Shown: positions 1 to 64,000 of the stretch, in pieces
Layout: each line of letters opens with the position of its first letter
How positions within the stretch are numbered: the stretch's first letter is position 1
NCBI GenBank assembly: GCA_022449455.1
Contig: JAKUPL010000004.1
Location: 124,001 to 188,000, forward strand
Length of the DNA: 64,000 nucleotides
Reading direction: 5' to 3'
Source: Alcanivorax sp.
GTDB taxonomy: Bacteria > Pseudomonadota > Gammaproteobacteria > Pseudomonadales > Alcanivoracaceae
Notes under the pieces: model-generated
What the model saw: only the letters and a program-made list of their open reading frames with translations
Databases searched by the model: none
Told to the model about the DNA's origin: nothing
Position numbers and translations under genes: made by a program

Positions 1-1
1 T

Positions 2-1390
2 TCCATTCGTTGGGTGCTTGAAAAAGCGCTCAGCCAGGAAGGGTTCCAGCTGGCCTGTTTCGAGGACGCCGACGAAGCACTGAACCGGCTGGACGAGGGC
101 GCCGCCGAACCGGACGTGCTGATTTCCGACGTCCGCATGCCCGGCACCGACGGCTTGCGCATGCTCAAGATCCTGCAGCGCAACAATCCGAATCTGCCGG
201 TGATCATCATGACCGCCCACTCCGACCTGGATTCGGCGGTGGCCTCCTACCAGGGCGGTGCCTTCGAGTACCTGCCCAAGCCGTTCGATGTGGATGAGGC
301 GGTGGCGCTGGTCAAGCGCGCCATCAAGCATCGCCAGGAGGCGGAGCAGGAAGTGGCGCCCACCGCCGAGGAAACGCCCACCGAGATCATCGGCGAGGCG
401 CCGGCCATGCAGGAGGTGTTCCGCGCCATCGGCCGGCTCAGCCACTCCAACGTGACGGTGCTGATCAATGGTCAGTCCGGTACCGGTAAGGAACTGGTGG
501 CCCGCGCCCTGCACAACCACTCCATGCGCCGGGAAAAGGCGTTCGTGGCCCTGAACATGGCGGCGATCCCCAAGGATCTGATCGAGTCCGAGCTGTTCGG
601 CCATGAGAAAGGCGCCTTCACCGGTGCCAACAGTCAGCGGGTAGGGCGCTTCGAGCAATCCAACGGCGGCACCCTGTTTCTCGATGAGATCGGCGACATG
701 CCGCTGGAGGCCCAGACCCGGCTGCTGCGAGTGCTGCAGGAAAACGAGTTCTACCGGGTGGGCGGCACCACCCCGATCCATGTGGACGTGCGCATTATCG
801 CCGCCACCCACCAGGATCTGGAGAAGCTGGTTCGCGATGGCGATTTCCGGGAGGATCTGTTCCACCGCCTCAACGTGATCCGCATCCATATCCCGAAGCT
901 GGCCGAGCGCCGCGAGGATATTCCCCGCCTGGCCGGTTATTTTCTGCAGCACGCCGCCAGCGAGCTGGGCGTGGAGCCCAAGGTGCTGCACAAGGACACC
1001 GAGAAGTACCTGGCCGCCATGCCCTGGCCGGGCAACGTGCGGCAACTGGAAAACACCTGCCGCTGGCTGACGGTGATGGCCTCCGGCCGGGAAGTGCTGG
1101 TGGACGACCTGCCGCCGGAGCTGCGGCAGAGCGCCAGCAAGCCCATGGAAACCGGCGGCGACTGGCTCAAATCCCTGCGCCACTGGGCCGACCGGGCCCT
1201 GGCCCGCGGCGACCGCGGCATTCTGGATCAGGCGGTGCCGGCCTTCGAGCGCACCATGATCGAGGTGGCCCTGCAGCACACCGGCGGCCGCAAGCGGGAC
1301 GCCGCCGCCCTGCTCGGCTGGGGCCGCAACACCCTGACCCGCAAGATCAAGGAACTGGACATGGAGGCGGAGTTCAGCGGCGATGATTGA
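2..1390 (+). CDS. glnG: Nitrogen regulation response regulator NtrC (5' truncated by window edge)
   Basis: Sigma-54-dependent activator that turns on nitrogen-assimilation genes after phosphorylation by NtrB. The reading frame is open to the window edge, so about the first dozen residues, including the N-terminal acidic pocket, are missing. Visible are the receiver domain with its phospho-acceptor Asp in SDVRMPG and the conserved Lys in LPKPF, the AAA+ domain with Walker A GQSGTGKE, the sigma-54 contact motif GAFTGA and Walker [10 protein letters not shown], and a C-terminal Fis-type helix-turn-helix ([21 protein letters not shown]). The combination and spacing are those of NtrC rather than another enhancer-binding protein. 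An ntrB gene would be expected just upstream, outside the window. A strong hairpin follows the stop. Confidence 0.95.
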
Positions 1391-1392
1391 AC

Positions 1393-1422
1393 GCGGCGGG
1401 CGGCCGGCTGGCCGCCCGCCGC
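1393..1422 (+). terminator. Perfect 13-bp GC hairpin after ntrC
   Basis: Positions 1393-1405 pair perfectly with 1410-1422 around a 4-nt loop, directly after the ntrC stop. There is no U-tract, only CTCCGCCGTT, so it may be a weak intrinsic terminator, a 3'-end stabilising hairpin, or a Rho-assisted site. Confidence 0.6.
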
Positions 1423-1467
1423 CTCCGCCGTTAAGCTGAACCGGTCTTTTCCGCGGATGCCGTTTCC

Positions 1468-2448
1468 ATGTCGTTGTTTCCCCCGCTCGAACCCTATCAC
1501 CGTGATTTTCTGGACGTGGGGGACGGTCATCGCCTCTACGTGGAACAAAGTGGTAATCCCGATGGCCTGCCGGTGGTGGCGCTGCACGGCGGCCCCGGCG
1601 GCGGCAGTTCGCCGCTGCTACGCCGGCTGTTCGATCCCACCCGTTTCCGCATCGTGGTCTACGACCAGCGCGGTGCCGGGCGCAGCCAGCCCTACGCCGG
1701 CACCGAGCACAATACCCTGCCGCATCTGGTCGATGACCTGGAGCGCATTCGCGAACACCTGAACGTGCCCCGCTGGGAGCTGGTGCTGGGCGGCTCCTGG
1801 GGCGTGACCCTGGCGCTGGCCTACACCCTGGCATACCCGGCGTCGGTGGCCGGGCTGGTGCTGCGTGGCGTCTTTCTCTGCCGCCAGCAGGACATCGACT
1901 GGCTCTATACCGCCGAAGGGGCGGGCCGCTTCTATCCGGATCACTGGCAACGACTGATCGAGGCCCTGCCGGAAGGCGACGGAGACCTGATGCACCGCTA
2001 TCACCACGCCCTGAACGGCGCGGACGGCGACCCGGACGGTGAACGGCTGGCCCGTGAGTGGACGCTCTGGGAGGCTCGCCTGTCCAGCCTCACCCCGCCC
2101 CCGGAATTGAACGTGGACCACAACGCCCGGGCCATGGCCCGGCTGGAGACCCACTATTTCGTCAACGGGGGGTTTCTGGACCGGCCGATTCTGCCCCGGG
2201 CCCATCAAATCCGCTGCCCGGTGGAAATCGTGCACGGCCGCTATGACATGGTTTGTCCACCGGAGCAGGCCTGGCTGCTGCACCAGGCGCTGCCGGACAG
2301 CCGCTTGCACTGGGTGGCGGCGGCCGGCCACTCCAGCGCCGAGCCGGCCATCAGTCAGGCGCTGGTGCGGTCGGTGAAGGCGCTGACGGCGCGGGTGGCA
2401 CGAGCAGCATCAGATAATCGTAGCGCGCGTTATACACCGGAATCGTAG
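1468..2448 (+). CDS. pip: Proline iminopeptidase (prolyl aminopeptidase, S33 family)
   Basis: Alpha/beta-hydrolase peptidase that removes N-terminal proline from peptides in the cytoplasm. It has the family oxyanion-hole motif HGGPGGG (residues 40-46), the nucleophile elbow GGSWG with Ser110, and C-terminal Asp (HGRYD) and His (AAGHSS) candidates for the triad. At 326 aa it is slightly longer than typical members; the extra residues are a low-complexity C-terminal tail. That tail overlaps the convergent lipoprotein gene by 98 nt. Start: ATG reading MSLFPPLEPY, the usual N-terminus. No signal peptide. It is a single gene after ntrC. Confidence 0.92.
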   Translation: MSLFPPLEPYHRDFLDVGDGHRLYVEQSGNPDGLPVVALHGGPGGGSSPLLRRLFDPTRFRIVVYDQRGAGRSQPYAGTEHNTLPHLVDDLERIREHLNVPRWELVLGGSWGVTLALAYTLAYPASVAGLVLRGVFLCRQQDIDWLYTAEGAGRFYPDHWQRLIEALPEGDGDLMHRYHHALNGADGDPDGERLAREWTLWEARLSSLTPPPELNVDHNARAMARLETHYFVNGGFLDRPILPRAHQIRCPVEIVHGRYDMVCPPEQAWLLHQALPDSRLHWVAAAGHSSAEPAISQALVRSVKALTARVARAASDNRSARYTPES

Positions 2449-2914
2449 TGAGCTTGGGGTCCTCGCCCTGAAACGACACCCGCGCCTCCAGACGGCGCCC
2501 TTCATAAAGCCGCAGGGTGTTGTCCAGGCGTTCCAGCCGCCAGGGCGGGCGTACTATGCGCTGTAAACGGGCCTCCGGCCAGAACGCCAATTGAATATCG
2601 CCGATCAGTGCGTCCGCCGACAGTCGCGCCGGCAGCCTGGGCGTGCGGCTGATTTCGCTGCGGCCCGGGCTCTGCTCATAGGTGAGCACCGCCTCGCCGT
2701 CGTCGTCGAGCAGGGTGATCCGGGTGCGCTCCGGCGTCAGCGCCAGCGACACCCGATAGTGCACGGTGCGGTCGTCCAGCCGGATGGTCAGGTCGCGCTG
2801 GAAGCTGCGGTACTCGCCGAACGCCGGCGCCAGCGGCCGGGGGGCGGCGTCCGGGCCGGCCCACAGGGCGCAGCCGGCGAGCAGCAGGGTCAGCAACAGG
2901 GGCAATATTTTCAT
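2351..2914 (-). CDS. Small lipoprotein, DUF3261-like
   Basis: Predicted outer- or inner-membrane lipoprotein of 187 aa. The N-terminus MKILPLLLTLLLAGCALW is a type II signal peptide with lipobox LAGC. The body is beta-rich with a Trp-Pro segment (AFWPEARLQ) and a late Tyr-rich strand (NARYDYLML), resembling DUF3261 lipoproteins; I hold that family call only moderately. The C-terminus is a Pro/Ala/Ser tail read from sequence shared with the 3' end of pip on the other strand. I chose the ATG at 2914 because it begins the signal peptide; an upstream alternative adds seven residues that spoil it. It is divergent from dtd across about 47 nt. Confidence 0.7.
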   Translation of the reverse strand: MKILPLLLTLLLAGCALWAGPDAAPRPLAPAFGEYRSFQRDLTIRLDDRTVHYRVSLALTPERTRITLLDDDGEAVLTYEQSPGRSEISRTPRLPARLSADALIGDIQLAFWPEARLQRIVRPPWRLERLDNTLRLYEGRRLEARVSFQGEDPKLTTIPVYNARYDYLMLLVPPAPSAPSPTAPAPD

Positions 2915-2961
2915 GGCGCGTTTAATACAGCACAATCGCGCGCCTTCATACAGGGGAAATC

Positions 2962-3399
2962 ATGAAACTGCTTTTGCAGCGCGTCCGTGAGGCCCGTGTG
3001 GATGTACACGAAGAGACGGTCGGCCGGATCGGGCCCGGACTGCTGGTGTTCGTGGGCGTGCAGAAGGACGACGACGAGCGCGTCGTGGAACGGTTGGCGG
3101 AACGGCTGGTGGGCTACCGGGTGTTCAGTGATGCACAGGGCCGCATGAACCGCGATGTGCGCGAAGCCGGCGGCGCGCTGCTGCTGGTGTCCCAGTTCAC
3201 CCTGGCGGCGGATACCGGCAAGGGCCGCCGGCCCTCGTTCTCCAGCGCCGCCGAGCCGGCCCGCGCCGAGCAACTCTATGAGGCGCTGATCGCCGCCGTG
3301 GAAGCCCGGGGTGTCGCCGTGGCGCGGGGACGGTTCGGCGCGGACATGCAGGTCCATCTGGTGAACGATGGGCCGGTGACCTTTCTGTTGGAGTTGTGA
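2962..3399 (+). CDS. dtd: D-aminoacyl-tRNA deacylase
   Basis: Hydrolyses the ester bond of D-aminoacyl-tRNAs (and glycyl-tRNA-Ala), a chiral proofreading step in the cytoplasm. It has the two diagnostic motifs: SQFTLAADTGKGRRPSF at residues 77-93 and the Gly-cisPro motif VNDGPVT at 134-140. The length of 145 aa is exactly usual for the family. A GGGGAA Shine-Dalgarno-like stretch precedes the ATG. It stands alone, divergent from the lipoprotein gene and upstream of a separately promoted DUF3015 gene. Confidence 0.97.
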   Translation: MKLLLQRVREARVDVHEETVGRIGPGLLVFVGVQKDDDERVVERLAERLVGYRVFSDAQGRMNRDVREAGGALLLVSQFTLAADTGKGRRPSFSSAAEPARAEQLYEALIAAVEARGVAVARGRFGADMQVHLVNDGPVTFLLEL

Positions 3400-3450
3400 T
3401 CGAAGTCCGATTGCATTTTGTTGCGCGACCATTTCCTTGCCACCGCTATA

Positions 3451-3478
3451 TTGCAACCTCATGACCCTTGTTTATGAT
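3451..3478 (+). promoter_or_regulatory. Sigma-70-type promoter for the DUF3015 gene
   Basis: A -35 box TTGCAA (3451-3456), 16-nt spacer and -10 box TATGAT (3473-3478) lie about 70 nt upstream of the ATG. A leader hairpin (GCTCCC paired with GGGAGC) follows. AT-rich relative to surroundings. No competing gene lies between it and the DUF3015 start. Confidence 0.6.
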
Positions 3479-3548
3479 GAAGCCTCGGCTCCCGGGGAAC
3501 CCGCATGGGGAGCGTATGGATAACATTTTGATAACAGGAGACTGACCC

Positions 3549-4028
3549 ATGAAAAGAGCTTTTCTGGCTGCAGCACTGCTCGGTGCTTCCTTTTCCGCCC
3601 ACGCCGTGGCACCCGGTGGTCCCGGTTGTGGTTGGGGTAACCTGATTTTCGAAGGCAAGTCCGGCATGCCGGTGCACCTGCTGGCGACCATCGTCAACGG
3701 CACCTCCGGTAACGCCACCTTCGGCATGACCAGCGGCACCAACGGCTGTGACACCAGCGGCGCGCTGACCTACTCCGGTGAGAGCCTGCTGAGCATGAAC
3801 GGCGTGCTCGAGGAAGTGGCTCAGGACATGGCCACCGGCGAGGGCGAAGCCCTGACCGCGCTGTCCGTTTCCATGGGCATCTCCACCGAGGACCGCTCCC
3901 ACTTCAATGGCCTGATGCGCGATAACTTCGCCGCCATCTTCCCGAGCCAGGACGTGAGCGCCGCCGAAGTGATGCAGAACATCACCGCGGTAATGCAGCA
4001 GGACCAGAAGCTGGCCAAGTACGTATAA
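3549..4028 (+). CDS. Exported DUF3015-family protein
   Basis: Small exported protein of unknown function, 159 aa. The N-terminus (MKRAFLAAALLGASFSAHA) is a clear Sec signal peptide with an AHA cleavage site. The mature part has the DUF3015 pattern: a Gly/Cys-rich start (GGPGCGWGN), a second Cys (TNGCDTSG), and an alpha-helical C-terminal half ending QQDQKLAKYV. The two cysteines could form a disulfide in the periplasm. It has a good Shine-Dalgarno (ACAGGAG), its own promoter and a strong terminator, so it is an independent, probably well expressed transcription unit. Function is not known to me beyond the family. Confidence 0.85.
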   Translation: MKRAFLAAALLGASFSAHAVAPGGPGCGWGNLIFEGKSGMPVHLLATIVNGTSGNATFGMTSGTNGCDTSGALTYSGESLLSMNGVLEEVAQDMATGEGEALTALSVSMGISTEDRSHFNGLMRDNFAAIFPSQDVSAAEVMQNITAVMQQDQKLAKYV

Positions 4029-4042
4029 GCCGGCTCCGACGG

Positions 4043-4072
4043 GCCCGCCCTTCATGAAGGGCGGGCTTTTTT
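4043..4072 (+). terminator. Intrinsic terminator after the DUF3015 gene
   Basis: The 10-bp stem GCCCGCCCTT/AAGGGCGGGC (4043-4052 with 4057-4066) has a CATG loop and is followed by six T residues. Textbook Rho-independent terminator. Confidence 0.95.
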
Positions 4073-4096
4073 GTATCCGCTTTCCCGGAAAACTTC

Positions 4097-5911
4097 ATGC
4101 GTTTCGCACTGCTGTGCGCGGTCCTGCTTTTTTGTGCGCCGGCCTGGGCCGGTAATCTGCAAGCCCTCGCGGACCATCCGCGCTGGCGGGCTCTTTTGCA
4201 CATCAACCCCGGTGCCACCCTCCGTGATCGCCACCGCAGCTACGTGGACGACGACGATTTCTTTCTCGCCGAGCGCGGCGCCGACGACCCGCTGGCGGAA
4301 CTGCGGGCGTCCGTGGTCGCCCTGCGGCCCGACGAGGCCCCGGCGCGTTGCCGCTTCCCGGCCCGTTACCGCTTTCTCGCCGAGCAACTGAACTGGCGCG
4401 ACCCGGCTCCGTTCAGCCATTGCGCCGAGTACCGGGAGTGGCGCGCGGCGGTGCACGCCAAGCGGGCGGTGCTGGTATTCCCGGCCTCCTATCTGAACAG
4501 CCCGTCCTCCATGTTCGGTCATACCCTGATGCGTCTGGACCAGGGCGAGGACGGCGCCGTGTGGCTGTCCTGGGCGATCAACTTCGGCGCGGTGACCACC
4601 GAGCAGGACAACTCCCTGTTCTACATCTACCGGGGGCTGGCCGGCGGCTACCCGGGCCGCTTCAACCTGGTGCCCTACGTTCAGAAAATCCAGCAGTACT
4701 CCAATATGGAGAGCCGTGACATCTGGGAGTACAGCCTGGACCTGAATCAGCAGGAGATCGATTGGATGATCGATCACCTGTGGGAACTGAAGGACATCAA
4801 CTTCGATTACTATTTCTTCGACGAGAACTGCTCGTTCCGGCTGCTGGAGCTGGTGGAAGTGGCAAGGCCGGGCAGCGGCCTGCTCGACGAACTGCGGTTC
4901 GCCGAGTTGCCGGTGAACACGGTGCGCGCCCTGGACCAGGAAGGCCTGGTCACCGAGCGCCACTACCGGCCTTCCAAGGAGCAGGAACTGAAGGCGTTCA
5001 GCGACCGGCTGGATGACCGCGAGCGCGCCCTGGCCCGGGCCTTGGCGGATGATCCTTCGGTGGCGGAGCGGGCGGACTTCCAGGCGTATGCGCCGGGCAG
5101 GCAGGCCCTGATGGCGCACACCGCCTACCGCTATGTGCGTTTCGTGAACCGCAAGGCGCGGCGTTCCGAGGATGTGGCCGGGCGCTCCTTCGCCCTGCTG
5201 AGCCTGATGAATCGGTTGCCGCCGGTGGCGGACCCGGCACCGGCGGAGCGCGTGCCGCCGGAGCAGGGCCATGGCTCGCAAATGCTGGCGGCCGCCGGCG
5301 GGCAGCGCGGCAGCGATGACTTTGGCGAGTTCACCTACCGGCTGACCTACCACGACCTGCTGGACAACAATCGCGGCTTTCTGTCCGGCGCGCAGATTCA
5401 GGGGCTGGGCATCACCCTGCGCGGCACCGAATCCCAGGCCGTGGACCTGGAAGCCCTGGACCTGGTCAGCATTCGCTCCCTGGCGCCCCGCGACCGCTTT
5501 TCCAAGCCGTTGAGCTGGTACGTGGAAGGGGGGCTGGAGCGGGCCTGGGCCGGGCGCCGCCGTTTGGTGCGCTACCTGCAGGGCGGCGCCGGCGCCAGCT
5601 GGCGGCTGGGTAACCTGCAGCCCTATCTGCTGGCCAGTGCCCGCGCCGAGAACAACAGCGAGTTCGCTCCGTTGATCACCACCGGTGGCGGCGCCGAGGC
5701 GGGAATCCTGTATCATGCCGGGCGCTGGCAGTGGCAGGCCGGCGGCGCCGGCCACTACTTCGTCAATGACGTCTACCGCCACCGTTCCACCCTGGCGGTA
5801 CAGTACGCACTCACCCGCCAGCAGGGCCTGCGCGCGGAAGTGGAGCGCGAGGGCTGGCGCGGCGACGGCGAAACCGAATTCAAACTGCAGTGGCGTTGGT
5901 ATTACGACTGA
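4097..5911 (+). CDS. DUF4105 (Lnb N-terminal periplasmic-type) envelope protein
   Basis: Exported protein of 604 aa. The signal peptide MRFALLCAVLLFCAPAWA ends at an AWA cleavage site. The N-terminal half has the DUF4105 hallmarks: LVFPASYLNSPSSMFGHTLMRLD, a conserved Ser/His-containing stretch, and YYFFDENCSFRLLELVE with an Asn-Cys pair, typical of a papain-like or lipid-modifying fold. The C-terminal third is beta-rich with repeated Tyr/Trp/Arg strands ending in LQWRWYYD, which looks like an outer-membrane barrel or a barrel-like accessory domain. The precise reaction is unknown to me. It begins right after the DUF3015 terminator and lies immediately upstream of a lipoprotein hydrolase on the same strand, a plausible two-gene unit. 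Confidence 0.85.
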   Translation: MRFALLCAVLLFCAPAWAGNLQALADHPRWRALLHINPGATLRDRHRSYVDDDDFFLAERGADDPLAELRASVVALRPDEAPARCRFPARYRFLAEQLNWRDPAPFSHCAEYREWRAAVHAKRAVLVFPASYLNSPSSMFGHTLMRLDQGEDGAVWLSWAINFGAVTTEQDNSLFYIYRGLAGGYPGRFNLVPYVQKIQQYSNMESRDIWEYSLDLNQQEIDWMIDHLWELKDINFDYYFFDENCSFRLLELVEVARPGSGLLDELRFAELPVNTVRALDQEGLVTERHYRPSKEQELKAFSDRLDDRERALARALADDPSVAERADFQAYAPGRQALMAHTAYRYVRFVNRKARRSEDVAGRSFALLSLMNRLPPVADPAPAERVPPEQGHGSQMLAAAGGQRGSDDFGEFTYRLTYHDLLDNNRGFLSGAQIQGLGITLRGTESQAVDLEALDLVSIRSLAPRDRFSKPLSWYVEGGLERAWAGRRRLVRYLQGGAGASWRLGNLQPYLLASARAENNSEFAPLITTGGGAEAGILYHAGRWQWQAGGAGHYFVNDVYRHRSTLAVQYALTRQQGLRAEVEREGWRGDGETEFKLQWRWYYD

Positions 5912-5970
5912 ACGGTAGCGACCGTTCGGCGTGGGGTCAGGGTGTGGGAGTTCTCTTGAGGGTACCGGCT

Positions 5971-6933
5971 TTGAAAGCGTTGGGGTTGATCATCACCTTG
6001 TTCGGCCTGTCGGCTCTGTACGGGTGCAGCGGCCTGTTTTTCTATCCGGCCAAGCCCTGGGTGCAGAACCCGGCCCGTCAGGGTCTGGCCTACGAGGACG
6101 TGGTGCTGATCCATCCCGACGGTCTGCGGCTGCACGGCTGGTGGTTGCCGGCCCAGGGGTATGAACGGGGCACCGTCTACTTCCTGCATGGCAACGCGGA
6201 GAACGTCAGCACCCACCTGATGAACGTGCACTGGCTGCCGGAGCGGGGCTACAACGTCTTTCTGCTGGATTACCGGGGCTACGGGTTGTCCGAGGGCGAT
6301 CCTGACCTGCCCGGCGCGCTGGCGGACGTGCAGCTCGGGCTCGACTGGCTGACCGCGTCCGGGCGCCTGGACGGCAAGCCGCTGGTGTTGTTCGGCCAGA
6401 GTCTGGGCGGTGCCCTGGGCACTGGCGTGCTGGCCCGGGACGACAATCGGGGGCGCGTGGATTGCGTGATGCTGGAGGCCAGCTTCGCCAGTTACCGCGG
6501 CATCGCCGACGACGTGATGCGGCGCAGCTGGCTGCTGTGGCCGTTGCGCTGGATGGTGCTGCCGACGCTGCCCGCCCGCGACCGCGATCCGGAACGCCAC
6601 ATCGCCGCGCTGGCGCCGCGCCCGCTGCTGATCCTGCACAGCCGGGAAGACCCGGTGATTCCGTTCCGCCAGGGGGAAGCCCTGTTCCAGGCCGCCGCCG
6701 AGCCGAAGACCTTTCAGGCGCTCAAGGGCGGGCACGGGCAGGGCACCCGGGATCCGGCGGTGCGCGACCGTCTGCTGGCGTTTCTGGAGCAAAATGGCTG
6801 CATGGCCAGCGCTCCGTCGGTGCCGGCTCCGCTCACCCGGGCGCGGCCGGCGCCGGTGTCCCGGGACGCGGTGGACGCCGATGAGCCGGCTGGCGAGATC
6901 GGCATCACGCCGGTGGGCGCCTACCGCTTCTGA
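5971..6933 (+). CDS. Lipoprotein alpha/beta hydrolase (serine aminopeptidase-like, S33/BEM46 type)
   Basis: Membrane-anchored esterase or lipase-like hydrolase of unknown substrate. From the TTG at 5971 it reads [19 protein letters not shown], a lipoprotein signal peptide, with GAGGG 8 nt upstream; the frame is open to 5890, so a longer annotation is possible. Catalytic features are the oxyanion segment YFLHGNAEN, the nucleophile elbow GQSLGG, an acid in SREDPVIP and a His in GGHGQG. The last 40 residues or so are a Pro/Ala/Arg-rich tail. The 3' end overlaps convergent tatC by 13 nt. It follows the DUF4105 gene closely. Confidence 0.8.
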
Positions 6934-7703
6934 ACCTGGTCGCCGTCGGTGGCCGGGTCGTCCTGCTCCGCCTGGCGCCGCTGCACGGCGCGGCCGAACA
7001 GCAGGCCGATCTCGAACAGCAGCCACATGGGCACCGCCAGCAGGGTCTGGCTGACGATGTCCGGCGGCGTCAGCAGCATGCCGATCACGAAACAGCCCAC
7101 CACCACATAGGCCCGCGAGGCGGACAGCTTCTCCACCGTGACCAGGCCGGTGGACACCAGCAGCACGATGGCGATGGGCAGCTCGAAGGCGAAGCCGAAT
7201 GCCAGAAACAGGGCCAGCACGAAGTCCAGGTAGCTGCTGATGTCGGTGGTTACCGCCACCCCTTCCGGGGCCACCGTGGTGAAGAACTGGAACATCAGCG
7301 GGAACACCACGAAGTAGGCGAAGGCGGCGCCGGCGTAGAACAGCAGCACGCTGCTCACCAGCAGCGGCACCGCCAGCCGCTTCTCGTGTTTGTACAGACC
7401 CGGGGCCACGAACGCCCAGGCCTGGTGCAGGATAAACGGCATGGCACCGAAGATGCTCAGGTACAGGGTCAGCTTGAACGGCGCCAGGAACGGCGAGGCC
7501 ACGCCGGTGGCGATCATCTGGGTGCCCACCGGCATGGCGTCCATCAGGGGCCGCGCCACCAGGGTGTACAGCTCGCGGGAAAAGTAGAACAGGCAGAGAA
7601 AGACCACCAGCACGGCGATCACCGCCTTGAGCAGGCGGTTACGCAGTTCCAGCAGGTGGGAGATCAGCGTTTGCGGGGTGTCCTCCCCGTGTTCCTCAGT
7701 CAT
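6921..7703 (-). CDS. tatC: Sec-independent protein translocase TatC
   Basis: Multi-spanning receptor subunit of the twin-arginine translocase, which exports folded proteins. The protein starts [25 protein letters not shown], carrying the conserved LxELRxR motif, and shows about six hydrophobic helices with the conserved FxxF/P periplasmic segments. The start at 7703 overlaps the tatB stop by 8 nt, implying translational coupling. The frame is open for a further 84 codons upstream but that part is tatB read in the wrong frame. The C-terminus is a short charged tail. Confidence 0.97.
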
Positions 7704-8097
7704 TCGATTTCTTCTCGGACTCGGGGTGTTCCGCGCCGGGCGACGGTGAGTGGCTGGTGTCGTGTTCCCGGGTCTCATGTTCCAGGGGCTCATGTTCCAG
7801 GGTAGAAGGCCGGCGGCGGGCGCGGGCCACTTCCTGTTCGGACAGCAGATTGTCGCGGGCCTCGCGGATGCTGTCTTCGTCCAGCCCCATCTCGCGCATC
7901 TGGCTTTCCATGCGCTCGCGCATGTCCTGATTAAGCGCCTCGCGCTCCAGCTCATTGCGCAGATGGTTGAAGGTGGAGCGGGCGCGGCCCATCCAGTAGC
8001 CCACCGTGCGCGCCGCCTTGGGCAGCCGCTCCGGGCCCAGCACCACCAGGCCGATCACGAAAATCAGCGTCAGCTCGGAAAAGCCGATATCAAACAT
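7696..8097 (-). CDS. tatB: Sec-independent protein translocase TatB
   Basis: Single-span Tat subunit that joins TatC in the signal-peptide receptor complex. The N-terminus [26 protein letters not shown] is the canonical TatB membrane helix with the conserved Glu and the GPERLP hinge. An amphipathic helix and a charged C-terminal tail (133 aa in all) follow. The start at 8097 is preferred to an upstream alternative because it begins exactly at the family consensus. The gene sits between tatA and tatC in the usual order. Confidence 0.96.
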
Positions 8098-8160
8098 GCG
8101 CCGGGACCCTCTTAATAAAACCGGGCTCAATAAAACCTGGCCGTGTCCGGCCGGGGTGCG

Positions 8161-8391
8161 TTACGCCTGGTCCTTGTGCTTTTCCTGTTCCCGGGTCTGC
8201 GCTTCGCCGTCCTGGTCGTCGGCGATGCGCTTCTGGTCCTGTTCCTTCTCGCCGTCCTTGACCGAGTCCTTGAAGCCTTTCACCGCGCCGCCCAGGTCGC
8301 TGCCGATGTTGCGCAGCTTCTTGGTGCCGAACAACAGCACCACGATGGCCAGAACGATAAGCAATTGCCAGATACTGATACCGCCAAGCAT
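8161..8391 (-). CDS. tatA: Sec-independent protein translocase TatA
   Basis: Pore-forming Tat subunit of 76 aa. It starts [30 protein letters not shown], the consensus transmembrane helix and FGTKKL hinge, followed by an amphipathic helix and a hydrophilic, Gln/Asp/Lys-rich tail. GAGGAG lies 8 nt before the ATG. It starts two nucleotides after the hisE stop, so hisE and tatABC are very likely co-transcribed, as in Pseudomonas. Confidence 0.97.
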
Positions 8392-8393
8392 AG

Positions 8394-8732
8394 TTACTCT
8401 CCTCGCGCCTTCCGCGCGGCTTTTTCATCGTGTCCGGACAGGCCGAAGCGTTGCTCCAGCCTGGCCAGAACCTGTTCCGGGCCGAGGCCCAGGTGCGCCA
8501 GCATGACCATGGAATGGAACCACAGATCGGCGGTCTCGCCGATCAGGGCCTCCGGGTCACCGCCGGCTTCGGTGTCGCGGGCGGCGAGCAGGGTTTCCAC
8601 CGCTTCCTCGCCGACCTTTTCGAGAATCTTGTTGAGGCCCTTGCCGTACAGGCTCGCCACGTAGGACGAGTCCGGGTCGGCCCCCTTGCGGGCTTCCAGG
8701 ACCTGATGGAGCTGATTGAGAATATCGGACAT
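8394..8732 (-). CDS. hisE: Phosphoribosyl-ATP pyrophosphatase
   Basis: Second step of histidine biosynthesis, PRATP to PRAMP plus pyrophosphate. It has the all-alpha MazG-like fold motifs: [24 protein letters not shown] and the acidic [13 protein letters not shown] helix. Start [16 protein letters not shown] matches the family better than a GTG five codons upstream. At 112 aa it is a stand-alone HisE, not the fused HisIE. In related genomes hisI normally sits directly upstream; here only about 84 nt separate this start from the ubiB stop, so hisI must be elsewhere. Confidence 0.93.
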
Positions 8733-8816
8733 GGGAGTCGGATTCACGACGATTCGGGTTTCAATGATCGTGCCAGTCTAGCACCGGCGCCGGCGATACC
8801 CCAGCGGTGCCGGCGC

Positions 8817-10433
8817 CTATCGGCGCCAGGCCCAGATCAGCAGGACGGCGCCGCCGGCGGCCAGCCAGGGCGCGGCGGCGGCTCCGGCGAACAGGGCGTC
8901 GCCGGCGGCCAGCCCGGCCAGTGCCAGGCCGCCCAGGCCGCCCAGCAGGGTGTGACGGTGGCGGCGCAGGCCGTCCTCGAAGCGGCGGGCGGTCTCGCGC
9001 TGCTGCTGGGGCTGGTGGCGCAGGTTCTCCAGGGCGTCGCGCAGCAGGTCCGGCATGTCCGGCAGCTGAGCGGTCCATTCCGGCAGCCGGTTACGCAGCT
9101 TGCGGGCGGTGGCGGTGGGGCCGTATTCCTCCAGCATCCAGCGCTCCAGCAGCGGCCGGCCGGTGGTCCAGATGTCCAGTTGCGGGTAGATGCTGCGGCC
9201 CAGGCCCTCGATGTGCACCAGGGTCTTCATCAGCAGGATGTACTGGACCGGCGCTTCGATGTGGTAGCTGCGGGCCAGATCGAACAGCTTGAGAATCAGC
9301 GGCGCGAATTCCAGCGCCTCCAGGGAGGCGCCGCGCACCGGTTCGATCAGCTCGGTGACCGCCTGTTCGAAGCGGTGCCGGTCGATGGGGCCGCGTGCCC
9401 AGCCGGCGCGGATCACCAGGTCCACCAGGCCCGGGTAATCCTCGCGCATCACCGCCAGCACCATGCGTCCGAGCACGTTCAGGTCCTGCTTGGACAGGCG
9501 CCCGGCGATGGCGCAGTCCACCGCCATGTACTGGGGCGACTCCGGGTGCTCCGGATTGACGAAGATGTTGCCCGGGTGCATGTCGGCGTGGAAGAAATTG
9601 TGCCGGAACACCTGGGTGAAGAAGATTTCCACGCCACGCTCGGCCAGCTGGCGCCGATCGACGCCGGCGGCCTCGATGCGCGCCGTGTCGTTCACCGGGA
9701 TGCCGTAGATGCGGTCGGACACCATCACCCGCCGGGACGACAGGGTCAGGTGCACGGCGGGGATGTACAGCAGCGGGCTGAACAGGAAATGGCGGCGCAT
9801 GGTTTCGCTGTTGCGGGCTTCCCGCTCCAGGTCCAGCTCGGCGCGGATCACGTGCTGATAGTCGCGCACCACCCGCACCGGGTGGAAATAGCGGGCGTCG
9901 GCCCACAGCCGTTCCAGCAGGCGGGCGCCGAAGTCCATCACCTTCAGGTCGCGGTCCACCCGTTGCTCGATGCCCGGGCGCAGCACCTTGACCACCACCT
10001 CGCCGCCCTCGGCCAGGGTGGCGGGGTGCACCTGGGCCACCGAGGCGGAGGCCAGCGGGGTATCGTCGAAGCAGCTGAACACCTGATCGATGGGCGCAGG
10101 CAGGGCGGTTTCCACCAGCGCGCGGGCCTCGGCGCCGTCGAACGGCGCCACCTTGTCCTGCAGTTTCGCCAGGGCCTCGGTCCATTCCGGCGGCAGCATG
10201 TCGCGGCGGGTGGCCATCAACTGGCCGAATTTGATGAAGATCGGGCCCAGCCGCTCCAGGGCCAGGCGCAGCCGGTCGCCGTCGCTCAGACCGCCGGTGC
10301 CGCGCCAGCTGGAGGGGACCAGGTACTGCAGGCCCACCAGCAGCGGGCGGGCCGGGTGAGCGGGCAGCAGGGAAAACAGGCGGTAACGGCAGGCCACATG
10401 GACCACCACCAGCAAACGGATAACGGGAGGCAT
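8817..10433 (-). CDS. ubiB: Ubiquinone biosynthesis protein UbiB (atypical kinase/ATPase)
   Basis: Member of the ABC1/ADCK protein-kinase-like family needed for ubiquinone synthesis, probably an ATPase that helps extract lipid intermediates. The family motif KFGQLMATRRDMLP begins at residue 68. The Ala-rich nucleotide loop appears as TPLASASVAQVH, and the catalytic core as HADMHPGNIFV with the metal-binding Asp in VDCAIAG. Two C-terminal hydrophobic helices (about residues 495-535) anchor it to the inner membrane. The length of 538 aa is typical. The start overlaps the ubiJ stop by 1 nt; translational coupling is likely because no clear Shine-Dalgarno is visible. Confidence 0.96.
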   Translation of the reverse strand: MPPVIRLLVVVHVACRYRLFSLLPAHPARPLLVGLQYLVPSSWRGTGGLSDGDRLRLALERLGPIFIKFGQLMATRRDMLPPEWTEALAKLQDKVAPFDGAEARALVETALPAPIDQVFSCFDDTPLASASVAQVHPATLAEGGEVVVKVLRPGIEQRVDRDLKVMDFGARLLERLWADARYFHPVRVVRDYQHVIRAELDLEREARNSETMRRHFLFSPLLYIPAVHLTLSSRRVMVSDRIYGIPVNDTARIEAAGVDRRQLAERGVEIFFTQVFRHNFFHADMHPGNIFVNPEHPESPQYMAVDCAIAGRLSKQDLNVLGRMVLAVMREDYPGLVDLVIRAGWARGPIDRHRFEQAVTELIEPVRGASLEALEFAPLILKLFDLARSYHIEAPVQYILLMKTLVHIEGLGRSIYPQLDIWTTGRPLLERWMLEEYGPTATARKLRNRLPEWTAQLPDMPDLLRDALENLRHQPQQQRETARRFEDGLRRHRHTLLGGLGGLALAGLAAGDALFAGAAAAPWLAAGGAVLLIWAWRR

Positions 10434-11062
10434 CAGGGGCGCGGGCTCCGCTGGGTCAGGTGTTGCACGCGGGCATCCAGACGGTCCACGTCGCCGCGCA
10501 GTTCATCCACGTCCTGGTAGAACTCATACAGGTCCCGGCGCAGCGCCAGCAGGCCCGCCTCGCTGCCCAGATAGTCGCCCACCTGATCGCCGAGCCGATC
10601 CAGGGTGGCGCGGGCCCAGCCGAACAGACGGCGGGCGCCCAGGTCCACCTGCTGGGCCAGTTCGCCGCCGATCAGCGGCTCCAGCAGGGCGCCCCAGTCC
10701 AGGCGCAGGTCGCCGGCCAGGTCGCGCAGGTCCTGCAGCAGTTCCCGGTTGCCTTCCACCCGCACCGGTCCGCCGATCACGCCGGGCTGGCGGCGCCAGT
10801 CCAGCAGCAGGGCGGCCAGATCCACCGGGTTGCCGGTGACGGTCACGTCCGGCTCGGCGTCGCTGCGCAGGTACAGTTCCACTCCGTCTTCCACGATCAG
10901 TGCGTAGAAGGCGGCGCTGGGCAGGGTCAGGCGCACCGCCAACAGCCGGCCGGCGTGCCGGTTGAGGCGCGCGGCGGTGGCCGGGTCGCCGCGCAGGGCG
11001 GCGTTGATGGCGCGCTCGGCGGTGGCGGCGGCGGTGGTGGAGAGCAGGCCGGGCTGACGCAT
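10433..11062 (-). CDS. ubiJ: Ubiquinone biosynthesis accessory factor UbiJ (SCP2 domain)
   Basis: Lipid-binding accessory protein of the soluble ubiquinone-biosynthesis complex. An N-terminal SCP2-like sterol-carrier domain (about residues 20-120, with FYALIVEDGVELYL and PDVTVTGNPVDLAALL) is followed by a C-terminal coiled-coil-like helix rich in Asp/Arg/Leu (YEFYQDVDELRGDVDRLDARVQHL). It sits between ubiE and ubiB, overlapping each by 1 nt, which is the conserved ubiEJB order. 209 aa, usual size. Confidence 0.92.
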   Translation of the reverse strand: MRQPGLLSTTAAATAERAINAALRGDPATAARLNRHAGRLLAVRLTLPSAAFYALIVEDGVELYLRSDAEPDVTVTGNPVDLAALLLDWRRQPGVIGGPVRVEGNRELLQDLRDLAGDLRLDWGALLEPLIGGELAQQVDLGARRLFGWARATLDRLGDQVGDYLGSEAGLLALRRDLYEFYQDVDELRGDVDRLDARVQHLTQRSPRP

Positions 11063-11865
11063 CAGAGTTTAAAGCCCCGGTGCAGGGCGACGATGCCGCC
11101 GATCATGTTGAAGTACTCGGTGCGGCCGTAGCCGGCGTCGTCCATCATCGTCTTGAGGGTGTCCTGATCCGGGTGCATGCGGATCGATTCGGCCAGGTAC
11201 TGATAGCTTTCCGAGTCGTTGACCACCAGCTTGCCGAGGCGCGGCCAGACCGCGAAGGAATAGGTGTCGTAGGCCTTGCCCAGCAGCGGATTGACCGGTT
11301 TGGAAAATTCCAGCACCAGCAGCCGGCCGCCGGGTTTGAGCACCCGCAGCATGGAGCGCAGGGCGGCGTCCTTATCGGTGATGTTGCGCAGGCCGAAGGC
11401 GATGGTCACGCAGTCGAAGCTGTTGTCGGCGAACGGCAGGCATTCGCCGTTGACCTGGGCGACCCGGGTATTGTGGCCGCAGCCGGCGTCGATCAGCCGG
11501 TCGCGACCCACCGCCAGCATGGCGTCGTTGATGTCCGCCAGCACCACCTCGCCGGTGTCGCCCACCAGCCGCGAGAACTTGATCGCCAGATCGCCGGTGC
11601 CGCCGGCCAGGTCCAGCACCCGCTGGCCCGGGCGCACGCCGGCCAGTTCGATGGTCATGCGTTTGAGCACCCGATGGCTGCCCATCGAGATCAGATCGTT
11701 CATGACGTCGTAGCGGGCGGCCACCGAGCGGAACACGCCGGCCACTTTCCGCTGCTTCTCCCGCCACGGCACCTGCTGGTAGCCGAAGTGGGTGACCTGG
11801 TCACTGCTGGTGTCGGCGCGGCTGGCGTTGGGGTTGTTCGGTTCGGTCATGTCGGGGTCGGTCAT
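11062..11865 (-). CDS. ubiE: Ubiquinone/menaquinone biosynthesis C-methyltransferase UbiE
   Basis: SAM-dependent C-methyltransferase of ubiquinone (and menaquinone) biosynthesis. It shows THFGYQQV near the start, [18 protein letters not shown], the SAM-binding motif [12 protein letters not shown], and the late motif [13 protein letters not shown]. The N-terminus is extended by about 20 polar residues compared with E. coli; a second in-frame ATG at 11850 could be used. The ATG at 11865 overlaps the stop of the upstream FFLEELY-motif gene by 4 nt (ATGA), so the two are translated together. Confidence 0.96.
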
Positions 11866-12560
11866 GGAACGTCCTTGAAGGGAGCGGGGTGATCGGCCAG
11901 AACCCGGTCCAGGATGGCGCCCTCACGGTGGGCCACCTGCTCCAGCAGCCGGCCCACGCTGGGCACCGGCTTCATCACCCGGAAACTGCGGTCCATGAAA
12001 TCATACAGGTTCGTGAAGCCCGCCGCATGGGCGGGGCGGCGTACCAGCCGGAAGGTGGTCTGCAGGGTGCGTGAGCGCACATAGCGGTCGATATGGTGGC
12101 CCAGCCCGGCCACCAGGGCGAGCTGACGACGGCGCGCCGGTTCATCGCCGAGCCGGTAGGCGGCCAGATAGTCGGCCTCGGCCAGGGGCTGGTCCAGGCG
12201 CCGGTCCAGATCCCGCGCCAGGGCTTCGTCCAGTTCCTGGGTGAGGATGGCGGCTTCCAGGGCGCTGGCGGAGGTCACCATCACCCGGTCGGGCAGCAGG
12301 CGCATGGCCTTGGGCAGGGCACGGCGGATTTCCCGGGCCACCGGCGGCAGATCGCGGCCGCCGTAGACGTCGTCCAGCAAAAAGCCGATGCCCGGTCGCA
12401 GGCGCGGGTCGTCGAACAAGTCCCGATGGGTGGCCAGAAAACGGTCGCGCTGAAACGCCCGCAGCCGCGCCAGGCGGGCCAGAAAGAGGTCATCGTCCTG
12501 GTGCTGTCGCAGCTGGAAAAAGCGGTTCAGGGAGTCTTGCAGATGTTCGCCGGCGCTCAT
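11862..12560 (-). CDS. FFLEELY-motif family protein
   Basis: Protein of 232 aa without a signal peptide or membrane helix, mostly alpha-helical and Arg-rich. The segment [17 protein letters not shown] matches the motif that names the FFLEELY family (FFL-[DE]-[DE]-[LV]-Y), followed by an [10 protein letters not shown] helix as in relatives. The function is not established as far as I know. GGAGG lies 6 nt before the ATG at 12560. It is the first gene of the ubi operon and overlaps ubiE by 4 nt, which suggests a link with quinone synthesis or membrane lipid biology, but that is context inference only. Confidence 0.8.
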
Positions 12561-12596
12561 GGGTCCCTCCGGCGGGGGATGATAGCAATAAAACCC

Positions 12597-12742
12597 AGTT
12601 GAAAGTGACAAGTTAAAAGTTACAACGCGGGCACCGGTGGTGGCGACCAATAACAACGAGGCCGCGCCCAAGCCTGGGACGCGGCCTCATCGTTGCAGGC
12701 CCCACAGGGCGGCGGGCGCGTTGCAACTTTTAACTTTCAACT
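12597..12742. repeat. Heptamer inverted-repeat element A
   Basis: Left arm 12597-12624: four in-phase 7-nt units (AGTTGAA, AGTGACA, AGTTAAA, AGTTACA), then ACGCG. Right arm 12722-12742: three inverted units (TGCAACT, TTTAACT, TTCAACT) preceded by CGCGT. The core has a perfect 9-bp hairpin (12658-12666 with 12680-12688). It lies between the hslU stop (2 nt away) and the FFLEELY/ubi operon start, so it could end hslVU transcription or mark the ubi promoter region. Same family as the elements at 24, 46, 54 and 55 kb. Confidence 0.8.
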
Positions 12743-12744
12743 TC

Positions 12745-14094
12745 TTAAAGAATGTACCGGCTCAGATCCTCGTCGTTGGCCAGTTCGCCGAGATAGCGGT
12801 CCACCGCTTCCGCGTCCAGCACCAGCGGTTTGTCGTGGTACTGGGTGGCCAGGTCGTCGGCGTCGTAGCTGATTTCTTCCAGCAGCTTTTCCAGCACCGT
12901 GTGCAGGCGGCGGGCGCCGATGTTCTCGGTGCGTTCGTTGACCTGCCAGGCCACCTCGGCGATGCGGCGGATGCAGTCCGTGGTGAGCTCCAGCTTGAGG
13001 CCCTCGGTTTCCAGCAGGGCGCGGTACTGCTCGGTGAGCGAGCATTTCGGCTCGGTGAGAATGCGCTCGAAGTCGTCCGGCGTCAGGGCGTCCAGCTCCA
13101 CGCGGATCGGCAGGCGGCCCTGCAGTTCCGGGATCAGGTCGCTGGGCTTGGCCAGGTGGAAGGCGCCGGAGGCGATGAACAGAATGTGGTCGGTGTGCAC
13201 CATGCCGTACTTGGTGCTTACCGTGGAGCCCTCGATCAGTGGCAGCAGGTCACGCTGCACGCCTTCCCGGGACACGTCGGTGCCGCCGGTCTCGGAGCGC
13301 TTGGCCACCTTGTCGATCTCATCGATAAAGACGATGCCGTGGTTTTCCACCAGATCCACCGCCTGCACCTTCAGTTCGTCTTCATTGACGAAGCGCGCCG
13401 CTTCCTCGTCGCGCAGGATGCGCAGGGCGTCGCGCACCTTGAGCTTCTGGGTTTTCTTGCGGCCGTTGTTGCCCATCCGCGAGAACATCTGCTGCAGCTG
13501 GCTGGTCATCTCTTCCATGCCCGGCGGCGCCATGATCTCCACGCCCTGGGGCTGGGCGGTGACCTCCACCTCGATTTCCTTGTCGTCCAGTTCGCCTTCG
13601 CGCAGTTTTTTGCGGAATACCTGGCGGGTGCTGGTCTCCCGGGATTCGGCCCAGTCAGAGTCCGACTGGCCACCGCGGGCGGCGGGCAGCAGGGCGTCCA
13701 GCACGCGCTCCTCGGCGGCGTCCTCGGCCTTGTGCCGCTGGCGCTCCATCTCTTTTTCGCGCAGCAGCTTCACACCCACTTCCACCAGGTCGCGGATGAT
13801 CGATTCCACATCGCGGCCCACATAGCCCACCTCGGTGAACTTGGTGGCCTCGATTTTCAGGAAGGGGGCGTCGGCCAGCCTGGCCAGGCGCCGGGCGATT
13901 TCGGTCTTGCCCACGCCGGTGGGGCCGATCATAAGAATGTTCTTGGGCGCCACTTCGGCGCGCATTTCCGCCGGCAGTTGCATGCGGCGCCAGCGATTGC
14001 GCAGGGCCAGGGCCACGGCCTTCTTGGCCTCTTCCTGGCCGACGATGTGCCGGTTAAGTTCGCTGACGATCTCGCGGGGAGTCAGGGACGCCAC
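12745..14094 (-). CDS. hslU: ATP-dependent protease ATPase subunit HslU (ClpY)
   Basis: AAA+ unfoldase that feeds substrates into the HslV peptidase. Walker A is GPTGVGKT at residues 57-64, the pore loop GYVGRD at 90-95, and Walker B IVFIDEID at 254-261; the intermediate (I) domain with polar, charged sequence lies between about 110 and 230. The C-terminus EDLSRYIL is the tail that docks into HslV. GTG start at 14094 overlaps the hslV TAG by 1 nt. 449 aa, close to the usual length. Confidence 0.98.
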
Positions 14095-14633
14095 TATTCA
14101 AGCTCCTCGAAGGTGTGAGACTGGTTGGTGTAGATGCAGATATCGCCGGCGATTTTCAGGCTCTGGGCGACGATGTCGCGGGCCGGCATGTCGGTGTTGC
14201 GCAGCAGGGCGGACGCCGCCGCCTGGGCGAAGGGGCCGCCGGAGCCGATGGCGATCAGGCCGCCTTCTTCCGGTTCCACCACGTCGCCGTTGCCGGTGAT
14301 GATCAGGGAGTTTTCCTTGTCGGCCACCGCCAGCAGCGCCTCCAGGCGGCGCAGGGCGCGGTCGGTGCGCCAGTCCTTGGCCAGCTCCACGGCGGCGCGC
14401 ACCAGATGGCCCTGGTGTTTTTCCAGCTGCGCCTCAAAGCGTTCGAACAGGGTGAACGCGTCGGCGGTGCCGCCGGCGAATCCGGCGATCACTTTGCCGT
14501 GGTAGAGGCGCCGCACCTTGCGGGCGTTGCCTTTCATGACTGTGTTGCCCAGGGTCACCTGGCCGTCGCCGCCGATCACGACATTGTTGCCGCGCCGGAC
14601 GGAGACGATGGTGGTGCCGTGATATTGCTCCAC
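14094..14633 (-). CDS. hslV: ATP-dependent protease subunit HslV (ClpQ)
   Basis: Proteasome-like threonine peptidase that works with HslU. The sequence begins [27 protein letters not shown]; processing before the Thr-Thr pair exposes the catalytic N-terminal threonine. The family motifs [30 protein letters not shown] and ALLRNTD follow. GTG start with AAGGAG 8 nt upstream. It is first of the hslVU pair. Confidence 0.98.
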
Positions 14634-14700
14634 GGAGGTCTCCTTATCCTGATTTGAAAAGGATGTGAGGGGGCGCCGGGGAAATTCAAGGTGTGCGAAG

Positions 14701-14731
14701 CGGACGCCCGGCGCGGCAGGCCGGGCGTCCG
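14701..14731 (-). terminator. 12-bp GC hairpin between the SPOR gene and hslV
   Basis: Positions 14701-14712 pair perfectly with 14720-14731 around a 7-nt loop, just after the SPOR-gene stop on the minus strand. No U-tract follows in either direction, so termination strength is uncertain. Confidence 0.5.
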
Positions 14732-14735
14732 GCGG

Positions 14736-15386
14736 CTATTCCTTGAGCTGGATGGGCAGGGTTTCCACGCCGTTGGCGGCCAGTTTGTCCTGGGCGCGGT
14801 GCAGGGCGTTGATGTTGTTGTAGGGGCCGATCATGACCCGGTGCCAGGTGTCGCCGTTGTCCAGCTTGACCGGCTGGATGCGCACCTCGTAGCCCTTGAG
14901 GATCAATTCCGCCCGGCGCCGGTCGGCGTCGCCCTGGCTGCGGAAGCTGCCGGCCTGCAGCACGAAGCGCTTGTCGTTGCGACCGGCCACCGGGGCGTCG
15001 TCGTCCTGCTGCTTCTGCTCGGCGGGGCGGGCCGGCTGGGCCTCCTTCACCGGCCGCGACGGGCCGTCCTCGTCCTCGCCCTTGGGGACGATCACTTCCA
15101 TCTTCGGCAGCACCGCGTAGAAGTCGAACTTGGGCTGATCGTCGCCCTTGCCGGCCTTTTGATCCGGCTGTTCCTTGTCGTCGTCCCGGGGCGTCGATGG
15201 CTCGGCGCCGGCGTTGCCGTTCGGTGCCCGCCCTTGATCCATCTGAACCTGGGTCAGGTGCACCAGGAAAGCCACGAACAGGCCGGCGGCCAGACCGGTG
15301 AACAGCCAGACCCAGCCCGGGACCTGACGGCTTTTTTTCTTGCTTGGCCCACGGCTGGCACCGCGGCGGGGGGTGTTCTTCGCCAT
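14736..15386 (-). CDS. SPOR-domain cell-division protein, FtsN-like
   Basis: Bitopic inner-membrane protein of 216 aa that probably binds denuded septal peptidoglycan. It has a basic cytoplasmic N-terminus ([20 protein letters not shown]), one transmembrane helix at about residues 22-44, an acidic and disordered periplasmic linker, and a C-terminal SPOR domain (about 138-214: FVLQAGSFRSQGDADRRRAEL to HRVMIGPYNN). Location next to argS and priA matches ftsN in many Gammaproteobacteria. The ATG overlaps the argS stop by 1 nt (TAATG). Confidence 0.87.
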   Translation of the reverse strand: MAKNTPRRGASRGPSKKKSRQVPGWVWLFTGLAAGLFVAFLVHLTQVQMDQGRAPNGNAGAEPSTPRDDDKEQPDQKAGKGDDQPKFDFYAVLPKMEVIVPKGEDEDGPSRPVKEAQPARPAEQKQQDDDAPVAGRNDKRFVLQAGSFRSQGDADRRRAELILKGYEVRIQPVKLDNGDTWHRVMIGPYNNINALHRAQDKLAANGVETLPIQLKE

Positions 15387-17149
15387 TACATGCGCTCCAG
15401 GGGATCCAGGCCCAGCAGGGTCAGACCGCGGCCCAGGGTGCGGGCGGTCAGCGCGGCCAGCTTGAGACGGCCGGTTTTCACCGCTTCGTCGTCGGCGGCG
15501 AGAATCGGGCAATGTTCATAGAAGGCCGAGAACAGGCCGGCCAGGTCGTACAGATAGGCGCACAGGAAATGGGGCTGGCCCTTGGCCGCCACCTGTTCCA
15601 CCACCTCGCCGAATTGCACCAGCCGGGCGGCGAGGGCCTGCTCCGCGTCCTCGTCAAGACGGAAACCGCCCTCCAGATCGCCCACCCGGTCCAGGCTCAG
15701 CCCGGCCTTGCGGAACACGCTGACCACCCGGGTGTAGGCGTACAGCAGGTAGGGCGCGGTGTTGCCCTCGAAGCTGAGCATCTGGTTGAAATCGAAGATG
15801 TAGTCGCTGGTTCGGTTCTTGCTCAGGTCGGCGTACTTGACCGCGCCGATGCCCACCGCCCGGGCGATGGTGCGCAGTTCATCCTCGGCCAGATCCGCGT
15901 TCTTGGCGCGCACCAGGTCGTAGGCGCGCTGCTCGGCTTCGTCGAGCAGGTCGATCAGTTTCACGGTGCCGCCGTCGCGGGTCTTGAACGGGCGGCCGTC
16001 GGCGCCGTTCATGGTGCCGAAGCCCATGTGCTCCATCTCCACATGGGCGTCCACGAAGCCGGCCTTGCGGGCGACGGTGAAGATCTGCTGGAAATGCAGG
16101 GCCTGGCGCTGGTCGACGAAATACAGCAGCCGGTCGCCGCCCAGGGCGCCGGCGCGGTAACGCACCGCCGCGAGATCGGTGGTGGCGTACAGATAGCCGC
16201 CGCCGGCCTTGCGCACGATCACCGGCAGCGGGTCGCCGTCCTTGTTCTTGAATTCGTCCAGGAACACGCACAGGGCGCCCTGGTCCTCGGTGAGCAGGCC
16301 GGCGGCGTCCAGGTCCGCCACCACCTTGGGCAGGTCGTCGTTGTAGGCGCTTTCGCCGCGCACGTCGTCCGGGCCCAGGCGCACGCCCAGGCGTTGATAG
16401 ACCGCGAAGCAGTGGCTCAGGGACACCTGGTTGAACTCGGCCCACAGTTTCAGGCAGTAGTCGTCGCCGGACTGCAGCTCCACCACCAGGGCGCGGGCCC
16501 GGTCGGCGAAATCGGCGGACTCGTCGAAACGCCGTTTGGCGGCCCGGTAGAAGGTTTCCAGGTCGGACAGCTCGCGGCTCAGGGCCTGATCGCCATCCTC
16601 GTCCTTACGCTCTTCCAGATAGGCCAGCAGCATGCCGAACTGGGTGCCCCAGTCGCCCACGTGGTTCTGCGGCACCACCTTGTGGCCGAGGAAATCCAGG
16701 GTGCGCACCACGGCGTCGCCGATGATGGTGGAGCGCAGATGGCCGACGTGCATTTCCTTGGCCAGGTTGGGCGAGGAGTAATCGATCACCACGGTCTGCG
16801 CCCGGGCCGGGCGCGGCACCGCCAGAGCCGGGTCCGCCAGGGCGGCCTCCAACTGGTCGGTGAGCCAGCTTTCCGCCTGGAAGAAATTGATGAAGCCGGG
16901 GCCGGCGATCTCGGTGCGCGCCACCGCCGCGTCCTCGGGCAGGGCCGCCACCAGCGCCTCGGCCAGATCGCGGGGCTTCATACCCGCCGGCTTGGCCAGC
17001 ATCAGCGCGATGTTGGTGGCGAAGTCGCCGTGGCTTTTGTCCTTGGTGCGGTCGATCTGCACCGGCCGCCGGGCGTCGGCGGGCAGGGTGCCGTTGGCGG
17101 TCAGCGTCTCGAGCGCTTGCTCGATCAGGGCGACAAGACGGTCTTTCAT
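15386..17149 (-). CDS. argS: Arginyl-tRNA synthetase
   Basis: Class I aminoacyl-tRNA synthetase charging tRNA-Arg. The Arg-tRNA-synthetase N-terminal domain ([18 protein letters not shown]) is followed by the catalytic signature [21 protein letters not shown], whose HVGH is the HIGH motif. The C-terminal DALR anticodon-binding domain ends [12 protein letters not shown]. At 587 aa it is full length; the start is the ATG at 17149 with a GGAAG Shine-Dalgarno, and the longer open frame upstream is not coding. A -10-like TACAAT sits at 17184-17179 on this strand. Confidence 0.97.
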
Positions 17150-17188
17150 GGTCTTCCGGGGCCGTGGATGGGCCGCCGATTGTACGGC

Positions 17189-17208
17189 AAAGCGGCACGG
17201 AATGCCGC
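17189..17208 (-). terminator. Weak hairpin terminator after the efflux pair
   Basis: GCGGCA (17203-17208 on the minus strand) pairs with TGCCGC around a 5-nt loop and is followed by TTTG. It lies just after the stop of the HlyD-type gene. The stem is short and the U-tract only three, so the call is tentative. Confidence 0.4.
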
Positions 17209-17211
17209 CCC

Positions 17212-18351
17212 TCAGCCGCCGCTGATATCGATATCCACCTCCACCATCATCCCCGGGCCGATGCGGTCCACCGGGCCCTCGGTGAGGGCGATGCGCACCG
17301 GAATGCGCTGGGTGATCTTGGTGAAGTTGCCGGACGGATTGGGGTCGGGCAGCAGGGCGAACTGGCTGGTGGCGGCGCGGCCGACAATGCGCACCTCGCC
17401 GGCGAAATGCTCGTCCGGGTAGGCGTCCACGGTGATCGCCACCGGCTGGCCCGGGTGCAGTTCGCCGATGTCGGTTTCCTTGATGTTCGCCTCCACCCAC
17501 AGGTCGTCCGGGTTATGCATCATCAGCAGCGGCTGGCCGGCACTCACGTACTCACCCTGGTCCACCAGGGTTTTGTTGACCACGCCGCTGATCGGGCTGG
17601 GCACCTGCAGGTCGCGCATGCGTACCCGCTCCTCTTCCAGGTCGGCGCGGGCGCGGGCCAGCTCATTCTCCGCCACCTTGACGCGCGAGCGCATCACATC
17701 CGGCGGCGGCAGCGGCACCTGAACGCCGTTCAGAAAGCCCACATGGGCGTTGTTGGCCTGGGACTGGCTCACCGCCACTTCCTGCTTGGCGCGTTGGTAC
17801 TCGGCACGGGCGGTCTGGTAGGCGTAGTAATCCTGGTCGCGGCGCTGCTTGGAGATGGAGCCTTTTTTGAACAGCGCCTCGGTGCGCTTGTAGTCCTCCC
17901 GGGCGCTGGTCAGGCGCGAGCGGGCCGCTTCCTCGGCGGCCTTGGCGGAGTCCAGCTCCTGGCCGGTGATGGTCACGCCGCCCTGGAATTGCTGTTCGCC
18001 CAGCTCCATCCGGGTGCGCTCGTAGTCCACCTTGGCCTGTTGGGTGGCCACCTCGGCTTCCAGGGAGGCCAGCCGCCGCTGCTCCGGCTCACTGTACAGC
18101 CGGGCCACGGTGTCGCCCCGCTTCAGATGGTCACCCTCGGTGATGGTGAAGTCGGTGACCCAGCCGTCCAGGCGGCTGCTGACGGTGACCTGGCTGGCCA
18201 TGATGCGCGCGTCCTGGGCGCTCACGTGGGTGAGCCGGTGGGCAATGGCGAACGCCATCCACACCAGACACAGCAGCACCAGGATCGCCAGGGCGGCGAG
18301 CTTGAGCCGCCGCGACGGACGGCGCGGGGAGACGGAGGAGGACGAAGTCAT
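17212..18351 (-). CDS. HlyD/EmrA-family membrane fusion protein
   Basis: Periplasmic adaptor of a drug efflux pump, 379 aa. A single N-terminal membrane helix (about residues 16-38, [22 protein letters not shown]) is followed by the biotinyl-lipoyl-like half motif ([23 protein letters not shown]), a long coiled-coil hairpin (about 90-240), and the second half ([28 protein letters not shown]). It is downstream of an EmrB-type transporter with a 33-nt gap, so the two likely form one operon. Gene order (transporter first, adaptor second) is the reverse of E. coli emrAB. Confidence 0.9.
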
Positions 18352-18384
18352 GGTGCGTTCCTTGATTCGGTCACGTGAATGAAC

Positions 18385-19941
18385 TCAGCGGGCGGTGGCG
18401 GTGCCGCCCAGCCGGCTGAGCAGCAGCGAAGGAATCGCCACCACCACCAGGCTGGCCACCAGGATCCAGAAGCCGTCCTGGTAGGCCAGGATCGAGGCCC
18501 AGATGGCCTCCACCCGGCCCATCAGATGGCCGGCGATGGCCCCTTGCTGGGTGTCCGGCACGCCCAGCCGGCCGGCCAGCTCGGCGAGCTGACCCAGTTG
18601 CTGCTGAGCCTGGCTGTTGCCGGCGTGCACTCCGGCGTTGAGGTGCTGGCCGTGGCTGGCGGTGCGGCGGTCGAGCAGAATCACCAGCGCGGCGGTGCCC
18701 ATGGCGCCGCCCAGTTGCATGGCGAAATTGATGGCCCCGGAGCCGTGGCCGGTGAGCCGTGGCGGCAGCGCGGCGATGGCCTTGGACAGGGTCGGTGGCG
18801 GAAAGGCCGCCATGCCGATGGACAGCACCGCCATGGCCACCGCCAGGTAGGTGAAGCTGGTGTTCCCGTCCATGTGCGTCATCAGCCACACCGCCGCCAG
18901 GGTGCAGGCGAGGCCCGGCAGGGTGATCCAGTGCGGCGGATAGCGGTCGCTGAGCCGGCCCACCATGGGCACCAGCACCGCCAGCACCGCGGTGGAGGGC
19001 AGAAAGATCTGGCCGGCGCTGATCGGACTGTAATGCAGGATCGACTGCACGAACTGGGGCAGCAGATACATGATGCCGTAGAAGGTGCCGCCGAACAGCA
19101 GCATGGCCAGGGTGCCGACCACGAAGGTGCGGTTCTCGAAGATGGCCAGATCCAGCAAGGGATGGGCGGTGCGCTTCTGCCACACCACGAAGGCGGTGCC
19201 GCACACCAGGCCGGTCAGCAGCAGGGTGGGCACGTAGGGGTCGTCCCAGCCCCAGCGCTGGCCATTGGACAGGGCCGCCAGCACCGTGAACACGGCGGTG
19301 AACAGCAGCACCACGCCGGCCCAGTCGAACGGTGGCCGGGGGCCCTTGTGCTCGCGGGGCGGCAGGAAGAAAAAGCCCATCACCACCGCCGCCACGCAGA
19401 TCGGCAGGGTAATGAAGAACACATAGCGCCAGGTGAAGTGCTCCACCAGCCAGCCGCCGATCACCGTGGCCAGGGTCAGTGGCAGCCCCAGACACATACC
19501 GTACATGGCGGTGGCCATGCCCCGGTTCTGCGGCGGGTAGGCGGCGAACAGGGCTTCCATGGCCACCGGCCGGATCAGGCCGGTCATGCCGCCCTGGATC
19601 ACCCGGGCGGCGATCAACATGCCCATGCTCTGGCCCAGGCCGCCCAGGAAGGAGGCGGCGATGAACACCAGCAGCAGCCCCATGAAAGTGGCGCGCTGGC
19701 CCACCGACGCCACCAGCCAGGGGGCGATCAGCAACGACACGGTGGTGGACGCCAGAAAACCGGTGGACAGCCACTGCACCTGGCTGTCGCTCATGCCGAA
19801 GGCGCCCTTTATATAAGGAATGGCCACGTTGACGATGGTGATCGACATGCCCAGCGCCACCAGGCCGAGCATCACGGTGAGGGTTACCCAAAGGCGATAG
19901 CGTGTGCCGTAGCGGTCGAACAGGGCGTCGACCTGGCTCAT
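18385..19941 (-). CDS. MFS drug efflux transporter, DHA2 (EmrB/QacA) family
   Basis: Inner-membrane proton antiporter of 518 aa with about 14 predicted helices. DHA2 features include the early TM1 region, GRVIQGGMTGLIRP-like motif C region seen as ARVIQGGMTGLIRPVAMEALF, and a long final periplasmic/cytoplasmic loop before the last helix (HLMGRVEAIWASILAYQDGFWILVA). Shine-Dalgarno GGGAGAT lies before the ATG. It pairs with the HlyD-type adaptor downstream, implying export of toxic compounds across the envelope with an outer-membrane channel encoded elsewhere. A palindrome upstream may be an operator. Confidence 0.9.
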   Translation of the reverse strand: MSQVDALFDRYGTRYRLWVTLTVMLGLVALGMSITIVNVAIPYIKGAFGMSDSQVQWLSTGFLASTTVSLLIAPWLVASVGQRATFMGLLLVFIAASFLGGLGQSMGMLIAARVIQGGMTGLIRPVAMEALFAAYPPQNRGMATAMYGMCLGLPLTLATVIGGWLVEHFTWRYVFFITLPICVAAVVMGFFFLPPREHKGPRPPFDWAGVVLLFTAVFTVLAALSNGQRWGWDDPYVPTLLLTGLVCGTAFVVWQKRTAHPLLDLAIFENRTFVVGTLAMLLFGGTFYGIMYLLPQFVQSILHYSPISAGQIFLPSTAVLAVLVPMVGRLSDRYPPHWITLPGLACTLAAVWLMTHMDGNTSFTYLAVAMAVLSIGMAAFPPPTLSKAIAALPPRLTGHGSGAINFAMQLGGAMGTAALVILLDRRTASHGQHLNAGVHAGNSQAQQQLGQLAELAGRLGVPDTQQGAIAGHLMGRVEAIWASILAYQDGFWILVASLVVVAIPSLLLSRLGGTATAR

Positions 19942-19979
19942 GGAAATCTCCCGGCTGGAATTGGAAAGGTGGGTATTTT

Positions 19980-19996
19980 AGTCAACTTATATGACT
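19980..19996 (-). promoter_or_regulatory. Palindrome upstream of the efflux operon, possible operator
   Basis: AGTCA (19980-19984) and TGACT (19992-19996) are inverted around a 7-nt AT-rich spacer, about 40 nt before the transporter ATG in an AT-rich gap. On the minus strand it overlaps a TTGACT box and abuts a TAAAAT box, so a repressor here could block a promoter. No regulator gene is adjacent. Confidence 0.4.
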
Positions 19997-20046
19997 TATT
20001 TCCATCGGAATTTTCTATCGGCTTTTGTGGCTGGAGGCGAGGGCGG

Positions 20047-22233
20047 TTACAGCAGATCGATGGGGTCCACATCCAGGTGCCAGCGGCAGCGCCGGCCGGA
20101 GGGCAGTTCCCGGGCCAGCGCCATGAGGGCGTCGAGCACGCCGTGCAGGGGCGGGCGCTGGGGGCTTTGCAGCAGCAATTGGGCGCGGTAGCGGCCGGCG
20201 CGCTTCTCCATCGGTGCCGGCACCGGGCCGAGCACCTGCACCTCGGGGTGACCGGGCAGCCGCTGCGCGCATTCATCGAGGAACTGCATTGCCTGCTCCA
20301 TGGCCATGGCCTCGCAGCGCAGCAGCGCCAGGTGCCCGAACGGCGGCAGGCCGGCGCCGCGGCGCTCGTCCAGCAGGGCGTCGGCCAGAGCGTGGTAGTC
20401 CCCGGCGGCGGCCAGGCGCACCAGGTGGTGGTCGCCGTGGCGGCTCTGCATCAGCACCCGGCCGGGGCGGTCCTGGCGCCCACTGCGGCCGGCCACCTGC
20501 AGCAGCAATTGCGCGGCCTGCTCGGGGCCCCGGAAGTCGGCGCTGAGAAAGCCGGCGTCCATGTTCATGATCACCGCCAGGCTGAGGCGCGGGAAATGGT
20601 GGCCCTTGGCCAGCATCTGGGTGCCCACCAGCACCGCCGGCTCGCCCTTCTGGATCTGCGCCAGCTTGGCGTCCAGGCTGCCCTTGCGGCGGGTGGTGTC
20701 GCGGTCGATGCGCACCACCGGCGCGTCGCAATGGTCGCTGAGCAGGGCTTCCAGTTTTTCCGTGCCGGCGCCGGCGTCGGTGAGGTTGGTGGAGCCGCAC
20801 TGGCCACAGCGCTGTGGCACCCGGTGCTGGTGGCCGCAGTGGTGGCAGCGCAGTTGATGCTCGCTGCGGTGCCAGGTCATCAGGCTGTCGCAGCGCGGGC
20901 ATTCGTCCTGCCAGCCGCAATCCCGGCACAGGATCACCGGCGCGAAGCCGCGCCGGTTGAGAAACACCAGCGCTTGCTCGCCCTTGGCGAGGGTGCGCTC
21001 GATGGCGGTGAGCGAGGTGGGCAGCAGCGGCCGGTCCGGGGTGGCGTCGCGGGCGTCCAGCAGTTCGATGGCCGGGGCCACGGCGCCGCCGGCCCGCTCG
21101 CGCAGGCGTAGCCAGTGATAGCGTCCGGCGCGGGCCAGCTGCAGGGTTTCCAGGGACGGCGTGGCGCTGCCGTGCACCACCGGTACGTCTAGTTGCTGGG
21201 CGCGCCAGGTGGCCAGATCGCGGGCGTGGTAGCGGAAACCGTCCTGTTGTTTCAGGGAGGCATCGTGGGCCTCGTCGACGATGATCAGGCCGGGCCGCGC
21301 CAGCGGCGTGAACACCGCCGAGCGGGTGCCGATCAGGATGCGCGCCCGCCCGTCCCGGGCGGCCACCCAGGCGTCCAGCCGTTCCCGGTCGGTGAGGCCG
21401 GAATGCAGCACCGTCACCGGCACCGCGAAGCGCTGGCGGAAGCGGCGCAGGGTCTGCGGGGTCAGGCCGATCTCCGGCACCAGCACCAGTACCTGTTTGC
21501 CAGCGGCCAGCACCGGCGCCATCGCCTGCAGGTACACCTCGGTCTTGCCGCTGCCGGTGACGCCGTCGAGCAGGAACGGCTGGAAGCCCTCGGCGGCGGT
21601 GATCGCTTCGATGGCGGCGCGCTGCTCGCCGCTGGCGCGCAGGGCCGGCTCGGCGCGCACGTCCTCCACCTCCGCCGGCGCCGCCGGGCCGATTTCCACC
21701 CGCTCCACCCATTGCTTGTCGCGCAGGGCCTGCAGCGCCGGCCGCGATACCGACAGGGCCTCCAGCATGGCCGGGGTCAGCCCGCGCGGGTGCTCGCCCA
21801 GCACCTGCAGGGCCTGCAGCTGGCGGGGCGCCCGTGACAGCCGCTCCGGCGCCACGTGGTGGCCCCGGTCGGTGAGGCGCCAGCGCACCTCGCCGCCGGC
21901 GCGGGCCGGCTGGCCCTGGCGCAGCAACGCCGGCAGCACGAAATTGAGGACCTCGCCGAGGGGGTGGTGGTAGTAGCGGGCGGCACGCTCGCACAGACTA
22001 TAAAGGAAGGGGTCGATGACCGGCTCGTCGTCGAGCACCTGTTTGACGGCTTTGAGCTGTTTGCGGTCGCTGGGTTCCAGGCCGTGCACCACGCCCACCA
22101 GGGTGCGGCGGCCGAACGGCACTTCCACCCGGCAGCCGCGTTCGGGCCGAGGGCCGTCCGCCGGCAGGCGGTAGTCGAAGCAGCCGGGCAGGGGCACCGG
22201 CAGGGCGACCTGTACAACGGAGGGAGAAGGCAC
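20047..22233 (-). CDS. priA: Primosomal protein N' (replication restart helicase PriA)
   Basis: 3'-5' DNA helicase that recognises stalled forks and loads the primosome. It has the N-terminal DNA-binding domain (PVPLPGCFDYRLP, GCRVEVPFGRRTLVGVV), Walker A GVTGSGKTEVY, the DEAH box IVDEAHD, and two zinc clusters with eight cysteines (CRDCGWQDECPRC and CHHCGHQHRVPQRCGQCG). Late helicase motifs are VGTQMLAKGHHFP and QVAGRSGRQDRPG. 728 aa, normal. Start is GTG at 22233 without an obvious Shine-Dalgarno. Divergent from rpmE, as in many Gammaproteobacteria. Confidence 0.97.
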   Translation of the reverse strand: MPSPSVVQVALPVPLPGCFDYRLPADGPRPERGCRVEVPFGRRTLVGVVHGLEPSDRKQLKAVKQVLDDEPVIDPFLYSLCERAARYYHHPLGEVLNFVLPALLRQGQPARAGGEVRWRLTDRGHHVAPERLSRAPRQLQALQVLGEHPRGLTPAMLEALSVSRPALQALRDKQWVERVEIGPAAPAEVEDVRAEPALRASGEQRAAIEAITAAEGFQPFLLDGVTGSGKTEVYLQAMAPVLAAGKQVLVLVPEIGLTPQTLRRFRQRFAVPVTVLHSGLTDRERLDAWVAARDGRARILIGTRSAVFTPLARPGLIIVDEAHDASLKQQDGFRYHARDLATWRAQQLDVPVVHGSATPSLETLQLARAGRYHWLRLRERAGGAVAPAIELLDARDATPDRPLLPTSLTAIERTLAKGEQALVFLNRRGFAPVILCRDCGWQDECPRCDSLMTWHRSEHQLRCHHCGHQHRVPQRCGQCGSTNLTDAGAGTEKLEALLSDHCDAPVVRIDRDTTRRKGSLDAKLAQIQKGEPAVLVGTQMLAKGHHFPRLSLAVIMNMDAGFLSADFRGPEQAAQLLLQVAGRSGRQDRPGRVLMQSRHGDHHLVRLAAAGDYHALADALLDERRGAGLPPFGHLALLRCEAMAMEQAMQFLDECAQRLPGHPEVQVLGPVPAPMEKRAGRYRAQLLLQSPQRPPLHGVLDALMALARELPSGRRCRWHLDVDPIDLL

Positions 22234-22253
22234 GGGGAGCGTCCGGTTATCTC

Positions 22254-22281
22254 TTGCGCATCGGTGTCAAGCTGTTATGAT
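22254..22281 (+). promoter_or_regulatory. Promoter for rpmE
   Basis: TTGCGC (22254-22259), 16-nt spacer and TATGAT (22276-22281), about 80 nt before the rpmE ATG. A small CCCGA/TCGGG hairpin lies in the leader. Confidence 0.5.
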
Positions 22282-22361
22282 TCGCCTTCACTTTTGCCCG
22301 GCGCAAGCCAGTGTGGTGCCCGACGAGAGGCTCGGGTGGCGACACCAGAAGGAGCTTTGCT

Positions 22362-22583
22362 ATGAAACCAGAGATTCATCCCGATTACCAGGACGTCACC
22401 GTGACCTGCAGTTGCGGCAACGTGATCGAAACCCGTTCCACCCGTGGCGGCAGCCTCGAAGTGGACGTGTGCTCCGCCTGCCATCCTTTCTACACCGGCA
22501 AGCAGAAGCAGGCGGACAGCGGTGGCCAGATCGATAAGTTCAAACAGCGCTTCGGCATGATGCGCTCAGGCAAGAACAAGTAA
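22362..22583 (+). CDS. rpmE: 50S ribosomal protein L31 (zinc-binding form)
   Basis: Ribosomal large-subunit protein of 73 aa. It starts [27 protein letters not shown] and has the Cys pair CSC and the later [13 protein letters not shown], so it is the zinc-containing (C+) paralogue rather than YkgM/RpmE2. The ATG is preceded by a perfect AAGGAG. Monocistronic: own promoter and a strong terminator downstream. Confidence 0.98.
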
Positions 22584-22611
22584 ATACTAAAAGCTCGAAG
22601 TCTTGCCTGTG

Positions 22612-22636
22612 AAAAGCACCCGCCAGGGTGCTTTTT
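22612..22636 (+). terminator. Intrinsic terminator after rpmE
   Basis: The 10-bp stem AAAAGCACCC/GGGTGCTTTT has a GCCA loop and ends in a run of five T residues. Confidence 0.95.
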
Positions 22637-22683
22637 GCTTTTCAAAGTGTGATTTTTGTCATTGAGTGTTTGTGGAGACCCCC

Positions 22684-23958
22684 ATGTCCGAGGATCTGAA
22701 AAAGGCGGCCCTGGAATACCACGCCAAACCGCGTCCGGGGAAGATCAGCGTTGAGGTGACCAAGCCGGCGGCGACCAGCCGCGACCTCAGCCTGGCGTAC
22801 AGCCCCGGGGTGGCGGAGCCGGTGCGCGAGATCGCGCGCGAACCGGAACTGGCCTACCGGTTCACGTCCAAGGGCAATCTGGTGGCGGTGATCAGCGATG
22901 GCAGCGCGATTCTCGGCCTGGGCAATCTGGGCGCGCTGGCGTCCAAGCCGGTGATGGAAGGCAAGGGCATCCTGTTCAAGCTGTTCGCCGGTATCGACGT
23001 ATTCGATATCGAGGTGGACGCCGAGGACCCGCAGGCGTTCATCGACACGGTAATGCGCATTCACCGCACCTTCGGCGGCATCAATCTGGAAGACATCCGC
23101 GCGCCGGAATGCTTCGAGATCGAGCGCGTGCTCAAGGAGCAGTGCGACGTGCCGGTGTTCCACGATGACCAGCACGGCACCGCCATCGTGGTCGGCGCCG
23201 GTCTGCTCAACGCCCTGGAGATTCAGGGCAAGCGCATCCAGGACATCAAGGTGGTGTGCGTGGGCGCCGGCGCCGCCGGCGTCGCCTCCGTGCGGCTGCT
23301 GATCGAAATGGGCGCGCGCAAGGAAAACATCCTGGTGCTGGACCGCAAGGGTGTGATCCACAGCCGCCGTGACGACCTCAATCAGTACAAGGCGGCGCTG
23401 GCCAACGACACCGACAAGCGTACCCTGGACGACGCCGTGGACGGCGCGGACGTGTTCATCGGCGTGTCCGGCCCGGACATGCTGACCTCGGAGATGGTCA
23501 AGAAGATGGCGCCCAAGCCGATCATCTTCGCGCTGGCCAACCCGGACCCGGAGATCCGCCCGGAAGTGGCCAAGGCCGCCCGTGCCGACGCCATCATCGC
23601 CACCGGCCGCTCGGACTACCCGAACCAGGTGAACAACGTGCTGTGTTTCCCGTACATGTTCCGGGGGGCCCTGGACGTGCGCTCCACGTCCATCAACGAG
23701 GAAATGAAGATCGCCGCGGTGCACGCCATCGCCGAGCTGGTGCGCGAGGCACCGCCCAAGGAAGTGCTGGACGCCTACGGCGGCGGCGAACTGAAATTCG
23801 GTGCCGACTACATCATTCCCAAGCCCAATGACCCGCGTCTGCTGGGCCGGGTATCGGCGGCGGTGGCCAACGCGGCGGTGGAATCCGGCGTGGCGCGCAA
23901 GGGCTACCCGTCCCACTACCCGCTCAACTCGCTGAGCGAGATTTTCCCGGAGCTGTAA
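22684..23958 (+). CDS. NADP-type malic enzyme (short form)
   Basis: Oxidative decarboxylation of malate to pyruvate with NAD(P)H formation. It has the malic-enzyme signature [10 protein letters not shown], a Lys/Asp-containing [13 protein letters not shown], the metal-binding FHDDQHGTA, and a Rossmann motif [12 protein letters not shown]. At 424 aa it is the short two-domain form and lacks the C-terminal phosphotransacetylase-like domain of MaeB. Start ATG 22684 has GGAG 7 nt upstream; an earlier in-frame start adds six residues without support. Convergent with ponA, separated by repeat element B, which acts as terminator. Confidence 0.93.
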
Positions 23959-23981
23959 AGGCCGCTGGCGCGGCGGTTACA

Positions 23982-24066
23982 AGTTGAAAATGAAAAGTTG
24001 AAACGCGAAGGGGGCGCTGCCAATTGGCCGCGCCCCCTTCTTGTTTTTCCCTTTCAACTTTTAACT
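23982..24066. repeat. Heptamer inverted-repeat element B
   Basis: Left arm 23982-24002 has three 7-nt units (AGTTGAA, AATGAAA, AGTTGAA) followed by ACGCG; right arm 24053-24066 has inverted units TTCAACT and TTTAACT. The core is the terminator hairpin listed separately. The element fills the gap between the convergent malic enzyme gene and ponA. Confidence 0.8.
24007..24048 (+). terminator. Intrinsic terminator between the malic enzyme gene and ponA
   Basis: A perfect 10-bp stem (24007-24016 with 24031-24040) is followed by TTGTTTTT. The flanking heptamer arms can extend the stem, so it may work in both directions for the two convergent genes. Confidence 0.85.
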
Positions 24067-24083
24067 TGTCGCTTGCGACCGAT

Positions 24084-26621
24084 TCAGAAAATCTGCTCCG
24101 GGGTGCGGCCGTCGTTGCTGTGCGGCGACTCCAGCTCCGGCACATTGTCCTCGCGGAAGTACTCGAAGATCGCATCCTGGTTGTCCGGGCGCGCCTGCAG
24201 GCCGCTTTCCGGATCGATGCGCACCGACACGATGCCCGGCGGTTGCGGCGTGTACCGCTCCTCCACGCCGTCCAGAGCCTTGCCCATGTAATCGATCCAG
24301 ATCGGCAGGGCGGCGCGGCCTCCGTATTCGCCCCAGCCCAGGGTGGCGGGGCTGTCGAAGCCCACCCAGACGGTGGCGACCAGGGCCGGCGAAAAGCCGG
24401 AGAACCAGGCGTCCACCTGGTCGTTGGTGGTGCCGGTTTTGCCGTGCAGGTCGCCCCGGCCCAGGCGGCGGGCGTCGCGGCCGGTACCGCGTTCCACCAC
24501 GTCGTTCAGGATGCTGTTCATCAGCCAGACGATGTTTTCGTCTTCCACCCGCGGTGCCTTCACCGGCGGCGGCTGAATCGGTTTGCCGTCCTCGTCGGTA
24601 TCCGGGGTGCTTTCCGCCACCGCGTCGTCATCCTGGACCACCGCGCAGGGCGCTTCGCATTTTTCCACCCGGGGTGCTTTCCACAGCACCTTGCCGTTCT
24701 TGTCCTCGATGCGTTCCAGGAAGTAGGGCGTTACCCGGTAGCCGCCGTTGGCGAAGATGGCGTAGGCGCCGGCCAGCTCCAGGGGCGTCAGGGAGGCGCT
24801 GCCCAGGGCCAGGGACAGGTCCCGCTGGAAGCGCTCGGTGGGCAGCCCGAAATGGTTGAGGGTGTTCATGGTCTGGCCGATGCCGACCTGACGCAGAATG
24901 CGGATCGACACCAGATTGAGCGACCGGTAGAGCGCCTCGCGCAGCCGGGTGGGGCCGTAGAAGCGCTCGCTGGCGCCGGTGGGGCGCCAGGCCTCGTCCA
25001 GTTCACTGCTGTCGAACACCACCGGGGCGTCATTGATGATGGTGGCCGGGGTGAAACCGTTCTCCAGGGCGGCGGTGTACACGAACGGCTTGAACGCCGA
25101 GCCCACTTGGCGGCGCGCCTGGGTGGCGCGGTTGAACTTGGAGGCGTAGAAGCTGTAACCGCCCTGCAGCGCTTGCACCGCGCCGGTGTCCGGGTCCAGG
25201 GAAACGATGGCGGATTGGGCGCGGGGCAGCTGGGCCAGGCGCCAGTGGGCGTCCTGGTTGTCGCCCACCGGGCGCACGTAGATCACGTCGCCCACCTTGA
25301 GCACGTCGCCGGCGCGGTTCGGCGCCTCGCCCATGTAGCCTTTATTGAGGGCGGGTCTGGCCCACTTGAGGTCGTCCCATTCGAGCACCGCCTGGTTGCC
25401 GTCCGCCAGCAGTACCGCCGCCTGCCGCTCGCGCAGGGCGGTGACCACGGCGGTGTGCAGCGGGCCGTAGGCGGGCTGGTCGCTGAAGCGTTTCACCCAG
25501 GCCGCCCGGTCGTCGTCCAGTTCGTCGCTGTCGTCCGGTTCGGTGGCCTTGGCCAGTTCCGGTTCCGGTTGGTCCTGGTCCGGTGCCGCTTCAGTGTCCT
25601 GGGGCCGGGGCCAGCCCGGGTCCGGCAGGTCATCGGTGTCCACGTGGGCCAACGGGCCGCGGTAGCCGTGGCGTTCATCGTAGGCGTGCAGACCCTGGCG
25701 CAGGGCGGTGACGGCGGCGTTCTGCCGTTCGCTGTTCAGGGTGGTGTAGATGCGCACCCCTTCGGTGTACACGTCCTTGTCCACCAGGTCCTGGGCGGCG
25801 ATGCGCGCGATCTCGCCCATATAGGCCCCTTCCACCTCCGGGCTGGCGGCGTGATAGCGGGCGGTGACCGGTGCCTGGCGGGCGGTTTCCATCTGCTCCT
25901 GGCTGATGGCGCCGGTTTCCTCCATACGGAACAGGATCCAGTTGCGACGCAGCCGCGCCCGCTCCGGGTTGGTGATCGGGTTGTAGGCGGAGGGCGCCTT
26001 GGGCAGGCCGGCGATCATCGCCAGCTGCGGCAGGGTCAGCTCGCCGATCGGCTTGCCGTAGTAGACCTGAGCGGCGGCCTCGGCGCCGTAGGCGCGGTGA
26101 CCCAGATAGATCTTGTTCAGGTACAGCTCGAGGATCTCTTCCTTGCTGAGGATGCGCTCGATTTGGATCGCCAGCACGATCTCGTTGAACTTGCGCAGGA
26201 AGCGCTGCTCCCGGTCGAGGAAGAAGTTGCGCGCCACCTGCATGGTGATGGTCGAGCCGCCGGAGCGGATCTCCTGGTAGCGCACCAGTTCCAGGGCGGC
26301 TCGCAGCAGGCCCTTGGGATCCACCCCGGGGTGCTCGAAGAAGCGTTCGTCCTCGGCGGCCAGCACCGCCTTGACGAACAGCGGCGGAATCTCGTCGTAG
26401 GTGATCGGCTCGCGGCGCTTCTCGCCGTACTCGGCGATCAGCTTGCCGTCGGCGGTGTAGATGCGCAGCGGAATCTGATACTCCACTTCGCGAATGGCCA
26501 CGGCCGCGGGCAGCTGCGGGGCGAGGTAGAGATAGCAGGCGGCGAGGATCAGCAAGGCCCCGGTGATGGCGGCGAGGGCGAGGAGCGCGAGGGCTCGGAT
26601 CCAGGAGGCGGTCAAGTGCAT
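24084..26621 (-). CDS. ponA: Penicillin-binding protein 1A (bifunctional class A)
   Basis: Bifunctional glycosyltransferase/transpeptidase that polymerises and crosslinks peptidoglycan, 845 aa. An N-terminal membrane anchor (about residues 8-30) precedes the GT51 domain with catalytic Glu90 in AAEDERFFEHPG and the GGSTITMQ motif. The transpeptidase has SAFK (active Ser508), SLN (567-569) and KTG. An OB-like insert is interrupted by a very acidic, Pro-rich segment at about 328-372. I chose the ATG at 26621 because it begins the anchor; the longer open frame reads into the AT-rich promoter gap. It is divergent from pilM, a conserved arrangement. Confidence 0.95.
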   Translation of the reverse strand: MHLTASWIRALALLALAAITGALLILAACYLYLAPQLPAAVAIREVEYQIPLRIYTADGKLIAEYGEKRREPITYDEIPPLFVKAVLAAEDERFFEHPGVDPKGLLRAALELVRYQEIRSGGSTITMQVARNFFLDREQRFLRKFNEIVLAIQIERILSKEEILELYLNKIYLGHRAYGAEAAAQVYYGKPIGELTLPQLAMIAGLPKAPSAYNPITNPERARLRRNWILFRMEETGAISQEQMETARQAPVTARYHAASPEVEGAYMGEIARIAAQDLVDKDVYTEGVRIYTTLNSERQNAAVTALRQGLHAYDERHGYRGPLAHVDTDDLPDPGWPRPQDTEAAPDQDQPEPELAKATEPDDSDELDDDRAAWVKRFSDQPAYGPLHTAVVTALRERQAAVLLADGNQAVLEWDDLKWARPALNKGYMGEAPNRAGDVLKVGDVIYVRPVGDNQDAHWRLAQLPRAQSAIVSLDPDTGAVQALQGGYSFYASKFNRATQARRQVGSAFKPFVYTAALENGFTPATIINDAPVVFDSSELDEAWRPTGASERFYGPTRLREALYRSLNLVSIRILRQVGIGQTMNTLNHFGLPTERFQRDLSLALGSASLTPLELAGAYAIFANGGYRVTPYFLERIEDKNGKVLWKAPRVEKCEAPCAVVQDDDAVAESTPDTDEDGKPIQPPPVKAPRVEDENIVWLMNSILNDVVERGTGRDARRLGRGDLHGKTGTTNDQVDAWFSGFSPALVATVWVGFDSPATLGWGEYGGRAALPIWIDYMGKALDGVEERYTPQPPGIVSVRIDPESGLQARPDNQDAIFEYFREDNVPELESPHSNDGRTPEQIF

Positions 26622-26679
26622 ATTGTTGCAATAGCTCTGACGATCGGAAGAAAGGGCTAGCAGACCCGTGAAGCAGGTC

Positions 26680-26685
26680 ATTATA
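26680..26685 (-). promoter_or_regulatory. -10 box (TATAAT) for ponA
   Basis: A perfect TATAAT on the minus strand lies about 60 nt upstream of the ponA ATG inside a markedly AT-rich 200-nt gap shared with the pilM operon. No good -35 box is visible at 16-18 nt, so strength is uncertain. Confidence 0.45.
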
Positions 26686-26797
26686 CGGTGGAAAGGTTGT
26701 TGTGATCTAATATCCGTTCTGTTATTACTAATTTCTAAAGTGGTTGAGCATAAAAGCCACGTAACTACATATTTTAGAAGCAAAAAAGCCTCCATAA

Positions 26798-28469
<1,672 letters not shown>

Positions 28470-28473
<4 letters not shown>

Positions 28474-29150
28474 AAGCGTCCGAACTGAAAAATCTGGATG
28501 TGCGCGATCTGATCGACGAGCTCAACAGTCTGGATTTCGAGAACGTGGGCGGCTGGCCGCTGCCGGTGAAGATCGGCGCCGCTATCCTGGTGTTCGCGGC
28601 GATCCTGTTGCTCGGCTATTTCCTGGCCATCAAGGATCTGAACGCGCGCCATGGGCAGTTGGAGCGGGAAGAGACCTCGCTGCTGGAAAGCTACGAGAAG
28701 AAGGCGTTCCAGGCCCACAATCTGGAACAGTACCGCCAGCAGCTGGTGGAAATGGAGGCCAGCTTCGAGACCCTGAAGAGCCAGCTGCCCCGCGACACCG
28801 AGGTGCCGGGCCTGCTCGAGGACATCACCCACACCGGTCTCGGCAGTGGCCTGGAGTTCGAGACCATCGAGCTCAAGGACGAGGTCAAGAAGGAATTCTA
28901 CGCCGAGCTGCCCATTGATATCCGGGTGATCGGCGATTACCACGGCTTCGGCTCGTTCGTGTCCGGGGTGGCGGCGCTGCCGCGGATCGTCACGCTCCAT
29001 GATTTCAAGATCGCGCCACTGAAGAGCGACAACAAGGAGCCCGGGGGGCTGCTGGACATGGCCATTACGGCCAAGACCTACCGCTACGCGGAAGGCGGGG
29101 ACGGCAGCGACGGCAATAAGAAGCAGGCCGGGAAGAAGGGTCGCTCCTGA
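28470..29150 (+). CDS. pilO: Type IV pilus assembly protein PilO
   Basis: Partner of PilN in the inner-membrane alignment complex, 226 aa. A short cytoplasmic helix with LNSLDFENVGGWPLPVKIG leads into one membrane helix (about 34-54), a coiled coil (SYEKKAFQAHNLEQYRQQL) and a ferredoxin-like domain with PIDIRVIGDYHGFGSFVSGVAALPRIVTL. The Lys-rich C-terminal tail is typical. The start overlaps pilN by 4 nt. Confidence 0.95.
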
Positions 29151-29161
29151 GGGGAACACAG

Positions 29162-29698
29162 ATGAGAGCACGCAACGCCATCGCGCGGGGGATCATGGTG
29201 GTGACGGTAACGGCCCTGCTCGGCGGTTGCGGCGGCGGCGCCAATCTCGGCCAGCTGGACGCCCGGCTGGAAGAGATCAAGGCGCGGCCCCGTGGCCGCA
29301 TCGAGCCGCCGCCGGAGTTCAAGCCGATCGCCACCTACAGTTACGCGGCGCACAAGCTGCGCCCGCCGTTCAGCCCGCCGCAGGACCAGAAGCTGCTGGA
29401 AGTGCCGGAGGGTCGGGCGGTGGAGCCGGATCTGAGCCGGCCCAAGGAATACCTGGAAGGCTTCAGCCTCGACTCGCTGGCCATGGTCGGTACCATCACC
29501 CGGCCGGGCAATCCGCTGGAGGCGCTGATCGCCGACCCCAGCGGCGCGGTCACCCGGGTGCGGGTGGGCAGCCATATGGGCAAGAACTACGGGCGCGTGG
29601 TGGATGTGGGCGCCGGCCAGCTCGGGCTGGTGGAAATCGTGCCGGATGGACAAGGGGGCTGGGTGGAACGCTCCCGGAATATTACGCTTGCTGACTAA
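29162..29698 (+). CDS. pilP: Type IV pilus lipoprotein PilP
   Basis: Inner-membrane lipoprotein that links PilNO to the PilQ secretin. It has a type II signal peptide ending in LLGGC, a disordered linker with KPIATYSYAAHKLRPPF, and a small beta domain with MVGTITRPGNPLEALIADPSG and RVGSHMGKNYGRVVDV. 178 aa. It starts 11 nt after the pilO stop, with GAGGGGAA upstream. Confidence 0.95.
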   Translation: MRARNAIARGIMVVTVTALLGGCGGGANLGQLDARLEEIKARPRGRIEPPPEFKPIATYSYAAHKLRPPFSPPQDQKLLEVPEGRAVEPDLSRPKEYLEGFSLDSLAMVGTITRPGNPLEALIADPSGAVTRVRVGSHMGKNYGRVVDVGAGQLGLVEIVPDGQGGWVERSRNITLAD

Positions 29699-29719
29699 CT
29701 GTTGCTGGGGATGCCAGTT

Positions 29720-31858
29720 ATGAGTTTCTTTACCGTGAAAACAACAAGCGCAGCGCCCCGGCATTGGTTCGCGGCGTTGCTGGTTCTGGTCGGGGTGAGC
29801 CTGCTTTCCCCGGTGCGGGCGGCGACGCTCACCGACCTGCAGGCCAACACCCTGCCCGGCGACGGCGTGGAAGTGCGCCTGGATTTCCAGGGCGGCGCAC
29901 CGCAGGTGCAGGGCTACAGCATCGAGCGGCCGGCGCGCATCGCCCTGGACCTGCTGAACACCAACAGCGCGCTGGACATCAAGCGCCATAATCTCGGTGC
30001 CGGCAACGCGCGCAGCGTCACCGTGGTGGAAGCCAAGGACCGCACCCGGCTGATCTTCAACATGGAGCAGCTGACCGGCTATGAAACCCGGGTGGAGGGT
30101 CAGCAGCTGGTGGTCACCCTGGGCGGCGGCCAGAGCACGCCGCGCATGGACCCGGCCAGCCCGTCGCCGATGGTGGCCAGCGAGGCGGCCATCAGCGACA
30201 TCGATTTCCGTCGCGGCGGCGACGGCGAGGGCCGGGTCATGATCAACCTGTCCAAGGCCTCCATGCCGGTGGACGTGAGCGAGGAGGGCGGCAAGATCAT
30301 CGCCCGCTTCGTGGGCGCCGAGATCGCCGATGATCTGGTGCGCCGACTGGACGTGACCGACTTCGCCACGCCGGTGCAGTTCGTGGACACCCGCCGCATC
30401 GACGGCGGCACGGTGGTCACCATCGAGCCCCAGGGCACATGGGAGTACCTGGCCTACCAGGCGGATAATCTATTCAGTATCAACATCAAGCCGCTGACGC
30501 CGGCGGAGAAGGAGCGCCAGCGCCGCGAAGCGTTCAAGTACGACGGCGAGAAGCTGTCCCTGAATTTCCAGGACATCGAGGTGCGCTCGGTGCTGCAGCT
30601 GATCGCCGACTTCACCGACCTGAACCTGGTGGCCTCGGACACCGTGTCCGGGCGCATCACCCTGCGCCTGCAGAGCGTGCCCTGGGATCAGGCCCTGGAT
30701 CTGATCCTCAAAACCAAGGGCCTGGACAAACGTCAGGTGGGCAACGTGCTGCTGGTGGCCCCGGCGGACGAGATCGCCGCCCGCGAAAAGCAGGAACTGG
30801 AAGCACAGAAACAGCTGGCCTCCCTGGCGCCCCTGCGTACCGAATACATCAGCATCAACTACGCCCGTGCCGAGCAGTTGCAGGGGCTGATCACCGCCCA
30901 GGGCGGCAGCGACGGTTCCTCCCTGGTCAGCGAGCGCGGCTCGGTGACCGTGGACCAGCGCACCAACACCCTGATCGTGCAGGACACCACCGCCCGCCTG
31001 GAAGACATCCGTGACCTGATCCAGCGGCTGGACGTGCCGGTCCAGCAGGTGCTGATCGAGGCCCGGGTGGTGGTGGCCAGCACCAACGTGGCCGACGAAT
31101 TCGGCGTGCGCTGGGGTGGCCTGGGCTGGACCGACAGTCTCTACAGCGACGGCGAATCCTGGGCTGTGTCCGGGCGCCACACCTCCCTGCGCCAGCTGCA
31201 TTACGCCAACATCGACCGCGACGACGACGGCTCCCTGGGTGAATTCGAGGAGTTCGACGAGGAGCAGAACAACGACCTGATCGTGGACATGGGCGTGGAG
31301 TCCACCGACGCCACCCGCTTCTCCATCGGGTTCACCTCGCTGGATTCCGGGCTGCTGGAACTGGAGCTGTCGGCGCTGGAATCCGAGGGGCACGGTGAGC
31401 TGGTGGCCACGCCCAAGGTGCTCACCGCCGACCAGCAGCCGGCGGTGATCGCCTCCGGTCAGCAGGTGCCGTTCAACGTGGCCACCGCTTCCGGCGCCAC
31501 GGCGGTGGAATTCATCGAGGCGGAACTGCGTCTCGAGGTCACTCCCCAGGTGACCCCGGAAGGCGACGTGATCATGCAGCTCAAGGTCAACAACGACTCC
31601 CTGGGCACCAACCTGGACAACCCGGCCATCAACACCAACCGGGTGGAAACCACGGTGCTGGTCAATGACGGGGAAACCGTGGTTCTGGGCGGCATTTTCC
31701 AACAGGAAACGGTAAACTCCGTGATCAAAACGCCTTTCCTGGGTGACATTCCCTGGCTGGGTGCCCTGTTCCGCAAGAAGGTGAACCGTGATAACAAGCA
31801 GGAACTGCTGATCTTTATCACGCCTCGCCTGGTGAAAGACGCAATGGTCAGTCGGTGA
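29720..31858 (+). CDS. pilQ: Type IV pilus secretin PilQ
   Basis: Outer-membrane secretin through which the type IV pilus passes; also used for DNA uptake in competent species. It has a signal peptide (about residues 1-41 ending VRAA), two AMIN-type beta domains for peptidoglycan binding, an STN/N0 domain ([24 protein letters not shown]), an N1 domain, and the secretin core ending EKVN-type [13 protein letters not shown] and [11 protein letters not shown]. Unusually, an acidic Asp/Glu-rich stretch lies around [22 protein letters not shown]. 712 aa from the chosen ATG; earlier starts at 29702 or 29711 are possible but less well spaced from GGGGA. Confidence 0.95.
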
Positions 31859-32388
31859 ATGAAAAGGCAATAACCTCTCTCTTTCTGGTGGGGCCCATGG
31901 GTGCCGGTAAAAGCACCCTGGGCCGCCACCTGGCTCAGGTCCTGGACCGCCCCTTCTACGATTCCGACCGGGTCATCGAGGAAAAAACCGGTGCCGATAT
32001 CCCGTGGATCTTCGACGTGGAAGGCGAGGACGGCTTTCGCCGTCGCGAGCGGGATGTGATCGACGAACTCACCGCCCTGGACGGCATCGTGCTGGCCACC
32101 GGCGGCGGTGCCGTGCTCAACGACGACAACCGGCGCCATCTGCATGAGCGCGGTTGCGTGATCTATCTGTGGACGCCGGTGGAGCTGCAACTGGCGCGTA
32201 CCCGCAACGACCGCAACCGCCCCCTGTTGCAGACCGGCGATCCGGAGCGCAAGCTGCAAGCGTTGCTGGAAAAGCGCGATCCGCTTTACCGCGACGTGGC
32301 GCACGCCGTGGTCTCCACCGCTTCCGGTAACCTGAAGAAGGTCACCGACCAGGTGCTCGGTTGTCTGGCCGAACACGCCAACCGATAA
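31855..32388 (+). CDS. aroK: Shikimate kinase
   Basis: Phosphorylates shikimate in the aromatic amino acid pathway. It has P-loop GPMGAGKST (residues 13-21), shikimate-binding DSDRVIEE, and ATGGGAV. 177 aa. GTG start at 31855 overlaps the pilQ TGA (GTGA), a tight coupling of pilus and shikimate genes that is conserved in Pseudomonas-like bacteria. Confidence 0.97.
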
Positions 32389-32421
32389 TGCCGATCCTTC
32401 CCACCGGCGATTCGAGACACT

Positions 32422-33501
32422 ATGCACAAGCTTGATGTGGCGCTGGGCGAGCGCAGTTACCCCATTCATATCGGTCGCGGTCTGCTCGACGGCGACCTGA
32501 TCCGCCAGGCCGTGCGCGGCAACCAGGTGATGGTGGTCAGCAATGAGACCATCGCGCCGCTGTATCTGGAGCGGGTCACCGCCGGGCTCGGCGATCTGCA
32601 GTGCGACCCCCTGATTCTGCCCGACGGCGAAAGCCACAAGACCCTGGCCACCCTGGAAACGATCTTCGACGCCCTGATGGCGAACCGCCATTCGCGCACC
32701 ACCACCCTGGTGGCGTTGGGCGGCGGCGTGGTCGGCGATATGGTGGGCTTCGCCGCCGCCTGCTATCAGCGCGGCGTGGATTTCATTCAGGTGCCCACCA
32801 CGCTGCTGGCGCAGGTGGATTCCTCGGTGGGCGGCAAGACCGCCGTCAACCATCCCCGTGGCAAGAACATGATCGGTGCCTTCCACCAGCCGCGCGCCGT
32901 GGTGATCGACACCGCCGTGCTGGACACCCTGCCGGAGCGGGAATTCGCCGCCGGCATGGCCGAGGTGATCAAGTACGGCCTGATCCGCGATCCGGCCTTC
33001 TTCGAGTGGTTGATCGAACACCAGCCGGCCCTGGCCGCCCGCCAGGAAGCGCCGCTGGCGGAAGCGATCCTGCGCAGTTGCCGCAACAAGGCCGAGGTGG
33101 TGGCCGCCGACGAAACGGAGCAGGGCAACCGGGCGCTGCTCAACCTGGGCCACACCTTCGGCCATGCCATGGAAACCTTTACCGGCTACCGGGAATGGCT
33201 GCACGGTGAGGCGGTGGCCGCCGGCATGGTGATGGCGGCGCGCATGTCCCGGGAGCTGGGCTGGATCGACGACGCCGACCAGCGGCGGGTGGTCGACAGC
33301 CTGGCGGCCTGGCGGCTGCCGGTCACCGCGCCGCCGGGCATGGCCCGGGCGGATTTCAGCGATCTCATGGCCCTGGACAAGAAGGTCCAGAACGGCCGCC
33401 TGCGGCTGGTGCTGCTGAACCAAATCGGCGACGCTTTGGTCACAGGCGAATACGATCCGAATGCATTGACGCGAACGCTCGAGGCCTTTTGTGAGAGATG
33501 A
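32422..33501 (+). CDS. aroB: 3-dehydroquinate synthase
   Basis: NAD-dependent, zinc-dependent cyclase making 3-dehydroquinate, second step of the shikimate pathway. It has the family blocks [64 protein letters not shown] and [12 protein letters not shown] with the zinc-ligand histidine. 359 aa, usual length. The 3' end overlaps the damX-like gene by 11 nt. Confidence 0.98.
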
Positions 33502-35002
33502 GGACTTTTTCTACGAGGGCGCGGAGCGCGGCGACCTGCTCGACGCGCTGAACGGTCACGCCCACGAAAGCGCCACGGTGGTACTGGAAGGCGAGGCCGG
33601 CAGCGGGGTGTCCACGCTGCTGGGCATGCTGTCCATGGCCCTGGTCGGTGACTACGAATTGATCCGCCTGGACGGCGCCGAGGAGCCCGGCGCCAATGCC
33701 GTGGTCGACGCCATGCTGGTGCACTTCGGCATCGAGCGTGCGGAACTGGCCGACACCCTCAAACAGGCGCTGGCCCACAGCCGCCTGGTGGTGGTGGTGG
33801 ACAACACCGAGAGCATGCCGGAGGCGGCGCTGGCCACCATGGCGTCGCTCAAGGAGAAGCTGGGGCAGCGGCTGGCCTATGTGTTCGGCGGCGTGCCGGG
33901 CAGCGCCGAGGCGGTCCGCGCCGGCGGCCTGGAAGTGGTCGATACGCTCAGCCTGCCCCCCCTGGACGGCGACGACGTGATCGCGCTGGCCGACGATTTC
34001 CACGCCCTGTCCCTGGACCGGGAGGACGCCGACGAGATTCTGGCCCGCAGCCAGGGGCGCCTGGGAACGGTGCTTTATCTGCTGGACGAGCGTGCCGACC
34101 AGGCCGCGCCGGTGACCCGCAAGCCGGTGCCCTGGCGCCACGGCCTGGCGGTGGGCGCCCTGGTGCTGGTGGTGCTGGTGCTGTGGCTGGCCAGTGGCGA
34201 CGACGACGCGGAGCGCGCCGACAAGGTGGTCGATCTGCAATTGCCCCAGGGGCCGGCGAGCACCGTGGACGCGACGCCGGAGGAAACGCCGGAACAAAGC
34301 CTGGCGCCGCGCACCGGCGAGGACGGCCACGACTACGGCCTGGTGTCGGATCCGGAAAGCAGCCGCAATGCGCTGGCGGAATTCCACGACAACGCCGCGG
34401 ATTTCGAGCAGGCTGAAACCCGCCGACGCGACCAGCAGGAGACGGCGGTGTCCACCGCCGGGGGCGCCCCGGTGCCGCCCACCGAACCGGACGCCGCGCC
34501 GGCGCGCGACCAAGCCCCGGCGAAGCCGGCACCGGCCGCCCCGGCCGATACGCCGGCGGCGACGCCATCGCGGAGCGCCCCGTCGCGGGACCAGGCCGCG
34601 CCGTCCCGGCCGGCCTCGAACGCCGACACCAATACCAATACCAACACCGCCGCCGGCGATGACCGCACGGTGCGCGCCGGCCAGCCGGAGCTGTCTGGCC
34701 TGGATGCGCGCCTGGGCTACCGCCAGGAAGACTGGCTGGCCACCCGGGGCGACGACCAGTGGTTCCTGCAGCTGGTGGCCACCGGCCGTGAGGACGGCGC
34801 CCGGGCGGTGCTTGACCAGATCGGCCGCGAGGGCGCCTACTACCGCACGGAAAGAGGCGGGGAGCAGGTCTATCTGGTGCTGGCGGGCCCGTATTCCAGC
34901 CGTGACGCGGCGCTTCAGGCGCGCGAATCGCTGCCCGAAACGCTGCGCCGGGGCGGGCCCTTCCCCCGGGACATGGGGGCAATTCGTAAGGAATTGCGCT
35001 GA
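33491..35002 (+). CDS. damX: SPOR-domain protein with AAA-like N-terminus, DamX-like
   Basis: Inner-membrane division-related protein of 503 aa. The N-terminal AAA-like domain has a P-loop remnant GEAGSGVST (residues 34-42) in which the Walker Lys is Val. One membrane helix follows (about 217-235), then a long Pro/Ala-rich disordered periplasmic linker, and a C-terminal SPOR domain (about 415-500: [22 protein letters not shown] to [13 protein letters not shown]). GTG start overlaps aroB by 11 nt. The aroK-aroB-damX order is conserved in Gammaproteobacteria. Confidence 0.88.
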
Positions 35003-35027
35003 ACGTCGGCGAAACGGATCACTTCAC

Positions 35028-35051
35028 GGCCTGACCTGTCCGGGTCGGGCC
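35028..35051 (+). terminator. Hairpin after damX
   Basis: GGCCTGACC pairs with GGTCGGGCC (one G-U pair) around a 6-nt loop. The following sequence CTTCGCGACGTTTG lacks a U-tract. Possible weak terminator just before the gltB promoter. Confidence 0.4.
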
Positions 35052-35061
35052 TTCGCGACGT

Positions 35062-35090
35062 TTGTCGCCCCCGTGCTCAGCGTGTAGAAT
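35062..35090 (+). promoter_or_regulatory. Promoter for gltBD
   Basis: TTGTCG (35062-35067), 17-nt spacer, TAGAAT (35085-35090). The spacing is optimal and the -10 matches five of six consensus positions. It lies about 85 nt before the gltB ATG, leaving a leader rich in pyrimidines. Confidence 0.65.
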
Positions 35091-35174
35091 GCCTATCCCT
35101 TTTTTGCCGTCGCTGTCTTTTCGACGCCCGTACCGCCTTCTGTAAGTCTCTGAATTTCAAGAGGATTGGTTTTG

Positions 35175-41071
<5,897 letters not shown>

Positions 41072-41111
41072 CGGCGCTTGCACGCGGCACGCCCGCACGC
41101 AACACGCTCAA

Positions 41112-41137
41112 GGGCCTGCTTTCGCAGGCCCGTTTTC
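41112..41137 (+). terminator. Intrinsic terminator after gltD
   Basis: The 8-bp stem GGGCCTGC/GCAGGCCC with TTTC loop is followed by GTTTT. It separates gltBD from hemE. Confidence 0.85.
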
Positions 41138-41217
41138 TATATGATGCGGTATCTTTTTTATGTTTTGCGTGCTCGCGCGCAAGCGTATTGCATGCAAGCG
41201 TTCTGCAAGGAATTCCC

Positions 41218-42279
41218 ATGACCCACGCTCCGCTCCAGAACGACCGTTTCCTGAAAGCCCTGGCCCGTGAGCCGGTGGACCGCACCCCGGTGTGGATGAT
41301 GCGCCAGGCCGGCCGTTACCTGCCCGAGTACCGCGCCACCCGCGAGAAGGCCGGTTCCTTCATGGATCTGTGCCGCAACGCGGAACTGGCCTGCGAGGTG
41401 ACCCTGCAGCCGTTGGAACGTTACCCGCTGGACGCGGCGATTCTGTTCTCCGACATTCTCACCATTCCCGACGCCATGGGCCTGGGCCTGTATTTCGAGC
41501 CCGGTGAAGGGCCGAAATTCCGCAAGACCGTGCGCACCGATCAGGACATCGCGGCGCTGCCGGTGCCGGATGCGGAGCGCGATCTGGACTACGTGATGCG
41601 GGCGGTGAGCACCATCCGCCGTGCACTGAACGGCCGGGTGCCGCTGATCGGTTTTTCCGGCAGTCCCTGGACGCTGGCCACCTATATGGTGGAAGGCGGC
41701 CCCAGCAAGGATTTCCGCCATCTGAAAGGCATGGTCTACGGCCGCCCCGAGCTGGCCCACGCCCTGCTCGACAAGCTGGCCCGGGCGGTTACCGACTACC
41801 TGAACGCGCAGATCCGCCATGGCGCCCAGGCGGTGCAGATCTTCGACACCTGGGGCGGTGCCCTGTCGGCGGAGGCCTACCCGGAATTCTCCCTGGGCTA
41901 CATGAAACGCATCGTGGACGGGCTGATCCGCGACCACGAAGGCCGCAAGGTGCCGGTGATCCTGTTCACCAAGAACGGTGGCCTGTGGCTGGAGACCATG
42001 GCGGACAGCGGCTGCGACGCCCTGGGGCTGGACTGGACCATCAACATCGGCGAGGCGCGCCGGCGGGTGGGCGACCGGGTGGCGCTGCAGGGCAACCTGG
42101 ACCCGGCGGTGCTGTACGCGCCGCCGGCGGCGATCCGCGCCGAGGTGAAGCGCATTCTCGACGACTTCGGCGATCATCCGGGGCACATCTTCAACCTGGG
42201 CCACGGCATCACGCCGGAAGTGGACCCGGAACACGCCCGCGCCTTTATCGAGGCGGTGGTGGAACTGGGGAGCCTCTGA
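41218..42279 (+). CDS. hemE: Uroporphyrinogen decarboxylase
   Basis: Decarboxylates the four acetate side chains of uroporphyrinogen III in heme synthesis. It has the signature [18 protein letters not shown], the catalytic Asp segment [19 protein letters not shown], and the late motif [22 protein letters not shown]. 353 aa. Start ATG 41218 with AAGGA upstream; the extra 10 codons in frame upstream lack support. Its stop codon lies within the left arm of a 26-bp inverted repeat. Confidence 0.98.
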
Positions 42280-42356
42280 ACCAGGCCTTGCGCCCCCAGC
42301 GTCTCCACGCCCTGCCCGTCAGCCTGAGTACGCAAGGCGTGGTTCAGAGGCTCCCC
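42267..42356. repeat. 26-bp inverted repeat around the hemE stop
   Basis: Arm 42267-42292 is complementary to 42331-42356 with a single mismatch; the loop is 38 nt. The hemE TGA (42277-42279) is inside the left arm. The repeat sits between convergent hemE and the igaA-like gene and could act as a bidirectional terminator or mRNA end, though it has no U-tract in either direction. Confidence 0.85.
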
Positions 42357-42376
42357 GGCGCCCGTCAGCCTTACGG

Positions 42377-44491
42377 TCAGACGCCGTATTCCTGTTCCAG
42401 GGCCCGGCGACGGCGTCCCGCGGCCAGATAGCCGCGCAGCGCCAGCACGCCGTGCACCAGCAGCAACGCCACGGCGGCCACCACCCACAGCAACCGCGCC
42501 AGCGCCGGCCCGCCCCGGTCCACCCGTTCCGGGTCCAGCAGCCACAGCGGCGCGCCCTCCGCGGCGCGGTCATGGCTGACCACCACCCCGTCCAGTTTGA
42601 AACCACGCGGTTCGCCGGCCAGGGCCTGTAACGTGTCCCAGCGCCGGCCGCCCGGGTCCTGTTCCGGGAGTGCGATCAGGTCGGTGCCGTGCACCGCGCC
42701 GATCACCACGCCGCCTTTTTGTTGATCGGCCAGGGATTCGGCCAGCTGCCCGGTGAGCGGCCGCAGGCGCTGTTCCGCCACCCGCCGCATGACGCCACGC
42801 AGGTTGTCCAGGCGCCCCTGCAGGGCCACCGCTTCCCGGTGCTGTGCGTCGTCCTCTTCGGCCAGCCGCCGGCGCAGGGTGGCCCAGTCCCGTTCCTCCG
42901 GCGCCGCTGGAAAATAGAGGGTGGCGAGCGCCCGGCGTCGCAGCTCGGCGCAGGCCCGGTCGCCATCGTCCGGGCAGGCCTCCTCGATGGACGCCAGCAC
43001 CGCGCGGGCGTTGCTCACCACCAGCGGCCGGCGGTCGCCGGTGCCGCCGCCGCGCATCATCGCCATCACCTCCAGGGAGCGTTCCCGGCGGGTTTCCAGC
43101 ACCTCGCCGTCGAGCAGGGAGCGGGTCAGCGGGTCCATCTCCAGCGCCGGCGCGGTGAGCGTATCCCCGCCCCAGCGGACCCGGTCGCAGCGCACCCGGG
43201 CCGGATCGTCGGCCACCTGGCAGCGGCCCTCGCCATTCAGGATCAACCGGCGTCCCACGGCCGGTGGGTGGGTGGCCAGCGACGCCGGATCGTCCACCGG
43301 TAAGGGCCCGGCACCGGCCAGCCACTGGCCGGTCTGCGCCGCGTCCAGCAGCGGCCGGGCCGGGCCCAGCAGAGCGGCGGCCAGCGCCACCAGCCCCACC
43401 AGGGCCAGGGACAGATGGCGGCCCCAGTACACTGGCGGATGGCGCCGCTGTTCCTCGTCCACGGAAAAACGCCGCCCCGGTGTATTGGCCTCCGAATAGT
43501 CCACCACCGAGTAGTCGTCCACGCGCAGGCCCAGGTCCAGCCGCCGGTCCTGTTCCAGCTCGATGTGCGGGCGCCAGTGGTCGGGCAGGGAGAACGGAAA
43601 CTTGTCGCCCAGCACCGGCGCCACGGAAACGGTCTGTCGCTGCTCATCCACCGATATCGGCATCAGGTTCAGATAACCGGTCACCCGGTTGACCTTGCCC
43701 GCCGGCCCGGGTCGCCAGCGTCGCCAGAACAGCCACAACCCGAGGGCGGCGCCGACCAGGGCCAGCGCCGCCCACAGGCCCAGCCAAAGCGTGCTCTGCC
43801 GGCTGGCGGCCAACGCCACGGCGATAAAGGCCAGCGACCAGCACAATCCGGACAACAGGCCCAGACCGCGCCCCTGGCGCGCTTCGATCTCCGCCGGGGT
43901 TTCGTCCCGCTGGTGCAGGATCTCCACCCGGTGACGGTCCTCGGTCGCCGGGTCCCCGGGCGTCTCTTCGTCGTCCAGGCTCACGTCCTGCAGATGGCCG
44001 GACTCACCACGTTGCCATTGGTCGCGGGCGGTTTCGCGGCGCTGCTCGCGGGCGGCGCCTTCCAGCAGTTCGAAGTCATTGAGCCGCACCACCACCGCCA
44101 GCTTGTCGGCGAACACCACCTCGGCCTCGTTGTCCCGGTCCAGGAAGTGCTCGGCGTCGAACGGCAGGATCACCTCCACGCCGCCGATCATGTGGTGCCA
44201 GGTCTGGTTGCCTTGGTTGCTGATGCCGTGGCGGTGGTAGGCGCCACGGAGTGGAAACACCTCCTCGCTGTGCAGGCGCACCGGCTTGCCGGGGCGGTCC
44301 GGACGGAACAGAAAGGGCGCCAGGGCCTGCCGCTCGTCCAGCGACAGGCGCCGCAGCGGCTCGGCACGGCCGCGCAGCTCGGTCAGTTGCCGGGCGCTTT
44401 CGCGCTTGCGGGCGGAATACGTCAGGGCGGAATACAGGGAGGTGAGGACCACCACCAGCAGCAGAATGAACTTCAGGACCAGAAGGACCAT
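42377..44491 (-). CDS. IgaA/UmoB-family inner-membrane protein
   Basis: Homologue of IgaA (YrfF), the membrane inhibitor of the Rcs envelope-stress phosphorelay in enterobacteria. 704 aa against 711 in E. coli as I recall it. Topology matches: one N-terminal helix (about 2-22), a helical pair (about 211-256), a fourth helix (about 359-377), a large periplasmic domain and a C-terminal helix (about 665-690). The cytoplasmic segment RHGISNQGNQTWHHMIGGVEVILP aligns with the IgaA pattern. Four periplasmic cysteines (424, 435, 506, 514) occur in two pairs, as in IgaA. Start ATG 44491 has AAGGAG 7 nt upstream. No Rcs gene is in the window, so its partner here is unknown. Confidence 0.85.
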   Translation of the reverse strand: MVLLVLKFILLLVVVLTSLYSALTYSARKRESARQLTELRGRAEPLRRLSLDERQALAPFLFRPDRPGKPVRLHSEEVFPLRGAYHRHGISNQGNQTWHHMIGGVEVILPFDAEHFLDRDNEAEVVFADKLAVVVRLNDFELLEGAAREQRRETARDQWQRGESGHLQDVSLDDEETPGDPATEDRHRVEILHQRDETPAEIEARQGRGLGLLSGLCWSLAFIAVALAASRQSTLWLGLWAALALVGAALGLWLFWRRWRPGPAGKVNRVTGYLNLMPISVDEQRQTVSVAPVLGDKFPFSLPDHWRPHIELEQDRRLDLGLRVDDYSVVDYSEANTPGRRFSVDEEQRRHPPVYWGRHLSLALVGLVALAAALLGPARPLLDAAQTGQWLAGAGPLPVDDPASLATHPPAVGRRLILNGEGRCQVADDPARVRCDRVRWGGDTLTAPALEMDPLTRSLLDGEVLETRRERSLEVMAMMRGGGTGDRRPLVVSNARAVLASIEEACPDDGDRACAELRRRALATLYFPAAPEERDWATLRRRLAEEDDAQHREAVALQGRLDNLRGVMRRVAEQRLRPLTGQLAESLADQQKGGVVIGAVHGTDLIALPEQDPGGRRWDTLQALAGEPRGFKLDGVVVSHDRAAEGAPLWLLDPERVDRGGPALARLLWVVAAVALLLVHGVLALRGYLAAGRRRRALEQEYGV

Positions 44492-44599
44492 GCCCGGCTC
44501 CTTGGGAAACAAGCGGGCATGCTAACGTATCCTGGCGAAGCGGGAAGCGCCGGGGCGGAAGAGGGTGATGCGGTTCACTTCCCCGCCGGGGCGGGCCGC

Positions 44600-44628
44600 A
44601 AACGAAAAGCGCGGCCCGAAGGCCGCGC
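44600..44628 (-). terminator. UUCG-loop intrinsic terminator (minus strand)
   Basis: On the minus strand GCGCGGCC (44628-44621) pairs with GGCCGCGC around a UUCG tetraloop and is followed by TTTTCGTTT. This ends the candidate small RNA, or attenuates transcription into the igaA-like gene 110 nt downstream. Confidence 0.85.
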
Positions 44629-44695
44629 AAGATTTCCAGAGACTCTCATATCACTCGAAATCGCACCCTTTGGCGTCCCGCCTCAAGGTGCGATT
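44603..44695 (-). ncRNA. Candidate structured small RNA or igaA leader
   Basis: The minus-strand stretch starts with a 9-bp stem (44695-44687 with 44667-44659) enclosing a smaller GGCG/CGCC hairpin with a GGA loop. A GATTTC/GAAATC pairing (44662-44657 with 44636-44631) would compete with the first stem. The terminator follows. Promoter-like boxes sit directly upstream. About 90 nt, no open reading frame of note. I do not recognise the family; it could be an independent sRNA or a cis-acting attenuator of the igaA-like gene. Confidence 0.5.
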
Positions 44696-44697
44696 AC

Positions 44698-44727
44698 AGG
44701 CTAGACCCAGCCGCTGTGAACTGTCAA
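44698..44727 (-). promoter_or_regulatory. Promoter for the candidate small RNA
   Basis: A perfect -35 TTGACA (44727-44722), an 18-nt spacer and a -10 TAGCCT (44703-44698) that keeps the three most conserved -10 bases. The same style of promoter (TTGACA, TAGGCT) precedes bioB in this window. Confidence 0.5.
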
Positions 44728-44782
44728 GCGACACTTTGCATCGACGGCAAACTTTTTGTTAAGGATCAGTAAGTAAGGATGA

Positions 44783-44802
44783 AAATGGGGTCTGTCCCCT
44801 TT
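44783..44802. repeat. REP-like palindrome (GGGG TCTGT CCCC)
   Basis: AAATGGGGTCTGTCCCCTTT forms a short stem GGGG/CCCC with a 5-nt loop and flanking A/T pairs. Sequences of this form recur in many proteobacterial genomes, often near REP-associated tyrosine transposases; none is present here and I see only one copy in the window. Confidence 0.45.
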
Positions 44803-44837
44803 GCGTAAAGAACAATGACCTTTGTGTCACCATGGGC

Positions 44838-45296
44838 TCAACCGCCGATCAGGCGTAGTTGATAGATGTTATGGCTGAGGGCCACCACCTCGCCGTGGGA
44901 ATCCTTGAGTTCCGTGTCCCACTCGAAGTCGCACTTGCCGTTGGTCTCCGTCTCGGCCTGGATGCGCTGGATCTCCGCCTCGGACAGGTGTACTTCCACG
45001 CTGATGTCGGTGGTGGCGGGCCGGCGGAACCGGATACGCATGTCCTTGACGATGGGGTAAAAGCGGCGCACATCGAACGAGGACATATAGATCACGCCAC
45101 CGGGCAGCTCCGCCAGGGTGTACAGGGCGCCAGCGTACATGATGCCCACATGGTTCAGGTTGGGCGCCAGCGGCATCATCATGCGGCAATAGCCCCGGTC
45201 CACGTCCAGGGTGCGGGCGCCGCAGCGTTCCACGAACGGAAAGGTCCGGTCCGACGCCGCTTTGATCTGTTCCTTTTCGGTTTCACTCAAGGTCAT
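44838..45296 (-). CDS. Hotdog-fold thioesterase-like protein (YiiD C-terminal/PaaI type)
   Basis: Probable acyl-CoA thioesterase of 152 aa, cytoplasmic. The helix segment NHVGIMYAGALYTLAELPGGVIY is the hotdog central helix region, followed by strands DMRIRFRRPATTDISVEVHLSE. The specific substrate is not evident. GGAGAA precedes the ATG. It is the third gene of a run phhB, decarboxylase-like, thioesterase on the minus strand, each separated by less than 20 nt. Confidence 0.75.
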   Translation of the reverse strand: MTLSETEKEQIKAASDRTFPFVERCGARTLDVDRGYCRMMMPLAPNLNHVGIMYAGALYTLAELPGGVIYMSSFDVRRFYPIVKDMRIRFRRPATTDISVEVHLSEAEIQRIQAETETNGKCDFEWDTELKDSHGEVVALSHNIYQLRLIGG

Positions 45297-45311
45297 GGGG
45301 TTCTCCTGCCG

Positions 45312-45962
45312 TTATCGGTGCGGCTCGGTGCGCGCCACCGGGAAGTGCATATGGAAGTCCGGCAGTGCCAGGGCGCCCCGGGAGCGGCCCGTCTGCAGGG
45401 AAGGAAAGTGCTCGCCGTCGCCGCGCGCCTCGCGCAGCCGGGCGAGGCCCAGCCGCCCGCGCACCGACGGGGTATAGAGAAAGCGCTGGCCGTCGCGGAT
45501 CTGGCCCAGGGTGCGCCAGCCCGCCGGCAGCAGGCCGCCGGGAAAAGGCAGGGCCGGGCCCAGCCGGTCCAGGGTCAGGGCGGCGATCTCCCGGTCGTGG
45601 TAATGCACCGCCACCTGCTCGCGCCGGCCACGGCGCTGCCAGTCGAAGCGCGCCACCCGCTTGTCCAGCCCCCAGTTACGGTTGCCGTTGTCGGCGCTGT
45701 CCTGGCTGGACACATAAATGCGGCCGATGCTCCAGCGCAGTCGGCCATCGGCAAACCGGAACGGGCCGGGCATGAACAACAGCTCCTGATAGGGGCCCAC
45801 CTCGGAGCGCCGGTAATCCACCAGCATCACCAGGGCCGGCCCGCGCACCGGCTCGCCCAGCTCCGCGGCGGCGCCGCCCTGCTGGTGGCGCAGCGACGCG
45901 GGCAGGGCCAGGGCGGCCACGAAGGCACGGCCGCGCAGTTGCCAGGGAGCCGGCGCGTCCAT
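45312..45962 (-). CDS. Acetoacetate decarboxylase-like protein
   Basis: Protein of 216 aa with the layout of the ADC superfamily: VMLVDYRRSEVGPYQELLFMPG, then RLRWSIGRIYVSSQDSADNGNRNWGLDKRVARFDW, then a late ALALPDFHMHFPVART. In true decarboxylases an active-site Lys forms a Schiff base; I cannot place one with certainty here, although the LDK triplet occurs at the right region. Function should therefore be read as family level. The start overlaps the phhB stop by 1 nt, so translation is coupled. Confidence 0.6.
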   Translation of the reverse strand: MDAPAPWQLRGRAFVAALALPASLRHQQGGAAAELGEPVRGPALVMLVDYRRSEVGPYQELLFMPGPFRFADGRLRWSIGRIYVSSQDSADNGNRNWGLDKRVARFDWQRRGRREQVAVHYHDREIAALTLDRLGPALPFPGGLLPAGWRTLGQIRDGQRFLYTPSVRGRLGLARLREARGDGEHFPSLQTGRSRGALALPDFHMHFPVARTEPHR

Positions 45963-46303
45963 CAGCGGTGCTCGTACAGGTCGTCGGTCTTGGCGGCGCA
46001 GATAAAATCGTTGCGGTGCAGGCCGCCGATCTTGTGGGTCCACCAGGTCACCGTGACCTTGCCGTATTCGGTGAGCAGGGCCGGGTGGTGGCCTTCGGCC
46101 TCGGCCAGATCGCCGACACCATTGGTGAAGGTCAGGGCCTCGGCGAAGTTCTTGAACGAAAACTGCCGTTGCAGCCGTTCCTCGCCGTTCTCCTCGATCT
46201 GCTTCCAATCGGGAATCTGCGGGCGCAGTTCACGGGCTTCCTGCTCGGTGATGCGCGGTGCGTCCGCGCGGCAGGCTTCGCAGCGTTGTTGTTGCAGGGT
46301 CAT
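45962..46303 (-). CDS. phhB: Pterin-4-alpha-carbinolamine dehydratase
   Basis: Recycles the pterin cofactor of phenylalanine hydroxylase; it also acts as a regulator in some species. It has the signature [34 protein letters not shown] with the catalytic histidines. 113 aa, typical. AAGGAGG lies 8 nt before the ATG. phhA, the usual neighbour, is not here; instead a decarboxylase-like gene is coupled behind it. Confidence 0.95.
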
Positions 46304-46321
46304 GGCACATCCTCCTTGTTG

Positions 46322-46529
46322 GCGACAAGGTTCAGGCTACAAGTTTCAGGCGATAAGCTCCAAGATGGACGAAAGTTAAAAGTTGAAAGTTGAAAGGTCA
46401 TAGCCGCTCGTCTTTCCCGCGGCCTTCGGCCGGGAGTAGCCGGGGAAGGCTTTCCTTTGAACGCGGGCACGGCCATAACAACGCCAAGGCGCCCCCCGCG
46501 TTTCAACTTTTCACTTTTAACTTTCAACT
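46322..46529. repeat. Heptamer inverted-repeat element C with a 77-nt 7-mer array
   Basis: From 46322 to 46398 the sequence reads as eleven consecutive 7-nt units in one register, degenerate at first (GCGACAA, GGTTCAG, GCTACAA and so on) and then canonical (GAAAGTT, AAAAGTT, GAAAGTT). The right arm 46502-46529 has four inverted units, the last running into the acyl-CoA dehydrogenase stop codon. The core holds ACGCGGG (46461) pairing with CCCGCGT (46495) and a stretch ACGCGGGCAC...ATAACAACG also found in element A. Fills most of the 224-nt gap upstream of phhB. Confidence 0.8.
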
Positions 46530-47760
46530 AATCCCGCCCGATCAGGTCCCGGGCGATGGCGATGATCTGCATTTCGTCGGTGCCGGCGTAGATCTGCAGA
46601 ATCTTGGCGTCGCGCATCAGCTGCTCCACCCGGGACTCGCGCATGTAGCCGTAGCCGCCGTGGATCTGCACCGCCTCGGTGGACACCTCCATGGCCGCCT
46701 GGGCGGCATAGAGTTTCATGGCCGAGGCTTCCGCCAGGGTCATTTGCTTGCCGGCGGCGGTCATCTCGATATAGCGGAATACCATGTTCTGCAGGTTGGC
46801 GCGGGCCACCTCCATCTTCGCCAGTTTCAGCTGGATCAGCTGGTTGTCGCCGATCGGCCGGCCGAACTGCACCCGGTCCCGGGCGTAGCCGGTGCACAGC
46901 TCCAGGGCCCGCTCCACCATGCCCAGGGCCATGGCCGCCACGCCGGCCCGTTCCTGCATGAAGGTGGCCTTGGCGCCGGAGCGGCCATAGGCGGTTTCAC
47001 TGCCGCCCAGCAGCCGGTCCGCGCCCACTTTCAGGTCGCTGAAGAACAGTTCGCCGGTGGGTGAGCTGCCGATGCCCATCTTCTTGAACGGCTTGGACTG
47101 CTCCAGCCCTTGCATACCGCTGTCGAGAATAAAGGACACGATCTTGCGGTCCCGGGGCGCCACGCCTTCCTCGTCCAGCTTGCAGATCAGGATGATGGTG
47201 TCGGCGAACGGACCGTTGGTGATCCAGGTCTTGCTGCCGTTGATCACATAGCCGCCGTTGCCGTCGCGGCGCGCCAGGGTTTTCATCTGGCCGAAGGCGT
47301 CGGAGCCGGAGTTGGGTTCGGAGATCGCCCAGGCGCCCACCTTTTCCAGGGTCAGCAGCGGCAGCGCCCAGCGCTCCTTCTGCTCCAGGGTGCCCTTGCT
47401 CATGATGGCGCCGCCGGCCAGGCCCATGGACACGCCCATGGCGGTGACCAGACCCTGGGCGTGGCGGCTCAGTTCGATGATTGGGATCATGGTCATGGCG
47501 GCCTGCTCGCCGGAGCCGCCGCCTTCCTCCCGGTCGCTCCGGTCGGCGGCGGTCTCACCGGCCTTTTCGCGGGCGATGCGCTTCTCGAAGCTCTGCGTGG
47601 CCATCACGTCCATGCCGAAGGTTTTGATCATCTTGCGCAGGATGTCGTAGGGCGGCACGCCGTTGTATTCGATGTCGTCCAGGTTGGGCACCACTTCCCT
47701 GGCCACGAAATCGCGCACCATCTTCTGGATCATCTGTTGTTGTTCGTTCCATTCGATCAT
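46528..47760 (-). CDS. Acyl-CoA dehydrogenase family protein
   Basis: FAD enzyme oxidising an acyl-CoA, 410 aa. It has the N-terminal helical domain, the FAD/substrate motif GAWAISEPNSGSDAFG, the beta strand KTWITNGPFAD, and the C-terminal helices with DRVQFGRPIGDNQLIQLKLAKM and IHGGYGYMRESRVEQLMRDAKILQIYAGTDEMQ. The usual catalytic Glu of MCAD-like enzymes (YEGT) is Ala here; a Glu on the preceding helix (FMQERAGVAA) could serve, as in isovaleryl-CoA dehydrogenase. A charged, Gly/Glu-rich insert lies near residues 57-84. Start ATG 47760. Single gene. Confidence 0.88.
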   Translation of the reverse strand: MIEWNEQQQMIQKMVRDFVAREVVPNLDDIEYNGVPPYDILRKMIKTFGMDVMATQSFEKRIAREKAGETAADRSDREEGGGSGEQAAMTMIPIIELSRHAQGLVTAMGVSMGLAGGAIMSKGTLEQKERWALPLLTLEKVGAWAISEPNSGSDAFGQMKTLARRDGNGGYVINGSKTWITNGPFADTIILICKLDEEGVAPRDRKIVSFILDSGMQGLEQSKPFKKMGIGSSPTGELFFSDLKVGADRLLGGSETAYGRSGAKATFMQERAGVAAMALGMVERALELCTGYARDRVQFGRPIGDNQLIQLKLAKMEVARANLQNMVFRYIEMTAAGKQMTLAEASAMKLYAAQAAMEVSTEAVQIHGGYGYMRESRVEQLMRDAKILQIYAGTDEMQIIAIARDLIGRD

Positions 47761-47930
47761 CAGGATCACCGGGTCGATTGACGATGTCCCGAAGCTAGCA
47801 GGCCGCCCGGCGGGCGTCATTGATCGGGTTTGACCGGGCCGTTGGTGGGATCGGTCAGGGGCGCCGCCGTTTTCAGGGGCCGCCGCCATCCTTCATAATG
47901 GCCGCTTCGTTCAGCAACCCGGCCGCGCGC

Positions 47931-48614
47931 ATGGAGATCAAGATCGCCCAGGGGCACAACCCGCCCCACAATGTTGACGGCATCACCGTGGTGATCGACG
48001 TGATCCGCGCCTTCACCACCTGCCATGAGGCGTTCCTCGGCGGCGCCAGCCACGTTTATCCGGTGTCCAGCCCCGACGACGCTTTCGCGCTGCGCCGTGA
48101 TTACCCGCAGGGGCTGTTGGTGGGCGAGGTGGAGGCGCTGCCCATCGAAGGGTTCGACTACGGCAACTCGCCCTGGGAAATCCGCCACACCGATGTGCGT
48201 GACCGCTACCTGATCATGCGCACCACCAACGGCGTGGCGGCCACCCTGCGTGCCCGCGACAGCCGCCAGGTGCTGGTGGCGGCGCTGGTCAACGCCCGCG
48301 CCACCGCCCGCTATATTCTCGAGCAGGCCCCCCCCACGGTGGTGCTGGTGGCCTCCCACCCCACCGGTGACGAGGACGTGGCCTGCGCCGAATACCTGCG
48401 CACTCTGTTGGGCGGCGAAGGCATCTCTTTGCAGGAGGCCCGGGAGCGCACCCTCAACGCCTTCGCCGCGCGCAAGTTTCTGGACGGCCGCCACCCCCGT
48501 CTGCGTCCCCAGGACATCGAGATGGCGGCCTCGGACGCCGGCGAGAACGCCCTGGTGATGGGGGTGACCTACGAGCCGGTGCCCCGTATCGACGTGGTGC
48601 CGGCGGGGCGCTAG
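47931..48614 (+). CDS. 2-phosphosulfolactate phosphatase family protein (ComB-like)
   Basis: ComB-fold protein of about 227 aa; the archetype removes phosphate from phosphosulfolactate in coenzyme M synthesis, but bacterial members often have another or unknown role. Family blocks are VVIDVIRAFTTCHEAFLGGASHVYPV, LLVGEVEALPIEGFDYGNSPWEI and MRTTNGVAATLRA. The start is uncertain: ATG 47931 (MEIKIAQGHN) fits the family, while ATG 47898 adds 11 residues; neither has a clear Shine-Dalgarno. Its stop is 4 nt from the comF stop (convergent). Confidence 0.75.
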   Translation: MEIKIAQGHNPPHNVDGITVVIDVIRAFTTCHEAFLGGASHVYPVSSPDDAFALRRDYPQGLLVGEVEALPIEGFDYGNSPWEIRHTDVRDRYLIMRTTNGVAATLRARDSRQVLVAALVNARATARYILEQAPPTVVLVASHPTGDEDVACAEYLRTLLGGEGISLQEARERTLNAFAARKFLDGRHPRLRPQDIEMAASDAGENALVMGVTYEPVPRIDVVPAGR

Positions 48615-48618
48615 ACCT

Positions 48619-49320
48619 CTAGGAGCCCGCGTCCAGGGTCCTGGCCAGCGCCCACACCCGCACTTCCTCCGCGCCCGCCTCCCGCAACGCATGGGTGGCG
48701 GCGCGCACGCTGGCGCCGGTGGTGATCACGTCATCCACCAGCAGCACGCGCCGCCCACGGCTGGCGGGCAGCGCCCGGAAGGCGTGGCGCAGGCTGCGTA
48801 CCCGCCAGGCCCGGCTGCGGCCCTGCTGGGGCCGGGTGGCCCGCTGGCGCCGCAGCAGCGGCACCATGGGTTTGCGCCAATGGACCGCCAACGCCGCCGC
48901 CAGCCGTTCCGCCTGATCGAAACCGCGTACCCAGCGGCGCCGCCAGTGGGCGGGCAGCGGGCACAGCAGGTCCGCCTCCGGCCAGGGCAGCGGCGCCGCC
49001 GTGGCCAGCGCTTCCAGGGCGCGCTCCACCGGCAGGCGCCCGTGGTGTTTGTAGGCATTGATCAGCCGGTCCAGGGGGAAGCGGTAGGCCCAGGCGCAAT
49101 AGCCGGCGCTGAAGCCCGGCGGCTGGCGCAGACAGCGCCCGCACAGATCGCCGGGCGCCAGCCCCGGCGCCGGCAGGGCGCAGCGGCAAAGCGGCCCGTC
49201 CAGGGCACAGTGAAGGTCCAGCTCCCGGCGGCAATGCCGGCACAGCCCGGTGTCGTCCGGCCGGGCGCACAGCACGCAGCGGCCACGCAGCACTTCGTGG
49301 CGAGGCAGGTTAAAAAACAT
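48619..49320 (-). CDS. comF: ComF family protein (phosphoribosyltransferase-like)
   Basis: Phosphoribosyltransferase-fold protein tied to natural transformation in competent species, 233 aa. The N-terminal part has a zinc-ribbon-like set of cysteines (CVLCARPDDTGLCRHC, then CRC and LCGRCLRQPP). The C-terminal PRPP-binding loop is VLLVDDVITTGASVRA. Divergent from bioB, the common gammaproteobacterial arrangement. The ATG at 49320 is used; the frame is open beyond it but runs into the bioB promoter. Confidence 0.93.
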   Translation of the reverse strand: MFFNLPRHEVLRGRCVLCARPDDTGLCRHCRRELDLHCALDGPLCRCALPAPGLAPGDLCGRCLRQPPGFSAGYCAWAYRFPLDRLINAYKHHGRLPVERALEALATAAPLPWPEADLLCPLPAHWRRRWVRGFDQAERLAAALAVHWRKPMVPLLRRQRATRPQQGRSRAWRVRSLRHAFRALPASRGRRVLLVDDVITTGASVRAATHALREAGAEEVRVWALARTLDAGS

Positions 49321-49351
49321 CCATCCGTAAACCTTTGAAAGGGTTCTCAAG

Positions 49352-49379
49352 TTGACAGAGCCCGGCGGCCTGCTAGGCT
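49352..49379 (+). promoter_or_regulatory. Promoter for the biotin operon
   Basis: A perfect -35 TTGACA (49352-49357), 16-nt spacer and TAGGCT (49374-49379). About 27 nt before the bioB ATG. A near-perfect CCTTTGAAAGG palindrome lies just upstream. No full BirA operator is visible. Confidence 0.6.
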
Positions 49380-49405
49380 TTGGGCAACCGTTCGGAGAGA
49401 CCATC

Positions 49406-50575
49406 ATGCCTGTAGCCGCCGCCACGCCCCGTAAGCCTTCCGCCATTAATGCCGTACGCCATGACTGGCATCGGGGTGAGATCGAAGCCCTGTTCGCGCT
49501 GCCTTTCAACGATCTGGTGTTCCGCGCCGCCCAGGTGCACCGCGAGCGATTCGATCCCAACGCGGTGCAGGTGAGCACCCTGCTGTCGATCAAGACCGGC
49601 GCCTGCCCGGAAGACTGCAAGTACTGCTCCCAGTCCGGCCACTACAACACCGAGCTGGAAAAAGAGAAGCTGCTGGAAGTGACGCGGGTGGTGGAAGAAG
49701 CCCGTGCCGCCCGCGACAAGGGCGCCTCGCGTTTCTGCATGGGCGCCGCCTGGCGAAGCCCGCGCGCCAAGGACATGCCCTATGTGCTGGACATGGTGCG
49801 TCAGGTAAAGGCACTGGGCATGGAAACCTGCATGACCCTGGGCATGCTCGACGAAGGTCAGGCGAAGGATCTGGCCGAGGCCGGCCTGGACTACTACAAC
49901 CACAACCTGGACACCTCGCCGGAGTACTACGGCCAGGTGATCACCACCCGCACCTATAACGATCGCCTTTCCACCCTGGCCAACGTGCGCGACGCCGGCA
50001 TGAAGGTGTGCTGCGGCGGCATCGTCGGCATGGGCGAGAACCGGGACGACCGGGTGGGCCTGCTGCAGCAGCTCGCCAACCTGCCGCACCATCCGGAATC
50101 CGTGCCCATCAATATGCTGGTCAAGATCGAAGGCACGCCGCTGGCGGACGTGGCCGACCTGGACCCGTTCGAGTTCGTGCGCACCGTGGCGGTGGCGCGC
50201 ATTCTGATGCCGGAATCCTATGTGCGGTTGTCCGCCGGTCGCCAGGAAATGCACGACGAGGCCCAGGCCCTGTGCTTCCTGGCCGGCGCCAACTCCATCT
50301 TCTACGGCGAGCGCCTGCTGACCACCGACAACCCGGAAGCGAACCACGACAAGCAGCTGTTCGAGCGCCTCGGCATCCACCCGCTGGACCCGCGCCACGA
50401 GGCGTCGGACGAAGCCCACGAAGAGGCCCTGCGCCAGCAGGTGGCCGAGCAGGAAGCGGCGGACAGCGGCCTCTACCGGGATGCCATGGCCTACCAGGCC
50501 GACGGCAAACGCGCCGCCAAACACGTGCTCGACAAGGACACCGGCCGCCCGGCCCAGCGGCCGGTGGACGCCTGA
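49406..50575 (+). CDS. bioB: Biotin synthase
   Basis: Radical-SAM enzyme inserting sulfur into dethiobiotin. The SAM cluster motif [15 protein letters not shown] is intact and KEKLLEV follows. Cluster-binding residues of the auxiliary 2Fe-2S site are expected in CMGAAWR, CMTLGML and [10 protein letters not shown], all present. 389 aa with a short polar C-terminal extension. ATG 49406 has GGAGAG 7 nt upstream; an upstream in-frame extension lacks support. First gene of bioBFHCD. Confidence 0.98.
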
Positions 50576-50589
50576 CCCGGAGCGCTCCG

Positions 50590-51747
50590 TTGGGCTTTGA
50601 TCTCAAGGCGCGCCTGGACCAGCGGCGCGCCCGGCAGCGTTATCGCCGGCCCCGGGTGATGGACGCCCCCAGCGGCCGCACCACCCGGGTGGACGGCCGC
50701 GAGGTTTTGAATTTCTGTGCCAACGATTATCTCGGGCTGGCCAATGACGCCGAGGTGATCGCCGCCTTCCGCGACGCCGCCCTGCACTGGGGCGTGGGCA
50801 GTGGCGCCTCCCATCTGGTGTGCGGCCATCAGCGTCCCCACCAGGATCTGGAAGAGGCGCTGGCCGAGCATACCGGCCGCCCCAGGGCGTTGCTGTTCTC
50901 CACCGGCTATATGGCCAACCTGGGTGCGCTCACCGCGCTGGTGGGTTCCGGCGACGCCGTGTTTCAGGATCGCCTCAACCATGCTTCCCTGCTCGACGCC
51001 GGCCAGCTCAGCGGTGCCCGCTCCCGGCGCTTCGCCCACAACGACGCCGAGGCCCTGGCCGGGCAACTGGCGCGCAGCCCGGCGCCGCGCAAGCTTGTGG
51101 TCACCGACGGCGTGTTCAGCATGGACGGCGACCAGGCGCCGCTGGCCGCCTATCTGGCCGCCTGCGAGGCCCACGACGCCTGGCTGATGGTGGACGACGC
51201 CCATGGCCTTGGCGTGCTCGACGGCCAGGGGCGCGGCACCCTGTTCGCCCAGGCGGTGAATGACCGGGTGCCGGTGTACATGGGCACCCTGGGCAAGGCC
51301 CTGGGCACCGCCGGCGCCTTCGTGGCCGGCTCCGAGGACCTGATCGAGACGCTTATCCAGTTCGCCCGTACCTACGTCTACACCACCGCCCTGCCGGCGG
51401 CGGTGGCCGCCGCCACCCTGGTGAGCCTGGACAAAGCCCGCCGCGAGCAATGGCGGCGCGATAAGCTGGCCACGCTGATCGACCGCTTCCGGCGCGGCGC
51501 CGCCGGGCTCGGCTATGAGTTGATGGCGTCGGACACGCCGATCCAGCCGATCCTGGTCGGCGACGACGGCGAAGCCCTGGCGCTGAGCCGGTCGCTGGCG
51601 GAGCGGGGGCTGAGCGTCACCGCCATTCGTCCGCCCACGGTACCGGAAGGCCAGGCGCGCCTTCGGGTGACCCTGTCCGCCGCTCACGAGGAGGCGGACG
51701 TGGATGTTCTGCTGAACGCTCTGGAGGCCGCCAAGTGCCCAAGCTGA
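50590..51747 (+). CDS. bioF: 8-amino-7-oxononanoate synthase
   Basis: PLP enzyme that condenses pimeloyl-ACP with alanine. From the TTG at 50590 it reads [20 protein letters not shown], the usual BioF start, with GGAG 7 nt upstream. PLP-fold motifs include [21 protein letters not shown], the cofactor-Asp segment [18 protein letters not shown], and the Schiff-base Lys in [14 protein letters not shown]. 385 aa. The frame is open far upstream inside bioB but that part is not coding. Followed by bioH with overlap. Confidence 0.96.
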
Positions 51748-52553
51748 TGCCTTTTCACAACACCTACCGGTGCACCGGCCGCGCCGACCAGGACGCCGGC
51801 GACATCGTGCTGCTGCACGGCTGGGGCCTGCACGCCATCGTGTTCGACGACATCGTGCCGGCGCTGCTGGAACGGTTCCGGGTCACGGTGATCGACCTGC
51901 CGGGCATGGGGCAGAGCCCGTTGCCCAATGACGACTACACCCTGGATTTTCTGGCCGACCAGGTGGCGGCGGTGATGCCCGAGCGGGCCCATCTGCTGGG
52001 CTGGTCCCTGGGCGGTCTGGTGGCCCTGCGCCTCGGCCTGACCCGGCCGGAGCGGGTGCAATCCATCGTCACCGTGGCCACCACGCCGCGTTTCACCGCC
52101 AGCGACGACTGGCCGGCGGCCATGAAGCCGGACATTCTCGACGCCTTCGAGCAGATGTGCCGGGAGGACTACGAAGGCACCCTGGTGCGTTTTCTCGCGC
52201 TCAACTGCAAGGGCGCCGAGTCGATGCGTCAGGACGTGGCCCGCCTCAAGGAGATTCTCTATTTCTGTGGCCTGCCGGCCCACCGCGCCCTGCGCGAAGG
52301 GCTGGCGATCCTGCGTGACACGGATCTGCGTGCGGACCTGGCGTCGCTGACGCCGCCGCTGCGCATGATCTTCGGTGAGCGCGACCATATCGTGCCGGCG
52401 GCGGCGATGGCCGCCGTCGAGCCGCTGCTCAACGAGCGCGGCGATACGGCGCTGATCGAGCAGGTCGCCCATGTGCCGTTTCTGTCCGCCCCCGATACCT
52501 TCAACCGCGCCGTCCATGACTTCCATCGCCAGCACCGCTTCCTGGATGAATAA
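51735..52553 (+). CDS. bioH: Pimeloyl-ACP methyl ester esterase BioH
   Basis: Alpha/beta hydrolase that releases methanol from pimeloyl-ACP methyl ester, ending the BioC-protected chain. Nucleophile GWSLGG, acid in GERDHIVP, and His in VAHVPF; oxyanion LLHGWGLH. 272 aa. GTG 51735 sits 6 nt after GGAGG and is preferred; ATG 51747 overlaps the bioF stop by 1 nt and is an alternative. Overlaps bioF by 13 nt. Confidence 0.93.
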
Positions 52554-53316
52554 GCAGGCGGTGGGCGAGCGCTTCGGGCGCGCCGCCGCCAGCTACGACG
52601 CCCACGCCGGCCTGCAGCTGGCCTGCGCCCGCAGTCTGCTGGACATGGCGCCGGCGGAGCTGGTCGGCGAGCGCGCCCTGGACCTGGGCTGCGCCACCGC
52701 GCCCCTGGCTCGCGCCCAGCAGGCACACTGGCCGGCCAGCCGCTGGCTGGGGGTGGACCTGTCGCCGGCGATGCTCGCCGAGGCGGCGGCGCGGGGCCGT
52801 ATCGGTCCGCGCTTCCGGCCCCTGTGCGCGGACGCGGAGCGCCTGCCCCTGGCGGACGCCGGCCAGGCGCTGGTGTTCTCCAGCTTCGCCCTGCAATGGT
52901 GTGTGCCGGAGCGGGTCGGAGCGGAACTGGCGCGGGTGCTGATGCCCGGTGGCTCGCTGTTGCTGGCGGTGCCGCTGGCCGGCTCCCTGCACGAAATGAC
53001 CGACAGCTGGGCGGCGGCGGACCGCCGCCCGCACGTCAACCGGCTGCCGGCGGAAGCGGACTGGCGGCGCGCCCTGGCCGGCGCCGGGCTGACCCTTCAG
53101 CACGCCGGAAGTCTGACCTTCACCGAACACTACCCGGACGTGAAAAGCCTGGTGCGCGCGTTCAAAGCCACCGGCGTGGACCACGTCCAGGGCGGCGCCA
53201 CCGGCCTCACCGGCAAGCGCGCCTGGCGCGCCATGTGCGACGCCTACGAAGCGCGCCGCCAACCCGCCGGCCTGCCGCTGACCTGGCGGGTGCTGTTCGT
53301 GCACGCCCTACGCTGA
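52546..53316 (+). CDS. bioC: Malonyl-ACP O-methyltransferase BioC
   Basis: SAM-dependent methyltransferase that caps malonyl-ACP to begin pimelate synthesis. It begins [24 protein letters not shown], with the BioC FGRAAxSYD block, then the SAM motif ALDLGCATAPLA and the late VLMPGGSLLLAVPL. 256 aa. The ATG overlaps the bioH stop by 8 nt. With BioH it covers the BioC-BioH route to pimeloyl-ACP. Confidence 0.95.
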   Translation: MNKQAVGERFGRAAASYDAHAGLQLACARSLLDMAPAELVGERALDLGCATAPLARAQQAHWPASRWLGVDLSPAMLAEAAARGRIGPRFRPLCADAERLPLADAGQALVFSSFALQWCVPERVGAELARVLMPGGSLLLAVPLAGSLHEMTDSWAAADRRPHVNRLPAEADWRRALAGAGLTLQHAGSLTFTEHYPDVKSLVRAFKATGVDHVQGGATGLTGKRAWRAMCDAYEARRQPAGLPLTWRVLFVHALR

Positions 53317-53339
53317 CCCGGGTTCAAGGAGACCCCCGC

Positions 53340-53990
53340 ATGAGTGACCGTCCACCGCTGCCCGTGCTCAAGGGCGTGTTCTTTATCACCGGCACCGATA
53401 CCGAGGTGGGCAAGACCTGGGTCGGTTGCCGCTTGCTGGAACGGGCCCGGGACGCCGGGCTGCGCTGCTACGGCCTCAAGCCGGTGGCCGCCGGTTGCGA
53501 GCGTACCGCCGAGGGCCCGCGCAACGAGGACGCGCTCAATCTGATGGCGGCGTCCTCGGTGACGCTGCCCTATGAGGTGGTGAATCCGGTGGCCCTGGAC
53601 GCGGCCATCGCGCCGCACATCGCCGCCCAACAGGAAAACCGCCGCGTTACCCTGGCGCAGCTGGCCGGCTACGTGCGCGGCGCCCTCAACAGCCACCCGG
53701 CGGACCTGGTACTGGTGGAAGGCGCCGGTGGCTGGCGGGTGCCGCTCAACGACCGGGAGATGCTGTCCGGCCTGGCGGTGGAGCTGAACCTGCCGGTGAT
53801 CCAGGTGGTGGGCATGAAACTGGGTTGCATCAACCACGCCCTGCTCACCGCCGAGGCGATCCGCGCGGACGGGTTGCACTACACGGGAACGGTGGCCAAT
53901 TGCTTTGGTGAGATGGATGTGCGGGAGGAGAATCTGCTTACCCTGCGGCAGCATTTGCCGGGGGCGTTTACGGTGGTCCAGGGGAGTTGA
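53340..53990 (+). CDS. bioD: Dethiobiotin synthetase
   Basis: ATP-dependent carboxylation of 7,8-diaminopelargonate to dethiobiotin. P-loop-like GTDTEVGKTWVG near residue 18, KPVAAGCER, and EGAGGWRVPL. 216 aa. AAGGAG precedes the ATG. Last of the operon; note that bioA is not in the cluster and must be elsewhere. Its stop codon coincides with the first unit of repeat element D. Confidence 0.97.
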   Translation: MSDRPPLPVLKGVFFITGTDTEVGKTWVGCRLLERARDAGLRCYGLKPVAAGCERTAEGPRNEDALNLMAASSVTLPYEVVNPVALDAAIAPHIAAQQENRRVTLAQLAGYVRGALNSHPADLVLVEGAGGWRVPLNDREMLSGLAVELNLPVIQVVGMKLGCINHALLTAEAIRADGLHYTGTVANCFGEMDVREENLLTLRQHLPGAFTVVQGS

Positions 53991-54052
53991 AAGTTTAAAG
54001 TTAAAAGTTGAAAGGGAAGCCCGGCCGGCCTCCCTTTTTTTAACGTTTAACT
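53985..54052. repeat. Heptamer inverted-repeat element D
   Basis: Left arm 53985-54012 has four in-phase 7-nt units (AGTTGAA, AGTTTAA, AGTTAAA, AGTTGAA); the bioD TGA is inside the first. The core is a terminator; the right arm is one unit, TTTAACT (54046-54052). Between convergent bioD and the PEBP-family gene. Confidence 0.8.
54011..54040 (+). terminator. Intrinsic terminator after bioD
   Basis: AAAGGGA (54011-54017) pairs with TCCCTTT (54031-54037) around a GC-rich loop that can itself fold, followed by a T-run to 54041. Likely ends the biotin operon. Confidence 0.85.
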
Positions 54053-54073
54053 GGCTATCGCTGAACTGATGGC

Positions 54074-54694
54074 TCAAACGTTCGCTTTCAACGTATAGGT
54101 GCCGGTGACACTGGCGCGGTCGAGGATGTGCCCTTCCATGGCCTTCATCACGTCGCCGCCACGGAAGTCGCCGTCCAGGCCCAGGCTGGTCACGTCCAGG
54201 GCGTAGACGGTGAAGGTGTAGTGGTGCAGGCGTTCGTCGTTCCAGGGCGGGCAGGGGCCGTCGTAGCCGCCGTAGACGCCTTTCATGTCCGGATCGCCGG
54301 CCATGAAGTCGGTGTAATCGTTGGCGCCGCGCACGCCTTTCTCCACCCGGCCGGTGCTCTTGCCGCGCGGCGTCACGCCGTCGGAGTCCTCGCCCTCGGC
54401 GATCTCGCGCACCTCGGCGGGGATGTCCACCAGCAGCCAATGGTAGAAGTCCACCCGGGGCATTTCCTCCGCCAGGGTTTTGCCTTCCTGATTGACGTGG
54501 CTGGCGTCGGACGGCACGTCCGGGTCCACCACCACCACGGCGAAGCTGCGGGTACCGTCCGGCACGCCGTCCCACACCACCCGGGGGTTGCGGTTGTCGC
54601 TCAGGGCCATGTGGTCCTGGGCATGGGGTACCGCGAACGCGAACTGGCCGGGAATCGGTTGGCCTTCGGAAATGCCTTCCACGGTGATACGCAT
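54074..54694 (-). CDS. YbhB/YbcL-family (PEBP-like) protein
   Basis: Phosphatidylethanolamine-binding-protein fold, 206 aa, function in bacteria poorly defined. It has the conserved pocket FAVVVVDPDVPSDASHVN, the YHWLLVDIPAEVREI strand and GGYDGPCPPWNDERLHHYTFTVYALD. It is cytoplasmic, with no signal peptide. GGAGGACACC before the ATG is a good Shine-Dalgarno. Runs toward bioD. Confidence 0.9.
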   Translation of the reverse strand: MRITVEGISEGQPIPGQFAFAVPHAQDHMALSDNRNPRVVWDGVPDGTRSFAVVVVDPDVPSDASHVNQEGKTLAEEMPRVDFYHWLLVDIPAEVREIAEGEDSDGVTPRGKSTGRVEKGVRGANDYTDFMAGDPDMKGVYGGYDGPCPPWNDERLHHYTFTVYALDVTSLGLDGDFRGGDVMKAMEGHILDRASVTGTYTLKANV

Positions 54695-54722
54695 GGTGTC
54701 CTCCTGAATCGGTGATTGAATC

Positions 54723-55184
54723 CTAAAGAATGCCGGCGTCGAGGCCGGCGGCCATGTACAGCCCCAGCTCCTCCACCTGATCGACGAACGTCTCCTGCCA
54801 GTCGCCCCGGCAGATCAGCGGGTCCCGGGCCCAGCTCCAGCGCAGGCCGGTGGCGATGGACTCCACCGCCCGGCGGGTGCCGGTGCCGTCCTGGCCGGCG
54901 CGCACGTACAGCGCGCAGGGCAGGCCCTGCTGGTGGTCGATCACGGCGTAGTAGCTGCGGTCGAAGAAGTCCTTCAGGGCGCCGCTCATGTAGCCCAGGT
55001 TTTCGGTGGTGCCGAGCAGAATGCCATGGCAGGCCAGCACGTCCTCCGGGCCGGCCTCCAGGGGCGGCTTCCACACCGCTTCCACCGCCTCGATGTCGTC
55101 ATGGCGGGCGCCGCGCAGCGCCGCCTCCGCCAGACGGCGGGTATTGGGGGAGGGGGCATGGGCAACGATCAGCAAGCGCTTCAT
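54723..55184 (-). CDS. Flavodoxin-fold oxidoreductase-like protein
   Basis: Protein of 153 aa with an NADPH-dependent FMN-reductase/flavodoxin pattern: MKRLLIVAHAPSPNTRRLAEAALRGA for phosphate binding and ACHGILLGTTENLGYMSGALKDFFDRSYY as the flavin loop. No redox cysteine motif. The ATG at 55184 is the start; it is in line with the PEBP-like gene downstream with a 28-nt gap, possibly one transcript. Confidence 0.8.
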   Translation of the reverse strand: MKRLLIVAHAPSPNTRRLAEAALRGARHDDIEAVEAVWKPPLEAGPEDVLACHGILLGTTENLGYMSGALKDFFDRSYYAVIDHQQGLPCALYVRAGQDGTGTRRAVESIATGLRWSWARDPLICRGDWQETFVDQVEELGLYMAAGLDAGIL

Positions 55185-55220
55185 TCGGTCAGAGTAGCAG
55201 GGGGGATGAGGAAAGGGGCA

Positions 55221-55267
55221 AGTTAAAAGTTGAAAGTTAAAAGGGCGGCGGCTTTCAACTTTCAACT
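55221..55267. repeat. Heptamer inverted-repeat element E
   Basis: Left arm 55221-55241 has AGTTAAA, AGTTGAA, AGTTAAA; right arm 55254-55267 has TTCAACT twice, ending on the first base of the lrp-type stop codon (TCA on plus). The arms form a 16-bp stem with one mismatch around a GC core. Smallest copy. Confidence 0.8.
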
Positions 55268-55755
55268 CAATCAATATACGTCAACGGCAACGCCGACGTA
55301 TCAATCACCCGCCGCATCACGAAACTGGAACGCACCCCGGTGACGCCTTCGATGCGGGTGATCTTGTTGAGCAGAAACTGCTGGTACTGGTCGATGTCCG
55401 GCACCACCACCTTGAGCAGATAATCCGCCTCCTGGCCGGTGACCAGATAGCATTGCTGCACCTGGGGGTACTCGGCCACCGTGGCTTCGAAATTGGCGAA
55501 GCGCTCCGGGGTGTGGCGGTCCATGCTGATCTGGATCATGGCGGTCAGATCCAGCCCCAGCCGGCGCGGGTCGAGCACCGTTTCCCGGCGCAGGATGACG
55601 CCCGCTTCCTCCAGCTTCTGCACCCGCCGCGAGCAGGGCGAGGGCGACAGGCCCACCTGTTCCGCCAATTGCTGGTTGGTGAGGCCGCCGTCGCGTTGCA
55701 GGGCGTCGAGAATGCGCACGTCGGTGCGGTCGAGTTTCGCGAGTTTTTTCTCCAT
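55267..55755 (-). CDS. Lrp/AsnC-family transcriptional regulator
   Basis: Amino-acid-responsive regulator of 162 aa. The winged helix-turn-helix DRTDVRILDALQRDGGLTNQQLAEQVGLSPSPCSRRVQKLEEAGVI is followed by the RAM/ACT-like ligand-binding domain (AMIQISMDRHTPERFANFEATV to LVTGQEADYLLKVVVPDI). The target is unknown. Divergent from leuA across 279 nt, so control of leucine synthesis is a reasonable idea, not shown. Confidence 0.93.
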   Translation of the reverse strand: MEKKLAKLDRTDVRILDALQRDGGLTNQQLAEQVGLSPSPCSRRVQKLEEAGVILRRETVLDPRRLGLDLTAMIQISMDRHTPERFANFEATVAEYPQVQQCYLVTGQEADYLLKVVVPDIDQYQQFLLNKITRIEGVTGVRSSFVMRRVIDTSALPLTYID

Positions 55756-55888
55756 GGCGCAACGAATCCTCGATATGGCGTTTATGAAAGGTGGAATATT
55801 GCTGACGGTGTCGAAATAAGAGGAAAAAAGCAAGCACATTGTCGGTGCGGGCGCCTAGACTGGTTCCTGTGCCGCGAGACGATCACAA

Positions 55889-55945
55889 GTCGCCTCGCGG
55901 TCGGTCGGGTTCCCGCCTTACCGGGCGGGAACCGGGACCGATTTT
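55889..55945 (+). promoter_or_regulatory. Attenuator-like hairpin in the leuA leader
   Basis: GTTCCCGCC (55909-55917) pairs with GGCGGGAAC (55924-55932) around a 6-nt loop, extended by CGG/CCG and CGGTC/GACCG pairs and followed by ATTTT. A terminator-like structure about 90 nt before leuA. No leader peptide with Leu codons is visible, so the mechanism is open. Confidence 0.4.
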
Positions 55946-56034
55946 CCGGCGCCACGCCGCGCCCCCACCGGTGATCCCGGTCGCGGTCCAACGCCAAGGC
56001 CAACCCGGCAACACAACATTATCTGGAGCAACCC

Positions 56035-57720
56035 ATGAGTTTCGATCATCGCAAGTACGCGCCTTTCGCCACCATCGACAAACCGGACCGCCAGTGGCCG
56101 TCCAAGCGTATCGAGAAAGCCCCCCTATGGGCGGCGGTGGACCTGCGCGACGGCAACCAGGCGCTGATCAAGCCCATGTCGGTGGCCCAGAAGAAACGCT
56201 TCTTCAAGCTGCTGGTGGAGCTCGGTTACAAGGAAATCGAAGTCGGTTTCCCGTCCGCCAGCCAGATCGACTATGACTTCTGCCGTGCCCTTATCGAGGA
56301 AGACCTGGTGCCCGACGACGTGCACATCCAGGTGCTCAGCCAGGCCCGTCAGGAGTTGATCGAGCGCACCTTCGAGTCCCTCAAGGGCGCCAACAAGGCC
56401 GTGGTGCACATCTACAACGCCACCTCGCCCACCTTCCGCGAGCAGGTGTTCAACGTGGACAAGGAGGGCTGCAAGGCGATCGCCGTGAAGTCCGCCGAGT
56501 GGGTCCGTGACGCCGCCGCCAAACAGCCGGACACCGAATGGTCGTTCCAGTATTCCCCGGAGACCTTCAGCGCCACCGAGACCGATTTCGCCATCGAGGT
56601 GATCGACGCGGTCAACGAGGTGTGGCGGCCGGACCAGGGCCAGCGCGTGATCATCAACCTGCCGGCCACGGTGGAAGTGAGCACGCCGAACGTGTTCGCC
56701 GACCAAGTGGAACTGGTGCACGAGAACATCCGCTACCGGGAGCACGTGCTGATCAGTGTGCACACCCATGACGACCGGGGCTGCGGCGTGGCCGCCGCGG
56801 AGCTGGCGGTGATGGCCGGCGCCGACCGGGTGGAAGGCACCCTGCTCGGCAACGGTGAGCGCACCGGCAACATGGACCTGGTGACCGCCGGCATGAACCT
56901 GTACGCCCAGGGCATCGATCCGGAGATCGACTTCTCGCGCATGAAGGAAATCCGCGCCCTGGTGGAAGAGATCACCGAGATCGACACCCATCCGCGTCAT
57001 CCCTATGCGGGGGATCTGGTGTTCACCGCCTTCTCCGGCAGCCACCAGGATGCGATCCGTAAATGCCTGGCGCGCTACACCCCGGGCGACATCTGGCGCG
57101 TGGCCTATCTGCCCATCGACCCGCACGATCTGGGCCGCCGCTACGAGGAAGTGGTGCGCATCAACTCCCAGTCCGGCAAGGGCGGCGTGGCCCATGTGCT
57201 GGAGCGGGACTTCGGCATCAGCCTGCCGCGCTGGCTGCAGCAGGAGCTGGCCATGGTGGTGCAGCAGGACGCCGAGGAAGACGGCGGTGAGATCACCGGT
57301 GAGCGCATTCATCGCCGCTTCAATGGCGACTACCTGAACGTGCCGGCGGGCTGGACGCTGCGCTCCTACGACCTGCACCGCGCCGATGACGGCGTGCGGG
57401 CGCGCATCAGCGTCGGCGACGAGGAAGGGGCCACGGTGGACCTGGAAGGTCGCGGTGAAGGCGCCATGGGTGCCCTGGTGGACGCGCTCAACCGTCGTCA
57501 CGGCTGGCAGATCCGGATCGAGGCGTTTGATGAGTACTCCCTCGGCGACAACACCGAGGCCAACGCCATGGCCTGCGTGCGGGTGCAGGTGGGCGAACAG
57601 GTGCAGAGCGCCGTGGCCCTGGCCGCGGACACCACCGCCGCCGCGTTGCAGGGGATCCTGTCCGCCGCCGGCCGGGTGGCGGCCTCCGAAGCCGAGCAGC
57701 CGGCCCGCGCCCGGGCCTGA
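56035..57720 (+). CDS. leuA: 2-isopropylmalate synthase
   Basis: First committed step of leucine synthesis, condensing acetyl-CoA with 2-oxoisovalerate. It has the metal-binding WAAVDLRDGNQALIKPM and SVHTHDDRGCGVAAAELAVMAGADRVEGTLLGNGERTGN (the HxH motif), and a C-terminal LeuA-dimer regulatory domain that ends TAAALQGILSAAGRV. 561 aa is the longer LeuA type. The ATG is preceded by GGAGCAACCC (GGAG). Ends with a strong terminator, so monocistronic. Confidence 0.97.
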   Translation: MSFDHRKYAPFATIDKPDRQWPSKRIEKAPLWAAVDLRDGNQALIKPMSVAQKKRFFKLLVELGYKEIEVGFPSASQIDYDFCRALIEEDLVPDDVHIQVLSQARQELIERTFESLKGANKAVVHIYNATSPTFREQVFNVDKEGCKAIAVKSAEWVRDAAAKQPDTEWSFQYSPETFSATETDFAIEVIDAVNEVWRPDQGQRVIINLPATVEVSTPNVFADQVELVHENIRYREHVLISVHTHDDRGCGVAAAELAVMAGADRVEGTLLGNGERTGNMDLVTAGMNLYAQGIDPEIDFSRMKEIRALVEEITEIDTHPRHPYAGDLVFTAFSGSHQDAIRKCLARYTPGDIWRVAYLPIDPHDLGRRYEEVVRINSQSGKGGVAHVLERDFGISLPRWLQQELAMVVQQDAEEDGGEITGERIHRRFNGDYLNVPAGWTLRSYDLHRADDGVRARISVGDEEGATVDLEGRGEGAMGALVDALNRRHGWQIRIEAFDEYSLGDNTEANAMACVRVQVGEQVQSAVALAADTTAAALQGILSAAGRVAASEAEQPARARA

Positions 57721-57742
57721 CCGGAACGGCCCCCGGGCCACG

Positions 57743-57779
57743 AAAAAGCCCGCCCTTCGAAAGAGGGGCGGGCTTTTTT
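57743..57779 (+). terminator. Intrinsic terminator after leuA
   Basis: AAAAAGCCCGCCC pairs with GGGCGGGCTTTTT around TTCGAAAGAG, then a run of T. It can function on both strands and also faces the convergent amidotransferase gene. Confidence 0.95.
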
Positions 57780-57820
57780 GTTCATCGCGCCCTGAGCCGC
57801 TTAGCAGTGATCTTCGGCGT

Positions 57821-58522
57821 TCAGCCGCGCTCCGGCAGGAAGACTTCCAGCAGGCGGTTCAGGCGCCGGCGGGCTTCGTCGAACAGCGGCGGGTGCGCCA
57901 GCATCTCCGCCTCGCTCTGCACCCAGGGGCCGCCGTCGCGCAGTTCGTCGGCGCATTCGTGGCACAGGGCGCGCACGTTGTCCGGTGCCAGCTCCAGATG
58001 AAACTGCAGGCCCAGCACCCGGTCACCATAGCGGAACGCCTGATTCTCGCAGCCCCAGCTGCGCGCCAGATGGACGGCGCCGGGCGGGATGGCGAAGGTG
58101 TCGCCGTGCCAGTGCAACACCGGCACGCCGTCGTCGAACACCGCGCCGATCGGGTCGGCGCGCCCGGCCTCGGTGCTTTGCACCGGGAACCAGCCGATTT
58201 CCCGCTGCGGGTTACGGGTCACCGGCGCGCCCAGCACCCGGGCGATAATCTGCGCGCCCAGGCACACGCCCAGTATCTTGTGGTCCCGTTCCAGGCAGGC
58301 GGCGATCAGCCGTTTCTCGCCGTCCAGCCAGGGATAGCGGTGTTCGTCGTCGGCGCCCATCGGGCCGCCCATCACGATCAAGGCGTCGAACTGGTCCGGG
58401 TCCGGCAGCGGGTCACCGTGATACAGCCGCGAACCGCTGACCGTATGCCCCCGGCGTTCCAGCCAGCCGGCCAGGGTGCCCAGTTTCTCGAACGGCACAT
58501 GGGACAGGTAGTGGACGCGCAT
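57821..58522 (-). CDS. Type 1 glutamine amidotransferase-like protein
   Basis: Class I GATase fold of 233 aa. Nucleophile Cys in KILGVCLGAQIIARVLGAPV, His-Glu pair in VLGLQFHLELAP, and an early oxyanion strand LIVMGGPMGADDEHRYPWL. No partner synthase domain follows, so the acceptor is unknown; such proteins resemble GMP-synthase-type amidotransferases. ATG 58522 starts MRVHYLSHVPFEKLGTL. The META-domain lipoprotein gene lies 10 nt upstream on the same strand. Confidence 0.87.
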   Translation of the reverse strand: MRVHYLSHVPFEKLGTLAGWLERRGHTVSGSRLYHGDPLPDPDQFDALIVMGGPMGADDEHRYPWLDGEKRLIAACLERDHKILGVCLGAQIIARVLGAPVTRNPQREIGWFPVQSTEAGRADPIGAVFDDGVPVLHWHGDTFAIPPGAVHLARSWGCENQAFRYGDRVLGLQFHLELAPDNVRALCHECADELRDGGPWVQSEAEMLAHPPLFDEARRRLNRLLEVFLPERG

Positions 58523-58532
58523 AGCGGGTTTC

Positions 58533-59609
58533 CTAATACAGGTATTCCGCCCGCAGCACCGCCAGCAGACCGTCCTCGTCGTCGTAGAGATTGAGGCGCT
58601 GGCCTTCCACCTGGAAGCGCTGGGTGCGGTTGAGCACGGCCATGAAGGCCTCGGCCACGTTGTCGCCGGTGCAGGCCATTTCCGTGCTGCTCAGATTCTC
58701 CAGAGTAAGCCGCTGCCCGTCGCTTTGGTAGCGCCCGCTGAGGGTGTTGCAGCCGGTGTTGCCCTTCACTTCACCCTGCTGACCATGGAACACCAGATGG
58801 GCCTGGCGGTTCTGGCCCTCCGGCGCCGGCACCGGGCGGCCCTCCACCTGCAGCAGCTTCCAGTAGGTGTCGGCCAGGCCGGCGTTGGCGCTGGCCGGGC
58901 TCAGCGGCAGGGTCACCGGGCGCTGGCCGTTGTCCAGCACGCGCAGGGGCGCGGGCATGGCGAACAGGGTGGCGCCGTCGGCGAGCACCCGGGCGTCCAG
59001 ACCGTAGCGGCGGTCGGCGGCCACCCGGCTCTGGTCGAAATAGAGGCGGAAGGGCTGGGCCAGGTCGCCCTCCAGGGTCAGGCGGGCCAGTCGCTGGGCC
59101 AGCGGCGCGCTGTCGCCGCCGGACAGGTCACGCAGGGTCAGCACCACCACGCCGGTGTCCGGGATGGCGGCGTCTTCCGGCAGAATCAGGCGCCCTTCAA
59201 CGGTGCCGATGTCGGTGGCATCGCGGCGGTATTCGCCGGCGAACGGGGAGTCGCCCTCCAGGGTCAGGGTCGGGTTGTCCAGGGTCGTGGTCAGGGTCTG
59301 ATCGACGATCAGGCCGCCGTCGTCCAGGTAGTGCAGGGCCAGTTCACCCTGGTCGGTTTTCTCCCAGCGCAGGCCACGGCGAGGGTCGCCATTGACCAGA
59401 TACAGCTGGCCGTCGTCCTCCAGCACCAGGGCGTTCAGCTCGCTGTCACCGGCCGGGCGCCAGATGCCGGCCAGCCCTTCACGGACCTGGGTGGCGGGGG
59501 CTTCGGCGGGCACTTCCGCCGATTGCTCCGGGGGAGAGGGGGGCGAGGCCGGGTCGTCGCAGGCGCTGAGCACAAATACAAGAGGGACGAGTAACCGGAA
59601 CGGTCTCAT
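58533..59609 (-). CDS. Lipoprotein with YbaY-type and META domains
   Basis: Envelope lipoprotein of 358 aa. Signal peptide with lipobox LSAC (MRPFRLLVPLVFVLSAC), a Pro/Ala/Glu linker, a YbaY-like beta domain (EGRLILPEDAAIPDTGVVVLTLRDLSGG to RYGLDARVLADGATLFA), and a C-terminal META (HslJ-like) domain with TYWKLLQVEGRPV, GNTGCNTLSGRYQ and TEMAC. GGAGA precedes the ATG. A stress-related or periplasmic stabilising role is plausible, not shown. Confidence 0.85.
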   Translation of the reverse strand: MRPFRLLVPLVFVLSACDDPASPPSPPEQSAEVPAEAPATQVREGLAGIWRPAGDSELNALVLEDDGQLYLVNGDPRRGLRWEKTDQGELALHYLDDGGLIVDQTLTTTLDNPTLTLEGDSPFAGEYRRDATDIGTVEGRLILPEDAAIPDTGVVVLTLRDLSGGDSAPLAQRLARLTLEGDLAQPFRLYFDQSRVAADRRYGLDARVLADGATLFAMPAPLRVLDNGQRPVTLPLSPASANAGLADTYWKLLQVEGRPVPAPEGQNRQAHLVFHGQQGEVKGNTGCNTLSGRYQSDGQRLTLENLSSTEMACTGDNVAEAFMAVLNRTQRFQVEGQRLNLYDDEDGLLAVLRAEYLY

Positions 59610-59669
59610 ACGGCGGTCTCCAGAATTCCATAGGGCCACGGAACACAGAGTCCCGCGCGCCCGACAAGT

Positions 59670-60341
59670 TCAAGGCGACGGGATACGCACCAAGGGCAGC
59701 TGCTCCTGAATCCAGAGCGTGCGTTGCTGCACATAGTCGGTGGTACCGCGCACGTCGTAGTAGCTGGGGCGGGGCAGCAGCACGGCCATTTGCGCCGCCT
59801 GGGCCGGCGACAACTGGTCGGCGTCGACGCCGAAATAATGGCGCGCGGCGGCCTGGGCGCCGAACACCCGGTTGCCCCATTGGGCGGTGTTCAGATACAG
59901 CTCCAGGATGCGCTGCTTGGACAGGGACAGCTCCAGCATCACCGCGATCAGGGCTTCCTGAATCTTGCGGGTATAGGTTTTTTCCGAGCTCAGGAACAGG
60001 TTCTTGGCCAGCTGCTGGGTGATGGTGGAGCCGCCGGCCACCGGACGGCCCGCTTCCTCGTTACGTTCGATGGCATGGCGGATGCCGCGCCAGTCGAAGC
60101 CGGAGTGCTCCACGAAGCGGGCGTCCTCGGAGATCAGCACCGCGCGCTTCAGGTCGTCGGCGATGCGGTCGTAGTCCCGCCATTGGTAGCTGACCTGACC
60201 ATGGGCGCGGGCGCGCTCCATGAAGGCGGTGTCCTTCGGGTTCTGGCCGCGCAGTTGCAGCACCAGGCCCAGGTACCAGAGCTGGGACGCCAGGGCGGCG
60301 ATCACCAGCAAACCCAGTACGGAAAGAAAAAATCGCTTCAT
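59670..60341 (-). CDS. mtgA: Monofunctional peptidoglycan glycosyltransferase
   Basis: GT51 enzyme that polymerises glycan strands without a transpeptidase domain, 223 aa. One N-terminal membrane helix (about 4-26), catalytic Glu in ISEDARFVEHSGFDW, and GGSTITQQLAKNLFLS with ELYLNTAQWG. Start at the ATG 60341 begins the helix; the open frame beyond is not supported. It lies downstream of the SulP gene (58-nt gap). Confidence 0.95.
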   Translation of the reverse strand: MKRFFLSVLGLLVIAALASQLWYLGLVLQLRGQNPKDTAFMERARAHGQVSYQWRDYDRIADDLKRAVLISEDARFVEHSGFDWRGIRHAIERNEEAGRPVAGGSTITQQLAKNLFLSSEKTYTRKIQEALIAVMLELSLSKQRILELYLNTAQWGNRVFGAQAAARHYFGVDADQLSPAQAAQMAVLLPRPSYYDVRGTTDYVQQRTLWIQEQLPLVRIPSP

Positions 60342-60399
60342 GCGGCGGATCGTATCCTGCTTCTCGGAGTCCCGATTCTCTCCAAAACCGGCGCCCTTG

Positions 60400-62091
60400 T
60401 CAGGTGGGCGTGGCCATTGTCTCGCCGAGAGCCTCGATGGCGTCACGGTTGTTGACGAACAGATTGGCCTCGCCGAACCGTTCCAGCAGACCGGTGTGGG
60501 CCATCACGTCACGCACCTGCTTCTTCACGCCGGAGAACGCCAGCCGCACGCCGCGGTCGTGCAGGTCGGCCTGCAGCCGTTCCAGGGTGTCGGCGCCGGT
60601 GGCGTCCATGGCGTTCATCGCCGAGGCGCAGATCAGCACCACCCGCAGGCCCGGTTCGTCGCGCAGCCGCTCACGGATAAAGCGGTCCAGCAGCGGCGCG
60701 GTCAGGTAGGTGAGCGAGGCGTCCAGGCGCAGCGCCAGCACCCCCGGCGCGATCGGCGGCAGGTCATGCAGGCGCCGGTCGCGCAGGGTGCCGGCGGCGT
60801 GCAGACCCAGCTCGATCAGGCGCGGGTGGGCGCGGCGGTAGAGGAAGAACAGCATCGCCAGCACGAAGCCGGTGAACACGCCCCAGTGCAGATAGGGCAC
60901 CGACGCCAGGGTCACCACGAAGGTGGCGATGCCGACGATGCCGTCGTCCAGGGATGCCCGCCACAGCCGCACGAAGGCGGACGGGCTGATCAGATTAAAC
61001 ACCGGCACCATGATGATGGCCGCCAGAATGGCGCGCGGCAGATGCTGCAGATAGCCGGTCAGGAACAGCAGGCACAGCACCGTGCAGAGCGCCGCGAACA
61101 GCGCCGACCAGCCGCTGGTGGCGCCCACGTAGCGGTTCAGGGCGGTACGCGAGAACGAGCCGCTGACCGGGAAGGCGCCGCTCAGGCCGCTGGCCACCTT
61201 GGCCAGGCCCTGGCCCACCAGCTCCTGGTTCTGATCCCACAGGCGGCCGTCCGGCGACGGCAGGGAGCGGGCGCTGGACATGGCTTCGGTGAAGCTGATC
61301 AGGGCGATGATCAGCGCCGCCGGCAGCAGCGCCCGGTGCTGTTCCAGGGTCAGGGCATCGGGCCATTGCAGCAGCGGCAGGCCGGCGGGCACCTGGCCGG
61401 CCACGGCGCCGCCCAGGGCGGCATAGCCCAGGGTGGCGCTCACCGCGATGCCGAGCACGCACACCACCAGCACCCCGGGCAGCTTCGGCCACAGCCGCCG
61501 CTGGACCAACAGCAGCAGCATGGCGCCGGGGCCGAACGCCAGGGTCCACAGCCAGGTCAGGTCCGGATGGGCAAGATGGTGGGCCAGCGAATCCAGAGCC
61601 GGCCCGAAACCGCCCCCATCCAGCCCCAGCAGGGCCGGCAGCTGGGACACCAGAATGATCAGGGCGGCGGCGTTGAGGAAACCGGTGATCACCGCGTTGG
61701 AAACGAAATTGGCGATCAGTCCCAGGCGCAGGGCGCCGAGCAGAAACTGGATCAGCCCGGCATAGATCGCCAGCCAGATCGCCAGGGTCACCCATTCGCC
61801 GCTCTCCGGCGTGGCCATGGGGCTCAGCGCCGCGAAGGTGAGCAGGCTGGTCAGGGCCACCGGCCCCACCGCCAGTAAAGGTGAGGAACCCCACAGAATC
61901 CCGATTACGCTGGGCAGCAGCGCGGCGTACAACCCGGTGACCGGCGGCATGCCGGCCAGGGTGGCGTAGGCCAGCGCCTGGGGAATCAGCACCAGGCCCA
62001 CGGTGACGCCGGCGAACAGGTCCTGGCGAAGGGCACGGCGGGTGGGACGGGGCCAGCTCAAAAACGGCAGCAGGCGCGTCCAGAAGGTCAT
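60400..62091 (-). CDS. SulP-family anion transporter with STAS domain
   Basis: Inner-membrane permease of 563 aa, likely for sulfate or bicarbonate. It has the SulP signature AGVTVGLVLIPQALAYATLAGMPPVTGLYAALLPSVIGILWG and SFSRTALNRYVGATSGWSALFAAL, about 11-12 helices, and a C-terminal STAS domain with LICASAMNAMDATGADTLERL. ATG 62091 with GGAG upstream; a GTG one codon earlier is an alternative. The substrate cannot be read from sequence. Confidence 0.92.
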   Translation of the reverse strand: MTFWTRLLPFLSWPRPTRRALRQDLFAGVTVGLVLIPQALAYATLAGMPPVTGLYAALLPSVIGILWGSSPLLAVGPVALTSLLTFAALSPMATPESGEWVTLAIWLAIYAGLIQFLLGALRLGLIANFVSNAVITGFLNAAALIILVSQLPALLGLDGGGFGPALDSLAHHLAHPDLTWLWTLAFGPGAMLLLLVQRRLWPKLPGVLVVCVLGIAVSATLGYAALGGAVAGQVPAGLPLLQWPDALTLEQHRALLPAALIIALISFTEAMSSARSLPSPDGRLWDQNQELVGQGLAKVASGLSGAFPVSGSFSRTALNRYVGATSGWSALFAALCTVLCLLFLTGYLQHLPRAILAAIIMVPVFNLISPSAFVRLWRASLDDGIVGIATFVVTLASVPYLHWGVFTGFVLAMLFFLYRRAHPRLIELGLHAAGTLRDRRLHDLPPIAPGVLALRLDASLTYLTAPLLDRFIRERLRDEPGLRVVLICASAMNAMDATGADTLERLQADLHDRGVRLAFSGVKKQVRDVMAHTGLLERFGEANLFVNNRDAIEALGETMATPT

Positions 62092-62242
62092 CACTTACTC
62101 CAGAGAATCGACGGCGACGGCGGCCCGGCACCCCGGGACGGGGCGAGGGCGCGGTAAAGGGTAAAGAAAGTGGTTATATGTTAATGCCAAAACATTATGG
62201 TCGCCAGGGGTGGGACGATGGCCGTCCCGAGTCGGAGGACCG

Positions 62243-62734
62243 TCAGTCCCCGTTGGTCGCCCAAAACCGCTGGTGCAGGGCCGCCGCCTCGTCCTCCAAC
62301 AGCGGGCCGATCACGTCCACTGATCGCTGGCCGGCGTCGAAGACGTGGCGGCAGGGCAGGTCCAGGGTGGGGTTTTCCGGGTGGTCGCCGGTGAGCGCCT
62401 TCAGGCGTTTCTCGGACAGGCCGTAGACCACCCGACCGACACCGGTCCAGTAAACGGCGCCGGCGCACATTGCGCAGGGCTCCGCCGAGGTGTACATGGT
62501 GCAACCGGCAAGAAACTCCGGCCCCCAGGTGGTGGAGGCGCGGGTCATCAGCACCCGTTCGGCGTGGCCGGTCATATCGTGGTCGGGCAGAAAGGCGTTC
62601 TTCTGCTCCATCAGTACCTGGCCGTCCGGCCCCACCAGCAGGGCGCCGAACGGGTGGCCGCCGTCTTCCATGGCCTGCTGGGCCACCCGGAAGGTCCGGC
62701 GCAGGTAGTGTTCGTGGTCCAGTGACCCGGACAT
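62243..62734 (-). CDS. Nucleoside/nucleobase deaminase (CDA fold, guanine-deaminase type)
   Basis: Zinc deaminase of 163 aa. Zinc ligands in MTGHAERVLMTRAS and AEPCAMCAGAVYWTGVGRVVYG (HAE and PCxxC). It resembles small guanine or cytosine deaminases rather than tRNA adenosine deaminase, but the substrate is uncertain. Its ATG is 1 nt from the stop of the permease gene, so it belongs to the same operon as the ABC transporter. Confidence 0.85.
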   Translation of the reverse strand: MSGSLDHEHYLRRTFRVAQQAMEDGGHPFGALLVGPDGQVLMEQKNAFLPDHDMTGHAERVLMTRASTTWGPEFLAGCTMYTSAEPCAMCAGAVYWTGVGRVVYGLSEKRLKALTGDHPENPTLDLPCRHVFDAGQRSVDVIGPLLEDEAAALHQRFWATNGD

Positions 62735-62735
62735 A

Positions 62736-63512
62736 TCATTGCTCCGTTTTTGGCAGGCTCCAGGGGAACAGCAGCCGCTGAGTCAGTGCCACCAGCTGGA
62801 ACAGCGCCAGGCTCAGGCTGACCAGCACCACCAGGGCGGCGAACGCCTGGGGCACCTTGAAGAAAGAGGTGGAAAAAGCGATGAAGAAGCCCAGGCCGTT
62901 TTCCGCCGCCACGAACTCCGCCACCACCGCGCCGATGATCGCCAGGGTCACCGAGATGCGCAGCGCCGAGAAGATGTACGGCACCGCGAACGGCAGCTGG
63001 ATATCGCGCACCGCCCGCAGGCGGCCGGCGCCCAGCGAGCGGGACAGCTCCATCATCGCCGGCGGCGTGGCCAGCAGGCCGGTGACCGTGGACACCACGA
63101 TTGGGAAGAAGGTGATCAGAAAGGTGATCACCACCCGCGGCGCGTCACCGGCGCCCAGCACCACCACGATGATCGGCGCCACCGCCACGATCGGCGTGGA
63201 CTGGATGATCACCAGTTGCGGATACAGCGCGCGCGACAGCAGCCGGCTGTTGGCCAGGGCCACCGCCAGCGGGATGCCGATCAACACCGCCAGCGCGTAG
63301 CCCTGCAGACTCACCCGCAGGGTCGCCCAGGTGTGGTCGAGCCAGCTGCTCAGCGGCACCTGGAAGGCGCTGTGCACGATGGCACTGGGGGTGGGCAGCA
63401 AATAGGCGGGCACCTTGGTCAGCCGGCAGGCCGCTTCCCAGATCAGCAACAGGAGCAGGGCGGCGATCAGCGGCGCGCCCCGGTCGAGGGCGTTCAGCAG
63501 CGTCCGGCGCAT
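62736..63512 (-). CDS. ABC transporter permease (SsuC/TauC-like)
   Basis: Inner-membrane permease of 258 aa with six or so helices and the EAA-type loop MMELSRSLGAGRLRAVRDIQLPFAVPYIFSAL. This subfamily imports sulfonates, nitrate, or thiamine/riboflavin precursors. Located 1 nt from the ATPase stop and 1 nt from the deaminase start. The substrate-binding protein is not in the window and may lie upstream of the ATPase. Confidence 0.92.
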   Translation of the reverse strand: MRRTLLNALDRGAPLIAALLLLLIWEAACRLTKVPAYLLPTPSAIVHSAFQVPLSSWLDHTWATLRVSLQGYALAVLIGIPLAVALANSRLLSRALYPQLVIIQSTPIVAVAPIIVVVLGAGDAPRVVITFLITFFPIVVSTVTGLLATPPAMMELSRSLGAGRLRAVRDIQLPFAVPYIFSALRISVTLAIIGAVVAEFVAAENGLGFFIAFSTSFFKVPQAFAALVVLVSLSLALFQLVALTQRLLFPWSLPKTEQ

Positions 63513-63513
63513 C

Positions 63514-64000
63514 TCAGGCGAGCGCCTCGGGCCGGAACACCTGGGCGCGGATCTGGTTGGCGAGGTCATGGAAGCGGGGCTCCGACAGCGTTTGCATGGA
63601 GCGTGGCCGGGCCAGGCCCACGTCGATGATTTCCCGCACCCGGCCGGGGCGCGCCGACATCACCAGAATGCGGTCGGCGAGCAGCAGGGCCTCGGGGATC
63701 GAATGGGTGATGAACAGCACCGTCTTGGGCCGCTCCGCCCAGATGCGCAGCAGCTCGAAACTCATTTCATCGCGGGTCAGCGCGTCCAGCGCCGAGAACG
63801 GTTCGTCCATCAGCAGAATGTCCGGGTCATGCAGCAGGGCCCGGGCGATGCCGACCCGCTGCTGCATGCCGCCGGACAGCTCATCCGGGCGCTTATGGGC
63901 AAAGTCGCGCAGCCCGACCATCTCCAGCAGTTCCTCGGCGCGGGCCTTTTCCGTGGCGCTGACCCGGCCGTGTTTGTGCTTCATGGGAAAGGTCACGTTG
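63514..64000 (-). CDS. ABC transporter ATP-binding protein (5' truncated by window edge)
   Basis: C-terminal part of the importer ATPase. The ABC signature LSGGMQQRVGIARALLHDPDILLMDEPFSALD (signature plus Walker B) and the H-loop FITHSIPEAL are visible; the Walker A region is beyond the window. The sequence VTFPMKHKHGRVSATEKARAEELLEMVGLRDFAHKRP fits the SsuB/TauB subgroup. Reads into the permease with a 1-nt gap. Confidence 0.92.
   Translation of the reverse strand, partial: NVTFPMKHKHGRVSATEKARAEELLEMVGLRDFAHKRPDELSGGMQQRVGIARALLHDPDILLMDEPFSALDALTRDEMSFELLRIWAERPKTVLFITHSIPEALLLADRILVMSARPGRVREIIDVGLARPRSMQTLSEPRFHDLANQIRAQVFRPEALA

Follow-up and report, generated by a model that had tools for sequence, protein, structure and literature searches.

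A predicted trans-acting antisense small RNA complementary to the translation start of a secreted PraA/PraB-like protein in Alcanivorax and Alloalcanivorax

Results

A promoter, three hairpins and a terminator downstream of a thioesterase gene

We analysed a window of 64,000 nucleotides from an Alcanivorax sp. genome (contig JAKUPL010000004.1). On its minus strand, a thioesterase-like gene and an igaA-like gene flank a short intergenic element with the hallmarks of a small RNA (sRNA) gene. In the order in which they would be transcribed, the features are:

44838..45296, minus strand: DUF4442/YiiD_C thioesterase-like gene (Pfam), directly upstream of the RNA, the syntenic anchor
44722..44727, minus strand: -35 hexamer TTGACA
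44704-44721, minus strand: promoter spacer of 18 nt
44698..44703, minus strand: -10 hexamer TAGCCT
44604..44697, minus strand: sRNA gene as modelled by covariance model R1, both ends inferred
44662..44692, minus strand: hairpin 1
44631..44662, minus strand: hairpin 2, the putative target-pairing element, with an invariant hexaloop AUGAGA at 44644-44649
44638..44661, minus strand: stretch antisense to the PraA-like mRNA start (AUUUCGA + GAUAUGAGAGUCUCU), from sequence complementarity
44605..44628, minus strand: intrinsic terminator GCGCGGCC-UUCG-GGCCGCGC UUUU, from the fold
42377..44491, minus strand: igaA-like gene, 704 aa (Pfam IgaA, E 5.6e-26 with a 702-aa query), its start read from the sequence

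An earlier sequence-only reading of the locus had pointed out the TTGACA hexamer, the 18-nt spacer and TAGCCT, and all are present at that place. Both hexamers are the same in all eight homologues that we found (see below), and the hexamers, their spacing and the terminator hairpin are kept as a unit in every one. The length of the spacer is fixed in the eight and its sequence drifts; such a combination is characteristic of promoters. TAGCCT itself is a weak -10 match, and a simple promoter scan of 43500-45500 listed none; a terminator scan of the same interval found the terminator of the sRNA and no other. We infer that the gene is transcribed, with a 5' end expected near 44691-44695 and a 3' end near 44605, giving an RNA of ~90 nt. 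Just 5' of the -35 hexamer, a GATGCAAA box (44735-44742, minus strand) is found in five of the eight homologues, with TTTCGC-AAA in the other three; it may be an activator site.

Folding of the RNA in the window predicts three hairpins, the third being that of the terminator, with a minimum free energy of -48.7 kcal/mol (z = -5.46), which none of 200 dinucleotide shuffles equalled. A comparable three-hairpin shape is predicted for all eight homologues, with z values between -2.6 and -5.9 and no more than 5 of 200 shuffles reaching the same energy; hairpin 1 is weak in the predicted fold of G003. Hairpin 1 has the 9-bp stem, which is perfect (AATCGCACC/GGTGCGATT), and the inner GGA-loop hairpin (GGCG-GGA-CGCC) of the sequence-only reading, and carries GGA in its loop in seven of the eight homologues. 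In hairpin 2, the AUGAGA loop is closed by GAU/GUC above a GAUUUC/GAAAUC stem, and the segment GAYATGAGAGTCT..GGAAATC is identical in all eight except for one C/T site and a CT indel. The terminator likewise has the UUCG loop and U-tract noted earlier (stem-loop 44628-44609, then UUUU), the U-run being just four U long.

The sequence-only reading had also proposed that a GATTTC/GAAATC pairing competes with the first stem. The pairing exists (44662-44657 with 44636-44631), but the competition is limited to 4 shared nt; with so little overlap, and with the terminator stem left untouched, there is no anti-terminator arrangement. Covariation, proposed as a check on the structure, was modest: a two-sided change occurs in just 1 of 23 consensus pairs. 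As for a small protein gene, no frame ending inside the RNA is common to all eight homologues, which differ by 2-nt and 4-nt indels.

The RNA was found only in part of one genus

In a search of 57 genomes, long DNA matches (E < 1e-15) were limited to the window's own genome and seven genus-mates; shorter matches in other genomes fell in the terminator part of the query. Covariance model R1, built from the eight homologues, scored at least 84.9 bits in eight of the 13 genomes of the genus (G000, G002, G003, G004, G009, G010, G011 and G012), the next best score being 29.1 bits. Among the other 33 genomes of the family it found nothing above 28.1 bits, and several of these weak matches were the terminator-only DNA matches. 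An exact core pattern occurred in 7 stretches among 84,980 species, in a collection that perhaps lacks the window's own genome; all were Alloalcanivorax/Alcanivorax records, including A. venustensis, A. marinus, A. profundimaris and A. gelatiniphagus. Viral contigs gave no match to the exact core pattern. From this distribution the window probably belongs to Alloalcanivorax.

Conservation is concentrated in the structured parts. Over all pairs of the eight homologues, identity averaged 92% in the hairpin 2 core, 94% in the terminator and 66% in the hairpin 1 segment, against 48% in the promoter spacer, 51% in the 60 nt upstream and 40% in the 60 nt downstream. Fourfold sites of the adjoining thioesterase gene were 71% identical in the same eight genomes, so the hairpin 2 core is more conserved than silent sites. 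The architecture of the gene and the constraint acting on it are thus established.

The class of the RNA had not been recognised from the sequence, and Rfam 15, the check suggested at the time, returned no family at the gathering threshold for the whole window and ten related loci. Four sub-threshold matches (a trypanosome snoRNA, ncS025, the L20 leader and ncS54) were judged to be chance. The best bacterial sRNA among them, RF02869 ncS025 (Burkholderia sRNA 25), has a similar hairpin-hairpin-terminator outline, but at 19.6 bits the match falls short of the gathering score of 46, so the sRNA is not a member. In the open-licence PubMed Central literature on small RNAs of Alcanivorax and Alloalcanivorax we found no description of it.

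Some genus genomes without the RNA carry other elements in the gap that follows the thioesterase gene. The corresponding position in G001 is occupied by a 117-nt element of three hairpins (L046 1317-1433, reverse) with TTGACG-18 nt-TAATCT and the same terminator, and a different core; we take it to be a diverged or replaced sRNA, and saw no specific pairing between it and the start of that genome's own PraA-like gene. In G005, G008 and G007 (L037-L039), the gap holds an unrelated hairpin-rich stretch common to all three, with GGTAACAATTGCATGGCGCCGTTACC and a terminator-like ACGGCCCTTTACGGGCCGTTTTTC in G005. This is perhaps another small RNA; Rfam gave no match on L037 and L039.

The RNA follows the thioesterase gene, not igaA

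The sequence-only reading had offered two interpretations: an orphan sRNA, or a transcription attenuator or riboswitch-like leader for igaA. The igaA-like ATG does lie close by, as reported (44491, 113 nt past the U-run), and igaA stands downstream of the RNA on the same strand in five of the eight RNA-bearing genomes (G000, G002, G003, G011 and G012). In the other three (G004, G009 and G010) the downstream gene is hemE, and igaA was not found in the genome. G004, which is 99% complete, is the firmest of these cases (G009 is 90% and G010 86% complete). Conversely, seven relatives (G001, G005-G008, G021 and G032) carry igaA elsewhere; the RNA core is absent around it, and model R1 has no strong match anywhere in these genomes. 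The thioesterase gene, in contrast, adjoins the RNA on the same strand in 8/8. The igaA-like gene of the window also has its own Shine-Dalgarno (SD) sequence, AAGGAG, read from the sequence, and the terminator lies between it and the RNA. Because synteny follows the thioesterase gene, the RNA is not an igaA leader; its independence from igaA is established, and the orphan sRNA interpretation is supported, with a likely target elsewhere in the genome.

IgaA-like proteins occur in 12 of the 57 genomes searched and in 10 of the 13 in the genus, at differing places, which suggests that igaA has been gained, lost or moved among genomes. A literature search on IgaA in Alcanivorax gave nothing relevant.

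A perfect complement of the core marks start sites in RNA-bearing genomes

The RNA core AUGAGAGUCU is antisense to sites of the form GGAGACUCUCAUG, running from SD to start codon. Its complement AGACTCTCAT occurs 34 times in the 13 genus genomes, eight of these being the RNA itself. We read 23 of the 26 other places, comprising all 19 in RNA-bearing genomes and four of the seven in the rest (G001, G005). Eleven of the 19 read GGAGACTCTCATG, an SD and start codon of an open frame, as did none of the four. Of the remaining eight, three belong to the leader that precedes a transposase-like gene (G000, G002, G003), three are single sites in G002, G011 and G010, and two are in G004.

GGAGACTCTCATG was then searched with at most one mismatch in the 46 family genomes. 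Perfect sites numbered 11 in the eight RNA-bearing genomes and 0 in the five other genus genomes; seven of the eight hold at least one, G012 being the exception. The 33 genomes of other genera hold at least 6. One-mismatch sites with SD and ATG intact numbered 21 and 20 in RNA-bearing and RNA-less genus genomes, respectively. As the one-mismatch counts are alike, the enrichment belongs to the perfect site (Fisher p 0.0036, indicative only, the genomes being related). Among all 26 one-mismatch sites in RNA-bearing genomes, one is the G002 thioesterase start; of the 25 others, all read, one is the start of the PraA-like gene in G012 and the rest were by eye unrelated background.

The 11 perfect sites precede six genes for PraA-like proteins, two for a secretory lipase, two for an exported protein of unknown kind and one for an acyl-CoA ligase. 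The lipase (Pfam LIP for the G002 protein, to which that of G003 is 92% identical) was found in G002 and G003 only, and the unknown exported protein, with no family match for the G009 protein, in G009 and G010 only; all four genes have the site. Both proteins are absent from every RNA-less genome, so they do not discriminate; starting with the same 13-mer, they may be secondary targets.

Three other candidates were set aside. The site at the G009 acyl-CoA ligase gene is missing from the closely related G010 (GGAGACTGTCATG) and was dropped despite a co-fold gain (-12.0). A GGAGACTTTCATG site in G000, G002, G003, G011 and G012 looked gene-internal and was taken as background. The thioesterase starts showed no strong pairing in the eight genomes (-12.0 to -21.5).

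The transposase-like gene, of RAYT type by eye, lies near the PraA-like locus in G000, G002 and G003, with core complements of 13-15 nt in its leader (L101 near 2000-2930, reverse; L102; L106 1350-2437). A second near-complement, GACTTTCATATCACTCGAAAA, lies ~150 nt further up in G003 and is possibly a relic of a PraA-like start.

Predicted pairing with the PraA-like start exceeds most controls

The duplex that we infer would form in the cell is most extensive in G000, where RNA AUUUCGA-GU-GAUAUGAGAGUCUCU faces target GGAGACUCUCAUGUC-UA-UCGAAAU: 15 bp, including two G-U pairs, are followed by a 2x2 loop and a further 7 bp, of which the co-fold keeps 5. The total is as many as 22 bp, from the SD to codon 5. 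The target search had used only 10 of these positions, and the outer pairing played no part in it. This outer pairing into the coding region is present in four of seven targets and missing in G002, G012 and G010.

Duplex energies of the RNA with its own target segment were -35.3 in G000, -36.4 in G011 and -28.1 in G004, the three of the eight RNAs for which backgrounds were computed. With 301 other SD-ATG starts, a background that includes RNA-less starts and is rich in near-matches gathered for the question, the means were -16.7, -15.8 and -14.4, respectively, and none of the 301 was as good in any of the three. Against 1000 shuffled segments, the z values were -7.1, -8.3 and -5.9. The seven targets ranged from -22.0 to -36.4 and 11 PraA-like paralogues in RNA-bearing genomes from -8.8 to -22.5, the weakest target (G012) overlapping the best paralogue (G003). 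In the RNA-less G005-G008, the best-matching PraA-like gene starts GAGGAATTGATC-ATG (GAGGAATTTGATC in G006) and scores -10.0 to -12.2; G001, also without the RNA, has a near-match, GGAGACTGTCATG (AAGGAGACTGTC-ATG), whose scores with RNAs from other genomes are -19.8 to -24.7.

RNA and target also differ together between clades. Where the RNA has UUUCC, not UUUCGA, the target has AUGGAAAU, not AUCGAAAU (G004, G009), so that GGAAA faces UUUCC in these genomes and UCGAAA faces UUUCGA in G000 and G011. The G011-type RNA scores -33.0/-36.4 on the G000/G011 targets and -29.6 on those of G004/G009; the G004-type RNA scores -28.1 on the G004/G009 targets and -24.2/-23.6 on those of G000/G011. Each type thus scores best with the targets of its own clade. 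G010 has a G004-type RNA, yet its target lacks the matching GGAAA, and the co-change may be a single event.

When internal structure was counted, the picture became more uneven. Net co-fold gains were 22.4 kcal/mol in G000, 15.6 in G011, 14.3 in G009, 12.3 in G002 and 10.8 in G004; at 4.7 and 0.0, G010 and G012 showed nothing beyond shuffled controls, so for two of the seven targets there is no excess. The controls, 60 mononucleotide shuffles per mRNA, averaged 1.5 to 4.0 with a maximum of 11.7, and at least one shuffle (11.2) beats the G004 target. Gains at other sites are comparable: 8.0 and 9.3 for the lipase, 12.2 for the unknown exported protein, 12.0 for the acyl-CoA ligase and 11.8 to 12.6 for the transposase-like leader. 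Co-folding alone therefore singles out the PraA-like genes in G000, G011 and G009 only. Overall, complementarity to a trans-encoded mRNA start, established here with its controls, exceeds chance and is conserved, being weak in G012 and G010 and without an orthologue in G003.

The candidate target encodes a secreted-looking, fast-changing protein

The main candidate target is a secreted PraA/PraB-like protein, with a perfect site in six of the eight RNA-bearing genomes. The proteins have 176-209 residues, start with MS and look exported, with a signal-peptide-like N-terminus by eye. The six match NCBIfam PraA NF041561 (E 1e-12 to 8.2e-5), and PraB was matched as well, but at scores of at most 47.8 bits, far under the equivalog cut-offs of 150 and 120; Pfam gave no significant match. 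One report describes PraA and PraB as activating alkane oxidation, and slow growth of a P. aeruginosa praA mutant on n-hexadecane (PMC4542665). G003 keeps the RNA with no clear target orthologue; two of its PraA-like genes have a different beginning, with scores of -22.5 and -17.6, and the lipase site is present in this genome.

Taking the best PraA-like protein per genome, the mature parts are 23-42% identical for nearly all pairs, the exceptions being G012-G006 (83%), G000-G001 (70%) and G005-G007 (100%). By comparison, identity over the 60 nt around the start codon is 62-88% within the seven RNA-bearing genomes that have the gene, 57-72% between these and G001, and 30-48% between these and G005-G008. 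Protein bodies thus seem, from these alignments, to have been exchanged between species behind a retained start module. Such retention would fit selection for the sRNA address, and equally would fit simple recombination within the signal-peptide region.

Discussion

To judge from its conserved layout, the locus very probably holds an sRNA gene that stands alone, with a promoter and a terminator of its own. Given such a gene, the PraA-like mRNA is a likely target; given pairing, repression is very likely the sign of regulation, because the pairing covers the ribosome-binding site. We favour, with fair confidence, the whole reading: an antisense sRNA that acts in trans to block translation of the PraA-like protein. 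The gene, between the thioesterase gene and igaA (or hemE), would be transcribed from its own promoter. Hairpin 2 would present the invariant AUGAGA loop and nucleate on UCUCAU just before and at the start codon; it would then open, and pairing would spread from the SD as far as, at best, codon 5. The duplex would exclude the 30S subunit and so repress translation of the secreted protein.

The sRNA gene could instead have its main partner elsewhere, in a protein or other mRNAs, the PraA-like match being coincidental or minor. Retention of the RNA in G003 without a target orthologue, the lack of clear net gain in G012 and G010, and conservation of the 3' strand of hairpin 2 beyond pairing needs would all fit such a partner. 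The energy, shuffle, paralogue and clade controls, and the search-independent outer pairing in four of seven targets, argue against it, and we consider it unlikely. It is more doubtful still that the element has no promoter of its own and is the trailing part of the thioesterase transcript, 3' UTR plus terminator, which might be processed to an sRNA: its constant position directly 3' of that gene and the single terminator in the scanned interval would suit this proposal, which is compatible with the same target, but the invariant -35 and -10 hexamers at fixed 18-nt spacing around a drifting spacer speak for a separate promoter.

An sRNA that sequesters CsrA/RsmA is very improbable. Hairpin 1 does have its loop GGA in most homologues, and hairpin 2 holds one GGA; CsrB/RsmZ-type RNAs, however, expose several (AN)GGA motifs, and here there are just one or two GGAs, with a single one in a loop, lost in G003 and in the form ANGGA in G004, G009 and G010 only. 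A. dieselolei, moreover, has CsrR1 and CsrR2 with many GGAs (PMC9788540). A leader for igaA is the least credible alternative, its adjacency to igaA in five genomes notwithstanding, given the genomes that have one without the other, the strong terminator that ends all eight RNAs and the absent anti-terminator pairing.

MicA, RybB and OmrA/B are encoded in trans and, by base-pairing with mRNAs of envelope proteins, occlude the ribosome-binding sites of these mRNAs. Like them, the antisense sRNA proposed here would come from a short intergenic gene with a promoter and an intrinsic terminator, is complementary to the SD and start codon, and has envelope or secreted proteins as predicted targets. 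Unlike them, it would present its seed in a hairpin loop, where theirs is in a free 5' end, and it has a longer potential duplex (up to 22 bp, in G000), a short U-run and no Rfam match. A long U-tail is usual with Hfq, and the terminator here ends in UUUU(C) only; Hfq exists in A. dieselolei (PMC9788540), and any role for it here would be conjectural. The same report maps 549 sRNA candidates in Alcanivorax dieselolei B-5, which resemble the present RNA in coming from the same broad genus, in being intergenic, many with sigma-70-type promoters, and in a link to alkanes. The clade that we take to be dieselolei-like (G005-G008) differs in having no such sRNA by the model R1 search.

The predicted sRNA would represent a new family of a known kind of regulator. 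As a more tentative proposal, which we hold to be possible but rather less than probable, the sRNA would constitute, together with the first 60 nt at the PraA-like start, a regulatory address specific to each clade: species would exchange the secreted part and keep the start module that their sRNA reads. If so, variants of a fast-changing surface protein would come under the control of the resident sRNA on arrival. The joint clade difference in RNA and target, together with the exchange of bodies behind a fixed start module, offers a tractable case of sRNA-target co-evolution. An sRNA family without an Rfam match gains a concrete, mutationally testable target in oil-degrading marine bacteria and, as the target is kin to proteins of alkane use, the sRNA may adjust the surface of the cell when oil is present.
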